Assembly (NCBI GenBank): GCA_903866255.1
Contig: CAIPMW010000076.1
Span: forward strand, 1-64,000
Length of the DNA stretch: 64,000 nt
From: an uncultured Chlorobiaceae bacterium
GTDB lineage: Bacteria; Bacteroidota; Chlorobiia; Chlorobiales; Chlorobiaceae
Direction of reading: 5' to 3'
Positions 1 to 64,000 of the stretch are shown here, in pieces. Every line of letters starts with the position of its first letter. Positions within the stretch are counted from its first letter, which is position 1. A model generated the notes under the pieces. The model saw only the letters and a list, made by a program, of their open reading frames with translations, did not search any database and was not told the DNA's origin. The position numbers were made by a program, and so were the translations under genes.

Positions 1-13
1 CAAGCCACTTCGG

Positions 14-529
14 TTGATGTTTCAGGATGAAGCACGTTTTGGCCGTATTACCGACACGCGTCAATGCTGGTGTCCGCGACCGGTTCGCCCGCTGAGTATG
101 GTCACGGTGACCCAAGAGTACACCTATGCATATGCAGCCGTCTCGGTTAGAGATGGGGCGCTTGACACGTTGATCCTGCCGACTGTCAACAGCGGATGCA
201 TGCAAATATTTCTTGATGAAATATCGTCCAGGTATTCTGAAGACAGGATAGTGATGATATTGGATGGGGCTGGTTGGCACAAGTCGTCCACATTAAAAAC
301 TCCGAAAAATATGCGTCTGATTTCATTGCCACCCTATTCGCCGGAACTCAATCCAGTCGAGCACCTGTGGGACGAACTTCGCGACAATGCTTTTGGGAAT
401 ATAGTCTTCAACAGCTTGCATGCTCTTGAAGACCATTTGGAATCCTCGTTAAGGGAAATGGAACATGATACACCAAGAGTTCATTCCATCGTCGCGTGGC
501 CTTGGATTATGGATTCATTATTGATTTAG
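14..529 (+). mobile_element. IS630-family transposase, C-terminal part (5' end missing or outside the usable ORF)
   Basis: DDE superfamily motifs: FQDEARFG, LDGAGWHKS, LPPYSPELNPVEHLWDELR. Confidence 0.85.
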
Positions 530-570
530 AAATGGAATAAGATGATCATGTCACCTGTTCCTGTGCTTTT

Positions 571-822
571 TTACTTTTGTGCAACTGCGCGTTCAATGGC
601 CTGACGAATAAACCGTTGATACGGCACACCTTCCCTTGTTGCCTTTTTTTGTACAGCAAGAAGCAGTTCTTCAGAAAGTCGAATACTGATGGATTTACCT
701 TTCGGTTTAAATTCAAATTGAACCAACTGACCACCGGATAAATCATAGTTGCTTAAATCTTCATGAGCAACAAATGCCTCGGCTTCTTCATCACTCCTGA
801 ATATCGGGATTTTCTTTTTCAT
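571..822 (-). CDS. BrnA/CopG-type antitoxin
   Basis: RHH-like KSISIRLSEELLLAVQKKATREGVPYQRFIRQAI; overlaps the BrnT-like ORF. Confidence 0.75.
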   Translation of the reverse strand: MKKKIPIFRSDEEAEAFVAHEDLSNYDLSGGQLVQFEFKPKGKSISIRLSEELLLAVQKKATREGVPYQRFIRQAIERAVAQK

Positions 823-1102
823 AAGCCGTTATCTCCTTTTGGTGCATATATCTGGCACTGATTGGCCGAATCAACAGGTTTTCATCATCCCTGCGTAAAG
901 TGAACACAACAAAAACATGGCGATTGTCCTTTGCTTTACCAATGGCCTTGAAGCGTGTCTCGGCATCTGAATGGTCATCAGGAAAAGTCATAACAGGACG
1001 AGTAAAAATATCCTCTATGACATCAAGCGAAACCCCGTGCTTTCGGCATTTTTCCTTATTGCCTTCGTCCCATTGAAATCCAGATACCTGTGCTTTTCTC
1101 AT
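791..1102 (-). CDS. BrnT family toxin
   Basis: FQWDEGNKEKCRKHGVSLDVIEDIF...RFKAIGKAKDNRHVFVVFTLR...IRPISARYMHQKEI. Confidence 0.85.
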   Translation of the reverse strand: MRKAQVSGFQWDEGNKEKCRKHGVSLDVIEDIFTRPVMTFPDDHSDAETRFKAIGKAKDNRHVFVVFTLRRDDENLLIRPISARYMHQKEITAYEKENPDIQE

Positions 1103-1187
1103 AGATCAATGATATACATTTGCATATACATTCACAACAAAAAACCATGTCGCCACATCAAATTCACCTTCCGTTGGAGAGAGGCCA

Positions 1188-1433
1188 TCAGCATCTCCAT
1201 GCCCATACTCCCCCGGTGTAATCGCTTCTTCCCCGGATGGAGAAAGCACCTGAAGCACCACGCAAAAAATCTTGAAAGCATGACCATTTTCGGGTCATTG
1301 ACCACCATGCAATATCAAGCAAAAAACTTTTCCCAAGTCCATTATCGCCGGTAATCAGGTTCAAGCGCTCGCCAAACTCCAGCTCCATGGCTGATGAAGG
1401 GCCAACGTTTTCCAATTTCAGATGCTTCAGCAA
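1188..1433 (-). pseudogene. AAA ATPase N-terminal fragment (Walker A retained) fused to unrelated sequence
   Basis: MLKHLKLENVGPSSAMELEFGERLNLITGDNGLGKSFLLDIAWW then non-homologous tail; near-identical copy of the first ~40 codons at 4483-4603. Confidence 0.7.
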
Positions 1434-1504
1434 GTGTTTTCTCCGATCTCTTTTTTATTGGGCTGCCTTCTGCCGCATTATGCTCATTTTTTCTTTCTGA
1501 CCAG

Positions 1505-1876
1505 CTAAGTCATCCCCTTTTTCGTGAGGCGATATTTCTGAAACCGACTGTTTGGTTTATCAGGTATGGCCATCTCGACAAGCCCAGCCTTGAGTGACGG
1601 AACAAGGTAAATCGCACGAAAAGAATCCTCATGCCGAAGCCCAAGTAACTGTTGCATTTCACTACGCTTCATCTCTCCATGCAAGACCGAGAGGAGCCGT
1701 CTGACTTCCCCGCTGACTTCCCCGGTGGGCAACGAAATATTCTCTGCTGCTGCACCAAAGAGAGCACTCTCCTTTCTCCAGATAGTGACTACAAACCCGT
1801 CCGTCAGGCTGAACTCCGGTTCACGCAGGCCAGCATTGCTGCAAAAAGTGATCATGTCACCCGTTCCCGTGCCCAT
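1505..1876 (-). pseudogene. C-terminal fragment of DUF4062/HATPase_c_4 protein (copy of 4655-6190)
   Basis: MGTGTGDMITFCSNAGLREPEFSLTDGFVVTIWRK...GEVSGEVRRLL matches the C-terminus of ORF 4655-6190. Confidence 0.75.
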
Positions 1877-1930
1877 TCGTTCAATGTAATTTGGAATATA
1901 TTTTTCTAATTTAAACCGTTATAGATATAT

Positions 1931-2404
1931 TTGAACGAAGATGGGGGTGGTTTGAAAAATATATATCTCGATGTCTGTACGCTTTGCAGACCATACGACG
2001 ACCAGACTTATTCACGCATTCACCTCGAAACCACTGCGGTACGGTTGATATTGTCTGCTGCAGAAAATGGTCGGTATCAATTGATCTGGTCTCCTGTTCA
2101 TATCAAAGAGATTGAAGCAACCACTGATGAAATGGAGCGAGCTGAATTGCTTTACTTGATAGAAAGAACACTCGGCAAGGCTGCGGTGATAATCATCGAT
2201 AAAAAAACAACAAGAACGCGAGCAGAATATTTGACAACCTTGGGGTTCGGAATTGCAGACGCAGCTCATTTTGCCTACTCTGAAGCTTTTGGGGCAGAAT
2301 TGATCACCTGTGACGACAAATTTGCCAAAAAGAGCAAACTGGTTAAACCTGCTCATTGGGTTGGAAATCCGGTTGCATTTTGTGAAAAGGAGGAATTACT
2401 ATGA
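1931..2404 (+). CDS. PIN domain protein (VapC-like toxin)
   Basis: IYLDVCTLCRPYDDQ ... GIADAAHFAYSEAFGAELITCDDKF; PIN acidic residues. Confidence 0.75.
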   Translation: MNEDGGGLKNIYLDVCTLCRPYDDQTYSRIHLETTAVRLILSAAENGRYQLIWSPVHIKEIEATTDEMERAELLYLIERTLGKAAVIIIDKKTTRTRAEYLTTLGFGIADAAHFAYSEAFGAELITCDDKFAKKSKLVKPAHWVGNPVAFCEKEELL

Positions 2405-2616
2405 GCTTGACAAAAATGATGCCCGATAAGGAGCTTATCAAAAAAGTCACCGAAATTCTTTTTAGAGAGCTGGGTTATACCGATGCGATCCGGTTTTTAT
2501 CTCTGCCAAAAGAGCAAAAAATGGAGAGTGTTGAACGACATCGCAACTGGCAGAACACCCTTGATAAAGATAAATTTTACAACGACATTTTTACGCCCGA
2601 CAACAAGCAGGGATAA
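2401..2616 (+). CDS. Small protein overlapping the PIN gene, possible cognate antitoxin
   Basis: 4-bp ATGA-type overlap with upstream PIN ORF; 71 aa charged protein. Confidence 0.55.
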   Translation: MSLTKMMPDKELIKKVTEILFRELGYTDAIRFLSLPKEQKMESVERHRNWQNTLDKDKFYNDIFTPDNKQG

Positions 2617-2665
2617 TATCGCGTTGATGAAATAGTCAAGGCTACACCGCCACCTCTGCCGGAAA

Positions 2666-3193
2666 TCAGGGAAAGCTCAATACCTCCCAATGCCCACCCT
2701 TGGTTGGCCCAACATAGCGCAACCGCCCCTCTTTCACTAATTTTGCACTTGCTCGTTCCACCGCTCTCACCGATTTATTGATTGCTTTTGCGACCTCCGC
2801 CAGTGTCAGTTCAGGGTTTGCCGCAAGCAGTTCAAGAATCCGATCGGGCGTTTTGACCGACGTTTTGACCGGCGTTTTGACCGGCGTTTTGACCGGCGTT
2901 TTGACCGGCGTTTTGACCGGCGTTTTACCAATAACATGTTTAGATGAAACATGAACCCCGCTGACTTCCCCGGTGGGCAACGAAATATTTTCAGCTATTG
3001 CTCCAGCCAGAGCACTCTTCTTTCTCCAGATAGTGACTACAAACCCGTCCGTCAGGCTGAACTCCGGTTCACGCAGACCTGCATTGCTGCAAAAGGTGAT
3101 CATGTCGCCCGTTCCCGTGCCCATACGTTTAATGTATTTTGCAAGATAGAGTTCATCAGCCCTGCGATCGGCAGCAGGAACATCCTCAAACAA
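2666..3193 (-). pseudogene. In-frame chimera of DUF4062 fragment and HATPase_c_4/wHTH C-terminus with KTPV repeat hinge
   Basis: FEDVPAADRRADELYLAKYIKRMGTGTGDM joins two distant parts of ORF 4655-6190; KTPVKTPVKTPV hinge and a different wHTH. Confidence 0.6.
2847..2930. repeat. 12-bp tandem repeat (gttttgaccggc), about 7 units, in coding sequence
   Basis: Direct reading of consecutive gttttgaccggc units. Confidence 0.95.
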
Positions 3194-3306
3194 AAAAGCT
3201 CTTTCATCTTCGACAAAAAGCTTGTCAGAGCAATCCCTGCGTCGTGCAGTACCTTTTCTGCCTCAAGAGATCGGGCACTGGACAAATCGAAAGCCTCACT
3301 GGTTAA

Positions 3307-3519
3307 TCAATTCGACACATCCCCCCGACGGATAATGGAGCGATTTTTCAGCTCAACCTCAGCATGTTGATGCCCATTAACAACAAGATCAAGATCAAAC
3401 CATGCATCTTTGCTCTCGTCAAAAGAGGGCTCTACCGATGCCATAACCAGTGGCGAGTGAGTTGCAGTGATAAAAAAATTTTGCTTCTCTATGCGAAGAG
3501 TAGCATATTTGCAGTACAA
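3307..3519 (-). pseudogene. AAA ATPase C-terminal fragment
   Basis: FFITATHSPLVMASVEPS: the ATHSP motif of the ABC/AAA (OLD-like) H-loop region. Confidence 0.6.
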
Positions 3520-3564
3520 AGTTTTGAGTAACTATTTTTTTTTCAAAACACCACTTTTCAGAGC

Positions 3565-3783
3565 ATGATGCCAGCATCTATCGACACAACAAGCCTTCCG
3601 CTTCCGGCCTTTTTGGTAGGTACCTGGTGTCGTTTTGGCTTGTTTGGCCCCGTTTATGAGATTATCAGCATTGGAGATAAACTGGCGAATGGCGATAACT
3701 TGATGCGTGTTCGTGTCGTTGAATCCGGTGAAGAATTGGACTATCGCTTTACTGACATTCTGGATGACCCCAAGGAACGCTAA
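3565..3783 (+). CDS. DUF5397-like small protein
   Basis: RFGLFGPVYEIISIG...MRVRVVESGEELDYRFTDILDDP. Confidence 0.6.
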   Translation: MMPASIDTTSLPLPAFLVGTWCRFGLFGPVYEIISIGDKLANGDNLMRVRVVESGEELDYRFTDILDDPKER

Positions 3784-3919
3784 TGTTTGCTACCAGCCTT
3801 AAACACGACAACGAAAAGATTAGTAACACCTTAATGAATTATCGCTATAATACGTAAATCAGGTCACAACGCAGATTGGCACAGGAATCCCGTCATCAAT
3901 CATTAAAACAACGTTTCTC

Positions 3920-4126
3920 ATGAAAATTCAGCTTCAAATTGATGATGTCATCAGCACCGATTTTATGAATTTTTTAAAATTACTGCCACAAGATAAGGTG
4001 CACATTATATCTGTTGACCGCACATCAAGCAATGTCAAAGGCTTGAATAAACTTGCAGGTTCGATAAAATCTTTAAGCGTTGATCCTTTAAAATTTCAGG
4101 AGGAGCAGCGTAATGAGTGGAATTAA
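3920..4126 (+). CDS. Putative antitoxin upstream of PIN toxin
   Basis: 68 aa ORF overlapping start of PIN-domain ORF. Confidence 0.6.
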   Translation: MKIQLQIDDVISTDFMNFLKLLPQDKVHIISVDRTSSNVKGLNKLAGSIKSLSVDPLKFQEEQRNEWN

Positions 4127-4484
4127 CTATCTGTTCGACACAAACGCCGTCCTTTATTTTTTAAATCAGCCAAGAAAATTACACGATGGATCTGTCGTTT
4201 TTATATCATTTGTCAATGAACTTGAACTCTTGTCGTACAGCAAATTGAGTTCAAATGAAGAAAAGGCAATTACACATTTTTTAAAACTGATTGAAATAAT
4301 AAATATTGATCAACAAATAAAAAACACAACGATAACACTGCGTCAAAAATATTTACTAAAACTTCCTGATGCCATTATTTGCGCAACGGCAATGATTCAC
4401 AAACTAATCCTTGTGACGAACGATCTGAAACTCCACAAAATTTCTGAAATTAAATGCTGTCACTTGGAAGATATTACTGAATAA
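4113..4484 (+). CDS. PIN domain toxin (VapC-like)
   Basis: YLFDTNAVLYFLN ... LPDAIICATAMIHKLILVTNDLKL. Confidence 0.85.
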   Translation: MSGINYLFDTNAVLYFLNQPRKLHDGSVVFISFVNELELLSYSKLSSNEEKAITHFLKLIEIINIDQQIKNTTITLRQKYLLKLPDAIICATAMIHKLILVTNDLKLHKISEIKCCHLEDITE

Positions 4485-4603
4485 TCAAGCAAAAAACTTT
4501 TCCCAAGTCCATTATCGCCGGTAATCAGGTTCAAACGCTCGCCAAACTCCAGCTCCATGGCTGATGAAGGGCCGACGTTTTCCAATTTCAGATGCTTCAG
4601 CAT
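4483..4603 (-). pseudogene. AAA ATPase N-terminal fragment (second copy)
   Basis: Nucleotide match to ~1313-1435 (atcaagcaaaaaacttttcccaagtccattatcgccgg...). Confidence 0.7.
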
Positions 4604-4654
4604 GTATTTTCTCCGATCTCTTTTTTTATTGGGCTGCGTTCTGCCGCATTATCC

Positions 4655-6190
4655 TCATTTTTTCTTTCTGACCAGCAAAGCCATCCCCTTTTTCGTGAGG
4701 CGATATTTCTGAAACCGACTGTTTGGTTTATCAGGTATGGTCATCTCGACAAGCCCTGCCTTGAGTGACGGAACAAGGTAAATCGCACGAAAAGAATCCT
4801 CATGCCGAAGCCCAAGTAACTGTTGCATTTCACTACGCTTCATCTCTCCATGCAAGATCGAGAGAAGCCGTCTGACTTCCCCGCTGACTTCCCCGGCGAC
4901 TTCCCCGCTGACTTCCCCGGTGGGCAACGAAATATTTTCAGCTATTGCTCCAGCCAGAGCACTCTTCTTTCTCCAGATAGTGACGACAAACCCGTCCGTC
5001 AGGCTGAACTCCGGTTCACGCAGACCTGCATTGCTGCAAAAGGTGATCATGTCCCCTGTTCCCGTGCCCATACGTTCAATGTATTTTGCAAGATAGAGTG
5101 ACTCCGCCATAAGCGGGTTGGCAGGAAACGATCCGTGAGGTTTTCTGAGCTTTTCAAGGGTCAGTGATGGCGAAAGAGTACCGGGGTTCCACACCTCCAG
5201 TCGATCAGCAAACAACATGACCTGAACACTGCCGGTACTGGTATAATCGCGATGCGCAACAGCATTGACAATTGCCTCCCGCACCACTTCAGGAGGGATT
5301 TCGTAGGTGACAGGAACCTCCGCACTTTCGGCACGAGTACCAACTGCAAGGTCGATTTTCGAGAGAACAAAGTCAACCGCCTGATCAACAAGCTCAAAGG
5401 CACGCCCCTTGTATACCTGATATGATGGTATCGGCTTGGCCACCCTTGTGCCATGAAAATGAGCACACTTGACCTCCGAAGAGATAAGAAAACGCTGGGG
5501 ATAGAAGCCGAACAACAGCACAGCAGCATGAGACGGCCGACCCTTGTTCAGCAAATTGAGATGAGTCAACAGCTCAAAAGCGGAGGCATCTTCTTGAAGG
5601 GGAAACCCGCGCAACAGTCGCGCCCTGCGAATAAAGCGAACCATCGCCTCTGTATCAAGGTCAGCCAACGAAGCATCAGGACATACTGCCGCATCAAACG
5701 GCCCGGTACGAATCAGCTTCAAATCTTCAAGTGCCTGCACAAGAGCAGCATAAACACCAACAAGCAGTTCGGCACTCGTCACAAACCGCCTCCGTATCAG
5801 CTCACTGCCCGCCCGCTGAATCAGCTTCCGGATTTTGGGATGCCGCGTCTCGGTCTCCCCGCCTTTCACAAAAATCAGCCTTGTTTTGTGGTGTAAGGTT
5901 GCCACATCAAATTCTCGCTCCGTTGGTGAGAGACCATCAGCATCCTCATACCCATACTCGTTACCGAAAAATCCGAGATAGATGTCGCACTGCTCAACTT
6001 CAGCAAGATAACGTTCATTAGCCCTGCGATCGGCAGCAGGAACATCCTCAAACAAAAAAGGCTCAAAAAACCGACGCATCAGGGCATCACCACGCAAATA
6101 ATCACGCAGTACCGCCCGTTCAGTCGAGAACTCTTTTTGAACGCTGCTGATGAAAATGCGGAGCGGTTTCATGGGGTTGAGTCCTGACAT
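4655..6190 (-). CDS. DUF4062 domain + HATPase_c_4/wHTH protein (RecG/AlbA-like regulator)
   Basis: N-term LRIFISSVQKEFSTERAVLRDYL...FLFEDVPA (DUF4062); PSYQVYKGRAFELVDQAVDFVL, REAIVNAVAHRDYTSTGSVQVMLFADRLEVWNPGTL (HATPase_c_4); GEVSGEVAGEVSGEV hinge. Confidence 0.85.
   Translation of the reverse strand: MSGLNPMKPLRIFISSVQKEFSTERAVLRDYLRGDALMRRFFEPFLFEDVPAADRRANERYLAEVEQCDIYLGFFGNEYGYEDADGLSPTEREFDVATLHHKTRLIFVKGGETETRHPKIRKLIQRAGSELIRRRFVTSAELLVGVYAALVQALEDLKLIRTGPFDAAVCPDASLADLDTEAMVRFIRRARLLRGFPLQEDASAFELLTHLNLLNKGRPSHAAVLLFGFYPQRFLISSEVKCAHFHGTRVAKPIPSYQVYKGRAFELVDQAVDFVLSKIDLAVGTRAESAEVPVTYEIPPEVVREAIVNAVAHRDYTSTGSVQVMLFADRLEVWNPGTLSPSLTLEKLRKPHGSFPANPLMAESLYLAKYIERMGTGTGDMITFCSNAGLREPEFSLTDGFVVTIWRKKSALAGAIAENISLPTGEVSGEVAGEVSGEVRRLLSILHGEMKRSEMQQLLGLRHEDSFRAIYLVPSLKAGLVEMTIPDKPNSRFQKYRLTKKGMALLVRKKK
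4873..4922. repeat. 12-bp tandem repeat (gacttccccgct) coding the GEVS/GEVA hinge
   Basis: Four consecutive gacttcccc units. Confidence 0.9.
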
Positions 6191-6207
6191 CCAACATTTG
6201 AGTAACC

Positions 6208-7155
6208 TTAATTTTGCAGTGAACGCCGTAGTGAAGGAGATATACGGTAAATTTCTTGGCGCCCACCAAGTAACTTCGATTGCTTAAGGTGTCCATTGTG
6301 CTCCAATAGATCAAGGATATGATCTACCACAAGGCGTGGCTGTTGAAGCTCTTGAGCAATAGAATCATTATTGGAAAGTTGCTTGTTGACAAGCGCTGAA
6401 ACCACATCACTCAAAATTCCTTGATAGTTTGGTACATACGACTGAGCGTAAACATCAAAACCAGCGATAGTAATAAAAAAGGAATCGAGATTGTCTCCTA
6501 ACGTGTGAGATATGCTGATGTAATATTGCTGTTCCAACATTTCCATTGAATCGCGCAACTCCATTTCCGGAATAACATACTCACCATCTTTGCAGTATAC
6601 GTCATGAGGATCTATAAAGTCACTGTCTTGAGCAACCGCTTGGTCACATGCCAGCTTCAACACAAGACTGTCCAAATTGTTAAGACCACCAATATTCTCA
6701 ACAACGGACTGTATATATGACGGCGAAGAGCCCAGTGGTGGCTTGTCATTGACACCATAGATTGCGGCAACGATACGATCCATGCTTGACTGGTATGAAT
6801 TCAGGTCGTCGATTCGTTCCCAAAGTGTTGATTTGAGTACTTCTGGCACTGCACAGTCATCAATTACAACAGGAATCAGTTTGCTTCCCGTATCTAATCG
6901 CTTGACAACGGCAGCATTGAGTTCCTCTCGAACCCAGGGTTTATCTACACTGTTCCTGGACAGAACAACCACGACAGCACTCGCATCCTTTAAGCCTTCC
7001 TCAAAGATTTTGTCTACAAGACTGTCTCCCGGCAGCATCTCCCATTTGTCCATCCAGGCATCAACACCATGTTGCTGTCGAAGACATTTAGCGAAATCCA
7101 TCACAAATCGCTCTTTGTCTTCGGTTGCATGACTGATAAATACTTTTGGCTGCAT
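6208..7155 (-). CDS. TIR domain protein with unrecognised C-terminal region
   Basis: KVFISHATEDKERFVMDFAKCLRQQHGVDAWMDKWEMLPGDSL...AVVVVLSRNSVDKPWVREEL. Confidence 0.85.
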   Translation of the reverse strand: MQPKVFISHATEDKERFVMDFAKCLRQQHGVDAWMDKWEMLPGDSLVDKIFEEGLKDASAVVVVLSRNSVDKPWVREELNAAVVKRLDTGSKLIPVVIDDCAVPEVLKSTLWERIDDLNSYQSSMDRIVAAIYGVNDKPPLGSSPSYIQSVVENIGGLNNLDSLVLKLACDQAVAQDSDFIDPHDVYCKDGEYVIPEMELRDSMEMLEQQYYISISHTLGDNLDSFFITIAGFDVYAQSYVPNYQGILSDVVSALVNKQLSNNDSIAQELQQPRLVVDHILDLLEHNGHLKQSKLLGGRQEIYRISPSLRRSLQN

Positions 7156-7264
7156 ATAATGCTTTGTACTTTAATCTTTATAAAAAAATCATTCATATAA
7201 CTACAGCAGATAACTATCGAAATATTATTCTTTGCATCGTCAACTTAAATAATCACTTAGTTGA

Positions 7265-7951
7265 TTACTTGTTATTATGAGTAAAGAAAACAGACTTTCT
7301 TTTACCAAATCGACCTCGTCCATATCCAAAAAACATAGCTCCTGTAAAATAAATCACAAATACGGAGCTCAAAATAACTGTTAAGTTAATCTTTGAGCCA
7401 TCTACTATCTCAAATGTAATATAATTTGTAAAATATTTTATACCGAGTATAATCCAAACAACAGAAATAAAGTGACTTACAATCTCATTTATTTTTGAAA
7501 CCGAAAACGTATTACTTACTGACACCGTTTTGTACAAAGGGCCTGTAACCCAATCTTCTAACATCACAACATGGCTCTCCCAATTTCGTTGCCAAGCTTT
7601 ACTCCCCTTATTTATGAGACTCCATGCAATACCCGTAATAAAACCAATACAAATCAGACAATAAAGCACCTCTGTATTTTCTTTGAAATATTTAGAGCCA
7701 TAAACCGAAAAATAACCCGCAAAAGAGGCCACCTGAAAAGCCCAAAAATAATTAGCCCGTTTCCAATAATTATAAATTTCAAAATTTTTTGCTTCCCAAG
7801 CCCTAATGTACGTCTCTTTGATTTCACAATCTTTTCTGCCTTTTATAAAACTATCATAATAGTCTACATCTGATAATTCTTTCAAAGCAGTTTCTTTTCT
7901 CGTGTAAAAATAATTAGATAAATAAATAATTATTTTTTTTACTGATATCAC
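7265..7951 (-). CDS. RipA-like multi-TM membrane protein
   Basis: SKAWQRNWESHVVMLEDWVTGPLYKT plus about four hydrophobic segments. Confidence 0.6.
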   Translation of the reverse strand: MISVKKIIIYLSNYFYTRKETALKELSDVDYYDSFIKGRKDCEIKETYIRAWEAKNFEIYNYWKRANYFWAFQVASFAGYFSVYGSKYFKENTEVLYCLICIGFITGIAWSLINKGSKAWQRNWESHVVMLEDWVTGPLYKTVSVSNTFSVSKINEIVSHFISVVWIILGIKYFTNYITFEIVDGSKINLTVILSSVFVIYFTGAMFFGYGRGRFGKRKSVFFTHNNK

Positions 7952-8036
7952 TGGATTATCTTTTAAATTTGACAGCAGAATCCCGTTCTGACAAATGACT
8001 GTTTATACAAAGTCCATGAATTATTTGTCAGCGCAT

Positions 8037-9989
8037 TTATTGTAACACTTTATTGAGCATTTTAAAAGCTTCTTCAAAGCGTCCAAGAGTTTCATCGAGT
8101 TCTGGGCTATCAAGTAAAAAGGTAGAATTACGTATCAACCAATCTGAAGGGTGAAAGTGATCGAATTCAGGTACCTCCTGCGGCATTACTCTAAAAACAG
8201 CTTCGACCTTTTTAATAATACGCTCAGTATTTGGGAGTGCTGCGTTTAACTTCACAACACTAATACTATTTTTCTTAGAAAGATTATAGGCACTGTTAAG
8301 AAGCTTTACAAAAAGTTCCGGATGAAAGAAATCCTCAATATCACTCTCTGACTTTCCGGTAAAATCAACCGCTGTATATAATTGTCCTGCTTTTAAAATT
8401 TGACTCTTTCTTAGTTTTTCAAGCTTCGCCTTATCACCATTCGCCAGATCACACAACACTGCTATATTCAAATTATTAGCGCCAAATAATGAGGCGAATG
8501 GCAATATTTTATCAATACCACCGGAAGGACACATTGTCCAACGGACATCTAAACCTTCACGTTTACGATTCTTTAAGGCTATCGAAAAAGCTTGGAGATA
8601 AAGAATATCTGAAGGACCTTCTACCAAAAGCGTATTTTTCCCAATAAAAAGTGACTGTGTAATTTCATATCCTAATGCTCCTTGTAACGGAAAAAGTGTT
8701 TCTTTATCAACTCCCAATACGTCTGAAGAAACCTTAGTACCCTTTACAATAGATTTTCTGCCTTCATGTTTTATTATATCTTCAACAATACGAACATTTG
8801 CCATACTTTCAGCAGGGATCATAAAAGGAGAGTGCGTTGTATAAATTACCTGATGTTCAGGAAGAAGACGTTCTTCAATGTAGTGAAGTAAATCGGATTG
8901 AGCTTTTCCATGCAATGTTAAACCTGGCTCATCCAGCAGTATAATAGCATTACCTGTCGTTTTTTTAAGTTGTTTAAACTGTGACAAGAATGAAAAAAAC
9001 CAAACAAACCCAGCACTACGTTCAGAAAGCGGAACAGTTACACGATGATTTGTGTTTTCAATACGTATTTTAACAATAGTTCCAATGTTAAACGGAGCTT
9101 TATCCTCAGTTTTTCCCTCTCCAATATCAATTAATACTCGAAGGGCTTCATTTTGGCTCCAAAACTGAAATATCTCATCCGTTATCTCATTTGATGCCCC
9201 TTCACATTTAGCTTTGAGTTCTTCATACCTTACAGCACCCCTTAATTCATCAATAGAAGTGCCTGCGTACTCTAAAAAATCAAGAAATATTTGATCTGAT
9301 GCACTTACAGCTTTTTGTAAAATATCAGCCTGAATCTTAATGATTGAAATCTCTCCAGACATTCGATCGAAATGAGATGTGTAAAAAAAATTTGGTACCT
9401 CATTATACAGGATGCTTGTGATATGTGTATGAAAGCTATAATTTTTTAGTTGATTTAATTCTATCAATAACGATTCAAGCTTTTCAGATCGTTGAGAGCA
9501 TTCGTTAAGTACCTCAATAGCCTCTTCTGCATTATTAGCATTTTTTAATATATTTTTTTCTATTTCATCAAAATCAAGTTTATGAATTAAATGATCAAGA
9601 CATGCCCTTTCATCACATGAAATATCCCAAGACAACGAATCATTACCAATATAGCTACATATACTTATTTCATTGCTTTTTAATGCGCTCAACCCATAAA
9701 TATCACTTATTATTTTTTGGTCTGACAAAGATAGTGACCAATGTGTCACAATAACCTTAGATAAACCGTCTGCATGCCGTTCATCAAAACGACTCAAATA
9801 ACGACGTGGGTAGTCACGAATTTTTTCATATTCAAATATACCTATTGGTTTAATACCATATAACGCCTGAAGAATAGCAGTTTTACCTGCCTCATTTTTA
9901 CCTACTAAGCAAGTCAGGTTATCTATTTCAAACTCATTACTATCCTCGATAGATCTAAAATTGGTGATATGCGCATTAATCAATTTCAT
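8037..9989 (-). CDS. OLD-family AAA ATPase with TOPRIM nuclease domain
   Basis: Walker A GKNEAGKTAI; ILLDEPGLTLH; YTTHSPFMIP; TOPRIM LLVEGPSDILYL. Confidence 0.9.
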   Translation of the reverse strand: MKLINAHITNFRSIEDSNEFEIDNLTCLVGKNEAGKTAILQALYGIKPIGIFEYEKIRDYPRRYLSRFDERHADGLSKVIVTHWSLSLSDQKIISDIYGLSALKSNEISICSYIGNDSLSWDISCDERACLDHLIHKLDFDEIEKNILKNANNAEEAIEVLNECSQRSEKLESLLIELNQLKNYSFHTHITSILYNEVPNFFYTSHFDRMSGEISIIKIQADILQKAVSASDQIFLDFLEYAGTSIDELRGAVRYEELKAKCEGASNEITDEIFQFWSQNEALRVLIDIGEGKTEDKAPFNIGTIVKIRIENTNHRVTVPLSERSAGFVWFFSFLSQFKQLKKTTGNAIILLDEPGLTLHGKAQSDLLHYIEERLLPEHQVIYTTHSPFMIPAESMANVRIVEDIIKHEGRKSIVKGTKVSSDVLGVDKETLFPLQGALGYEITQSLFIGKNTLLVEGPSDILYLQAFSIALKNRKREGLDVRWTMCPSGGIDKILPFASLFGANNLNIAVLCDLANGDKAKLEKLRKSQILKAGQLYTAVDFTGKSESDIEDFFHPELFVKLLNSAYNLSKKNSISVVKLNAALPNTERIIKKVEAVFRVMPQEVPEFDHFHPSDWLIRNSTFLLDSPELDETLGRFEEAFKMLNKVLQ

Positions 9990-10176
9990 TTAAATAACCC
10001 TTTCTTTTTAAGAGATAATAAAAACTGAATGGTAAAATACTTTTCAACAGTAATAATTGAAATATAAACTGATCAAAAATTATGTTTAAAAAATAAGTAC
10101 AAGACAATGTCATATCAGAAAAAACAGAAAAATAATGTACTGGATCTTCTGATAAAAATTCAGAGCAAGCCTTCAA
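9976..10176 (-). CDS. Small hypothetical protein bridging hsdS and the OLD gene
   Basis: Overlaps both neighbours on the same strand; no recognised family. Confidence 0.35.
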   Translation of the reverse strand: MKACSEFLSEDPVHYFSVFSDMTLSCTYFLNIIFDQFIFQLLLLKSILPFSFYYLLKRKGYLNEID

Positions 10177-11396
10177 CTCACTCGTATCTTTCCGGTTAAT
10201 AGATTATGCATAATGCCATGCTTGATCTTGCGAGCTTTTACAAGCTTTACTTCCAGCACTTCAATTTCGGAGTCCATATCCATCAGGATCTCAGCGATAG
10301 CACTTTGTTCTTTGGAATCTACCGGCAAATAAATTGCAAAGGCCTTTACATCTGCTGAGTTCACAGAGTCAAAAGTCGATCCTTTAGAAAGCCTTGCCCA
10401 ACTTGGTTCTTGAGCTATAAGGTAATGATAAATAAAATGATTAGCCGACCGAATTGCACATACTCCACGCCCAAGACATACATCAAAAACTGCACGAGAA
10501 ACTTCCCCGACAGGAGCACGAACAGACATCAGTATATCTCCACATTTGCCATTTCTGGTAACATCACTCGTAAAGACTCTTATTATAGTCTGGCGATCAA
10601 CGATATCAGCATTTCCCTGAATTAACGGCAAACCAGTACCTTTGGTATTGTAATTGATCGAAGTTGGAGACTGTCCCATTATGACCTCTGCTACATCCCC
10701 CAACTTCTTCACCTCCCACTCCCCGCTAAAACCCGGCAGGCGTTTTTTGCCGGTGAGCAGTTCCTGCATGGCACCTTGTTTGATTTGGCGTTTTTTGGTG
10801 ATGAGTTTCTCAAGGGATTCAATGAGGGCATCCGCATCGCTCAAGGCTTCGGAAATGGCTGCTTGTTCGGCTTTGGTGGGAGGAAAAGCTAACAGGATAT
10901 TTTGAACTGTTATCAAACTCATTCCTGCCTTCGCCCCAGAATCCGTTAACGCACGAAATAGTTTTTGCGGCTTATCGGAAGCTAAAAAGTAAGCGACAAA
11001 TTTTGGGCTGATTGTTGACGCATCGAATCGCACTAATGCAATATGCTGATTGATGTAAGCAGGTTTTGGAACATCGGGAGAAACATAGCTGATAATTCCA
11101 ATATCAGCCGTAATTGAGATCAAGACATCATCATCATGAAGCTGTGTCCGTGTACCTTCACTGGCATCTTTTGGCAGATTTACCAACCGCAGATCCTTTA
11201 AATCCAAAAAGATGGAAGTTCTGACAAGATTGGTTATTCGGATAAACGGGGCACCTCGATCTGAATAAAATTCAGCCCAACCACGTGAGCCACTCGTTAT
11301 AAAAGGCTTCAACTCTCCAATTCTCCTCACCTCCCAATCCTCAGGAATAACCCCAACCTCAGTCAGCTTATAGCCGTTTTTCACCTCAGCACTCAT
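10173..11396 (-). CDS. hsdS: Type I restriction-modification specificity subunit
   Basis: GYKLTEVGVIPEDWEVRRIGEL...; two TRD/conserved repeats (KKRQIKQGAMQELLTGKKRLPGF; KARKIKHGIMHNLLTGKIR). Confidence 0.95.
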   Translation of the reverse strand: MSAEVKNGYKLTEVGVIPEDWEVRRIGELKPFITSGSRGWAEFYSDRGAPFIRITNLVRTSIFLDLKDLRLVNLPKDASEGTRTQLHDDDVLISITADIGIISYVSPDVPKPAYINQHIALVRFDASTISPKFVAYFLASDKPQKLFRALTDSGAKAGMSLITVQNILLAFPPTKAEQAAISEALSDADALIESLEKLITKKRQIKQGAMQELLTGKKRLPGFSGEWEVKKLGDVAEVIMGQSPTSINYNTKGTGLPLIQGNADIVDRQTIIRVFTSDVTRNGKCGDILMSVRAPVGEVSRAVFDVCLGRGVCAIRSANHFIYHYLIAQEPSWARLSKGSTFDSVNSADVKAFAIYLPVDSKEQSAIAEILMDMDSEIEVLEVKLVKARKIKHGIMHNLLTGKIRVS

Positions 11397-12247
11397 GCAT
11401 GCCCCTCCATTCCGGTGCCTGCCGGGAGTAAACGAACAGGCACTGCGGTAAGGGTTTGCATCTGACGAATGGCGATCTGATTGAGCCGTTTCAGTCGGTC
11501 GCCCTGCGCAAGGTTCATGCGAATAAACTCCGCATTCATCCCTTCAATGTTGGCAAGTACGAGCAACTGCTCCACAGAGGCATGGTCGCGCATGTTGCCG
11601 TCAAGTTTTGGATTGGCATCACGCCACTCTTTCGCGGTCAGGCCAAAGAGGGAAACATTGAGGATGTCAGCCTCATTAGCGTAGGTGATGGCTGCCTGCG
11701 CAGGTGTGATTTCCGCTGGGATGAGATGGTCGCGGATGGCATCAGTATGAATCCGGTAGTTCAGTTTTGAGAGTGTACGGTTAAGGTTCCATGAGAGAGA
11801 AAGTCGCCGGTTTTCGTCATCCTTGAGATGCTGGAACTCCTTGATAAGGTAGAGCTTGAATTCGACGGAGATCCATGAGGCGAACTCAAAGGCAATATCC
11901 TTATGAGCGTAGGTGCCGCCATAACGGCCAGATTTCGAAGTAACTCCAAGAGCATTAGTAGCTTCTATCCAGCGTTGAGGCGAGAGAACAAAGTAATTGC
12001 TGCCCGCTTCAGTTTTAAACCTCTCGAATTCGAGAGGTTTAAAACTTGGATTGCTCAATATTTCCCAAAGTCCGAGAAATTCAATCGTACTTCGGCTGCG
12101 CATCCAGTTATTGATGATGGCAAACGGTTCCCGTGCATTTCGATACCGGGCAATATCCGTTAAAGAGATGTAATCTTCATTACTTTGTGAAAGCACGGTA
12201 ATGGCTACACCCTGTACTTCAATAATTGATTTTGTTGATTTACTCAT
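11393..12247 (-). CDS. KilA-N domain protein
   Basis: DYISLTDIARYRNAREPFAIINNWMRSRSTIEFLGLWE...GRYGGTYAHKDIAFEFASWISVEFKLYLIKEFQHLK. Confidence 0.9.
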   Translation of the reverse strand: MSKSTKSIIEVQGVAITVLSQSNEDYISLTDIARYRNAREPFAIINNWMRSRSTIEFLGLWEILSNPSFKPLEFERFKTEAGSNYFVLSPQRWIEATNALGVTSKSGRYGGTYAHKDIAFEFASWISVEFKLYLIKEFQHLKDDENRRLSLSWNLNRTLSKLNYRIHTDAIRDHLIPAEITPAQAAITYANEADILNVSLFGLTAKEWRDANPKLDGNMRDHASVEQLLVLANIEGMNAEFIRMNLAQGDRLKRLNQIAIRQMQTLTAVPVRLLPAGTGMEGHA

Positions 12248-14646
12248 AGCTCCATCCCCATTCGTTTAAGATGCTCATTCACCTTCGCCTCCAGCTCGGC
12301 GACCTTGCTGTTCACCTCGGGTAAGGGCATTTCGTAGCGCTCGGCAAGCTCTTTCACCCGGCGGGTCAGGGTCTGGCTGATGCGATCCATCTCACCGTGA
12401 ATGGCGGCAGCAATTGTAGCGAGCCATTTATCGTCAACAACCAGCGTTTTGACCTCCTCTTCGCTCAATGAGGGATATTCGGCATAAGCGAGCTGGTCAA
12501 GGTTGGCCTCAGCCTCCTTGTGCGACCTCTTCAGGTCGGCTTCGTCGCCTGAAAGTTGCAGCCACTCGCGGAGCAGATCGGCCTCATCTTTGCTCTCCCT
12601 CTCCCCTTTGATCTCCTTCAACCGCGCCGTAACACTTGCCCTGTTCACCTTGTCCAGTCCTGAAAAAACACCCTCCTCCCCGCCGTGCTCCTCTTCAAGT
12701 TCTGTGATGCGGGCCGTGAGGCTTTCGAGTTCAGCCTCAAGCCGGGTGATGGCTTCCTGCTCTTCGGCAAAGTAGCGGGCGATAACAAACTGCCTGGGCA
12801 CAAGGTCGCAGGCCCAGCCTTTGTCAACCTCCTTCCCTTTGCTGTTCTTCACCAGAAGGCGAGAGGTTTCAGCTCTCCATCCATCGGCGGCGATGAGATA
12901 GCAGTCATCCTGCATGGTCTCCGTCCAGTAGTCCATCAGGTGCTGGTAAACGTGATAGTTGTCGATCAGCGGCTTGCCGGTGTAGTGGGTGAGCAGCTCT
13001 TCGGAGAGTTCCTGAATCAGCGCCTTGGGATGAAACGCGGGCTGAAGATTTTTGAGCCTGAGGGTAGCGCTCTCCTGCCACTCGGCAAAGAGGCTGTTCA
13101 TGCTCTCGATGAAGGTGACGAACTCCGGATGGTTGTAGATGGTACTCTTGATGGTGCCCTTCGGGATAACAAGATCAAGGTAGCCAGGACGATTGGCCTT
13201 GAAGAGGGTTTGGCGAAGCTCCGGGCAAACCTCCCAGTAGGGCTGAAGACCATCAACATCGGAGCAGGGGATTCCGCCGCGAAGGTGGCCTTCGATATCC
13301 TGAATATCCTCTGCCACCTGGTTGTCGATGTAGCGCGGAAGGTTGAGGTTGAACTCGTTTTTCTCAATCTCCTCAATGCTGACCATCCGGGAGTATTTCG
13401 GGATCTCAAGCTGCCTGGTGAAAACATCAACAATTTTGTGAAGATCCATGTCGCGCAGGCGGTTCTTGGGGCCATCCTTCATGTACCCTGCGCTGGCATC
13501 AATCATAAAGATGCCTTTGCGGGCATGAGCATCTTTTTTGTCGATCACGATAATGCAGGCGGGGATACCGGTACCGTAAAAGAGGTTGGCCGGAAGACCG
13601 ATGATGCCCTTGATGTAGCCCATCCTGATGAGTTTGCGGCGAATATCGCCCTCGGCATTACCCCGAAAGAGCACACCGTGCGGCAGAATGCAGGCTCCCT
13701 TGCCGGTGCTTTTAAGCGAGCGGATAATGTGGAGCAGGTAGGCGTAATCTCCCTGTTTGGCTGGCGGAACACCGAAATGCCGGAACCGGCCATGCGTATC
13801 GTTCAGGGGATCAATCCCCTTGCTCCAGCTCTTGTCGCTGAAGGGGGGATTGGCGACGACATAGTCAAAGGTTTTGAGATCGCCCAGATCGGCATCAAAA
13901 AAGAGGGGATTGGCCAACGTGTTACCCTGCTTGATTTCCGCTGTGGGATTGTTGTGCAGAATCATGTTCATGCGGGCAAGGCCGGAGGTGGCGGCATCCT
14001 TTTCCTGACCATAGAGCGTAACCCGGGCGGTTGCTTCATCACCCACCTTCAGAAGGAGCGATCCCGAGCCGCAGGCGGGATCGTACACCGTGGTGTTATT
14101 GGTGGTGGGGGCATCGTGAATACCGACAATTCTGGCCATAATGCGGCTCACCTCGGCAGGGGTGTAGAACTGCCCTTTGCTTTTGCCGCTCTCGGTGGCA
14201 AAGTGGCGCATCAGATACTCGTAGGCATCGCCGAGAATATCGTCCCCCTCTGCTCGATTTTTGGAGAAATCAAGCACCGGATTCTCAAAAATGGCGATGA
14301 GGTTGGTGAGCGTATCGACCTTGTCCTTGCCGCTGCCAAGCTTGGTGTCGTCGTTGAAGTCCGGCATATCGGAGAGCTTGTTGGCGCTCGCCAGCGGCCC
14401 GAGAATCTTTTTATTGATCTGGTCGCCAATGTCGGTTTTGCCTTTGAGGGCAACCATATCCCTGAAGCTTGCCCCCTCGGGAATGGTTATGGGAGCATAG
14501 AGCACACCGGCATATTTGTCGCTGATATATTTGACAAAAAGCAGGACAAGCACATAGTCTTTATACTGGCTGGCATCCATGCCGCCGCGCAGTTCGTCAC
14601 AACTTTGCCACAGGGAGGAGTAGAGTTCAGATTTTTTGAGGGGCAT
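12244..14646 (-). CDS. hsdM: Type I restriction-modification methyltransferase subunit
   Basis: SxxLWxxCDELRGGMDASQYKDYVLVLLFVKYISDKY; GQFYTPAEVSRIMARIV; YDPACGSGSLLLKV; FDYVVANPPFS. Confidence 0.95.
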   Translation of the reverse strand: MPLKKSELYSSLWQSCDELRGGMDASQYKDYVLVLLFVKYISDKYAGVLYAPITIPEGASFRDMVALKGKTDIGDQINKKILGPLASANKLSDMPDFNDDTKLGSGKDKVDTLTNLIAIFENPVLDFSKNRAEGDDILGDAYEYLMRHFATESGKSKGQFYTPAEVSRIMARIVGIHDAPTTNNTTVYDPACGSGSLLLKVGDEATARVTLYGQEKDAATSGLARMNMILHNNPTAEIKQGNTLANPLFFDADLGDLKTFDYVVANPPFSDKSWSKGIDPLNDTHGRFRHFGVPPAKQGDYAYLLHIIRSLKSTGKGACILPHGVLFRGNAEGDIRRKLIRMGYIKGIIGLPANLFYGTGIPACIIVIDKKDAHARKGIFMIDASAGYMKDGPKNRLRDMDLHKIVDVFTRQLEIPKYSRMVSIEEIEKNEFNLNLPRYIDNQVAEDIQDIEGHLRGGIPCSDVDGLQPYWEVCPELRQTLFKANRPGYLDLVIPKGTIKSTIYNHPEFVTFIESMNSLFAEWQESATLRLKNLQPAFHPKALIQELSEELLTHYTGKPLIDNYHVYQHLMDYWTETMQDDCYLIAADGWRAETSRLLVKNSKGKEVDKGWACDLVPRQFVIARYFAEEQEAITRLEAELESLTARITELEEEHGGEEGVFSGLDKVNRASVTARLKEIKGERESKDEADLLREWLQLSGDEADLKRSHKEAEANLDQLAYAEYPSLSEEEVKTLVVDDKWLATIAAAIHGEMDRISQTLTRRVKELAERYEMPLPEVNSKVAELEAKVNEHLKRMGMEL

Positions 14647-14763
14647 GGGTTATCGCAAGTACTGTTAGCATCAATTGAGATTTCCGGGACTGCTCTACCA
14701 GGAGAGGGAAAGGAGACGTAAAAGAATATAGCAGAAACGTTCAGGAAAGGAAAAACGTGAGGT

Positions 14764-14860
14764 GAGGTGTTGCTCAAGCGGCAACAAATTGGCTTGCCAT
14801 GAGACTACCAGAGCCTTCTGGCAGTGAAAGTTTTTTGAATGAATACGCCTCTTGAACACG
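14764..14860. repeat. Left copy of imperfect direct repeat flanking higBA
   Basis: ttgctcaagcggcaacaaattggcttgccatgagactaccagagccttctggc compared with 15668 onward. Confidence 0.7.
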
Positions 14861-14933
14861 AAGGCGTAAAATATTTTTGTAAAATGTAATTAATTTTCGA
14901 TTATTGTATAAATATAAGAGAAAAGGATTATTG

Positions 14934-15236
14934 ATGGTCATTATCAAAAAATCTGTTTTAAACAGTTTCGGGGCAAAATGCCCTGATGCGATACCATCAT
15001 TGAATGAATGGTATGCCAAGGTAAAAGCAGCCGACTGGAAGAACCATGCAGAGTTGAAAACAATGTTTCTGTCTGCGGACTATATCACAAACGAACGGTA
15101 TGTTTTCAACATCAAAGGAAATCATTACCGGATCGTTGTGAGGATTCGATTTTCTTCAAGAACGGTTTTCATCAAGTTTATCGGCACCCATAAATCCTAC
15201 GACAGCATTGACCCTGCGACGATTGAGCAACAGTAA
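14934..15236 (+). CDS. higB: HigB-type toxin
   Basis: KCPDAIPSLNEWYAKVKAADWKNHAELK..FNIKGNHYRIVVRIRFSSRTVFIKFIGTHKSYDSID. Confidence 0.85.
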   Translation: MVIIKKSVLNSFGAKCPDAIPSLNEWYAKVKAADWKNHAELKTMFLSADYITNERYVFNIKGNHYRIVVRIRFSSRTVFIKFIGTHKSYDSIDPATIEQQ

Positions 15237-15239
15237 AAA

Positions 15240-15632
15240 GTGGAGATGACAATGGAAATAAGCACAGCAGCACAATATGAACAAGCCCTCAGGGAAATTG
15301 AAGCATTGATGAATGCTTTCAGTGACGGAGAAAACACGATTAACGATTCAAAAATTGGTGACTTGGCAAAAACAATTGAGGAGTATGAAGATCGTCATGT
15401 TGTTATGCCCATGCCTCTGGTGATCAAAAAACCGGAAACTGTGCCTGACGTGATTGAACTCAAAATGTTCGAGAAAAAAATGAAGCGTAAGGATATGGCA
15501 AAACTGCTGGGAATCACCGATACACGCCTTTCGGAGGTCATGCATGGCAAGCGCAAGATCAATATGGAACTGGCAAAACGGCTTTACAATACCTTGGGTG
15601 TTGACCCAAAGTTTATCCTTGAAAAATCATAA
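15240..15632 (+). CDS. higA: HigA-type HTH antitoxin
   Basis: MKRKDMAKLLGITDTRLSEVMHGKRKINMELAKRLYNTLGVDPKFIL. Confidence 0.85.
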   Translation: MEMTMEISTAAQYEQALREIEALMNAFSDGENTINDSKIGDLAKTIEEYEDRHVVMPMPLVIKKPETVPDVIELKMFEKKMKRKDMAKLLGITDTRLSEVMHGKRKINMELAKRLYNTLGVDPKFILEKS

Positions 15633-15664
15633 TCCAAAATTGAGGGACGAGCGTTGTCATTAAA

Positions 15665-15765
15665 AGATGTGATGTATTGCTCAAGCCACAACAAACTGGC
15701 CTGCAATGAGACCACCACAGCCTCTTGGCGCTGTAAGTATTTTGAACAAAAAGCTGGCTCCTGGA
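15665..15765. repeat. Right copy of imperfect direct repeat flanking higBA
   Basis: ttgctcaagccacaacaaactggcctgcaatgagaccaccacagcctcttggc. Confidence 0.7.
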
Positions 15766-15773
15766 GGTAGGAT

Positions 15774-16030
15774 AGTGGTCATTGCAATACCTCCCAATGA
15801 CCGCCAATGCTTGCGCCAACATGACGAATGAGCCCTTATGACTTCATTTTATTAATGTGATATTTGATGCCGTTCGCGCTGACACCTAACTCTGCCGCCA
15901 ACAAACGCTGCGTTATGGATGGTTGTATTTTCAGCAAAGCAAGTATTTTTTTCGGGGTTGCTTTACCGGTAGGTCTGCCGGTAGTCTCCCCTAAAAACTG
16001 TTCGGAAAGAAAATAAATACTGTCCACCAT
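15774..16030 (-). pseudogene. Fragment of AlbA/HATPase_c_4 C-terminus plus start of hsdR (copy of 31591-31872)
   Basis: FLGETTGRPTGKATPKKILALLKIQPSITQRLLAAELGVSANGIKYHINKMKS matches ORF 31593-32957 with fewer hinge repeats. Confidence 0.8.
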
Positions 16031-16326
16031 AGCCCTGACTTGGAAAGAAAGGCACGGATTCTGCAAAGGTGGCGGGCTGCATGACCATCAAATGGGAGCA
16101 ATAAATAATTTCGGGAGATGGCGGTGACGAGAGTGAAAGGTTCCACTTTACTCGTATTCAAACAGACTGACAGCTTTCTTCTTCATCCAAAGGAAATAAG
16201 TGTGTTTTTTGAAACCAAAAAACAATGGTTGAGAAGTGTAATTTTGCTTATTCCCTGATTCCACACTTGATGTTTTGACAAAATCTGCATATTTTGAGCC
16301 AGAAAAACATGTAACGAGATGAGATA

Positions 16327-16632
16327 ATGCCAAAAATATTCGAATATTTAGGGATTCTGATTTTCTTCTATTCAAATGAGCATGAGCCGATTCATGTCCA
16401 TGCAAAAAAAGGAGAGTTTGAAAGTAAAGCAGAATTCTCTATAGTTAATGGAGAAATCTCGGAGATAAAGATTAAAAATATTTCAGAAGCACCACCACTA
16501 AAAGGAAAAGACCTTAAAGATTTTGAGGCTTTTCTTGAGAAATATGCTGAGAAAATAGTTGAGAAATGGATTAGCTATTTTGTTTATCATAAGGATGTTG
16601 AGTTTGAAAAAATTACAAAAAGAGTCAAATGA
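16327..16632 (+). CDS. DUF4160 domain protein
   Basis: MPKIFEYLGILIFFYSNEHEPIHVHAKKGEFESKAEF. Confidence 0.85.
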   Translation: MPKIFEYLGILIFFYSNEHEPIHVHAKKGEFESKAEFSIVNGEISEIKIKNISEAPPLKGKDLKDFEAFLEKYAEKIVEKWISYFVYHKDVEFEKITKRVK

Positions 16633-16919
16633 GAATAATTGTTGACTATAAAGACTCACCGTCTGGATTTAACCAGATAAAAATTGATTCTGCAAGATAT
16701 TTGTCCGATTATGCAATTCGGATAAGATTTAACGATGGTAATGAAAGACTTGTTGATTTCAAACCTTTTTTATCAAAATCGCTTCATCCATCGATTAAGA
16801 AATACTTGGACGAAAGTAAATTCTCCAACTTTTCATTGACTGATGGGAATTTGAACTGGAATGATTACGATTTGATTTTTCCAATTTCTGACTTGTATAA
16901 AGGACAGATCAAGGCATAA
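16629..16919 (+). CDS. DUF2442 domain protein
   Basis: SARYLSDYAIRIRFNDGNERLVDFKPFL...LTDGNLNWNDYDLIFPISDLY. Confidence 0.8.
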   Translation: MRIIVDYKDSPSGFNQIKIDSARYLSDYAIRIRFNDGNERLVDFKPFLSKSLHPSIKKYLDESKFSNFSLTDGNLNWNDYDLIFPISDLYKGQIKA

Positions 16920-17095
16920 TCCACGAAACCACAACACATGGTATAGTGGCAGGTTTCATTGGGTTCCGAGTTTTTGGTACGTAAAAAGGTCGGTGAAAAC
17001 TGATAGGAAATCGATGCGTAATCCCGCACGAACTCAAAGTCGCTGGCTCTTGATTGCGGACATTTGCTATATCTAACATCAAAAGGTGATGATGA

Positions 17096-17317
17096 ATGGA
17101 CGCCGTATTAGTTGAAAAAGAGGCATTAAGACTCACTCTCACGGAAAGGGCATTACTTGCTGACCATCTTCTACAGACGTTGGGAAGCGAGGATAAAGCC
17201 GTCATGAAGGCGTGGTCAGACGAGGCTGAACGTCGTCGCGGGTTGTTTATCAACGGTGAAATTGAAGCGTTTGATGGCAAATCAGTTGTTGATGCCCTTC
17301 GAAAAAGATTGAGATGA
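17096..17317 (+). CDS. Addiction module antitoxin (CHP02574-like)
   Basis: EALRLTLTERALLADHLLQTLG..VMKAWSDEAERRRGLFINGEIEAFDG. Confidence 0.85.
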   Translation: MDAVLVEKEALRLTLTERALLADHLLQTLGSEDKAVMKAWSDEAERRRGLFINGEIEAFDGKSVVDALRKRLR

Positions 17318-17595
17318 AATATCGCATAATCTCGCTTGCTTCTGAGGATTTGGCAGGGGCTGTGAAATATTATGAGGCTCAATGTGAAGGCCTTGTGGCT
17401 GATTTTCTTGATGAATTTGAAGCATCGTTGGAGAGAATATGCCATTGCCCTGACGCATGGATGGCAGTTAGCCATAACCATCGCAGGCATCTTTTTCGCC
17501 GATTCCCCTATGCTGTACTTTACTACAATGCCGGGAACGAGATCATTGTCTCAGGTGTGATGAATCTGCGGATGGACCCAGAAAAGCAGAGGTAA
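17314..17595 (+). CDS. RelE/ParE family toxin
   Basis: YRIISLASEDLAGAVKYYEAQCEGLVADFLDEFEASLERI...HLFRRFPYAVLYYNAGNEIIVSGVMNLRMDPE. Confidence 0.85.
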   Translation: MKYRIISLASEDLAGAVKYYEAQCEGLVADFLDEFEASLERICHCPDAWMAVSHNHRRHLFRRFPYAVLYYNAGNEIIVSGVMNLRMDPEKQR

Positions 17596-17699
17596 AGAAT
17601 TGAGAGAATGTAATCTCAGAGGATTTTCTGCCAGCGCATCTTCAGAAAAGCCTCCAGCGTCATAGCGACGCGTCACTCTCCATCAACGTGGTGCTCCGC

Positions 17700-17812
17700 T
17701 CAATACTCCCACTCCTCATGCTTGACCGGCAGGCGATTGAGATCGTCCCGCAGTGAGCGCCATTTTGGCAACACAATATCGGGCCGTTTGTTGTGCTGCC
17801 CACACCGTATGA
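17700..17812 (-). pseudogene. Fused fragments: internal hsdR piece joined to YgjP-like metallopeptidase C-terminus
   Basis: HNKRPDIV (hsdR QHDKRPDIVL) followed by LPKWRSLRDDLNRLPVKHEEWEY (ORF 27749-28468 C-terminus). Confidence 0.8.
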
Positions 17813-17916
17813 ATCTTATTCGTCGATAATTATGAAAATTACATAAAAATAGCGATTTCACTGCGCTGGGTGTTACTCTTGTTATGGCAAGGCACAACAA
17901 CCGGACCCGTTACCAG

Positions 17917-18560
17917 GTTTCCCCAATGAGAGTTTTTTCTCCTGAAAATAAGTTATGACAGCCATGAGACGAATCTCTTGTGCCAAGTCTTGAATCCCAA
18001 TCTTGAGTGAGGCCAGCAAGTCCTGGGATACTTCAAACGTCATTGTTTCTGTCACATAGTGAAGCTCCTTCACAAAAATCGTTCAAGCGGCATGGAACCA
18101 TCCTGTTTCTTGTTTCAAAGATACTCACTGGTGTGTTGTACTCCATCAAGAGAAAATCAGAGTGTTTCATTCAGAGTACCAATATTGAGCCTGATCTGCA
18201 ACTCCTGAAGAAGCTCTTGCAAAAAATTCAGGAGTAAATTCCAGGAGAGGGAGAAAACATCCAGGCAGAGCACATAAACGGCCTTCAGCTTCATCATCAA
18301 CCACAAAAGTCTCAAATTTGCACTTCAGCCGTGCCCAACAGGAATAGCCTCGTCTCCTGGGAAACATCTGAGCGCATAAATGCAGAGCGGAGCCCGCAGC
18401 ATCCCTGGTAAAAAAGAGAAAAGCCCTCTCGCTCTCAAGAAGCCGGTATTTTTTCCGAAGCTTTTCCGCCGAAAGCGGACAATCGCGCCGCTGGATGCTT
18501 GCCGCTGCGATGGCATGAGGCTCCAAAAAGCCCTGAAGCTTTTCGGCTTGTACGGAACGC
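17917..18560. repeat. Long direct repeat copy A (UPF0175 5' part plus downstream debris)
   Basis: Near-identical to 35463-36060 (tttccccaatgagagttttttctcctgaaaataagttatg...). Confidence 0.85.
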
Positions 18561-18660
18561 ACTCAACCAGACGAAACGTCCTGCCGGGGAAGGCATCAAT
18601 GTTGCGGTCAGCAGTGAAATAATCAACGCTCCTGTTCACAAACTGGAGGCCAGAATCACG
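18420..18660 (-). pseudogene. Frameshifted fragment resembling a THUMP-like methyltransferase C-terminal domain
   Basis: TADRNIDAFPGRTFRLVECVPYKPKSFRAF / LEPHAIAAASIQRRDCPLSAEKLRKKYRL in different frames; related sequence at ~26410-26530; 3' part also at 35940-36060. Confidence 0.45.
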
Positions 18661-20461
18661 CGCAAGCACTGTGCATATGGTAGTACTTCAATAACTCGTC
18701 AACAGCGGGATCGCCCGTTGCTGTGGTTTCATCAAACAGATTCGCAGCAACGACTCCCTTGAGCTTGTTCAACTGTGCCTCGTCAAGATGATTAAACTTC
18801 TCCCACCACTCAGTAGTTAGATTGTCTTTGTACTTGAAGCGATGGATGATAAACGCTTCCGGCATCCATAGGATTTTATGGAACTCGTCTATGTCTTTCC
18901 CGAACGCTTCTTGAAAAAAGGAGTTCCCGCGACTAACCTTGCCTTTTGTGGCGTTAAGGACAGCCTGGATTGATCGGATAAACTTGCGATTCCAATGCTT
19001 CCCAATATATTCCCGGTTATAACAATAATCAGGGTCGTCTATGGGATGATACTTCATCGGGAATGAGTAGATAGTCACACTAAGCTCATGGCATAAGTCA
19101 ATATTGATACTCAACCTGTAATACAAATCATCCGGCTTGTCCTCGAAATTGTAAAGTAAGTAGTTGGCTAATTTCTTGATACCATGCTTTGCAGCACTAC
19201 GAATAGCCATTTCGTAGGTATCTTTCATTGAGTAGTGGTCGAAAGCAATCCGCAACGGCTGGATGTTACTTTCGGCCAACTTTTCCATTTTCTTGTCAGT
19301 TACAAGACGAGCGTCTACACCCTGATTAAAATCAACGATGCGCATACGCTTCAGGCGTTTGAAATACTTTTCGTGAAGGGGACGCGCTGTATCATCAAAC
19401 TCAATTATAGCGTCTGGGCTTGCTACTTGAGCATAAAGTAGGTTGCGCTTTTCTCGTTTTAAGTAGAAGTCCGCTTGTTCCGTCTCAGGCAGTTTATTAG
19501 AAATACGGTCATACAAAACAATCATTTTCCTTGTATAGGCCCGCACGTTATACCCGTCTCGAAGGTTTTTCATCGCTATATCATATTCACTTTCAGGGAC
19601 ATACGTAGCACCGCGCCCAAATCCACACTCATTTATTTCATTGATGATTTTGTCAAAGTGTTTTGAAGCAAATACGTTGTTGTCCAGCAGGAGTAGGTCC
19701 TTTTGCGCACCGAACCGTTCATTGGTCTGCTGGATTTGCTCCTTCAGTTTTATGTAGTCCTTGTACTCCGGCTCTAACCGAGGGACAGCACAAAAAACGC
19801 ACTTGCGTGGACATCCGCGCGTCATGTAAGAGAGATAGGCATTGCTGGCAGGATACTGATAATCGATCTCATCCAAGATGGAGTAATCCAATGGCAGCTC
19901 ATCGATGATGTCATCGCTATCGTCATCCAGCATGCCTGGCTTATCCAACAAACCACAAATTGGCTTAATCCCGCATTCTTGAAACACTTGCTCGTGAAGA
20001 ATACTTGAAGCGATTCCGCCAACGATCATTCTGCCATTTTCCGAGCAGAAATTCTTTGCGTAATTGATAGTGCCGACTGTTTCACGCCAATAAAATGTGA
20101 ATAGGGTAGTGACTCCGACAACATCAAACTGAGGAAACTGGCTTTTTCGATAACGAAGGCGGTACTTATTTAACAATGATGCCTGTTCGCTATTCCTAAA
20201 GTTCGGGATAGCATCGAGTGGAACGAACTTCCCTATCTTTATATGCTCGATGAGTTTAGGGACTTGTTTTCCCAGCTTTGGGTCATTTACTTCTGCCAGA
20301 AACTCTTCACATAACAACTGTGCTGCAAAAAACTTGAGATCGCCTTTAAAAAAACGGACATCATCACCTCGTTTGCGGTAATAGGTGGCCAACTTCATAA
20401 GGCCCATCGGCGGATATTTGTTACTATAGTTCGGCTCAATCAAGAGAATATTTCGGCTCAT
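18656..20461 (-). CDS. Radical SAM protein with N-terminal B12-binding-like Rossmann region
   Basis: NILLIEPNYSNKYPPMGLMKLATYYRKRGDDV; SYMTRGCPRKCVFCAVPRLEP (CX3CX2C). Confidence 0.88.
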   Translation of the reverse strand: MSRNILLIEPNYSNKYPPMGLMKLATYYRKRGDDVRFFKGDLKFFAAQLLCEEFLAEVNDPKLGKQVPKLIEHIKIGKFVPLDAIPNFRNSEQASLLNKYRLRYRKSQFPQFDVVGVTTLFTFYWRETVGTINYAKNFCSENGRMIVGGIASSILHEQVFQECGIKPICGLLDKPGMLDDDSDDIIDELPLDYSILDEIDYQYPASNAYLSYMTRGCPRKCVFCAVPRLEPEYKDYIKLKEQIQQTNERFGAQKDLLLLDNNVFASKHFDKIINEINECGFGRGATYVPESEYDIAMKNLRDGYNVRAYTRKMIVLYDRISNKLPETEQADFYLKREKRNLLYAQVASPDAIIEFDDTARPLHEKYFKRLKRMRIVDFNQGVDARLVTDKKMEKLAESNIQPLRIAFDHYSMKDTYEMAIRSAAKHGIKKLANYLLYNFEDKPDDLYYRLSINIDLCHELSVTIYSFPMKYHPIDDPDYCYNREYIGKHWNRKFIRSIQAVLNATKGKVSRGNSFFQEAFGKDIDEFHKILWMPEAFIIHRFKYKDNLTTEWWEKFNHLDEAQLNKLKGVVAANLFDETTATGDPAVDELLKYYHMHSACA

Positions 20462-22011
20462 TGAAGACCTTCCTCGACCTTGCTGATAATTCGCTCAGCA
20501 GTTTCGCTATCTGTTTCAGTTAATATGATGCTGAATATTTTTGATATGAGCTTGCGCTCGGGTCGGCTATACTGTGAAAGCCTATCCGTACGATGCGTTG
20601 ATTTAATTTCTTTTGGTTCATCCGTGCTCACAGGCAATACTACCCTGATAACAGGTTTAGGCCGGTCGTGCTCTATCCTGGTTATAACCTTGTGCATCGG
20701 ATTATCAGCCTTCTCCTTCATTTTTTCGATGCGTACCTGAGCGGTCTCAGCTTCCTTCTTTGATTCAGCAACAATCTTTAAATCGCGTTTGCGATGATCT
20801 TTATCGACAAAACCGCTTGTTGCATCTTTTTCTTTGAATTCGGCTTCCTTTTTCTGGTATGTATCAATTTTCTTATAGGCACTATTGAAGGCCGAACCGT
20901 CATAATAGATTTTGTGAAGTTCCTCGTTGAAGTACTTTCGTAACTCTTGTTCGAACTCTGCTCGCGCCTTATTTTCGTTAAAATAATCGCGCTGCGAATT
21001 AGGAATCAAATCTTTGTTCAGAGCGAAAACCTCGCCGACAAAATAGCTGTTGCCACGATCCTCTTTGAACAACTTTTGAAGTGAGTCCTCACCGCCAATC
21101 TGTATGTTTTCTTTACGCAACCGTAGACCGCGCATCTGATTAATCTTCGGGATAGCTTTCTGAAACTTTGATAAACCGAACCACATCCAAGCCAATAACT
21201 CTCCATCTGCATCATAGAAGTTCTTGAAATCGATGTCAAAAATATCATCGTATTTGGTTCCTGTTGGTTCTTTCAGGATAGTGATATATTTCTTGAAAAT
21301 TTGTTCTCCCTCAAGCGCAATATTATATTCATCAAGTCTGAAGCCAAGCTCCTTAGCCTTTTTATACACTTCGCTACGATAAGTGAAGATATTCTGGTAC
21401 GGTACAGGGGCAACAAACGACAGATAATCTTTTACCTGCTGAAAATCGAGCAAGTCTGTGTTCTCTTGATTGATATCAATCAGCTCCACTCGAAAAAAAT
21501 GTGAGTCAAGATCGTCTGTCATCTCCTGTTCAAAGCGATTGATAGCATGCAGCATCTCATTAGCCGAGTGCTTCTTACCACGCTGGTTCTCGTCAATAAG
21601 ACTCCGCATTTTCTTGGCATCACAAACCATGATTGAAACCGTGTTCTCGCCTTTAGCAGAAGACCTAAAGACAAGCTCTTTGCAGTACGCCAAACCACAC
21701 AGTCTGCCAATTCCTCGAAATCCTTTGTCTTCACCAACTTTTTTGTCAGAATCGGCTATATTTCCAAGAGTACGTTGAAATGATGCTGCGGCTATACCCG
21801 TTGCGTCGTCTTCGATACTAATAGTTCGTTTGTCCCGATCCAGCCATATCTTAATTGTGCCTTCGTTGGGTTTCAGGATTCCTTCTTTTAAGGCTTTATC
21901 AATTTGATCACATGAATTCTGAATGTACTCGCGGTAGATTACCTTAGAGTCCTTATACATTCCTGTTGTAAGATTTTCTAAAATATTCGCACCAAAAACA
22001 TACTCAGTCAT
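20458..22011 (-). CDS. GHKL (Hsp90/MORC-like) ATPase
   Basis: N-box YREYIQNSCDQID; G1 EDDATGI; G2 DKGFRGIGRL. Confidence 0.85.
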   Translation of the reverse strand: MTEYVFGANILENLTTGMYKDSKVIYREYIQNSCDQIDKALKEGILKPNEGTIKIWLDRDKRTISIEDDATGIAAASFQRTLGNIADSDKKVGEDKGFRGIGRLCGLAYCKELVFRSSAKGENTVSIMVCDAKKMRSLIDENQRGKKHSANEMLHAINRFEQEMTDDLDSHFFRVELIDINQENTDLLDFQQVKDYLSFVAPVPYQNIFTYRSEVYKKAKELGFRLDEYNIALEGEQIFKKYITILKEPTGTKYDDIFDIDFKNFYDADGELLAWMWFGLSKFQKAIPKINQMRGLRLRKENIQIGGEDSLQKLFKEDRGNSYFVGEVFALNKDLIPNSQRDYFNENKARAEFEQELRKYFNEELHKIYYDGSAFNSAYKKIDTYQKKEAEFKEKDATSGFVDKDHRKRDLKIVAESKKEAETAQVRIEKMKEKADNPMHKVITRIEHDRPKPVIRVVLPVSTDEPKEIKSTHRTDRLSQYSRPERKLISKIFSIILTETDSETAERIISKVEEGLQ

Positions 22012-22027
22012 ATCATAATCCCCTTTT

Positions 22028-23743
22028 TTACTTGAACTGCTTGTAGATAGGTTTTGGGAATTTTAGCTTCAATAGGGAACGGAAAATGGGATTTTGTACC
22101 AGATAGTCCCCCTGCTCCAAGCGCGTCAACATGTTCTTGTACGTATTCGGTAGGCTTCCGTAGTCTCTCGTTGATGTTTCGATGGAATTGGTCCTTCCAT
22201 AGGCATGGGTGGAACAGTTCCCGGTTACACGGTCATGAATTGCCGATCGGAATTGTTCTGCAGCAAAGAGAACAACCCCCAAAGAGCGACCGCGTTCAGT
22301 AATATCGAGAATTTCCCGTAAGATAGGTGATGTTTTCGGTATCTCCTTTGATGCATACTTGTTGAGCTCATCGATAAAAATAACAATCCGTGTGGGAGGT
22401 TCTACCCCCGACTCTGCGTCATATTCCCCTAACTTCAGGTTGTAGATAGTACGGACGGCATCACCGAAAACAAACGCCTGCTTGTCCTCAGGGAGCTTTG
22501 CGATATCGATAACACATACTTCATTCTTTCGTATCTTCTTTAGTTCGTCAGCCAAGCGACACTCATGTTTACTTGAGTCAGGACGGTTAGCAAACATATC
22601 ATCATTTTTTGTGGCTTTATTTATAATACGCTTAAATTTTCGCCAACTTAGCACAGAGATTTCGTTAGACACCCGTTGTTGACCACCGCGCCCTGCGGGC
22701 TGCGACCGTTGAGAAAGCTCATCAACTCTCTCTCTGAAATCAGACCACGTATTGACACGACCACCGCCGAAATCAGGGTCAGTATCGTCTATGATTTTGC
22801 TGATGATCGCCTCCATTGTCTGCTGCGGGTCGTCAATATCGGCAAAGAGCATTTCCAGACTTTCTTTATCATCTTCATAGGAATACTTAAACTTCTGTAG
22901 CTGCCCGTAATCCATATATGTCTTTACGTCTTCCTGCAGTAGATACGTACTCTGTTTGGCCGATGTGTTGCTGGCGAAAGGCATGTAGTATTTCACATTC
23001 TTGAACGGGTCGGTAGATAAACCCAGCTTGTCATATTCTGCAAGAGCCTGATCTCTTTCACCGGGGCCATCAGCCGAGAAGTCGTTCGGACGGTCGATGG
23101 CCATCAAGTCTCTGCCTTTTACGTTGAAAATGACAAAGGCCACGGTATCATCTGGTTCATCACTACTCAAGTATTTGTCCTGAATGGCTTTCATCAGAAA
23201 CATCGCGTAAGATGTCTTGGCTGCAAGTCCTGAAATGCCCGAGATGTTTAAGTGCGCACCTTCTGGACCCAAGATGAATTTCGAATTCAAATGTACAGGA
23301 AGGGTGACTTCTTCGGCGGTTCCCTCGTACATCTTTAGCGAGCCGCAAACCAATGGATTTTGAATTTTATCCAATCCTAATGCCATCGTGATCTCTTCGG
23401 CTGTTGCAAGACACACCTTGGCATTGTTATGAACTGGCGTATACAGATTCCCGCTGTTGAAGGACACCTTTGCCTTTGCATAATTCATGCCAACACGAAG
23501 GGTCGGTTCATCAATATCGACATCACCAAAATCACTTGAGATAAAGTTTGTCAGAAAGCTCTGGGCATCCGTAATATGAGAGATGTTCTCAATCACCCCG
23601 AACGTATAGGAATTTTCGATATGCTCGACCTTGACAATATCGAATGCGTGAAGCTTCAAGTCTGAGTTTGTCCAGAAATTGAACTCATCCATGGTTGTGG
23701 GGCTTTTCTCGGTCGCCATTACACGGCCTATCAGTTTACTCAT
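22028..23743 (-). CDS. HerA-like/DUF87 ATPase with non-canonical Walker A
   Basis: HLNISGISGLAAKTSYAMFLMKAI; AFVIFNVKGRDLMAID; Walker B RIVIFIDELNKYA; GNCSTHAYGRTN. Confidence 0.85.
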   Translation of the reverse strand: MSKLIGRVMATEKSPTTMDEFNFWTNSDLKLHAFDIVKVEHIENSYTFGVIENISHITDAQSFLTNFISSDFGDVDIDEPTLRVGMNYAKAKVSFNSGNLYTPVHNNAKVCLATAEEITMALGLDKIQNPLVCGSLKMYEGTAEEVTLPVHLNSKFILGPEGAHLNISGISGLAAKTSYAMFLMKAIQDKYLSSDEPDDTVAFVIFNVKGRDLMAIDRPNDFSADGPGERDQALAEYDKLGLSTDPFKNVKYYMPFASNTSAKQSTYLLQEDVKTYMDYGQLQKFKYSYEDDKESLEMLFADIDDPQQTMEAIISKIIDDTDPDFGGGRVNTWSDFRERVDELSQRSQPAGRGGQQRVSNEISVLSWRKFKRIINKATKNDDMFANRPDSSKHECRLADELKKIRKNEVCVIDIAKLPEDKQAFVFGDAVRTIYNLKLGEYDAESGVEPPTRIVIFIDELNKYASKEIPKTSPILREILDITERGRSLGVVLFAAEQFRSAIHDRVTGNCSTHAYGRTNSIETSTRDYGSLPNTYKNMLTRLEQGDYLVQNPIFRSLLKLKFPKPIYKQFK

Positions 23744-23754
23744 TTCGATTTTTT

Positions 23755-24945
23755 TTAGAATAAGTGCAAGAAGCTCTCAGCACTGAGGTATCGTGATTTC
23801 ACATAGGACTCTGTCAGATAAATGGGGTAGAGATGATTTGCCCACCTCAAGTCAGAGCCATAACAAACAGGGTTTCTCTCATTCATCATGTAAGCGCTCA
23901 GCGTATCAACGAGCTGGCTGTCTATACCACACTCGTTTTCTTCCTCAGTAACGAGAATTTTCTCGACTTTGAGAATACCATCGAATGGAGTCCGCGTCTG
24001 TGTCTTGTCCCTCAGCCGTATATACCACACCGCGAACTTGATATCGCCCAACATAGAATTTTCATACTCTGCAACGGGTGTACGACTATAGAGTGGCAAA
24101 TCCGCGATAAAGCCAGGGTTCGGCTTGCCGTTAATATCCTCGCAAACTTCTGGATTGAAGTTTTTTGATGCACCAATAACCCAGTTGTAGTTGTTTTTAA
24201 ATGTCTGGTACTTTTTCTTGTCAGCTTTGTCTCCCTTTGTTGGGCGATACTCTAACGATCCATCCTTGACTAAGTAGTTATTCTGATTTATTTTACCTTC
24301 TCGCACAAGCTCGGCAACAAGTTTTTTCTCACACTCAATCATTCTGTCCTGGACACAAGCCGTTGCCCTATCCTCGAATTTCTTTTCGTCATTCTTGGAT
24401 GTTTTGTACGGCAGTATTGTAGAAAACTCTATACCGAGCCGAGTCAATTCATCACACTCGCTCAGTTTCTTAGCTGTAGCTGGCCAAAACCCGGATATTC
24501 CGTCGGCATCAGCGACATCCGGCATAGATAACACAAACTCTCGTTTAAATTTGACCGGTACAACTCTCTTATCGATACGGCGGCAGCATCCGACACCTAT
24601 CTGACCGGCAATCACGGGGTAAATGATGCTTCGTCCGCCTGACTGTGAATAGGCAATGTCATCCACCTTGAAAACCCTGCGAGAACCATCCAAAAAGTAG
24701 CTCAAAATCTGGTCGTTGCGGGAGGCAAGCTTCTTGCATAATCCTGACAGGGGGACATAGGTTTTGTGCGGTGTAGTTTCGGCTCTTCTTTTCCAAATGA
24801 TCTCGCTATTGCCATAATCGACTGCTGGACGGTCCGCGTGGTCAAGAACATATTTATGAGCTTTATAGCTCTTACCGCCAGTAACCTCGGCAAGTATGTT
24901 CATAACCTTGTTGTGCTTTGACTTGGCACCTAAAGAACTGCTCAT
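23755..24945 (-). CDS. NurA-like nuclease candidate
   Basis: LSYFLDGSRRVFKVDD (NurA DGS motif), WYIRLRD...FDGILKVEKI, late YPIYLTESYVKSRYLS; located next to the HerA-like gene. Confidence 0.65.
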   Translation of the reverse strand: MSSSLGAKSKHNKVMNILAEVTGGKSYKAHKYVLDHADRPAVDYGNSEIIWKRRAETTPHKTYVPLSGLCKKLASRNDQILSYFLDGSRRVFKVDDIAYSQSGGRSIIYPVIAGQIGVGCCRRIDKRVVPVKFKREFVLSMPDVADADGISGFWPATAKKLSECDELTRLGIEFSTILPYKTSKNDEKKFEDRATACVQDRMIECEKKLVAELVREGKINQNNYLVKDGSLEYRPTKGDKADKKKYQTFKNNYNWVIGASKNFNPEVCEDINGKPNPGFIADLPLYSRTPVAEYENSMLGDIKFAVWYIRLRDKTQTRTPFDGILKVEKILVTEEENECGIDSQLVDTLSAYMMNERNPVCYGSDLRWANHLYPIYLTESYVKSRYLSAESFLHLF

Positions 24946-25187
24946 ACCTAACCTGATTGATTTGGATTAGAATGTGTTCAAGACAGAAATGAGAAGATTA
25001 ATAAAGCCCACCGCCCGCAAGCAGCGGGGTATCTGGTTTTAGAAAAAGCTTAACAAACTTCACCGCAAGCGGTGGGGAATTCAACCCTGAGAGATTTAAG
25101 TCAATAACTTCTTTTTCAAAAACAGAATATACTATTATCGATAAAGCACGGCAAAATAATAAACAAGTTTGAGCGAATGGCCACCAT

Positions 25188-25547
25188 CTAAAGTGGACCC
25201 CTGATAATGGTGTTTACCTCTATTTTTATCTGTGCTGATGAAGATTGACAGGTAAGTTTTGCTTCCTGTCGGCCGCTTTGCTGAACCAATTGGCTTTTTA
25301 TCCCCGAGATTGTATGATTGATCTGCTGCCTGATATGGTTCAATGCCTCAGATATCCCTCTCATCGCAGTATCACGGTCATCCAGAGGCAAATAGGTCAG
25401 GTCAATATCAACAGATAATCGGGGCATATTTCGTAAAAACAGATTTATTGCCGTGCCGCCTTTTAACGCAAAGACCTTTTCTTTGGCCACAAGCGGCAAT
25501 ACCTGATGCAGAAGGTCAACCTGCTGGCGATACATTGGGTCTATCAT
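25188..25547 (-). pseudogene. AbiEii/AbiGii nucleotidyltransferase toxin, C-terminally truncated
   Basis: KEKVFALKGGTAINLFLRNMPRLSVDIDLTYLPLDDR (GG..N....R.S.DIDL); ORF stops at 119 aa, well short of typical AbiEii length. Confidence 0.8.
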
Positions 25548-25571
25548 AACTTTACCAGCTCCTCTGGCAGG

Positions 25572-26312
25572 TTAAGAGCGTATTTTTTCAACATAAACAC
25601 CGCCTTTAACGATACTTCTTGCTCCTTTTCCGAGATCGAGTTGAGCGTGAACAAGGCGTTTATACCACTCATGTTCAGCTTTTTCTGCCATGTAGAGAAA
25701 AAGGCGTTTTACCTTGATTGAGCGACATTGCTCAAGAAGCTCCTGTACAACTTGTGGGCGAAGTGTTGTCAAACCTTCCATGATCTGATAGCACTCCACC
25801 AGATTCAGGGTATCAGGACAAAGGTAGAGGCATTCGAGAATTGCCCGTTCCGGCGAAGAGACACGTATGGAAAAAAAGGGCAACTGCAGATCCATGAGTC
25901 CAGTGTCGTTCGGCAGAAATGATGTTCTTTCATGGACGATCAGTTGCGGCCACTCATAGTTTCTGAACCATGCCGGTAAATGTGTTTTGATGGGAGAAAA
26001 TAAAGAGACGGTCTGTTTGCCAAGAGGCACATAATGCGCAAAACCCTGCAAGGCAAGAGCCGTGAGCACCCCGGCATGAAGCGGCAATTTGGCTTGCGTT
26101 TGCAGGGTATAGAGGGCCCCTGACCATGTCACCTCTTCACCTGGCCGTTTCAGTGCTCCGGTGCCGACGGATTCCATCCAGCCGCTCTTGCGGTAATGCT
26201 TTTGGAGGTCATGGTATATGCCACGTTGCTCAAGCCATGATGCCAAATCAACCGTGCCCTGAGTATGGTGGGCAAGTGTTGATTTTAATTTTATTCGATT
26301 ATTGGTAGTCAT
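25572..26312 (-). CDS. AbiEi-type antitoxin
   Basis: wHTH plus ALYTLQTQAKLPLHAGVLTALALQGFAHYVPLG...VSSPERAILECLYLCPD; upstream of AbiEii. Confidence 0.85.
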   Translation of the reverse strand: MTTNNRIKLKSTLAHHTQGTVDLASWLEQRGIYHDLQKHYRKSGWMESVGTGALKRPGEEVTWSGALYTLQTQAKLPLHAGVLTALALQGFAHYVPLGKQTVSLFSPIKTHLPAWFRNYEWPQLIVHERTSFLPNDTGLMDLQLPFFSIRVSSPERAILECLYLCPDTLNLVECYQIMEGLTTLRPQVVQELLEQCRSIKVKRLFLYMAEKAEHEWYKRLVHAQLDLGKGARSIVKGGVYVEKIRS

Positions 26313-26409
26313 ACTCCTGATATCAGAATCTTTACAATAAGCCGCAAATCAGCAAAGGACTATCGCTGGCGAAATCTTCGCGAATCTTATCTTTTCTGTT
26401 TCCGATTAT

Positions 26410-26530
26410 GGAGCATCGGTGGAAGCTTGCCCCTGCAATGGCATGACGCTCAAGAAAAGCCCTGAAGCTTTTTGGTTTAAACGGAATGCACTCAAGCAGG
26501 CGAAACGTCCTGCCGGGGACGGCCTCAATT
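26410..26530 (-). pseudogene. THUMP-like domain debris (related to 18498-18620)
   Basis: Shared stretch aaaagccctgaagctttt..ggtttaaacggaatgcactcaagcaggcgaaacgtcctgccggggac. Confidence 0.45.
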
Positions 26531-26536
26531 TTGCGG

Positions 26537-26923
26537 TCACGTGATGGCCGAGAGTCCTTTCTGCTTCACCAGAGAAAGGAGTTTCAGTGTTGTACCAGCG
26601 GGCTTCTTGAGTCCCCGTTCCCATTGACTGACCGAATCTTTGCTCACATTCATGTACAGGGCAAAAACTCTCTGGCTCACCTCCTCACGCTCTCGCAAGG
26701 CTTTGATATCAGGAGCACTGAACGCATGAACCGGTGTCAGGCAAGCTTCGTCAAACTCGCGCATTGTCTTTTTGTCGATAACGCCAGCATCAGACATGCC
26801 TGCCATGGTTTCATGGATTGCTGCATAAGCGTCACTCTTGTATAACAAAAAATCCAATACCTCTTGAGCCAACGGTTCCGTAAGGAGTTCGGCTTCATGT
26901 TTCAATTGTTCGATGACCGTCAT
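26537..26923 (-). CDS. HTH antitoxin (HigA-type) with extra DUF2281-like N-terminus
   Basis: MTVIEQLKHEAELLTEPLAQEVLDFLLYKS + MREFDEACL..IKALREREEVSQRVFALYMNVSKDSVSQWERGLKKPAGTTLKLLSLV. Confidence 0.7.
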   Translation of the reverse strand: MTVIEQLKHEAELLTEPLAQEVLDFLLYKSDAYAAIHETMAGMSDAGVIDKKTMREFDEACLTPVHAFSAPDIKALREREEVSQRVFALYMNVSKDSVSQWERGLKKPAGTTLKLLSLVKQKGLSAIT

Positions 26924-27008
26924 AATGCTTCTCCAATAAGAACGATAAAACAACGATAGTTTTGCGTTTCTTGCCCGAAACCGTTACATCTCGGCAAAAT
27001 CCAGACCG

Positions 27009-27275
27009 TCACGGGAAATTTTTATAAATCTCTTTCCTGTGCAAAATGCGCGTAAAAATAAGCTCATTACCAGCACACTCTATCCCTATTCTATAATCCC
27101 CTGTACGAATCCGGTAATAAGTATCGTAACCTCGAAGCTTTTTTAGATTCCTGATCCCAGTCAAATTTTCAGCTTCCTTGCACTCGATAATAATTGCTTT
27201 TACCTTTGCCAGCAGCTTATCATCGCGAAGCCTGCGAAGCTCTTTTGCAAATCTCTGTTCAAAGATAATGGTCAC
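27009..27275 (-). CDS. RelE family toxin
   Basis: FEQRFAKELRRLRDDKLLAKV...LRGYDTYYRIRTGDYRIGIECAGNELIFTRILHRKEIYKNFP. Confidence 0.9.
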   Translation of the reverse strand: MTIIFEQRFAKELRRLRDDKLLAKVKAIIIECKEAENLTGIRNLKKLRGYDTYYRIRTGDYRIGIECAGNELIFTRILHRKEIYKNFP

Positions 27276-27481
27276 TTTGCATTGCCGTCAAGAATAGAAA
27301 AAATTTCATCCTCTGATACAAAATCATTCTTTCGCCCTTCAGCGATGGCATTTGCCAGACCAACATCCTCTAAAGCCTCTATGACAACATCATACAACAA
27401 ATTTTTTTTTGTCTGTAAAAGCTCCACAACAACCTCAGAAAGAAGTTCTTTGGTTTTTTCATCACTTATATGAAGTTCCAT
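27272..27481 (-). CDS. Antitoxin paired with RelE toxin
   Basis: 4-bp overlap with RelE ORF; NAIAEGRKNDFVSEDEIFSIL. Confidence 0.8.
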   Translation of the reverse strand: MELHISDEKTKELLSEVVVELLQTKKNLLYDVVIEALEDVGLANAIAEGRKNDFVSEDEIFSILDGNAK

Positions 27482-27748
27482 AACAATACCTCCCGCAACA
27501 TGGTTACCAGAAATTGTTGAAATATATGTCCCAAACCCTCCGGCTCCTATGGTATAAGTTAATCAGAATGAAAGAAATGTATACCCTTATCAATATCGGA
27601 AACTACAGTTCACTACCTCAACCTTAGCCCCAAGCTCCTCAGCAATGAGCAATTGATCATCGGGCCTCAAGAATATATTCATTTGGTCTCTCTCCCCCAC
27701 AGGTTATAACGCAGTTCTGCCTCCCACGTTCAGAATTGCCGATGGTGC

Positions 27749-28468
27749 TCAATACTCCCACTCCTCGTGCTTGACCGGCAGGCGATTCAGATCGTCGCGC
27801 AGTGAGCGCCATTTTGGCAAAATGGCATCCATGAGGGCAATGAATCGTTCATTATGGTGATGCTCCAGAAGGTGAACCATTTCATGCACAACAATGTATT
27901 CGAGGCACTCTTTCGGCTTTTTGGCGAGTTCGAGGTTTACCCATATTCGCCGGGCATCAGGGTTGCAGGTGCCCCATTTCGTCTTCATTTTCTTGATGCC
28001 AAACTCATTGACCCGCACCACGACCCTTTTCTCCCATAAAGCAATGAGATCAGGAATGGCAGCCTTCAACTGTTTTCGATACCATGCATCAAGCACCGAC
28101 TGTTTTTTCTCCTGACTGGCATCAGGGCGGATATACAAAAGTATTGCGCTATGCTGCACGTCAACAGCCGACGGAGCTTCCCGCTCAACAATTTTCAGCA
28201 AGTAACGTTTTCCCCAGAGATAATGGCTCTCCCGATTCAGGTACTCCCGTGGAGTTTCGCGCTCCTGCCCGCACAACTTGCGCTGCTGCTTTTTTATCCA
28301 ACCCAGCCGTGAAATGGCATAGAGGCGAAGGGTGTTGATATCCATGCCGACGGGGGCCGAAAGACGCACCCTCCCTGCTGGCGGGTGAACACTCAGATGG
28401 ATATTCCTGATATCTTTCAGCACCACATCAACAGGAATATCTCCGATAACAACTCTGGTCACCATCAA
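27749..28468 (-). CDS. M48/YgjP-like (DUF45) metallopeptidase
   Basis: MKTKWGTCNPDARRIWVNLELAKKPKECLEYIVVHEMVHLLEHHHNERF (HExxH). Confidence 0.92.
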   Translation of the reverse strand: MMVTRVVIGDIPVDVVLKDIRNIHLSVHPPAGRVRLSAPVGMDINTLRLYAISRLGWIKKQQRKLCGQERETPREYLNRESHYLWGKRYLLKIVEREAPSAVDVQHSAILLYIRPDASQEKKQSVLDAWYRKQLKAAIPDLIALWEKRVVVRVNEFGIKKMKTKWGTCNPDARRIWVNLELAKKPKECLEYIVVHEMVHLLEHHHNERFIALMDAILPKWRSLRDDLNRLPVKHEEWEY

Positions 28469-31400
28469 TACTCTCTTTGCCGTTCAATAACGAGAAAGAG
28501 CCGCTCCACCTCGTCAGCGTCCTGCAGCACTTCGAAAAGCGCCCCTTTAATAATATTCTCTTTTGGTTTGACACCGCGCCAGCCATTCGGCCGGACTCGT
28601 TTGACTGTTTCATCCAGCATCATCGCTAGAAGCAATTTTTCATCCTGCAACCCTTTATAGCCGGTCGGCTCATCGGACAGGTCAAGGTCAACATCTCCAA
28701 TCCGGTCAAGCTTCAGGTTGTTGTACAATGCGCGGCGACCGGGAGTATTCAATTGCGCGGGAGTCTCTTCAGCATGGCCTGATGCTACGCGGTTAGCCAG
28801 TTCGGCCATCTGCTTGAGATACGCCTCGTACTCAATGGCTTTCCGACGGCGCGACGCAATGAGTTCATCAAGCAAAAGCGACATACTCTCATAAAATGCC
28901 GGATCGTTCAGGTGATCTTTGATGATTTTGCTTCGAACATTGTTCTCGATCGTCTCGGCAATCGCATCCCTGCTGCTTTTGATCCCTTCGGGCAGGTTGT
29001 TGATCGCTTCCGCAATACCGGATTTCACAATCAGCTCCAAAAGCGGCAGAGCATCAAACGGAGAGATCTTTCTCGGCTCATCGGCTTCGATATAGGTATC
29101 GATGAGATGGCGCATATCCGCCTCATAAGCCTTCAGGTCAATGCTTTCACCGCTGGCATGGCGGATGATTTCGCGCAACTTGACCGAGCGGTCGAGAGTT
29201 TTTTTGATGCGCTGCACCTCAGTGGCGCTATAGCATGCGGCATCAAGCTCGTCGGCAATACCGCTGTAGGCCCTCACCAGCATGGCTGTTGCCTTGTAGA
29301 GGGCAGAGCGGAGCGGCTCTTTTGCTGCAAGCTCATCAGGAATTTCACTGTTGCCGCAGAAAAAATGGATGTGCTGAAGCTCGCCTTTCGGAGGCTCAAC
29401 CGGTTCGCAGATCAGTGCAAGCGCCTCAAGCGCATTGTCGAGCCGCTCCCGCCCCTTTGCCAGCCGGTCTTTCATCAGAATGTCAGATTCTCCTGCGCCG
29501 GTATCGCTCTTATCCAGCTCTGAACTATAAACCGTATAGACCTTCAGAGCATCATTGACCTTTTTGAAGAGATCCTTATAATCGACGATGTAGCCGAACT
29601 CCTTGTCCTCCCCATCGAGGCGATTGGTGCGGCAGATGGCCTGAAAGAGAGCATGATCCTGCATACTTTTATCGATATAGAGGCTGGTGCAGCTTGGCGC
29701 ATCAAAGCCGGTCAGCAGTTTATCGACCACAATCAGCAGCTTCATCGTTGCCGGTTGCTCCCTGAAAAGCCGTTTGGCATTGTCTTCGTAGCTCTCTGTT
29801 TTTGACTTTCCCGGTACCGGCTCAACACTCTGCAGGAGCGCCATGTAGGTGTTGTAGATCGACTCCTTGTCCGTCTCCGTGTTGGCTCCGGTATCCTCCG
29901 TTGTAATGTCTCTCGTTTGCGGATTGCAGGAGGTAATCACCGCGCACTTGCCTTTAAACACCGACTTCTGAAACAGTTCAAAATACTTGCAGGCCTCGTA
30001 GATACTTGAAGCAACCAGAATGGCATTGCCTCGATGGTTACTGAGACGGGGCTTCACACTGAAATCAAACACAATATCGTTGACCACCCGGTTCATCCGT
30101 GACCGGGAGCTGAGCAGATGCTGCATTGTTCCCCACTGCTCGCGAAGAGCGCCCTTCTGCCACTCATTCAACCCCCTCGTTTTGGCATCGAACCATGCGT
30201 CAATTTTCTCCTTCGAGCCCAGTTGCTGGTCAATATCCCGCGCCTCATACACCAGATCAAGCACCACCCTGTCCTCAACGGCCTCGTTGAACTTGTAGGT
30301 GTGAATGTAGCTCCCGAACACGTCAAGGGTGGTTGCCGCATCTTTTTTCAGGAGAGGCGTGCCGGTAAACCCGACAAAGACCGCGTTGGGCATGAGAGCC
30401 TTCATGGTTCGATGCAGCTTGCCGCTCTGTGTCCGGTGGCACTCATCAACAAAGACAAAAACATCCCCCACCGTATGGCCGGGCTGTGATTCAAGCTCCC
30501 GGATAAACTCCTCAAAATTATCCACCCCTTTTCTGCCAAACTTGTGTACCAGTGAGCAGAGCAGACGCGGAGCAGGAAGGCTGAGCTGCTTCATCAGGTC
30601 ACTGCCGCTGGTGGTGCGCCTGATTGTTTCTCCCGCATCGGTAAAAACTCCGGCAATCTGCTTGTCGAGTTCATCGCGATCAGTCACAATAACCACACGG
30701 GCGGCAGGCTTGTTCTCCAGAATCCAGCGGGCCAGCAGCAGCATCACAATACTTTTGCCGCTCCCCTGCGTGTGCCAGACAATGCCACCCCTGAACACCT
30801 CGGCAGAGTGCTGCGCCGCCTTGACACCAAAATACTGATGTACCCGTGGCAGCTTCTTTACCCCGCCATCAAAGAGCACAAAATCGTGCAGCAGCTCGAC
30901 CAGGCGGGATTTCCGGCAGATCTTGAGCAGATATTTGTCGAGCTTGAAACGGGAGTTATCCTCCTCATCCTCTTTCCATTGCAGAAAATACTTCTCCTCC
31001 GTGCCGACCGTCCCATACTTCAGCCCTTCCGAATCGTTTCCGGCAAAAATGAACTGCACGGTTGAAAAGAAAGGAGCAATAAACTCGGGGCGTTGATTGA
31101 CAAGGCTTTGGCGGATGCCGTCACCCAGCGATACCCTGCTGTTCTTCAACTCCAGCACGCCAACCGCTATCCCGTTAAGGTAGAGCACAATATCGGGCCG
31201 TTTGTCGTGCTGCCCATACACCGTCACCTCTTCGGCAATGGCAAAGTCGTTCAGCTCCGGGTGGTCGGTGTTGATGAGCCTGACGGTTTCACTCTTCTCA
31301 CCCGCCGCCGCTTTTACCGGAACACCGTAGTGAAGGAGGCTGTAGACCTTGCGGTTGTTTTCGTAAAGCGTACGGTTGGGATTATTTGCCTCAGTACGCA

Positions 31401-31596
31401 GTTCATGGATGGCTTTGGTACTCTGCGCCGACGTGTAGCCGTTCCCCAAAAGGCCGGCCATGAGAAGAGACTCTTCGATATTGCTGTTCCCCTCGCGATC
31501 CTTCCAGTTGCCGAGAGAGCGGTAGCCAAGCTCTTTGGTGAACAGGGCAAGCACGCGGTTCTGCGTCTCACGTTCAGAGTTGCCGATGGTGGTCAT
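28465..31596 (-). CDS. hsdR: Type I restriction endonuclease subunit R
   Basis: RPDIVLYLNGIAVGVLELKNS; GGIVWHTQGSGKSIVMLLLARW; VFVDECHRTQSGKLH; FVGFTGTPLLKKD. Confidence 0.97.
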   Translation of the reverse strand: MTTIGNSERETQNRVLALFTKELGYRSLGNWKDREGNSNIEESLLMAGLLGNGYTSAQSTKAIHELRTEANNPNRTLYENNRKVYSLLHYGVPVKAAAGEKSETVRLINTDHPELNDFAIAEEVTVYGQHDKRPDIVLYLNGIAVGVLELKNSRVSLGDGIRQSLVNQRPEFIAPFFSTVQFIFAGNDSEGLKYGTVGTEEKYFLQWKEDEEDNSRFKLDKYLLKICRKSRLVELLHDFVLFDGGVKKLPRVHQYFGVKAAQHSAEVFRGGIVWHTQGSGKSIVMLLLARWILENKPAARVVIVTDRDELDKQIAGVFTDAGETIRRTTSGSDLMKQLSLPAPRLLCSLVHKFGRKGVDNFEEFIRELESQPGHTVGDVFVFVDECHRTQSGKLHRTMKALMPNAVFVGFTGTPLLKKDAATTLDVFGSYIHTYKFNEAVEDRVVLDLVYEARDIDQQLGSKEKIDAWFDAKTRGLNEWQKGALREQWGTMQHLLSSRSRMNRVVNDIVFDFSVKPRLSNHRGNAILVASSIYEACKYFELFQKSVFKGKCAVITSCNPQTRDITTEDTGANTETDKESIYNTYMALLQSVEPVPGKSKTESYEDNAKRLFREQPATMKLLIVVDKLLTGFDAPSCTSLYIDKSMQDHALFQAICRTNRLDGEDKEFGYIVDYKDLFKKVNDALKVYTVYSSELDKSDTGAGESDILMKDRLAKGRERLDNALEALALICEPVEPPKGELQHIHFFCGNSEIPDELAAKEPLRSALYKATAMLVRAYSGIADELDAACYSATEVQRIKKTLDRSVKLREIIRHASGESIDLKAYEADMRHLIDTYIEADEPRKISPFDALPLLELIVKSGIAEAINNLPEGIKSSRDAIAETIENNVRSKIIKDHLNDPAFYESMSLLLDELIASRRRKAIEYEAYLKQMAELANRVASGHAEETPAQLNTPGRRALYNNLKLDRIGDVDLDLSDEPTGYKGLQDEKLLLAMMLDETVKRVRPNGWRGVKPKENIIKGALFEVLQDADEVERLFLVIERQREY

Positions 31597-32957
31597 TGCA
31601 AGACCTCCCAATGGCCGCCAATGCTTGCGCCAACATGACGAATGATGCCTTCTGACTTCATTTTATCAATGTGATATTTGATGCCGTTCGCACTGACACC
31701 TAACTCAGCCGCCAACAAACGCTGCGTTATGGATGGTTGTATTTTCAGCAAAGCAAGTATTTTTTTCTGGGTAGTTTTACCGGTAGCTTTACCGGTAGTT
31801 TTGCCGGTAGTTTTGCCGGTAGTTTTACCGGTAGTCTCCCCTAAAAACTGTTCGGAAAGAAAATAAAATACTGTCCATAGACCTGTCCGCTCGTAACGCA
31901 GCTCTGGCTCAGGAACCCCCGCCGTTACACACTCCTGCATGATACGCTCAATGCCACGCCCCCAAGCTTCAATCATGCCTGCACGAAAAAAAGCATTGGC
32001 AACATCAGGATTGAATGGCTGTGAGGAGTGTTTGCCAAGCAGCCGTTCTAATGTCCAATCAGAGGGCAATTGCCCCGAATTCCAGATCATCAGCTTGTCC
32101 GGATAGACACTTATCTGGATTGGAATACCGCTTGCATAATCCTTGTGCACAACGGCATTCAGAATCGCTTCACGTAACGCGGTCTCCGGAATGGGATAGC
32201 TCTCAATTCGCTGCAAGCCTTCGTAAGAGATCCATGCTTTCAGATATTTGGCTTTCAATATCGATATGGTCTGGTTCACCTGTGAAAAGAGGTCGCCATG
32301 CACTTCGTCCTGATACCGTAAATCGACATTATTTTCAAAAAATCCGATTTTGATATATGCTCCGGTAAAGAAACGTTCAGGATCAGGATGAAACAGCAAG
32401 GCGACAGCACGCTTGAGGTACTTACCCTCCACCAGGTGCAATTGGTCGAGCAGAAGCTCATCCGATTCATCAATAATTTCCGGCGTGAGTCGCTGGCTCT
32501 TCAGTGCCTGCCTGCGAAAATAGGCAAGCGCATTGGTATCCAGATCGCTGACCGATACGTGAGGCAAAGGTACCCCATCCCAATGCAAACCCTGCTTACC
32601 CAGAAGAAACCTGTGCAATGCTGCCCCTTTAAGCTCCTGTTTCGTACTGCCACTTCGGTAAAAGTACTCCCCTTTGTAGCTCACAGGATATGGATATGCC
32701 TCCACAATTATCTCCAGAGTCTCTTTGCCCGCCTCATCACAGAGATTCACATCCACCATGATGCCAAGAATATCGCGCACCTTGTTCGGGATATCCTCCA
32801 TCAGCTTGCGAGCATTATGGATACCAACAACAGTGCCCTTGTCATTTTGGCCAATAACCAGCACACCACCTTCGGCGTTGGCAAAACCGCAAATCCATTT
32901 CAGGTACTCCTCCCTCCAGGACTCCTTCCACTCAATATGCTGGTTCTCTTGCGTCAT
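31593..32957 (-). CDS. AlbA_2/HATPase_c_4 ATP-binding regulator with TGK repeat hinge
   Basis: IEWKESWREEYLKWICGFANAEGGVLVIGQNDKG; REAILNAVVHKDYASGIPIQISVYPDKLMIWNSGQLP; GETTGKTTGKTTGKTTGKATGKTTQ. Confidence 0.93.
   Translation of the reverse strand: MTQENQHIEWKESWREEYLKWICGFANAEGGVLVIGQNDKGTVVGIHNARKLMEDIPNKVRDILGIMVDVNLCDEAGKETLEIIVEAYPYPVSYKGEYFYRSGSTKQELKGAALHRFLLGKQGLHWDGVPLPHVSVSDLDTNALAYFRRQALKSQRLTPEIIDESDELLLDQLHLVEGKYLKRAVALLFHPDPERFFTGAYIKIGFFENNVDLRYQDEVHGDLFSQVNQTISILKAKYLKAWISYEGLQRIESYPIPETALREAILNAVVHKDYASGIPIQISVYPDKLMIWNSGQLPSDWTLERLLGKHSSQPFNPDVANAFFRAGMIEAWGRGIERIMQECVTAGVPEPELRYERTGLWTVFYFLSEQFLGETTGKTTGKTTGKTTGKATGKTTQKKILALLKIQPSITQRLLAAELGVSANGIKYHIDKMKSEGIIRHVGASIGGHWEVLQ
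31770..31837. repeat. 12-bp tandem repeat (ttttaccggtag) coding TGKT hinge
   Basis: Consecutive units ttttaccggtag/ttttgccggtag. Confidence 0.95.
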
Positions 32958-33152
32958 TGGTTGTTTATTGTTTTTCCCATGGTAGCGGGAGGACAAAATT
33001 CACTGCGGGCAACAAGGATTCACCAACAGTTTACAAATCAATCAACAAAAAAAATCTTTCATCTTCGACAAAAAACAAAATAACGGCACAGCATCCGCCA
33101 ACTGTCTGGGAAAACACGTTTCTGCAAATACGCAGCATAAACTGCACACTCT

Positions 33153-34658
33153 TTATGGGGCATCCGATGCCAATTCCGTCGGGCTAAGCAACTGATATTG
33201 CATAAGAGATTTTTCAAATGCATTGCAAGCCTTCATGGCGTCAATCACCTGATCCAAATCTTCATAGTCAAAAGCAGCCGACCATTGTTGGATTTTCTGC
33301 ATAGCGGCAATGAACGGTTTGGGATCTCCCTTCCGTGTGAGCACGCGCAAACAATCCAGATATTCCTCCCTGAAGAGTGTCGGAACAATTATTCTGCAAG
33401 CGTTAACGACCGTCAGCTCTGCATTCATGACGAGGCGTGCCAATCGGCCGTTGCCATCAAGAAAGGGATGTACCTCGGAAGCGATGAACATCGAGAGCAA
33501 CGCCCGAGCCATTCCCGGAGGGATGCCTGGCAATAACTTGCTGGCTTCAACCAGTGTTCCTCGTAAATTTATTGGTGACACAAACGTTGTGTTCCCTGCA
33601 AAATTGTCACGATCTTTAAACTCACCGGGAGCAACCTCGGGGCGTTCTCTCATCAGGTCAGCATGGCGTTGCTGGAGTTGGCACAAGACGGCTTCACCTG
33701 ATGCTAACGTTTGGTTTGACCATCCATGATTGATGGCTTGACGAAAGACCCCCAGAATATCGTGAGAGTCCTTGGGGCGTTGATCGATGAGCTTTCCCTC
33801 CAGAACAATCTTTCTCGCTTCGGAAACGTCAAATTCCGTGCCCTCAATAAAGTTGCTGAAATAGGACTCCAAAAAAGCAAAATTGATTCGTGCGGTTGCT
33901 GTCGGGGTCTTTGATGCTTTTTGATGCATCGGTGTTTCACGCAGTGCTGCGGCAAGTGTTTCAAACAGCACTAACCGTCCAGCATCAAAAGGCATACCTG
34001 CAGCCCACGCTTGTCCGGCGGTAGTTGCAAGTTGCGCACTTTTTGTACCCAGAATGCTTCCAATAAGCTCATTCAAAGCGTTGAATTCCCGTTCAAACCC
34101 CAAGACACCAGTCAGTTCACGGGCCTCTTCTCTGATATGATTGAGTGCATCAGGGCCTCTTGATTCACAAATACTGACAAGCCTCTCTTCAACAGCGACT
34201 CGCCCCATCGCTTTTTTGATTGCCCCACGGCTTGTGGTGAGGTTTTCCAAAAGTATCCGCGCCTGAGAGGGAAAATAGAAATTGCGCCCTGACATTGGCT
34301 GGTCACCTGCAGCTCTCCCTTGCGACTTGACCATAACCACTTTCAAGCCGGGCAACTCGACGACCTTGTTGTAGCTGCAACTGAGATGCATCACTCCATC
34401 GACAGGGATACCACCTTTGAAAGCGGTTCGGTAGCCAATGACGGCACCCGGAAAGAGAGCGGCCAAAAGACGCGTTCTGTGTAAAGCAATAATGGCTGGC
34501 CACTCTTCTTCAGCGCAGGCGGTGAGAACACCAGGAACAATACGTCGTAACGTCCCGGCTTTGAGTCTCCGCTGTGCCGCTCGCACCTCTGCTTTGTTAA
34601 GCTCAGCATAGAAGATGAGCGAATCATCGACTGTCGTTTTTTTTAGTGTTGTCTCCAT
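33153..34658 (-). CDS. Fic family protein
   Basis: HPFLDGNGRLARLVMNAEL (Fic motif); SNFIEG matches the (S/T)xxxE(G/N) inhibitory motif. Confidence 0.93.
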   Translation of the reverse strand: METTLKKTTVDDSLIFYAELNKAEVRAAQRRLKAGTLRRIVPGVLTACAEEEWPAIIALHRTRLLAALFPGAVIGYRTAFKGGIPVDGVMHLSCSYNKVVELPGLKVVMVKSQGRAAGDQPMSGRNFYFPSQARILLENLTTSRGAIKKAMGRVAVEERLVSICESRGPDALNHIREEARELTGVLGFEREFNALNELIGSILGTKSAQLATTAGQAWAAGMPFDAGRLVLFETLAAALRETPMHQKASKTPTATARINFAFLESYFSNFIEGTEFDVSEARKIVLEGKLIDQRPKDSHDILGVFRQAINHGWSNQTLASGEAVLCQLQQRHADLMRERPEVAPGEFKDRDNFAGNTTFVSPINLRGTLVEASKLLPGIPPGMARALLSMFIASEVHPFLDGNGRLARLVMNAELTVVNACRIIVPTLFREEYLDCLRVLTRKGDPKPFIAAMQKIQQWSAAFDYEDLDQVIDAMKACNAFEKSLMQYQLLSPTELASDAP

Positions 34659-34970
34659 AACTCTTGCCCAATCGTCGCCTTTTTTAGCTCAAAAGCAGCA
34701 TTATGTCGCAAATTACAATTTATAATGAATTCTCGACAAAATATTCTCCAGGTTAGATACACCTTGATACTCTCATGGCGCATAGAGAGATTTTTCCGGG
34801 GCGGTAATTGGTCAGGTTGCAGGGATTTTTAAGCTTCACTTCCACCATCTGCTCTTCATCGGAGATGATGACGTTTATGAGGGAGATGAGTAAATCTTTA
34901 TTTTATTTTCTTCGCTGCCGAATAGCTTTCAACGTCGAAATCGAGGCGTTGATTCATTTTACAGATGAAA

Positions 34971-35141
34971 TTACTGCTTATCTCCTTTTGCGCTTACTCT
35001 GGCAGTGCGCCGAAGCGATGTTCCAATTGCATTTTCCGTAAATGGGGCTGGCCCACCACGTAATCCTGCCAATTCACGAACCCGCCGGGCAATTTCAACC
35101 TTGGACTGCCGCAATAATTTGATTTCGGATGTGGTCAACAT
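34971..35141 (-). CDS. Small hypothetical protein (56 aa) not in ORF track
   Basis: MLTTSEIKLLRQSKVEIARRVRELAGLRGGPAPFTENAIGTSLRRTARVSAKGDKQ. Confidence 0.3.
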   Translation of the reverse strand: MLTTSEIKLLRQSKVEIARRVRELAGLRGGPAPFTENAIGTSLRRTARVSAKGDKQ

Positions 35142-35167
35142 CCGGGGTGTTAAGCAAATAACGTGCT

Positions 35168-35323
35168 TCAGACATCAATGACACCGTGCTGAATGTCACT
35201 GTACACAGAAATCTCTCTGGCCACCGCCTCTGGAATGACAAGTGTTCCAACAACTTTTCGAAGCAAAGCCAATTGACCAATACGGGCTAAGGCAATTAAC
35301 GGAGTAGCATTGCAGATAATCAT
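35168..35323 (-). pseudogene. DUF3368/PIN-like protein, N-terminal 51 aa only
   Basis: MIICNATPLIALARIGQLALLRKVVGTLVIPEAVAREI; overlaps UPF0175 stop. Confidence 0.7.
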
Positions 35324-35598
35324 GCAGCTCCTTTTGATAACTGAGCAACTCCTCGTAACTCACTGTCAACAATAGACTCGTCATAATCAAAAATGACAAT
35401 CCCTTTTTGCGCCAAAATATCCATAAAGCTGAGCCGATTACATCCCGCCAAATCAGCAGCTTTCCCCAATGAGAGTTTTTTCTCCTGAAAATAAGTTATG
35501 GCAGCCATGAGACGAATCTCTTGTGCCAAGTCTTGAATCCCAATCTTGAGTGAGGCCAGCAAGTCCTGGGATACTTCAAACGTCATTGTTTCTGTCAT
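35320..35598 (-). CDS. UPF0175 family protein (antitoxin-like)
   Basis: ASLKIGIQDLAQEIRLMAAITYFQEKKLSLGKAADLAGCNRLSFMDILAQKGI. Confidence 0.85.
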   Translation of the reverse strand: MTETMTFEVSQDLLASLKIGIQDLAQEIRLMAAITYFQEKKLSLGKAADLAGCNRLSFMDILAQKGIVIFDYDESIVDSELRGVAQLSKGAA

Positions 35599-36060
35599 AG
35601 TGAAGCTCCTTCATAAAAATCGTTCAAGCGGCATGGAACCATCCTGTTTCTTGTTTCAAAGATACTCACTGGTGTGTTGTACTCCATCAAGAGAAAATCA
35701 AAGTGTTTCGTTTCAGAGTACCAATATTGAGCCGGATCTGCAACTCCTGAAGAAGCTCTTGCAAAAAATTCAGGAGTAAATTCCAGGAGAGGGAGAAATC
35801 ATCAAGGCAGAGCACATAAACGGCCTTCAGCTTCATCATCAACCACAAAAGACTCTCATTTGCACTTCAGCCGTGCCCAACAGGAGCAGCCTCGTCTCCG
35901 GGGAAACATCTGAGCGCATTGATGCAGAGCGGATGGCCCGCAGCATCCCTTGTAAAAAAGAGAAAAGCCCTCTCGCTCTCAAAACGCCGGTATTTTTTCC
36001 GAAGCTCTTCCTCCGAAAGCGGACAATCGCGTCGCTGGATGCTTGCCGCTGCGATGGCAC
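35463..36060. repeat. Long direct repeat copy B
   Basis: Near-identical to 17917-18560. Confidence 0.85.
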
Positions 36061-36141
36061 CTGTTGCTGAGATGGAAGAAGAGTTTTGTTCGTTACTATT
36101 GTCGTATCCATCAGCTTTTTATGCAGTTAATAGATTTTCAG

Positions 36142-36293
36142 AAATATCGCATAATCTCGCTTGCTTCTGAGGATTTGGCAGGGGCTGTGATAAAGCAGCA
36201 GCCGCATCTTCAGAAAACCCTCCAGTATCATCGCGAAGCATCACCCTCGGCATCAGGCACTCAGCTCAATACTCCCACTCCTCGTGCTTGACC
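36142..36293. pseudogene. ParE 5' fragment joined to metallopeptidase 3' tail (permuted copy of 17312-17740)
   Basis: aaatatcgcataatctcgcttgcttctgaggatttggcaggggctgtga (=17314 on) ... ctcaatactcccactcctcgtgcttgaccggca (=27749/17700). Confidence 0.75.
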
Positions 36294-36336
36294 GGCAATC
36301 ATTGCGAATCGTTCAAAGCTTCAAACACGAGCGATC

Positions 36337-37596
36337 CTACGCAGGAACAAGCTCCTCCCATCCGGCAATAACTCTGCCGAGCTCTTCCTGGAATGCCACG
36401 CGGCGGAGGTTATCACCCTTCACCCTGCCAGCAAAAAGTTTCCATCTGGCTTCATCCTTGATGACATCCACCAGTATAGAGCGAACTTTAACCATAACTC
36501 CAGCCTGCCGGGCATACTCCTTGCGCTGTGCATTGCTGTTCAGATTCCCGAGACCGGAGAGGTAGTAGGTTAGAATCTGTTCGGAAAAACGCTGTTCAAG
36601 TTGTTTCGCTGCCTGGAGTTCAGCGCATGAATCGCCGGCAGAGGATGGATATTTGCCCTTGAGCAGGATAGCCAGAGCCTCTTCGTATTCCTCGCGCTCC
36701 ATCCGTATCCTGAGACGCTCCATAAGCCATGATGTATTGAGCCGCTCAACTATTTTTGGTTCAAAGAGTGCCCACTCTTCGGGAGTGCATATCTTTTTAA
36801 AGGTGTTGTATGTTTCCAGAGTAAGCTGATCAGAGGCCTGCGCAAACTGAAGGGCAAGATATTGCTCCCGGTTACCATCCTCAAGGGCTCGGTCAGAGAG
36901 GAACGTCCTCAATTGATCCATTCGCCCTTCACCTTTCTTCATCCCCTCTGCGACAATCGCGAGTGCCTCCTTGTGGCTGCCTTCATCCCAATAAAAGGTA
37001 GCCAGATCATGGTAATCACCACAGTAGTGCAATTTTTTATGCCGCAATTCAAGATATTTCTCCCGGTCACCAAGTTTTCGGTAGATCTGTCGAGCATGAT
37101 CGGCAGGCCAATCCTTGTTAAGAGCTTCCAACTCAAATGCCAGATGGTGCAAGTCTTCATCACTGCGGCAAGAAGCATAAGCCAACTCATAGAGCGAATC
37201 ATCCATGCCTGCATTGCCACTCTGAATGAATGGCAGCACTTCATCAAGGAGTTCCCGACGAGCATCCTCATCAACCTCTGATTTCTCCAGTATCTTCTGG
37301 ATTTCCTGCATCCGCTCGACAACATCATCCTCCGTGTCATAATCACCGCCACCACGTTCGTCGAGTTCCTCCAAATCGGAATACAACTCCCCCCAAAGGG
37401 CCAAAATGATCTCGCCTTCCGAGCGACTCTTCTGCGCAGTGGTCAGAGTGATGTGCTTTTTCAGGTAGTCAAAGCATTCACGCCGAACATCAGGGCGATA
37501 GAGGGTCAGCTCTGTAATCAAGGTGATCAGGATCTCTGGCGTGGCCGTCTGGAGCAACTCAACCAGCGGATCCTGCTCTATTTTATTGTTTTCCAT
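36337..37596 (-). CDS. Helical-repeat (TPR/HEAT-like) hypothetical protein, SWIM-associated type
   Basis: Long acidic helical protein, repeated LxxxxxxxWxxG/KALAIVAEGMKKGEG-type helices. Confidence 0.6.
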   Translation of the reverse strand: MENNKIEQDPLVELLQTATPEILITLITELTLYRPDVRRECFDYLKKHITLTTAQKSRSEGEIILALWGELYSDLEELDERGGGDYDTEDDVVERMQEIQKILEKSEVDEDARRELLDEVLPFIQSGNAGMDDSLYELAYASCRSDEDLHHLAFELEALNKDWPADHARQIYRKLGDREKYLELRHKKLHYCGDYHDLATFYWDEGSHKEALAIVAEGMKKGEGRMDQLRTFLSDRALEDGNREQYLALQFAQASDQLTLETYNTFKKICTPEEWALFEPKIVERLNTSWLMERLRIRMEREEYEEALAILLKGKYPSSAGDSCAELQAAKQLEQRFSEQILTYYLSGLGNLNSNAQRKEYARQAGVMVKVRSILVDVIKDEARWKLFAGRVKGDNLRRVAFQEELGRVIAGWEELVPA

Positions 37597-37679
37597 AATG
37601 ATATGCCAAGGGTGAAAATGAATGATTAAGGGCCATACTATCAATCAGTCGTCAGAACTTAACCAAAACATCAAAACGT

Positions 37680-38852
37680 TCAAGCCTCCAGAAAGACAAT
37701 CTCATCGGGAAGATCACTCAACCTGAGACCACCCTCATCACTGACGACAAAGGTATTTTCAATGCCGATAACCCCCTTGCCGGGAATCACAAACTTGGGT
37801 TCAACGGCAATGACCTGGTTGAGCTGCAATGGTGCCGTAAACCCTTTGGCCAGCACGGGCAACTCGTCAAGCTCCAGACCAACGCCATGGCCCACAAATT
37901 TTGCCTGTTCACCCGGCATTCCCATGAAGCAGGAGCCAAGTCCAGCCTTTTCGGCCAATAAAGCGGCGGCAAGAAACAGCTCTTCACCAATCACACCAGG
38001 TTTCATGGCCTGACGCACCATCTCCTGAATATTGAGAGCGACATCGAATGCGTGCTGCAATTCAGGATCAAGCGTTCCGATCACAAACATGCGCGTCATA
38101 TCGGCAATGTAGCCATGAAAAACCCCAGCGAAATCGAGAAGAACCGGCTGGTTTACCTGAATACAGTCGTAAGAAGCACCATGTGGTGACGCGCTCGACA
38201 ACCCCTTGCCGGTCACCGGGCCGTCAAAAAAGCCGCCGTTGACCCCTCCCGAAGAGACCGCCAGACCAAAGAAAAGCTCCTGATTAAAGGCACGCATCCG
38301 AACATATCCTTCATGCCCGGCCTTGCGGAGTCGATATTCCATCTCGGCAGACACATCAAGCTCACGCATCCCTGCTTTCAAAAATTGCGGCACCCCGGCA
38401 AATACCGATGCAAGCTTGCTGGCGCTCTCCCTGAGCAGTTCAAGCTCGAAGGTTGACTTGACTGACCTGATGTCACGCACGATCATCGAGATATCCACAA
38501 AACTGCGCCCCGGCAATGCCCGCGTGTAATAGCTGTGCTGCTGGATCGGGACGGCATCAAAGGTCATACCGACACTGGCATACTCCTCGCTGAAAACGGA
38601 GGCAAACTCCTTGCTTGACGGAAACGGACGGATATCGGCAATCGGGCTCTCCTCCCTTGCTCTTGAGAGACTTTTGCGCACCAGAAGCATCGGCAGACCA
38701 TCCGCCGGAATCCAGAGTACAGCGTTCTGGCGAGTACCTGCAAAATAGTAGACATCAATCGGCAGAATGAGGAGGGCTGCATGCGCACCTTGGTGCCGCA
38801 GCTTTTCCTGCAAGCGGACGATTCGTTGTTGTGATTCAGTTTGTGTCAGCAT
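37680..38852 (-). CDS. M24 family Xaa-Pro aminopeptidase
   Basis: LLDFAGVFHGYIADMTRMFVIG; FVGHGVGLELDELPVLA; IAVEPKFVIPGKGVIGIENTFVV. Confidence 0.92.
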   Translation of the reverse strand: MLTQTESQQRIVRLQEKLRHQGAHAALLILPIDVYYFAGTRQNAVLWIPADGLPMLLVRKSLSRAREESPIADIRPFPSSKEFASVFSEEYASVGMTFDAVPIQQHSYYTRALPGRSFVDISMIVRDIRSVKSTFELELLRESASKLASVFAGVPQFLKAGMRELDVSAEMEYRLRKAGHEGYVRMRAFNQELFFGLAVSSGGVNGGFFDGPVTGKGLSSASPHGASYDCIQVNQPVLLDFAGVFHGYIADMTRMFVIGTLDPELQHAFDVALNIQEMVRQAMKPGVIGEELFLAAALLAEKAGLGSCFMGMPGEQAKFVGHGVGLELDELPVLAKGFTAPLQLNQVIAVEPKFVIPGKGVIGIENTFVVSDEGGLRLSDLPDEIVFLEA

Positions 38853-38864
38853 AGTTATGAAATA

Positions 38865-39722
38865 TTAACGTAAAGGAACATCACAGCCATCCCCCTCAAG
38901 GGCCCGGAAAATGAGCGCAGGGCCATGCTCCACCGTGCGGGCATAGTGCACCGCCGGCTTGCCGAAAACCATGGCATAGCCAAAAAGATGATCATCAGGA
39001 ATACCGAGGCGATGGCGTGTCTCCGGCAATATATCGTTGATAGCCCACTTTGCAAGGCCGTTCCAGAGTGTGCCGACTCCATTGGCCTGGGCAAAAAGAT
39101 CAAAACTGGCAAGGGCAATCATACAGTCCTGCATGGGAGATGCCACAGAGTGTGGAGCAGAGGCAATGAGTAGATGGGGAGCATCACGAAAAATAATGTC
39201 CGCTTGATGCTTCTCCCATATTGACACAAAGTTGGCAAAAAAGCCCATCCCCTCCGGCAAGGCATTGTTGTTCACCAGCCTTGTCAAACCAGCCATCACC
39301 TCATCACGCAGTTGCGCAACCTTGTTGAGGCTGTCGAGCACCGTAAAACGCACCTGACGGGAGTTCACCCCGGTCGGAGCCTGCCATGCAACATCAAGCA
39401 GCTTTTGGAAGAGCACCGGATCAAGGTTTTCCGGCTTGAAACGACGCACTGAACGACGCCCCTTGATAAGCGTCTCAAGGGCATCCGGATCAGGGTAAGC
39501 CACCTTCAGCGGGCGGCTAAAAGAGGCTTGGTGGCCAAGAATGGAAACCGCCCCCGTCGGGCAAATGGCAAGGCAGTGCTGACAACGGTAGCAGGTTCCC
39601 TCCTTTTCCGCAGTAATGGTGGGATAACCATCATCTCCAAAGCTGATAATCCGAGACGGGCAGTCGGTAACACACTCCCCGCAAAGCGTGCAGCTCTGCC
39701 TGTTGACCTTGAAATCTATCAC
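38865..39722 (-). CDS. Nitroreductase with N-terminal 4Fe-4S ferredoxin domain
   Basis: CTLCGECVTDCP, CYRCQHCLAICPTGAV; RRSVRRFKPENLDP. Confidence 0.9.
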   Translation of the reverse strand: MIDFKVNRQSCTLCGECVTDCPSRIISFGDDGYPTITAEKEGTCYRCQHCLAICPTGAVSILGHQASFSRPLKVAYPDPDALETLIKGRRSVRRFKPENLDPVLFQKLLDVAWQAPTGVNSRQVRFTVLDSLNKVAQLRDEVMAGLTRLVNNNALPEGMGFFANFVSIWEKHQADIIFRDAPHLLIASAPHSVASPMQDCMIALASFDLFAQANGVGTLWNGLAKWAINDILPETRHRLGIPDDHLFGYAMVFGKPAVHYARTVEHGPALIFRALEGDGCDVPLR

Positions 39723-39860
39723 TATTAATCTTCTCCATCTATGTTATCGAATTTATGCTTCTCACCAGACTCTATACCGCAGAAAAGCGACACACGTGCC
39801 CGGCGGAACCCTCATTTGTATAATACCCTGAATTTAAGTATCGTGAACAATAATTTCTCA

Positions 39861-39959
39861 TCTTGGGGGTGCAGAATTTTTCCTTGACAACAGCAGGAAA
39901 AATGACGCTGAGAGTAAACCCTTGTAACTTGATGCAGGTAATGCTGACGCAAGGAAAGA
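39861..39959 (+). promoter_or_regulatory. TPP (THI-box) riboswitch upstream of thiC
   Basis: Conserved CTGAGAGTAAACCCTTG..CTTGATGCAGGTAATGCTGACGCAAGGA; directly upstream of thiC. Confidence 0.9.
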
Positions 39960-40027
39960 TAATGCTGGCTCTGTGCTTCCTGTTCGTCCCTCTCTTCCCG
40001 CTTCTTCAGCACTGCCTGACTGTTTAA

Positions 40028-41671
<1,644 letters not shown>

Positions 41672-41730
41672 TAATGGAATAATTGAGAGTGGATAAACTT
41701 GTTACCCACTCTTAATAAATCAATGTGGGC

Positions 41731-42486
41731 TTAAAGCGATGCGGCTTTGATGATGGCTGCGAAGTCGGCAGCATTGAGGCTGGCTCCACCAATCAAGCCT
41801 CCATCAATGTTCGGCATGGCAAAGAGTTCCACAGCATTGGATGGCTTGACACTTCCACCATACTGGATGCGAAGCCCCTGGGCGGCGGCATCACCATAAA
41901 GTTCAGTAACAAGGGTGCGTATATGGAGATGAACCTCTTCTGCCTGGGCGGATGAGGCGGTTTTTCCGGTACCGATGGCCCAAACTGGCTCGTAAGCAAT
42001 CACGATGGTGCTGATATCGCTGATACCAGTCAAACCCTCCCTGACCTGGGACGAGATGATGGCTTCAGTGACTCCGCCTTCCCGCTCAGCAAGTGTCTCA
42101 CCGACACAAAGAATAACATTCAGCCCTTCTGACAATGCTTTTTTTACACGGAGGTTGACAGTCGCATTGGTCTCACCGAAATACTGGCGACGTTCGGAGT
42201 GCCCAATAATAACAGAGGAGCAGCCTGCGGCAAAGAGCATTCTTGCTGATACCTCGCCGGTAAATGCACCATCATTCTCATAGTGGCAGTTCTGGGCAAC
42301 AAGCTGAACTTCACTGCCCTCAATAATCCTCCCTGCTGCTTCCAAAGCAAGAAAGGTCGGAGCAATGCCAACCTCACAACCTGAAAAGTTCTCCCCAAGC
42401 GCGGCAACAACTTCGGCTGCCAAAGTTTCAGATTCAGCAATGGAATTGTTCATTTTCCAGTTGCCGACAACAATTTTTTTGCGCAT
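41731..42486 (-). CDS. tpiA: Triosephosphate isomerase
   Basis: [40 protein letters not shown]. Confidence 0.98.
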
Positions 42487-42488
42487 TT

Positions 42489-42713
42489 TTAATATTCTGT
42501 TTTTACATCATAATAGATCCGGTCAATCTGATCTACAGTAAACCGGTGTTTTCCTGCACGTGCATCCTTGACTTGAATGTCGTTACTGCCAACGGCAATA
42601 ACCCTGCCATTCCACACCCTTGACTCTGTGGTGACCAGATTAATTTCACGATTCAGCAGTTCCTGATTACCACCAATACTGCCTTTACGATAGATAATTT
42701 GACGTTTCCCCAT
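42489..42713 (-). CDS. Small conserved-looking hypothetical protein
   Basis: 74 aa ORF abutting tpiA start on same strand. Confidence 0.6.
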
Positions 42714-42737
42714 TGGATCGCTGGTTTAATTTGCCCG

Positions 42738-43217
42738 CTATTTAACGAAAATCTCCAATATCTCATAATGAAGTTCACCTTTCGGTACCACAACCTGTAC
42801 TTTTTCACCGACAGCCTTTCCGATCAGTGACCTTCCGACAGGGGAGCGTACTGAAATTTTACCGGCATCGGTATCAGCCTCTTCAGAGGAGACCAGTGTA
42901 TACTCTATGATTTCAGTCGGATCATCAAGATTACGCAGTTTAACAGAGGTAAGGATGTATACTTTGTCCGTTTTTATCTGTTTTGGATCGAGAATAGTTG
43001 CTGATGCCAGCTTGTTTTCAAGATCAGCAATGCGAGCCTCCGTATGTGACTGCTGCTCTCTCGCTGCATCGTATTCCGCATTCTCGCTCAAATCGCCATG
43101 GGCCCTCGCTTCTGCAATTTTTTCCAGAACTTCCCTTCTGGTTTGATGAACCAGCGTATGTAACTCCACTTTGAGCCGGTTATAGCCATCATTTGTCAGG
43201 TAAATTCTGTCAGTCAT
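42738..43217 (-). CDS. greA: Transcription elongation factor GreA
   Basis: [56 protein letters not shown]. Confidence 0.97.
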
Positions 43218-43291
43218 CTCTGGTACTGTTTTTGTTAAATAATAAAAAAACTCCACAAACACGACATGGGCAAGCGAACAGGATTGCAAAC

Positions 43292-43331
43292 AAAAAAAGT
43301 AAAGTCAGCTACGCGCTGCTGACTTTACTTT
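43292..43331 (-). terminator. Rho-independent terminator downstream of Deg protease gene
   Basis: 14-bp perfect stem aaagtaaagtcagc/gctgactttacttt followed by T-run on minus strand. Confidence 0.85.
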
Positions 43332-43374
43332 ATCCAGCAATGTACAACTCTTAATCCTTCAGGCAAAAAAATCT

Positions 43375-44889
43375 TTACAGATTGAATGCAAAATACATTT
43401 TACTGCCACCTCTTCCAATAAGAACAAAAAGCAGATCACCCTTTTTTGCCTGTTTGACAAGGGTGCTGTATTCCGCGTATGTACGAACTTCCCGTTTGTT
43501 AACCGAAAAAACAAGATCACCGGCACGCAAACCAGCGCGATAGGCATTTGATGCTGGAGCAATTGCAGTTATAACAACCTTTCCTGCAGCAGACTGCAAT
43601 TTAAGCTTTTGTGCCCTCTCTGGCGTCAGCTCCTCAGCCCTGAAACCAAGGATTGTACTCACCGAATCATCGGTCGGTGTGCGGGAGGAGGCAATTTCTT
43701 TTGCCGCCTGCTCCTGAAGAGGAACAGTAAAATGCAGAGTTGAGCCATCCCTGAGAACAGTGAGCTTCACTGTGGATCCGGGAAACTGACTGGCAATGGC
43801 ATTGCGCAAAACCACACTGCTTGTGACCTTTACACCATTGAAATCAAGAATAACGTCACCAGTCTTTATCCCGTGTTTTGCCGCCGGACTTCCCTCAAGA
43901 ACCGTTCCAACCAATGCGCCTTCTCCTGCCTTGAGATTCATCGCTTTTGCAAGATTTTCATCAATATCCTGAAGAGTTACGCCAAGGTATGCCCTGATTA
44001 CTTTACCGGTAGCAATGAGCGAGGTCAGTACCTTTTTTGCCATATTTGACGGCACTGCAAACCCGATTCCTTCAAACCCTCCAGTGCGACTTGCTATGGC
44101 GGTATTGATTCCGACAAGCTCACCATTGATATTGACCAGTGGTCCGCCTGAATTTCCCGGGTTGATTGCTGCATCAGTCTGTATGAAATCCTCATAATCG
44201 GCCAGCCCGACATTTGCTCGACCTTTAGCGCTCACAATGCCCTGAGTGACCGTTCTTGCAAGATTTTCGCCAAGGGGACTGCCGATGGCAATCACCCACT
44301 CTCCTACCCTGAGTTTATCACTGTCGCCTATAATAATGGGTTTGAGATTTTTTTCATTGACCTTGATTACGGCAAGATCAGTTTTGGGATCTTTGCCAAT
44401 AACCTTGGCCGCAATTTTCCTGTTATCCGAGGTACGAATATAGACGGTATCAGCGCCATCGATAACGTGATTATTGGTAAGAATATAGCCATCGTCAGTC
44501 ACAATAACACCGGAGCCCAGTCCTCGCCGCACCTCCTTGCGACGGCTCGGAACCCCTCCCCCCTGCATCCCAAAAAAGTCGTCAAAAGGTGAACCAAAAA
44601 AATCGAAGGGCGAAATGACCCCCTGATTCACCGTCTTTTCTGTAAATATGGTCACGACCGAAGGAGTTGCCGACTCGGCAATCTGCACAAAGGCTTCGTT
44701 AAAACTTTTGAGTGACTGAATCGGATAGTTTTCAATATTACTGGTCGCAGTCGCAAAATTCGGTCTGTTGGAAAAACTTGAGCCATTGAATGAGAGATTT
44801 AACTCTACATTGGAAAACACCAGGGCCCCGACAGCAATACCTGCAAAAACAAGGAGCAGATATTTCGTCAATGATTGTCTCTTATCCAT
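43375..44889 (-). CDS. Do/DegP-type periplasmic serine protease with PDZ domains
   Basis: GLGSGVIVTDDGYILTNNHVIDGAD; TDAAINPGNSGGPLVN. Confidence 0.95.
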   Translation of the reverse strand: MDKRQSLTKYLLLVFAGIAVGALVFSNVELNLSFNGSSFSNRPNFATATSNIENYPIQSLKSFNEAFVQIAESATPSVVTIFTEKTVNQGVISPFDFFGSPFDDFFGMQGGGVPSRRKEVRRGLGSGVIVTDDGYILTNNHVIDGADTVYIRTSDNRKIAAKVIGKDPKTDLAVIKVNEKNLKPIIIGDSDKLRVGEWVIAIGSPLGENLARTVTQGIVSAKGRANVGLADYEDFIQTDAAINPGNSGGPLVNINGELVGINTAIASRTGGFEGIGFAVPSNMAKKVLTSLIATGKVIRAYLGVTLQDIDENLAKAMNLKAGEGALVGTVLEGSPAAKHGIKTGDVILDFNGVKVTSSVVLRNAIASQFPGSTVKLTVLRDGSTLHFTVPLQEQAAKEIASSRTPTDDSVSTILGFRAEELTPERAQKLKLQSAAGKVVITAIAPASNAYRAGLRAGDLVFSVNKREVRTYAEYSTLVKQAKKGDLLFVLIGRGGSKMYFAFNL

Positions 44890-44910
44890 CGGATATCTTT
44901 TTTTAATTAA

Positions 44911-46404
44911 TCATGATCTTAACGCTTCAATACCCTCAACGGCTGTGATGCCAGCCTTCATTTTATTCATTGTCTCTTCATATTCTGCTTCTGGTCTGGA
45001 GTCAGCAACAATGCCGCCTGCTGCTTGAAAATAGATAGTGTTATCATCAATGACCATGGTGCGGATTGCAATGGCGGTCGTGAGATTTCCCTTGAAATCA
45101 AGAAATCCGACAGCTCCGCCATACAGCCCCCGTTTCTCTTTTTCAAGTTCATAGATGATCTCCATCGCCCTGACCTTCGGCGCACCGGTGAGAGTACCTG
45201 CAGGGAAACAGGACCAGAAGGCATCCATGGCACAAAAATCATCACGCAGCTCACCCCGCACATTGCTGACAATATGCATCACATGGGAATATTTTTCGAT
45301 AACCATCATCTCATTTGTCTCTACAGTACCAATTTTGGCGATCCTGCCAATATCGTTCCTGCTCAGATCAATCAGCATCAGATGCTCTGCCAGCTCTTTT
45401 TCATCAGTAAGCAACTCACGGGCGTGACGTTCGTCCTCCTCAAATGTGCTTCCCCGATGCCTTGTCCCTGCAATGGGACGGGTATCCACTATCCGTCGTC
45501 CCCTGCTGTCCCGCTCTACCTTGACCAGCAATTCCGGCGATGAACCAACAATCTCAAACTTCTTCATGTTAAAATAGTAAAGGTAGGGCGAAGGGTTAAT
45601 GGTTCTCAGCATACGATACACATCGAAGGCACGGGTATTGAGGGGACGGCGCAAACGCTGTGAAATCTGTACCTGAAAAATATCTCCGGCCACAATGTAC
45701 TCTTTAGCCTTGCCCACCTTATCCAGATACTCCTCTTTCGTTGTATTGGAAACTATCGGCTCTGACTGTTCCGGCTGAAAAGCAATCTCTGCACGCGAAA
45801 GTGGGCGGAACATCTGATCGGCAATCTGCTCTATTTTCTTTAATGCAAGAGGCTTGTCTTCTTCATCAAGGTAATTGGAGACGATGAAAACCTTCCGCAT
45901 GATATTATCAAAAATCACGAGCGTATCACAGAAGAGAAGAACAATATCCGGCATTCCTGCCGGGTCGATCTGCACAGGAGCCGGAATTTTTTCGACAAGG
46001 TGCATGGCATCGTACCCGAAATAGCCAAACACACCTGAAGTAATCATCTGGGGTGCACCGTTCTTTTTCTTTGGGATCTCCTCTGTATCAAAGGAGGCAA
46101 CCATAAGGTCAATCTTTCGACGCAGATTTATCTCCTTACCGGCTGCCAGACGAAGATCACTGAATTTCTCATCAAGAATATCAAGTTCTGTTGGCCCGTC
46201 CACAGAGCCCTTAAGAATGGCAATCGGGTCTATGGCGATATATGAAAATCTGGCAAGGAGTTCTTCACCCTCAACCGATTCAAGCAGGCATGAAAATGGA
46301 CGCTGCAATTTGAGATACACTGAAACCGGCGTCTCTGTATCGGCGTGAACCTCTTTGAACAGAGGCTTGAGAAGATAAGGGGCATGCCGTTGTTGTGCTG
46401 GCAT
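44911..46404 (-). CDS. trpE: Anthranilate synthase component I
   Basis: GDIFQVQISQRL; IVDTRPIAGTRHRG; FPAGTLTGAPKVRAMEII. Confidence 0.95.
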   Translation of the reverse strand: MPAQQRHAPYLLKPLFKEVHADTETPVSVYLKLQRPFSCLLESVEGEELLARFSYIAIDPIAILKGSVDGPTELDILDEKFSDLRLAAGKEINLRRKIDLMVASFDTEEIPKKKNGAPQMITSGVFGYFGYDAMHLVEKIPAPVQIDPAGMPDIVLLFCDTLVIFDNIMRKVFIVSNYLDEEDKPLALKKIEQIADQMFRPLSRAEIAFQPEQSEPIVSNTTKEEYLDKVGKAKEYIVAGDIFQVQISQRLRRPLNTRAFDVYRMLRTINPSPYLYYFNMKKFEIVGSSPELLVKVERDSRGRRIVDTRPIAGTRHRGSTFEEDERHARELLTDEKELAEHLMLIDLSRNDIGRIAKIGTVETNEMMVIEKYSHVMHIVSNVRGELRDDFCAMDAFWSCFPAGTLTGAPKVRAMEIIYELEKEKRGLYGGAVGFLDFKGNLTTAIAIRTMVIDDNTIYFQAAGGIVADSRPEAEYEETMNKMKAGITAVEGIEALRS

Positions 46405-46522
46405 AAAAAATGAGTCCTGAATTTATGATTGATACAGGGTAAATAAAGAGAATATTTTTGTATCGTGAAGAAAAGAATTCCAGTATTGCTGCGCGGGAAA
46501 CGGACCGAGCTCAAAAGTAATC

Positions 46523-46933
46523 ATGGCACACCGATTTCGTGAAAAGAACTTCCTCATCAACTGGTGCAAAGCCCTCATGCTCTCGCCCGGAGTACTTTTT
46601 CCTGCGGCATATCTCCTGGTGTATACATCCACAAACATCTATCTGAATACTGTGTTCAAAACGAACCTTGCCCGATCAGTCAACCAGGCAAGCGACAGCA
46701 CTTGGAAGATAACGATCAAATCACTCTCATCGGATTTGATACTTGATTCGGTCACCCTTAAATATATCAAACTGACACCTTCGGGGACTTCAGCTCAACC
46801 CCCGGTCACCATTCCAACCATCGAAGTAAACTGCTCAAACCTTGAAAAGTTGCTTTTCAGCCCGGCAAAAAGGGCATCATCGACTCAGGTGATACGCGAA
46901 AAAATCTTCTCCGATGGGCATATCATTCAGTGA
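46523..46933 (+). CDS. Hypothetical membrane-anchored protein
   Basis: N-terminal hydrophobic segment, beta-rich remainder; convergent with lepB, overlapping by 7 bp. Confidence 0.5.
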   Translation: MAHRFREKNFLINWCKALMLSPGVLFPAAYLLVYTSTNIYLNTVFKTNLARSVNQASDSTWKITIKSLSSDLILDSVTLKYIKLTPSGTSAQPPVTIPTIEVNCSNLEKLLFSPAKRASSTQVIREKIFSDGHIIQ

Positions 46934-47757
46934 ACTGCCAAGCCTGGACGATTCCACCGAATGGATGCCAGTTTCGCAACAGGCTCGGTCAACAGAGAGA
47001 GATCAGGATCCCATGACCAGTAAACCATCAAAGCCTGTCCTACGAGATCCTTCTCTGGCAAAAAGCCCCAGAAACGACTGTCGAGACTGTTATCCCGATT
47101 ATCACCCATGGCAAAGTAGTAGTTCTCCCTGACGGTATACTGCCGGGTCGGTGAACCATCAACAAACACCTCCCTGCCCTGAAGACTCACCTCATGTCCT
47201 TCATCGGCAACAAGCGAACTATAAAGCGGAAATGTCGTCGCATCAAGCCTTATGATATCTCCTTTTCGGGGAATACGTATCGGACCGTAATTATCTTTGT
47301 TGAAATTTGAAAACTGGGGAAATACCATGTAATCACCCTCACCGGCGGGCACACGTTGTCCGATAAACTGGGCGTGTGGTGGAAGGGGTACCAGTTTTCT
47401 GTTGATCATGAGCTGTTGACTGTGAATCTCAAGGGTATCTCCACTGATTGCAACACAACGCTTGATATAGTTCAGGGAGCGATCTTTCGGAAACTTGAAG
47501 ACAATAATATCACCACGATTAACCTTGTCAACTCCCGGCAGCCGAATTTCGGTAAAAGGCACTTTTGGCCCGTACACATATTTATTGACAAATAGAAAAT
47601 CGCCTGCAAGGAGCGTATTCTCCATTGATCCAGTTGGAATACGGTACGATTCAACCACAAAAACCCGGAGAACCGTAGCAAATATCGCCGCTATAATGAG
47701 TGCCTCAAACCACTCTCGCGAATGTTTTTTTTCGGGTATATCCCTCTTAATATCCAA
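46927..47757 (-). CDS. lepB: Signal peptidase I
   Basis: YRIPTGSMENTLLAGDFLFVNKY; GDNRDNSLDSRFWGFLPEKDLVGQA. Confidence 0.96.
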   Translation of the reverse strand: MDIKRDIPEKKHSREWFEALIIAAIFATVLRVFVVESYRIPTGSMENTLLAGDFLFVNKYVYGPKVPFTEIRLPGVDKVNRGDIIVFKFPKDRSLNYIKRCVAISGDTLEIHSQQLMINRKLVPLPPHAQFIGQRVPAGEGDYMVFPQFSNFNKDNYGPIRIPRKGDIIRLDATTFPLYSSLVADEGHEVSLQGREVFVDGSPTRQYTVRENYYFAMGDNRDNSLDSRFWGFLPEKDLVGQALMVYWSWDPDLSLLTEPVAKLASIRWNRPGLAVH

Positions 47758-47808
47758 TGCTGTACTTTTTTTGATCGTTTCCTAAAATTTATCGGGATGC
47801 TTGACTTT

Positions 47809-49629
47809 TCACTTTTCATCAATGTTCAAAAGCGCAAGGAAGGCCTCTTGGGGAACCTCTACCCTGCCGACCTGCTTCATCCTCTTTTTGCCCTCTTTCT
47901 GTTTTTCAAGCAGCTTGCGCTTGCGGCTGATATCGCCGCCATAGCACTTGGCAAGCACGTTTTTGCGCATCGCCGAGATGGTTTCGCGTGAAATCACCTT
48001 GCTGCCGATTGCCGCCTGAATGGCCACTTCATACATCTGCTTCGGAATAATCCCCTTCAGTTTCAGGCAGAGCTTCTTCCCCCAGTCGTAAGCCTTTGAG
48101 CGGTGCACGACGATGGAGAGTGCATCAACAGTATCACCATTCAGCAACACATCAAGCTTCACCAGATCAGATTCACGATTTCCAACATACTCGTAATCCA
48201 TTGAGGCATAACCTTTTGAAATGGATTTGAGACGGTCATGAAAATCAAAGACAATTTCAGCCAGTGGAAATTCAAAATGCATGATTACCCGTGAGACGTC
48301 AAGATAGTCGGTATTCTTGTACTCGCCCCGACGCTCTATGCCAAGTTTCATGATATTGCCAATATAGTCGGCAAGCGTAATGATCTGCATGGTCACATAA
48401 GGCTCTTCAACCTGGCTGATGCGACCCGTCTCAGGCATTTTTGATGGATTGTCGACAATAACAACTTCCCCGTTGGTCATCACCACACGATACTCCACAT
48501 TCGGAACGGTGGTGATGATATTGACCCCATACTCCCGCTCAAGACGCTCCTGAATAATCTCCATGTGGAGAAGACCAAGAAAGCCGCAACGAAAGCCAAA
48601 GCCGAGAGCAACAGAGGTTTCAGGGGTATAGACCAGGGAGGCATCGTTCAGTGCAAGCTTTTCGAGCGATTCGCGGAGATCCTCAAATTCATTCGAGTTA
48701 ATGGGATAGAGACCGCTGAAAACCATCGGTTTAACCTCCTTGTACCCCGCAAGACGCTCGTGTGCAGGATTGTCAGCAAGAGTCACTGTATCGCCGACCT
48801 TGGCATCCTTGACATCCTTGATAGAGCATATCAGATAGCCGACATCTCCAGATTCAAGCAGAGCTTTTGGCTGCCGCTTCATGCTCATGGTGCCAATCTC
48901 ATCGGCAAGAAAAGTCTTGTCACTGGCAAAAAATTTTACTTTGTCGCCCTTCCGCAGCGCACCTTCAACAATTCGAAGATAAACCACCACGCCCCGATAG
49001 GAGTCGAAAACCGAATCAAAAATCAGCGCACGAAGCGGCAGATAATTGTTGTCAGCAGGATGGGGAACACGAGCAACGATGGCCTCTATCAGTTCACTGA
49101 CACCAAGACCAGCTTTTGCCGATACCTGAAGAATCTCGTCGCGTTTGACACCCATAAGATCGATAATCTGACGGGCAACACCCTCTACATCCGATGAGGG
49201 GAGGTCAATTTTGTTGATAACAGGAATAATATCAAGCCCGGCATCAAGAGCAAGATAGAGATTGGCAATCGTCTGCGCCTCTACCCCCTGGGTCGCATCA
49301 ACAATAAGGAGAGCCCCTTCACAGGCAGCAAGAGAGCGTGACACTTCATAGCTGAAATCGACGTGACCGGGCGTATCGATAAGGTTCAGAGTGTATTCAT
49401 TACCATCAGCCGCCCTGTATTTCATCTGGATGGCATGACTTTTAATCGTAATGCCGCGCTCCCGTTCAAGATCCATATCATCAAGAACCTGGGCGGAGGC
49501 CATCTGGGTACGATCGAGCGTATGTGTTATCTCCAGCAGGCGGTCGGCCAATGTTGATTTTCCATGATCAATATGTGCGATAATGCAGAAGTTCCTGATA
49601 CGACTGACTTCTGTACTTGGCGAGGCCAT
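47809..49629 (-). CDS. lepA: Elongation factor 4
   Basis: [48 protein letters not shown]-term [30 protein letters not shown]. Confidence 0.98.
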
Positions 49630-49709
49630 AAAATGATCGTTTGATTCTTGTTATAACTCAACGTAACGACAATATAAGCAAATAATGCAATTGTGACATT
49701 ACTGTGCTG

Positions 49710-50654
49710 TTACACAAACAGAGAGTTCCCGGCATTCTGGCGGAAACCTCTGACAAATTCGGATGCCTCCATGTATTTTTTCCCTTCAACCTGCAATGAA
49801 AGCAGCTCAAGCCACCCATCCGAACATGCAGCATAAAGTCTTCCCTGATTGACCAGCAGCCTCCCCGGAGAAACTGAAGCACCTTCAGACAAGAGTACTC
49901 CGGGAGTAGCCCGGAATATTTTCATGGTTTTACCATGGAATGTTGTCCATGCCGCTGGCTTCATGGCAAGCCCCCTGATAAAATCATGAATGATCGCAAC
50001 TGGCTGGGCCCAATCGATTCGGGTATTATCACGGTTAAGCTTGGGAGCCCTTGAAGCCAACGCTTCATTCTGTTCAGAGACATTGACAGTCCCTGAGGCT
50101 ATTATGTGCAGGGTATTGACAACAACCCTTGCACCAATCTCCGAAAGACGGCATGCAAGATCGGTGCCATTTTCGTCATGATCTATCGCGGTTTTTTCCT
50201 GAAGAATGATCGTGCCAGTATCAACACGCTGCTGCAAAAAAAATGTTGTGACGCCGGTTTCGTGATCACCATGGATAAGCGACCAGTTGATGGGAGCAGC
50301 CCCCCTGTAGGCAGGCAGCAGAGAGGCATGAAGATTGAATGAACCAAGATGAGCCTGTTCATAGATCGTTGGAGGAAGAATGCGAAAGGCTGCCACAACA
50401 ATAACATCAGGCCGGTGAACAGCAACCGTCTCAGCAAACGCTGGATCCTTGACATCATCAACTTCATACACCGGAAGCCCGAGAGCAAGAGCTGCCTGTT
50501 TTACCGGAGATGGCTCAACATCTGCATGTTTACTCTTACGCGGCTTGTCCTTGCCGGTAACCACAAGCACAATCTCAAAAGCACTCTCTTCAGCAGCAAT
50601 CGCCCGTAACGAAGGAACTGCAAATCCCGGAGTTCCCATAAAAATAATACGCAT
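49710..50654 (-). CDS. fmt: Methionyl-tRNA formyltransferase
   Basis: [40 protein letters not shown]. Confidence 0.97.
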
Positions 50655-50659
50655 GGCTC

Positions 50660-51214
50660 TCAATAAAGTTTTGATACCGGAACAACAACCGGATAAGATG
50701 CGTTAACAATGCCCGACGCAAGGGCAGACAACTCCTTCTGGATCTTTCGTCGATCACGCTTCTGCACCCGATCCACAAAAAGAGTCCCGTCGAGATGATC
50801 AATCTCATGCTGCAGCACTCTGCCTGGCATCCCGGAAAACTCACCAACCTGCTCCTCAAAACGCTCGTTCCGGTATTTAAGTGTAAGAACAGAGGGACGC
50901 ACAACATCACCCTGCACCCCCGGAACACTCAAACAGCCCTCCTCCATTTCACTTGAGCCACTGACCGCCAGAATGTGAGGATTGATAACCACCATGGGCT
51001 TTTCGCCCTCATAATTTTTGACACAGGAGACATCCAGCACCAGCAGCCGGAGAGAATGGCCCACCTGCGGTGCAGCCAGACCAATACCAGAAGCGTTGTA
51101 CATCGACTCAAACATTGAACCTATAAGCTTCTCAACGGCACTGTCAACACCTTTCAACGGTTTGGCTCTCTGTCGAAGGATATCATCACTATAAATGTTA
51201 ATCGGTAATATCAT
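50660..51214 (-). CDS. def: Peptide deformylase
   Basis: [34 protein letters not shown]. Confidence 0.97.
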
Positions 51215-51303
51215 TGTTTTGTGGCGTTGACCTCTGTTTCACTCTTGGTGTTTCTGGAGAATATATGGTTCAGGAATGAAAATCAACGAAAAGCCGTTTC
51301 CTG

Positions 51304-51333
51304 AAAAACAAAAACCCCGACGTGCGGGGTTTC
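51304..51333 (-). terminator. Rho-independent terminator downstream of tRNA-Ser cluster
   Basis: Stem aaaccccg/cggggttt with T-run on minus strand. Confidence 0.8.
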
Positions 51334-51340
51334 TGATGTG

Positions 51341-51430
51341 CGGAGAGGGAGGGATTCGAACCCTCGGTAGCCCTATAAGAACTACGTCGGTTTAGCAAAC
51401 CGGTGCCTTCAGCCGCTCGGCCACCTCTCC
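51341..51430 (-). tRNA. tRNA-Ser (GCT)
   Basis: Acceptor GGAGAGG/CCTCTCC, anticodon loop from cggtttGCTaaaccg, long variable arm, TTCGAA T-loop. Confidence 0.92.
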
Positions 51431-51437
51431 AGATGTT

Positions 51438-51523
51438 TGGCGGAGGATGAGGGACTCGAACCCCCATGGGCGTGAACCCGGCAGTTTTCAAGACTGCTGC
51501 CTTACCAATTAGGCAAATCCTCC
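51438..51523 (-). tRNA. tRNA-Ser (TGA), CCA encoded
   Basis: GGAGGAT...ATCCTCC acceptor, gcagtctTGAaaactgc anticodon arm. Confidence 0.88.
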
Positions 51524-51601
51524 ATCATGCCGTAAAGAACAGGCACCGAAGATAATAAATCCACCGGAAAAATCCAGAAAAAAGATTCCGGTGGCATATT
51601 C

Positions 51602-51692
51602 TGGCGGAGAGGGAGGGATTCGAACCCTCGAGGGCTGTAACACCCTACCCGCTTTCCAGGCGAGCGCACTAGACCAACTATGCGACCTCTCC
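51602..51692 (-). tRNA. tRNA-Ser (GGA), CCA encoded
   Basis: GGAGAGG acceptor, ctcgcctGGAaagcgg anticodon arm, long variable arm. Confidence 0.9.
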
Positions 51693-51764
51693 GTATTTTG
51701 CAAGGGCAAAAGGTCTGGAATTTACATTCTATTTTTGATTTTCAAAAGTATTCCGGCAGAGTAG

Positions 51765-53411
<1,647 letters not shown>

Positions 53412-53619
53412 GGTTGTGTTAGCAAATCGTTTGCAGCAACGGATAAAAAAAGTGTTCAAATACGCTTTTTCCGCCAATACTCCCCAGATTTGCCGCTTGC
53501 ACATCCTTATAGAGACAGCGACAGCACTCCATGAGCCCTGAAGAGCAAGCGGCCAGCACTTGCCTTTCAGAGCTCTTTAACAAAACCACAGGAAGATACA
53601 CAAATCGTAATTCTTGTGA

Positions 53620-53883
53620 TCAACCAACCGCCTTGCCGTCACCCTGAGGCTTCATCGGATTACCAAGGCTGCTCAGTGCTCCTGCCGCCTTAACCACAAG
53701 CGAACCAACAGCAAAAATACCAAACCCCACCACAGCAATACCGGCAAGACCATGTATTGCAGGAATGGCAACCGGAGCAACAACTGGAGCTGCAGGAGCA
53801 ATCAAAGCTGCCCCGCCAGCAACTCCTACGGCAGCTTTCATCATATTTTCGGGATTAGATGGACCCATATCAAAACCCTCCAT
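53620..53883 (-). CDS. Small Ala/Val/Gly-rich hydrophobic protein
   Basis: Same strand and immediately downstream of the Mg-chelatase gene; two hydrophobic stretches. Confidence 0.5.
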   Translation of the reverse strand: MEGFDMGPSNPENMMKAAVGVAGGAALIAPAAPVVAPVAIPAIHGLAGIAVVGFGIFAVGSLVVKAAGALSSLGNPMKPQGDGKAVG

Positions 53884-53980
53884 GTTTAATGTTCATTCAA
53901 AATTTCTATACACCGAGCCATGATTTGAGCTACGCAACGAGTTTGCAACTTCCAAAATACAACGGACCCGTTACTACAAG

Positions 53981-56900
53981 CTATTTGTCGTCAGTCATCC
54001 CCTCCAGCCGATCCTCAAGGTCAGCGTAAATCTCCTGTAGCTCATCAATCATATTTTGATCGGCTTTCCACATACCGCGACCATGGGCTTCGAGCATACG
54101 ACCGACAATATTCTTGATGGCCTGCGGATTGATGGTTGCAAGCCGCTCCCTCATTTCGGGATCAAGTGCGTAGGTCTCGGCGGTTTTTTTGTAGACCCAG
54201 TCATCCACACTTTTGGTGACAGCATCCCAGCCAAGCATGTAGGTAACCCGATTGCTGATTTCACCGGCGCCGCTGTGGCCATGCTTGAGCATCCCCTCAA
54301 ACCACTTGGGATTGAGCAGCTTTGAGCGGTACTCAATGCGGAGCGATTTTTCGGCATCATCGACCTTGATATCGGAGGTAAACGACTCAACATAGTTGAG
54401 CTTGATATCGCCACCCTTTGTGTTTCGGCGACGTGCGGCAAGCTGCAGTGAACCGGATGATGAGAAGTAATGGTCGATATCGGAGATACCAAACTCGGTG
54501 GAGTCAACCTGGTGCACCACCCGATCAACCGAACCCAGCATTTTCTGTAATATTGCTGACTCACTCCCCCCTTTCCGACCACCGCCATAAGCGCTGCTGT
54601 TGCGACGAATAAAGAGATCGTCAAGATCATTTTCCGTCTCCCATGCTGAATCCTCAATCATATCATCAACATAGGTGCCATAAGCGCCCGGTGCCTGGGT
54701 AAACTGACGGGCTGTAGCGCTCTCAAACTCCATACCCGAGGCAAGCGCCTCATCAACATGCTTTTTCACAAAATTCATCTCAACCGGTTCATCAGCGTTG
54801 GCCGCCTCTTTGACAAGCCGGTCAAGCTGATCCATAAGCAGCCCAAAAGCATCACGGAAGATTGGGCTGAGCTGCATGAGCACATCGATTCGAGGACGAC
54901 GAAGCTTCTCCAGCGGCACCAGACTGTAGTGGCTGATTTTACCGAACGCGTCATAGGATGGTTCCGCACCGAGCAACCTGATCACCACGGCAACAGCCTC
55001 GCCCTTGGTTTTTATGGTATCGAGCCCCCAGAGTACCTGGGCGATGGTTTCAGGATATTGCCCGTCATTCTCCTCAAGATGCTTTTTAACAATGCTGTCC
55101 GCAATAAGCGAACCACGCTTGAAAGCCATCACCGACGGAATTCTCCATGGATCAATGGAGTGAATGTTACGACCGGAAGGGAGCACATTAACACCGTCAC
55201 GCACCAGGTCACCACCTGGCCCCGATGAGATATAACGACCATCAAGCACCTTCATGAGTGCATCCATCTCACCAGTATTATCGCGCAGAGCAAAAAGGAG
55301 CTGAGTGCCCTCCCTGATCAACTGCTCAACAAAGGGAGTATACTCAACAGGAAGCCTGGATCCTCCCGTTACCGACGCAAAAGCCGACATGACGTTTTTG
55401 CGGTCAAACAGGGCCTGCTGAACAAAATCCCTGCACGCACCATCAACCCACTCCCGCAGGCGGATAGCCTCCTCTTCACCCTTTCTTGACCGGCTGCTCA
55501 GCTCCTCATAACTGCTGAAATGGCCGTTCTTGCCCGATGCGCTCATGAGAAGCGAAGGCAGCGTTCTGGCATCCTCTTCACGATTTTTAAGCGTTTCGGT
55601 AACAGTGATAATTTGTGCTTCCGGCGGACTTGCCTCACCGAACACGTGAAGTGAATTGGAGATAAGGCGATTTTCAAGTTCGCTGATATAGATGTAAAGA
55701 CGACTGACATAATCACTGAACCCCTCATTTTCGCGGCGGGGACAGTCGTCCGTCAGATTGAGTAGCTCCGCTTTCTGCATAACAGCCTCTTCAATACCCG
55801 AGCCGTCACCCTGACCTTCAAACAAACCGGATGTCGCGAGATTCCTTTCACGGAAATCGACCAGCAGCTCTTTAAGCGCAGGCAGTTCTTTGTAGAGACC
55901 GGCACGCGACAATGGTGGCACCACATGAGAGACCATGGTGGCAAGGCCGCGCCGTTTGGCAATGGTGGATTCACTGGGGTTATTCACCGGATAGATGTAA
56001 AAATGCGGCACCTCACCGAGAAGCGCATCTGGCCAGCAGTCACCAGTAAGACCTGTCTGAAGTCCCGGCATCCACTCTACCGACCCGTGCATACCCACGT
56101 GCACCATGGCATGAGCCTCAAACTCCCGGCTTATCCAGCGATAAAAGGCAATATACTGGTGATGCGGCGTGTTTGACTTGTCGAACAGCAACCGCATAGG
56201 ATCACCCTGCACACCGATACGGGGTTGAACACCAATGAAGATGTTCCCGAAACGCAAACCTCCTACAAAAACATCATGATCGCCAATCGGAACAATTTCA
56301 CCGGGAAACTTCTGCCACCGCTCCTCAATCCGTTCACGCTCCCTTGACGTAGTCAACTCCTTGAATGTATCAAAATTGACCTTTACAGCCTCAGGCTTGT
56401 GCTGCATAATCTGGTGTTCAGTTGCACGATCAAGTGCTTCAAAGAGAGCATCAGATGATTCTGGAAGCTTGCCCACATTGTACCCCTCTTTTTTCAGTCG
56501 CTGAAGTGTAGCAAAAAGTGTTCTCGGGACATCAAGCAGCGCTGCTGTGGCTTTTTTGCCAAGACCCGGAGGATAGTCATACACAATAAATGCAACCTTT
56601 TTATCGCGATTGGCCGTCGCCCGCAACCGAAGCCATTTGCTGACCAGAAGAGCCAGCCGTTCAAGACGTTCGTGAACAGTCTCAATCTTGCCATCCTGCA
56701 GAGCGCCAAGAATAATCGGACAGATGGCGCCATCCATTTCAGGAATAGCATACGTGAAGGTAATCTGCATCGGAGAGACACCAAGCTCTTTCCATGAATC
56801 GAACCCCTGAGTCAGAAGAGGCTGGGCCACCATGTAGGGAGCATCCAGTTTTGTCATAATTTCATGACGTGCTTCAGCAGCAATTCCGGGTTTGGTTGAT

Positions 56901-57817
56901 CCTGCAGGACCACCCACAAGACCAAAACCCATCATATTGATCAGAAGATCGATGTTCTCCTTGACCAGCCAGTCCCGTACAAGAACATGACCCTCAACTC
57001 CCATAACAAACGATGGAAACAGATGAATCCCCTGCTTTTCAAGAACTCGAATGGTGTTGTCGATGTAGGTCTTCTCCTGCAGCAGATGTTTGCGGAAAAA
57101 GAGGAGTCCAATTTTCTGCCCCTTGTCGATATTTATCCCGCGCTTTTTCTGCCAGTTTTTATAACTCTTGACATCAGTGAAGTATGCTGGCGCATCAGGG
57201 TGGTAAATCCCCATATTGGGCACATCGACAATTGCCCCAACCTTCACCGGCTCATTAAAATATTCTCGAAGAATCAGCCGGAACATGTTGGCGATATTCT
57301 CTGCTGTCGGCTGCATCCAGTAGGAGTAGACCATCAGCCAGTTCTTGAAATCCTTCGCCTTGTTTGGCACAAGAGGCAAAATAGTGCGCATGATTTTCAT
57401 GAGCTTCATGTAGCCGTAAAGAGCATCTTCATCGCGCCCCTTCACCAGCATTTTCGCAACTTTTTTGACCATATCGGGCATCCCTGCCTTTCCATCACCG
57501 ACGGAATAACTACCCACCTTGGTCAGAGCCATAGCTTCAGGCATAGACTCAAAAATAAAAATAGTCTTTTCATTAGTGGCCAGCTCAAGTTGCTGTTTAA
57601 ACCAGTCGATCTGCTCCTTGAAGTTGATCATGCTCATAAAGACGCAATCAGCCTCCCGAATCGCTTTTGCCGCATCAGGATTCTTTTTTTCAAGATCAAT
57701 ATCACTCAACTGAGTCAATTCAGCTTCGCTGGCAAGAAGCCCCTTGATTTTTTTCCAGAGACCGGCGTTGTACTGTTCAAGACCAACAACAGCAACGATT
57801 TTACGAAGATTAGGCAT
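53981..57817 (-). CDS. bchH: Magnesium chelatase H subunit (BchH/BchS/BchT-type; paralog not resolved)
   Basis: 1278 aa; HAMVHVGMHGSVEWMPGLQTGLTGDCWPDALLGEVPHFYIYPVNNPSESTIAKRR. Confidence 0.93.
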   Translation of the reverse strand: MPNLRKIVAVVGLEQYNAGLWKKIKGLLASEAELTQLSDIDLEKKNPDAAKAIREADCVFMSMINFKEQIDWFKQQLELATNEKTIFIFESMPEAMALTKVGSYSVGDGKAGMPDMVKKVAKMLVKGRDEDALYGYMKLMKIMRTILPLVPNKAKDFKNWLMVYSYWMQPTAENIANMFRLILREYFNEPVKVGAIVDVPNMGIYHPDAPAYFTDVKSYKNWQKKRGINIDKGQKIGLLFFRKHLLQEKTYIDNTIRVLEKQGIHLFPSFVMGVEGHVLVRDWLVKENIDLLINMMGFGLVGGPAGSTKPGIAAEARHEIMTKLDAPYMVAQPLLTQGFDSWKELGVSPMQITFTYAIPEMDGAICPIILGALQDGKIETVHERLERLALLVSKWLRLRATANRDKKVAFIVYDYPPGLGKKATAALLDVPRTLFATLQRLKKEGYNVGKLPESSDALFEALDRATEHQIMQHKPEAVKVNFDTFKELTTSRERERIEERWQKFPGEIVPIGDHDVFVGGLRFGNIFIGVQPRIGVQGDPMRLLFDKSNTPHHQYIAFYRWISREFEAHAMVHVGMHGSVEWMPGLQTGLTGDCWPDALLGEVPHFYIYPVNNPSESTIAKRRGLATMVSHVVPPLSRAGLYKELPALKELLVDFRERNLATSGLFEGQGDGSGIEEAVMQKAELLNLTDDCPRRENEGFSDYVSRLYIYISELENRLISNSLHVFGEASPPEAQIITVTETLKNREEDARTLPSLLMSASGKNGHFSSYEELSSRSRKGEEEAIRLREWVDGACRDFVQQALFDRKNVMSAFASVTGGSRLPVEYTPFVEQLIREGTQLLFALRDNTGEMDALMKVLDGRYISSGPGGDLVRDGVNVLPSGRNIHSIDPWRIPSVMAFKRGSLIADSIVKKHLEENDGQYPETIAQVLWGLDTIKTKGEAVAVVIRLLGAEPSYDAFGKISHYSLVPLEKLRRPRIDVLMQLSPIFRDAFGLLMDQLDRLVKEAANADEPVEMNFVKKHVDEALASGMEFESATARQFTQAPGAYGTYVDDMIEDSAWETENDLDDLFIRRNSSAYGGGRKGGSESAILQKMLGSVDRVVHQVDSTEFGISDIDHYFSSSGSLQLAARRRNTKGGDIKLNYVESFTSDIKVDDAEKSLRIEYRSKLLNPKWFEGMLKHGHSGAGEISNRVTYMLGWDAVTKSVDDWVYKKTAETYALDPEMRERLATINPQAIKNIVGRMLEAHGRGMWKADQNMIDELQEIYADLEDRLEGMTDDK

Positions 57818-57879
57818 GGGGTAAAAATTATTGTATCACGTTCATAACGCGAGATTAAAATGACATAACTCCAATGTAT

Positions 57880-58070
57880 AAAAGAAGGGGAATAATTCCG
57901 AAAACAGCTTTCCGAAAAGCACAACGGAAAGTTCTTCCATTTTTTGTTCAGTCCCCTCGCTGGTTGTGCGATAACTGCTCCAAGAGTCTCAAAGACTCGA
58001 TGACCAAATTCCTTTTCTCGCAATTCATCCCAAAGGTGCTCAACAGGATTTAAACCCCAGTGAATATGGC
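57880..58070 (-). pseudogene. IS630-family transposase C-terminal remnant
   Basis: Minus-strand LNPVEHLWDELREKEFGHRVFETLGAVIAQPARGLNKKWKN. Confidence 0.8.
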
Positions 58071-58256
58071 GATGCTACGGTCATTAACCTGTGCTTGAGC
58101 GTGTTTCCCTGGGCAAAATATCGCCAATTTAAGATTTTCTTCCCGAAGCAAAGCTTCGAGGAATATGTCCTATAGCGATTCAAAATTCTGTACTTCGCGG
58201 ATCAGAAACATCAGTCGAGGTATGGCTCTGCTATTACTGATGATACCTATATCGCC

Positions 58257-58637
58257 ATGGCCAATGGCCCGGTGCCGTCAATGGCTTACGATATTTTAAA
58301 ATCGTTACGGGGTGAGGGTCTTTTTACTTCACAGAAAGAGCAATTTACTCCATATTTTGAACTACAAATCAACAAACACACCGTAAAGGCAAGAAAGAGC
58401 CCTGATCTTGATTATTTGTCTGAATCTGAGATGCGATGCATTGACGAATTCATCGAAGAGAATTACCATCTCAAGTTTTCAGATTTAACAGAGAAATCCC
58501 ATGATACGGCATGGCAAAAAGCGGTATTTAATAGTGAAATAGATCTCCTTGATGTTGCAACGTGTGGCGGTTCCGGGAATGACATGATTGAGTATATCAA
58601 AGAGAGCTGTGAGAACCGCTTCGCTGTATTTGAATGA
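58257..58637 (+). CDS. DUF4065/SocA (Panacea) family protein, 5' end probably degraded
   Basis: In-frame homologous-looking residues continue upstream of the ATG (FKILYFADQKHQSRYGSAITDDTYIAMANGPVPSMAYDIL). Confidence 0.75.
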   Translation: MANGPVPSMAYDILKSLRGEGLFTSQKEQFTPYFELQINKHTVKARKSPDLDYLSESEMRCIDEFIEENYHLKFSDLTEKSHDTAWQKAVFNSEIDLLDVATCGGSGNDMIEYIKESCENRFAVFE

Positions 58638-58957
58638 GTTTAGGTGAATTTTTCCCGGAAGTCTTTAAGGCTGATTACGCCAGAAGGAACCTGGAAGTTG
58701 GGAGTGCTCTTAAGCTCTACGTCACGGATACCAAACCACCAAAAGAGAAACGATTTATCATTGTAGGAAAGAATATTGACCGGCTCTGTCTGGCAACGGT
58801 ATACATCAATTCAGAGATCAATGAGAACATCAATTACTTTTCCGATAAACGGATAAGCGAAGCTAAAATAAGCATTCATCTCACCCCGGGAACGCCGAGC
58901 CCCAGCTCGGCAGATGGGCTTTTATCGCTGCAAAACACCCTCACCGGAAGTACGTAG
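58634..58957 (+). CDS. Partner of DUF4065 protein; C-terminus runs into a palindromic repeat
   Basis: 4-bp overlap; tail PGTPSPSSADGLL encoded by repeat. Confidence 0.5.
   Translation: MSLGEFFPEVFKADYARRNLEVGSALKLYVTDTKPPKEKRFIIVGKNIDRLCLATVYINSEINENINYFSDKRISEAKISIHLTPGTPSPSSADGLLSLQNTLTGST
58888..58913 (+). repeat. Palindromic (REP-like) element
   Basis: gggaacgccgagccccagctcggca; inverted copy at 62151-62175. Confidence 0.75.
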
Positions 58958-59050
58958 GGCCAAATAGCTCATCGCCATCGGTATACAGATAACTGTGCGT
59001 CATGATCACTGTCGCGTAATGTCGATACAAGAAACTGAGTAATATGATGG

Positions 59051-60088
59051 TCACTCCCCATCCCCCTTTGCACCCCACAACCTGAGCCGTTCCGCAATGG
59101 CATCAGGACTTGGTAGATCAGCTCGATAAGCTTCAGGGAGTTCAGGAACAACGGTATAGCTTGCAACACCTATCGGGCGGCTTGCTGTACGCAGGGCATA
59201 TTGCACCACGGTCTTGTTTTTGTCACGGCAGATAATGATACCAATTGGTGCGTTTTCACCCTCCATACGCTCCTGCTGGTCAAGGGCCTCAAGGTAAAAC
59301 TCCATCTTCCCTTTATGCTCGGGTTGAAAGGCTCCGATTTTAAGCTCTATTGCTACAAGAGAGCGCAATCTGCGATGAACAAGCAGCAGGTCAATAAAGT
59401 ACTCCTGCCCTCCAACTTCAAGGCGGTGCTGGTTGCCAATAAAAGTAAAGGCGCCGCCCATTTCGGAGAGAAAACGGCGAAGGTTCTGCACCAATGCCTG
59501 TTCCAGTTCCCGCTCGGAGTGTTCATCAGCCAGCTCCAGAAAATCGAAAGTGTACGTATCCTTGACTGCAAGCACAGCCTGAGCTTGCAGTTCAGGAGAG
59601 AGTGTTTTATCAAAACTGGTCTGATTGAGCAGGTATTTTTCGTAGCTTTTGTTGTCAACCTGGTGCTGGAGTACCGCCTTTGTCCAGCCAAACCTGGCCG
59701 TCGCCCGAAGATAGAATTCTCGTTCAAGCTCATCTTTGCATCGGGTGAAAATAACAAGGTTTTTAGCCCAACTGATTCCTCTAACCAATGGTTGGAGTTT
59801 TGGCTGATCGCGATACGCGCAAAAAAACTGACGCATGAACCAGAGGTTTTGCACAGAAAAACCATTTCGACCGGGAAATTCTGCCTGCAGATCACGGGCA
59901 AGCGTCTCCACTACCGCTTTTCCCCAGCCGAGTTTCTGTTGTTTCCGATCAATGGACTCACCAATCTCCCAATAAAGCGCGACCATCTCCGTATTCACCG
60001 CCCGGAACGCCTGATACTGCCGCTGGCGAATACGAGACTTGATATCGACAAGAAATTCTGCGTATTCAGTTGTTCTGATCTCACTCAT
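59051..60088 (-). CDS. YhcG family (DUF1016) PD-(D/E)XK nuclease
   Basis: VALYWEIGESIDRKQQKLGWGKAVVETLARDLQAEFPGRNGFSVQNLWFMRQFF; FIDLLLVHRRLRSLVAIELKIGAFQPEHKGKMEFYLEALD. Confidence 0.95.
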   Translation of the reverse strand: MSEIRTTEYAEFLVDIKSRIRQRQYQAFRAVNTEMVALYWEIGESIDRKQQKLGWGKAVVETLARDLQAEFPGRNGFSVQNLWFMRQFFCAYRDQPKLQPLVRGISWAKNLVIFTRCKDELEREFYLRATARFGWTKAVLQHQVDNKSYEKYLLNQTSFDKTLSPELQAQAVLAVKDTYTFDFLELADEHSERELEQALVQNLRRFLSEMGGAFTFIGNQHRLEVGGQEYFIDLLLVHRRLRSLVAIELKIGAFQPEHKGKMEFYLEALDQQERMEGENAPIGIIICRDKNKTVVQYALRTASRPIGVASYTVVPELPEAYRADLPSPDAIAERLRLWGAKGDGE

Positions 60089-60127
60089 AGCAGCACGCTG
60101 ATCGAATAAAAGAAAAGGTGTAAAAAG

Positions 60128-60311
60128 TTACCTCTTTACAATGTATCACAGGCTTCTGGTTCCACATCAGGAACATTGCTCAAAATTTCAAGAAATGTTT
60201 CACGGCTGCCTTGTTTTGCCCGCTTTTCCAAATATTCAAGCGCCGAAAGAGCCGCAACTTTTTCAGCCACAGCAGGCAAATAAATGTATGTGTATCGAGT
60301 AAATAGTTCAT
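60128..60311 (-). pseudogene. VapC start (11 codons) fused to an antitoxin-like C-terminal fragment
   Basis: MNYLLDTHTFI then PAVAEKVAALSALEYLEKRAKQGSRETFLEILSNVPDVEPEACDTL in another frame. Confidence 0.55.
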
Positions 60312-60535
60312 TTCAGTCCGAGAAACTCTTCCTCAGTCATTTTGAAATTATCAGCAAATGTGACTTTAACTTTTCCGTCAAGAATCCCGATTTTTCGCTC
60401 TTTTTTCTTTTCAGTATCGAGATAAGGAACAATCATGGCAATTGGTCTCTTTTTCTTGCCGTAAAGGATACCAAAAGACTCACCCTGCTTTACATTCTCA
60501 AGGATCTCAGAGAGTTGGGATTTTACTTCACCCAC
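60308..60535 (-). CDS. Phd/YefM-like antitoxin
   Basis: MGEVKSQLSEILENVKQGESFGILYGKKKRPIAMIVPY. Confidence 0.8.
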   Translation of the reverse strand: MGEVKSQLSEILENVKQGESFGILYGKKKRPIAMIVPYLDTEKKKERKIGILDGKVKVTFADNFKMTEEEFLGLK

Positions 60536-60697
60536 GGGTAGTGTTTTTATATCTGTAGCTTAAATTTACAAAAACGACTTGTCAACGTTTCAGAAAAAGT
60601 CAGATTTAGGGGAGAGCGTCTGTGTTTCGCATCCTCGATCGACAGGGATAATCTCCGTTAAGCCATGAAAAGCAGCAGCCGTTGTCTGTAAAGCCTA

Positions 60698-61609
60698 TTA
60701 AAGCCCCAAATACCTTTTTGAAAGTTCTACAGTCCAGTCAGCTTTACAAACCTGTCTTAATGTGTCAACAAATGTTTCTAAATGCCTTGGATAAAAATTA
60801 TTGAACTCTTCATTGTCTGTTTTGAGTTGCTGAACATAACTATCAACAGCGTCTTGGCACTCTTGATTTTTTGATGGAAACAGAAAAACAAAAAAGCCTT
60901 CGTCATAATCTTTAAGTGTCGCAATAGAAAGTAAATGATCTCTCCAAATTTGTTGAAGAGGAACGCGTTTTAAAACGTCTATTGATGAAGTTTGAAATAG
61001 TTTACTTTTTGCAGCAAGTTTTAAATATGCGTCTTTATGTTTTTGAAAAATCGCTTCTGTTTTTACTTTGTCGTCTTTTAATGTTTCTGCGTATTTTACC
61101 TCAATGCCGATAAAGCCTTTGTTGTTGTCAAGGTTTAAGTATTCGATGAAAACATCAAAAGCAGAATGGTCACCAGTGTAATCAATGTGTCCTCTTGCTG
61201 GTGAATGTTCAAATTTTACAGATGTTACTTCGCTAACTCTTCTCGGAAAAAGCCTTTTGAAATATTTGGTCGCCAACTTAAAATCGTAATGAAGTTCTCC
61301 AAAAAGTTTGAAACAAAGAGGTTGAGAGGATAGAAGGTTGTCCCAAATACGAGGTTCGCTAATTAATTTGCCCTCAACTTTTGCTTTGTAAACTTCGTAC
61401 TGAACAAGTGTTTTTATTTTGTCTGTCAAATAGTTTGCTTTACTTGTCGTTGCAAATTCTGTCTGCAAATAATTTCCTCGTTCACCAATTGGAAATTTTT
61501 TTGACTGCCTCCATTGGCTTTGTAACAATCGTCCAAAGGCAGCAAAGTCTGTGTCTGGTTTGTAATAAGCGTTAAATTTTTCTGCTTCGATTTTTGTTGG
61601 CCGTGTCAT
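60698..61609 (-). CDS. PGN_0703-like putative restriction endonuclease
   Basis: DYTGDHSAFDVFIEYLNLDNNKGFIGIEVKYAETL (PD-(D/E)XK-like ExK). Confidence 0.75.
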   Translation of the reverse strand: MTRPTKIEAEKFNAYYKPDTDFAAFGRLLQSQWRQSKKFPIGERGNYLQTEFATTSKANYLTDKIKTLVQYEVYKAKVEGKLISEPRIWDNLLSSQPLCFKLFGELHYDFKLATKYFKRLFPRRVSEVTSVKFEHSPARGHIDYTGDHSAFDVFIEYLNLDNNKGFIGIEVKYAETLKDDKVKTEAIFQKHKDAYLKLAAKSKLFQTSSIDVLKRVPLQQIWRDHLLSIATLKDYDEGFFVFLFPSKNQECQDAVDSYVQQLKTDNEEFNNFYPRHLETFVDTLRQVCKADWTVELSKRYLGL

Positions 61610-61761
61610 AATAAGTAGGATACGTGAAGGTTGCAGATTTGCGATGGATGGGTTTTAAGCTCAAATGTCCATTCGGAGAAATGAACTTATAGCATCAACA
61701 AAAAAGGCTGCGGAGTGCGCCCCCCCTATTGCAAATATGCTTTTATGCCCAATGGTTCTTT

Positions 61762-62100
61762 TCATTCAGTCGGTATATAGTAGTCCTTGCAATACTTTTC
61801 TACTTCACTATCGTTTGCAAAGTAGCGGTCACAAAATTGGTCAAGTTCCGTTTCTGTTGATTCATAATAGCGGTCTTCTGCAGTCATAAGTTTTTCCGTC
61901 TGCTCAATAAATTTTTCAAAGTCTTTATTCATTTTGCAAAGTTTGTCAATTGTCTTGAAGTCCAAATTGCGAAAAATTGCAGGGAATAATATTTTACTTT
62001 GATATGGGTTTGCATTAAGTTCAATTATACCAATTCCAAAGGATTGATTTAGTCGTTCCATTTCTTCCGTCAAACTGTCGCTGAACCGCTTGCGCTGCAC
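61762..62100 (-). pseudogene. C-terminal fragment of unknown protein, 5' end lost at repeat
   Basis: AT-rich ORF whose upstream end falls just before a palindromic repeat. Confidence 0.4.
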
Positions 62101-62150
62101 AGCTCCCCGGAGGGATAACCAGGCCGGTATCCGTTGTCATCCTTTTGTTA

Positions 62151-62175
62151 TGCCGAGCTGGAGCTCGGCGCTCCC
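62151..62175 (-). repeat. Palindromic (REP-like) element, inverted relative to 58888
   Basis: tgccgagctggagctcggcgctccc. Confidence 0.75.
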
Positions 62176-62209
62176 AGCTCCGCGTCAGCTATCGCTCTGG
62201 TTCGGAGCA

Positions 62210-63727
62210 TTACAACTTCTCCCACTCAAACTTGCTGACGTTTCTTGGCTTGGGGTCAAAGACAATGCCAATCAGATAGCGTTCGCCTTCATATTTCTCG
62301 TAATACTTCATTGTCCTGATCTGCTCAAGCGGCTCCCCGTCGGTCACCTTGAATTCAAAGAGAAAGGTTCTTCCACCGGCCTTTATGGTCAGGTCAATTC
62401 TGCCCTTGTTGCTCACATCCTCGGCGATGATGTCCACCCCGATACTCGAAAAATAGGCATAGAGCACGCTGGCGTAAAAGCCCTCGTACCTCTCAATGTC
62501 GTTGTTGGTGTAATTGTTATAGGCGATACTGGCAAAAAGGCGCTTGATAACCGGTTCCAGACTTGCAACATCACCACTCTTCATGAGAGCAAGCAGCTCA
62601 CGGCGGATCGGCTCATTTTCCGAAACGCAGGTCACCGATTGCAGAATATAATCGTTAAAACTGGTCTGCACCTCCATATTGGGAAATCCCAACTCATAGC
62701 CAAATCCCATATCCAACGGAATCAGGCGCTTTATGGTCAAGTAGCCCGTCTGAAACAGAAGAGTCTCCAGCCTGAGATTTTCAAGGTCAAAACTGTTGAT
62801 CAGAGACTCATTAACTTGTAATCCAATAAATTTGGGGATGAAATAGCTGTTCTTTTTGATGAGTTCAATCAGAAATCCGGGCGTTCCGGTCTCAAACCAA
62901 TAGTTTTTGAATGTACGCTGGTTTCTGATAAAGAGCAGAATATCGAAAGGGTTATAGACCTTGTCACCCAAAAAATTATAACCATTGTACCACCGTTTGA
63001 CCTGCTCCATATCCACCCCTTCGAGATAAGGAGTAAAAGAGTTCTCCAGATCAAGCTGGGTGTACCCGCAGACATTGCCATAGTCAGGGTTGAGGCTGAT
63101 GTCTTCGAGATTGTTCAGGCCGCTGAAGAGCGACACTTTGGAGAATTTGCTCACTCCGGTGAGAAACACAAAGCGCAGATACTCGTCGTTATCCTTGATT
63201 TTTGTATAAAAGTCACGCATCCCATCCCGAATGATGAGAGCCTCAGGGATAGTGTCAATATTGTCCAGAATCGGCTTGTCATACTCATCAATCAGAATAA
63301 CCACCTTCTGATGATATTTTTCCCAGGCTTTTTCGATTAATTCCGCGAAGAAGTGTTGTGCCCTGGTTCTGTTTTCACACTCCAGCCCAAGTCGCTTCTC
63401 ATTGGATTTGAGGATGTACTGCAAATCCTCCTCCAGGTCGGCTTTCGAGTGAATCCCGCCACTGAAACTGATCTTGATGACTGGATATGTCACCTCCCAG
63501 TCCCACTGCTCCTCAATCAGCAGACCCCGGAATAGCTCCCGATTTCCTTCAAAAATATTTTTCAGCGTATCAAGAAACAGGCTTTTCCCGAATCGCCGGG
63601 GCCGCGACAGAAAAACATACCGATAGTTCTCAATCAGGCTGCGGGCAATCTCTGTTTTATCGATATAAAGATAATCATCTTCAATTATTGTACTGAGCGT
63701 CTGTATTCCTACCGGCAGCTTTTTCAT
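62210..63727 (-). CDS. AAA-ATPase-like / PD-(D/E)XK (DUF1703) protein
   Basis: MKKLPVGIQTLSTIIEDDYLYIDKTEIARSLIENYRYVFLSRPRRFGKSLFLDTLKNIFEGN; C-term GRIDLTIKAGGRTFLFEFKV. Confidence 0.95.
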   Translation of the reverse strand: MKKLPVGIQTLSTIIEDDYLYIDKTEIARSLIENYRYVFLSRPRRFGKSLFLDTLKNIFEGNRELFRGLLIEEQWDWEVTYPVIKISFSGGIHSKADLEEDLQYILKSNEKRLGLECENRTRAQHFFAELIEKAWEKYHQKVVILIDEYDKPILDNIDTIPEALIIRDGMRDFYTKIKDNDEYLRFVFLTGVSKFSKVSLFSGLNNLEDISLNPDYGNVCGYTQLDLENSFTPYLEGVDMEQVKRWYNGYNFLGDKVYNPFDILLFIRNQRTFKNYWFETGTPGFLIELIKKNSYFIPKFIGLQVNESLINSFDLENLRLETLLFQTGYLTIKRLIPLDMGFGYELGFPNMEVQTSFNDYILQSVTCVSENEPIRRELLALMKSGDVASLEPVIKRLFASIAYNNYTNNDIERYEGFYASVLYAYFSSIGVDIIAEDVSNKGRIDLTIKAGGRTFLFEFKVTDGEPLEQIRTMKYYEKYEGERYLIGIVFDPKPRNVSKFEWEKL

Positions 63728-64000
63728 CGTCAACCTCCATTTAAAACATGATCCCATTAAGCGGTATCGACTCTCCAACGCATCAGCTACAGAGCGTAAC
63801 ACTTTTTTACTACACGCCAAAATATAAAACTTTTTGACAGGAAAACAGAGAGAGGCAGTCACGTAAAACGAACGGTTCTCCCATTGCGCATAAAGGGACA
63901 CACGACGAACCCGCCTCAAGGCAGGTTTGTCGTGTGTGGTGATGATATTTTCAATTGCGGAGCTGTCTTTGGCATCATGAAGCGAGAGGGTATTCACTAA

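Follow-up and report, generated by a model that had tools for sequence, protein, structure and literature searches.

The window, that is, the whole 64,000-nucleotide stretch of DNA analysed here, comes from a 2.8 Mb genome placed by GTDB in Bacteroidota and includes a magnesium-chelatase H subunit (BchH) gene, from which we infer that the host is probably a green sulfur bacterium similar to Chlorobium. On its minus strand, positions 18656-24945 encode a cassette of four genes in the order NurA, HerA, GHKL ATPase and radical-SAM (rSAM) enzyme, spaced by 11 bp and 16 bp and then joined by a 4-bp overlap; all four open reading frames were present where the initial annotation had placed them, and the distances agree exactly. 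Every motif quoted there was likewise found, and is conserved in relatives according to the alignment counts given below for each family. The cassette genes, and an AbiE pair that is a neighbour and not a member of the cassette, are the following:

23755..24945, minus strand: NurA-family nuclease, first cassette gene (396 aa; AF2/Foldseek, family profile, tblastn)
22028..23743, minus strand: HerA-type DNA translocase (571 aa; phmmer, profile, Walker motifs)
20458..22011, minus strand: GHKL (HATPase_c_3) ATPase (517 aa; Pfam, HtpG profile)
18656..20461, minus strand: rSAM enzyme with an N-terminal cobalamin-domain-like fold (601 aa; Pfam, AF2/Foldseek, motifs)
25188..26312, minus strand: AbiE type IV toxin-antitoxin (TA) pair, AbiEi intact and AbiEii truncated (Pfam/PADLOC)

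The 396-aa protein, previously called NurA from a short motif, had no Pfam match at E<=0.1, and it is the predicted fold and profile comparison, rather than Pfam, that place it as a divergent member of the family. Searched with Foldseek against the PDB, its AF2 model (pLDDT 87, pTM 0.86) retrieved DrNurA (7f6d, 9e-12) and SsoNurA (2ygk, 1e-7) and nothing else at E<=0.001, so that the structure prediction supports the earlier call. A profile built from 64 NurA relatives had the NurA of the Deinococcus complex 7f6d as its sole PDB match (E 0.009), and tblastn matched the NurA of Marinitoga camini virus 1 (1e-13). Two acidic motifs, F[LIVM]DG[ST] (76/76 sequences) and [KR]DGS (74/76), presumably contain the catalytic residues, the individual roles being inferred. 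HerA was not recognised by Pfam either; its assignment as a HerA-type ATPase is secured by phmmer and profile matches to D. radiodurans HerA (7f6d; 8e-37 and 1e-56, respectively). Walker A (GxSGxAxKTS) and Walker B (FIDELNK) are intact in all 81 sequences, and the protein therefore meets the criterion for a HerA/FtsK translocase, namely, membership of the HerA sequence family plus both Walker motifs.

The third protein matches Pfam HATPase_c_3 (1.3e-8) and, by profile against the PDB, HtpG (4e-10 across positions 11-91), with the N-box EYxQNxxD conserved in 71/73 and GFRGIGR in 69/73 sequences. The description as a GHKL/Hsp90-type ATPase holds for the ATPase domain, but the likeness to Hsp90 ends beyond it: PDB profile matches are confined to approximately positions 9-92, the Hsp90 middle and C-terminal domains are unmatched, and an Hsp90 chaperone was rejected as an identity. 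The fourth protein scores slightly below the curated Pfam cut-off for Radical_SAM (27.3 against 29.5; E 4.7e-6), and its identification as a radical-SAM enzyme rests on the cluster motif CxxxCxxC, present in 72/72 sequences, together with an rSAM fold in the predicted structure (pLDDT 92.5); the motif DFNQGxDxR is also invariant. The closest Foldseek matches of the model are MgmA (1.5e-8), TsrM (3e-8) and AprD4 (9e-6), all rSAM enzymes with a cobalamin-type N-terminal domain. The cobalamin-binding motif DxHxxG occurs ahead of CxxxCxxC in none of the 72 sequences, and we accordingly rejected a typical (class B) B12 enzyme; B12 binding remains possible because the fold resembles those of TsrM and MgmA despite the missing motif.

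The conservation of the four-gene unit was assessed by six-frame profile searches of 83 loci, 80 of them from a HerA-driven scan of a genome collection and three added from elsewhere. All four families are present at 72 of these loci, 70 of which keep the gene order of the window, with additional genes or a distant rSAM gene in the two others (Bacteroidota). Here, "all four" denotes family presence only: locus L028 is included though its rSAM gene lies at a distance upstream, and in Bacteroidota loci with a second GHKL gene, other genes separate the first GHKL gene from the rSAM gene. At L036, all four families were found by six-frame search, with two of the genes lying under antisense ORFs. 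Among the eleven incomplete loci, eight leave the contig within ~1.8 kb of HerA or miss sequence at the place of the gene; the remaining three are L033 and L029, with an HNH protein for GHKL, and L070, without a close rSAM gene and with a distant one upstream. Recurring at 72 of 83 independent loci, the four-family arrangement far exceeds chance, and the grouping proposed from the window alone is borne out in other genomes. Moreover, the four families diverge in step, their pairwise distances being correlated across 62 loci (r 0.84-0.94), a figure to which shared ancestry contributes. Selected by HerA, the locus set is uninformative on the frequency of solitary HerA.

The carriers belong to at least eight phyla, plus viral contigs, and comprise Bacillota, Bacteroidota, Synergistota, Planctomycetota, Chloroflexota, Spirochaetota, Thermodesulfobacteriota, Melainabacteria and one archaeon, the labels of MAG carriers being those of the submitters' titles. 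Several loci have a second GHKL gene, accompanied by an NsnB/PDC-M55A/HEC-03B-like AAA ATPase and a 288-aa protein (L007, L008, L066), by a 340-aa protein (L068, L072, L073, L090) or by a 260-aa protein (L047, L050, L056), the last of which has no match in Pfam or NCBIfam and is cyclase-like by eye only. The proteins replacing GHKL at L033 (Synergistota) and L029 (Planctomycetota) are of the HNH type. Since GHKL and HNH occupy one slot, a role in recognition or initiation is suggested, that is, its occupant may recognise the target or make the first break. The "Hsp90-like switch" proposed in the initial annotation stays among the possible roles of GHKL, all of which are inferred; with an HNH nuclease able to fill the same position, other roles are also possible.

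The cassette sits in defence-rich, mobile surroundings. The truncated AbiEii gene (25188-25547) encodes 119 aa spanning positions 2-111 of the 238 in the Pfam model, and further neighbours of the cassette are a ParE-like/HTH pair, an SLFN_AlbA_2 gene and a Fic gene. Type I restriction genes, read from sequence motifs with no Pfam run, flank the cassette on both sides, so that the island of restriction and TA genes described previously is confirmed by Pfam/PADLOC hits and, for the type I genes, by motif. Among relatives, the flanks (109 ORFs) matched 157 PADLOC families at 1e-12, among them AriA, pAgo, PDC-S01, PDC-S05, PDC-S30, AbiL, AbiE and type I specificity, a family as a rule being matched by only one ORF; the controls (105 ORFs) matched one family. 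The controls were four Bacteroidota genomes, a small set not matched by taxon to flanks that span several phyla, and PADLOC models are often redundant; the result therefore gives a clear direction and no enrichment factor.

The island also contains diverged direct repeats. One pair, 18526-18610 and 26455-26539 (88%), brackets the cassette together with the AbiE block; others link 17698-17805 with 27747-27820 and 31186-31219, and 15771-16017 with 31585-31867. These others resemble fragments of neighbouring peptidase and hsdR-like genes. This pattern, as far as it can be read from sequence, suggests repeated insertion and duplication.

Within the phylum of the host, the cassette is rare, with cassette-type NurA in 3/297 genomes and rSAM profile matches in 4/297; the fourth rSAM-positive genome, from the same genus as the host, retains only the C-terminal third of the gene (L102:2294-2956). 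The nearest HerA sequences are those of Bacillota, with a MAG at 89% and Desulfosporosinus at 84%. This rarity, the remnant in the same genus and the position of the closest relatives in another phylum indicate that an accessory cassette has been gained and lost, and we conclude that the cassette is mobile and has spread horizontally. The rSAM remnant adjoins an MNT/HEPN-like pair, near rnpA/dnaA-like genes.

Cassettes also occur on IMG/VR viral contigs (L004, L156). A plasmid search with NurA gave no match, and a viral-contig search with a single rSAM sequence found no relative; queried with an rSAM alignment, the viral contigs yielded ten loci. Two of these ten (L004/L155 and L156) have the full NurA-HerA-GHKL set, and in four (L157, L158, L160, L164) a ParB-like gene, named by eye, precedes the rSAM gene. 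Marinitoga camini virus encodes NurA, HerA and a 360-aa rSAM protein. Beside the rSAM gene, no GHKL was detected in this virus, in L151 or in L157-L159. Such homologues on viral contigs and plasmids, several of the former with only the rSAM and ParB-like genes, would fit a function of the mobile elements themselves, for processing DNA or for modifying their own DNA against restriction by the host, in place of host defence. We consider this improbable, given that most loci lie in bacterial contigs where phage structural genes are not evident close by. Defence cassettes, besides, are often carried by phages and plasmids.

Outside the four-gene cassette (type A), the rSAM enzyme is found with other nuclease modules. 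On alphaproteobacterial plasmids, including the conjugative pNL1, a DndB-like (PF14072) gene is followed by the rSAM gene and then by a GHKL gene of the cassette family (6e-94); most of these records also have a PIN_8 protein with a second GHKL near the rSAM operon (type B). In a sample of 399 Bacillota genomes centred on a known carrier, the rSAM gene was detected in six further genomes, three with NurA-HerA-GHKL and three in CxC-ABC operons (type C). The latter encode a DndD-related ABC ATPase (TIGR03185, 6e-42 to 1e-50) with the CxC motif in 3/3, an XPB-like SF2 helicase with an HKD-like motif in 2/3, and a small protein whose identity as DndE is unconfirmed because Pfam DndE failed to match it. 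Their helicase, ABC and small-protein order agrees with published CxC/Pbe systems, in which phosphorothioate (PT)-modification or cytosine-methylase genes hold the modification role (PMC10853773). The initial annotation had described a resection motor coupled to an Hsp90-like switch and a radical-SAM modifier; the motor is indeed part of the cassette, but the constant element across the wider family, a point new here, is the rSAM enzyme and not NurA-HerA.

Two of the loci without this simple layout, L028 and L070 (Paenibacillaceae), combine NurA-HerA-GHKL with a DndB-like protein, a 314-aa protein, a 663-aa GHKL and two B12-type rSAM enzymes, at a scale of nine genes. Among the rSAM-bearing plasmid regions (L105, L120, L122), L120 has a patatin-like phospholipase adjoining a DncV-like cyclase (CBASS-like), ~10 kb from the rSAM operon.

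The company of DndB-, ParB- and CxC-type partners suggests DNA as the inferred substrate of the rSAM enzyme, which is retained when the nuclease modules swap and most likely marks DNA. Our best reading, in which we place about as much belief as doubt, is a mobile, modular, restriction-modification-like defence family in which NurA-HerA degrades DNA. The sequences show what the genes are, that they are linked, that modules are exchanged, that the cassette has spread horizontally and that it lies in defence-rich surroundings; the anti-phage function, the role of GHKL and the DNA mark are inferred. NurA-HerA, by the biochemistry of its family, would act as a motor-nuclease, threading double-stranded DNA and degrading it; GHKL would be an ATP-driven clamp or sensor controlling its loading or activation; and the rSAM enzyme would probably write (or read) a chemical mark, protecting the host's own DNA while invading DNA that lacks the mark is destroyed. 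More broadly, and only tentatively, the rSAM enzyme may define a superfamily of modular, restriction-modification-like systems in which it writes an unknown DNA modification, served by interchangeable readers and destroyers (GHKL or HNH with NurA-HerA, PIN_8 with GHKL, CxC-ABC with HKD helicase) and by ParB/DndB-type helpers. Against the best reading, we count that the nearest solved structures of the rSAM enzyme act on protein or small molecules, and that type A lacks DndB, DndE or a specificity subunit; the canonical DNA-repair role of HerA-NurA and the small, taxon-unmatched enrichment control were also weighed. We know of no restriction-modification system with an rSAM protein as its DNA-modifying enzyme.

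The structural matches leave room for a different kind of defence, with the rSAM enzyme modifying a partner protein, such as GHKL or NurA, or making a small antiviral molecule, as viperin does, and with GHKL-gated NurA-HerA or cell suicide as the effector. MgmA, one of its closest folds with TsrM and AprD4, is a protein glutamine methylase, GHKL is the usual companion of rSAM, and for another conflict system it has been suggested that rSAM enzymes modify its peptide effectors (PMC7159879). We nevertheless hold this explanation to be rather unlikely: the rSAM enzyme occurs without NurA-HerA in types B and C, and in the five cases named above without a detected GHKL, so that none of the candidate partner proteins accompanies it everywhere, and the association with DndB/ParB-like and CxC-ABC proteins favours DNA.

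Canonically, HerA-NurA serves DNA repair and end processing. In archaea and in Deinococcus, the complex acts in DNA-end resection (PMC9960219, PMC4351679), and a distantly related HerA-NurA pair from the phylum of the host (L101) accompanies SbcC/SbcD, both of which would suit an accessory repair or recombination module for end resection spread by mobile elements. We regard such a module as improbable for the cassette clade, which is without Mre11/Rad50, rare, patchy and located among defence genes; furthermore, in a 2026 study, the T. kodakarensis complex was unable to make recombination-ready 3' overhangs, and a defence (antiviral) role was proposed (PMC12977600). The cassette shares with the complexes of Deinococcus, Sulfolobus and Thermococcus both protein families, adjoining genes and catalytic motifs, but differs in its linkage to GHKL and rSAM instead of Mre11-Rad50 and in being rare, mobile and associated with defence islands. 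A housekeeping Mre11-Rad50-HerA-NurA operon was rejected, there being no sbcC/sbcD in the window cassette, in contrast to L101.

Returning to the restriction-modification-like defence that we prefer, SIR2-HerA and HerA-DUF4297 are likewise defence-island systems in which a HerA hexamer-type ATPase is paired with an effector enzyme, whereas the window cassette uses NurA as effector, adds two further conserved proteins and has no PADLOC SIR2 or DUF4297 match. Dnd/CxC-ABC PbeABCD systems (Rakesh et al. 2024, PMC10853773) resemble it through the homologous rSAM in CxC-type operons and the DndB-like partner in variants, but ABC ATPase, DndE, HKD helicase and DndB are all missing from the window cassette. 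The HerA-like ATPase mad8 of MADS shows weak similarity to the C-terminal half of HerA (1.4e-9), and no further mad component was matched by the four proteins. PADLOC-DB 2.0 gave only weak matches for HerA, 0.003 for NurA and none for GHKL or rSAM. No publication describing the four-gene combination was found in a search that did not extend to most subscription papers or any preprints; within the literature that could be searched, the cassette is undescribed and, as the initial annotation supposed, matches no characterised defence system. We file it as a variant of HerA-nuclease and restriction-modification-like defence, the defence itself being inferred and not demonstrated.

The known role of HerA-NurA is mainly the processing of DNA ends; if our best reading is correct, a distinct clade of it works within a coherent, widely transferred immune cassette. 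The swaps of nuclease modules around one rSAM family predict a new DNA modification in a way that can be tested directly, and the rSAM enzyme, taken as search query instead of the nuclease, offers a route to further such systems. On one of the viral contigs reached in this way (L164:2391-7937), two ParB-like genes, a PP-loop (PAPS-reductase-like) gene and the rSAM gene, named by eye, stand consecutively, possibly forming a phage DNA-modification cluster.
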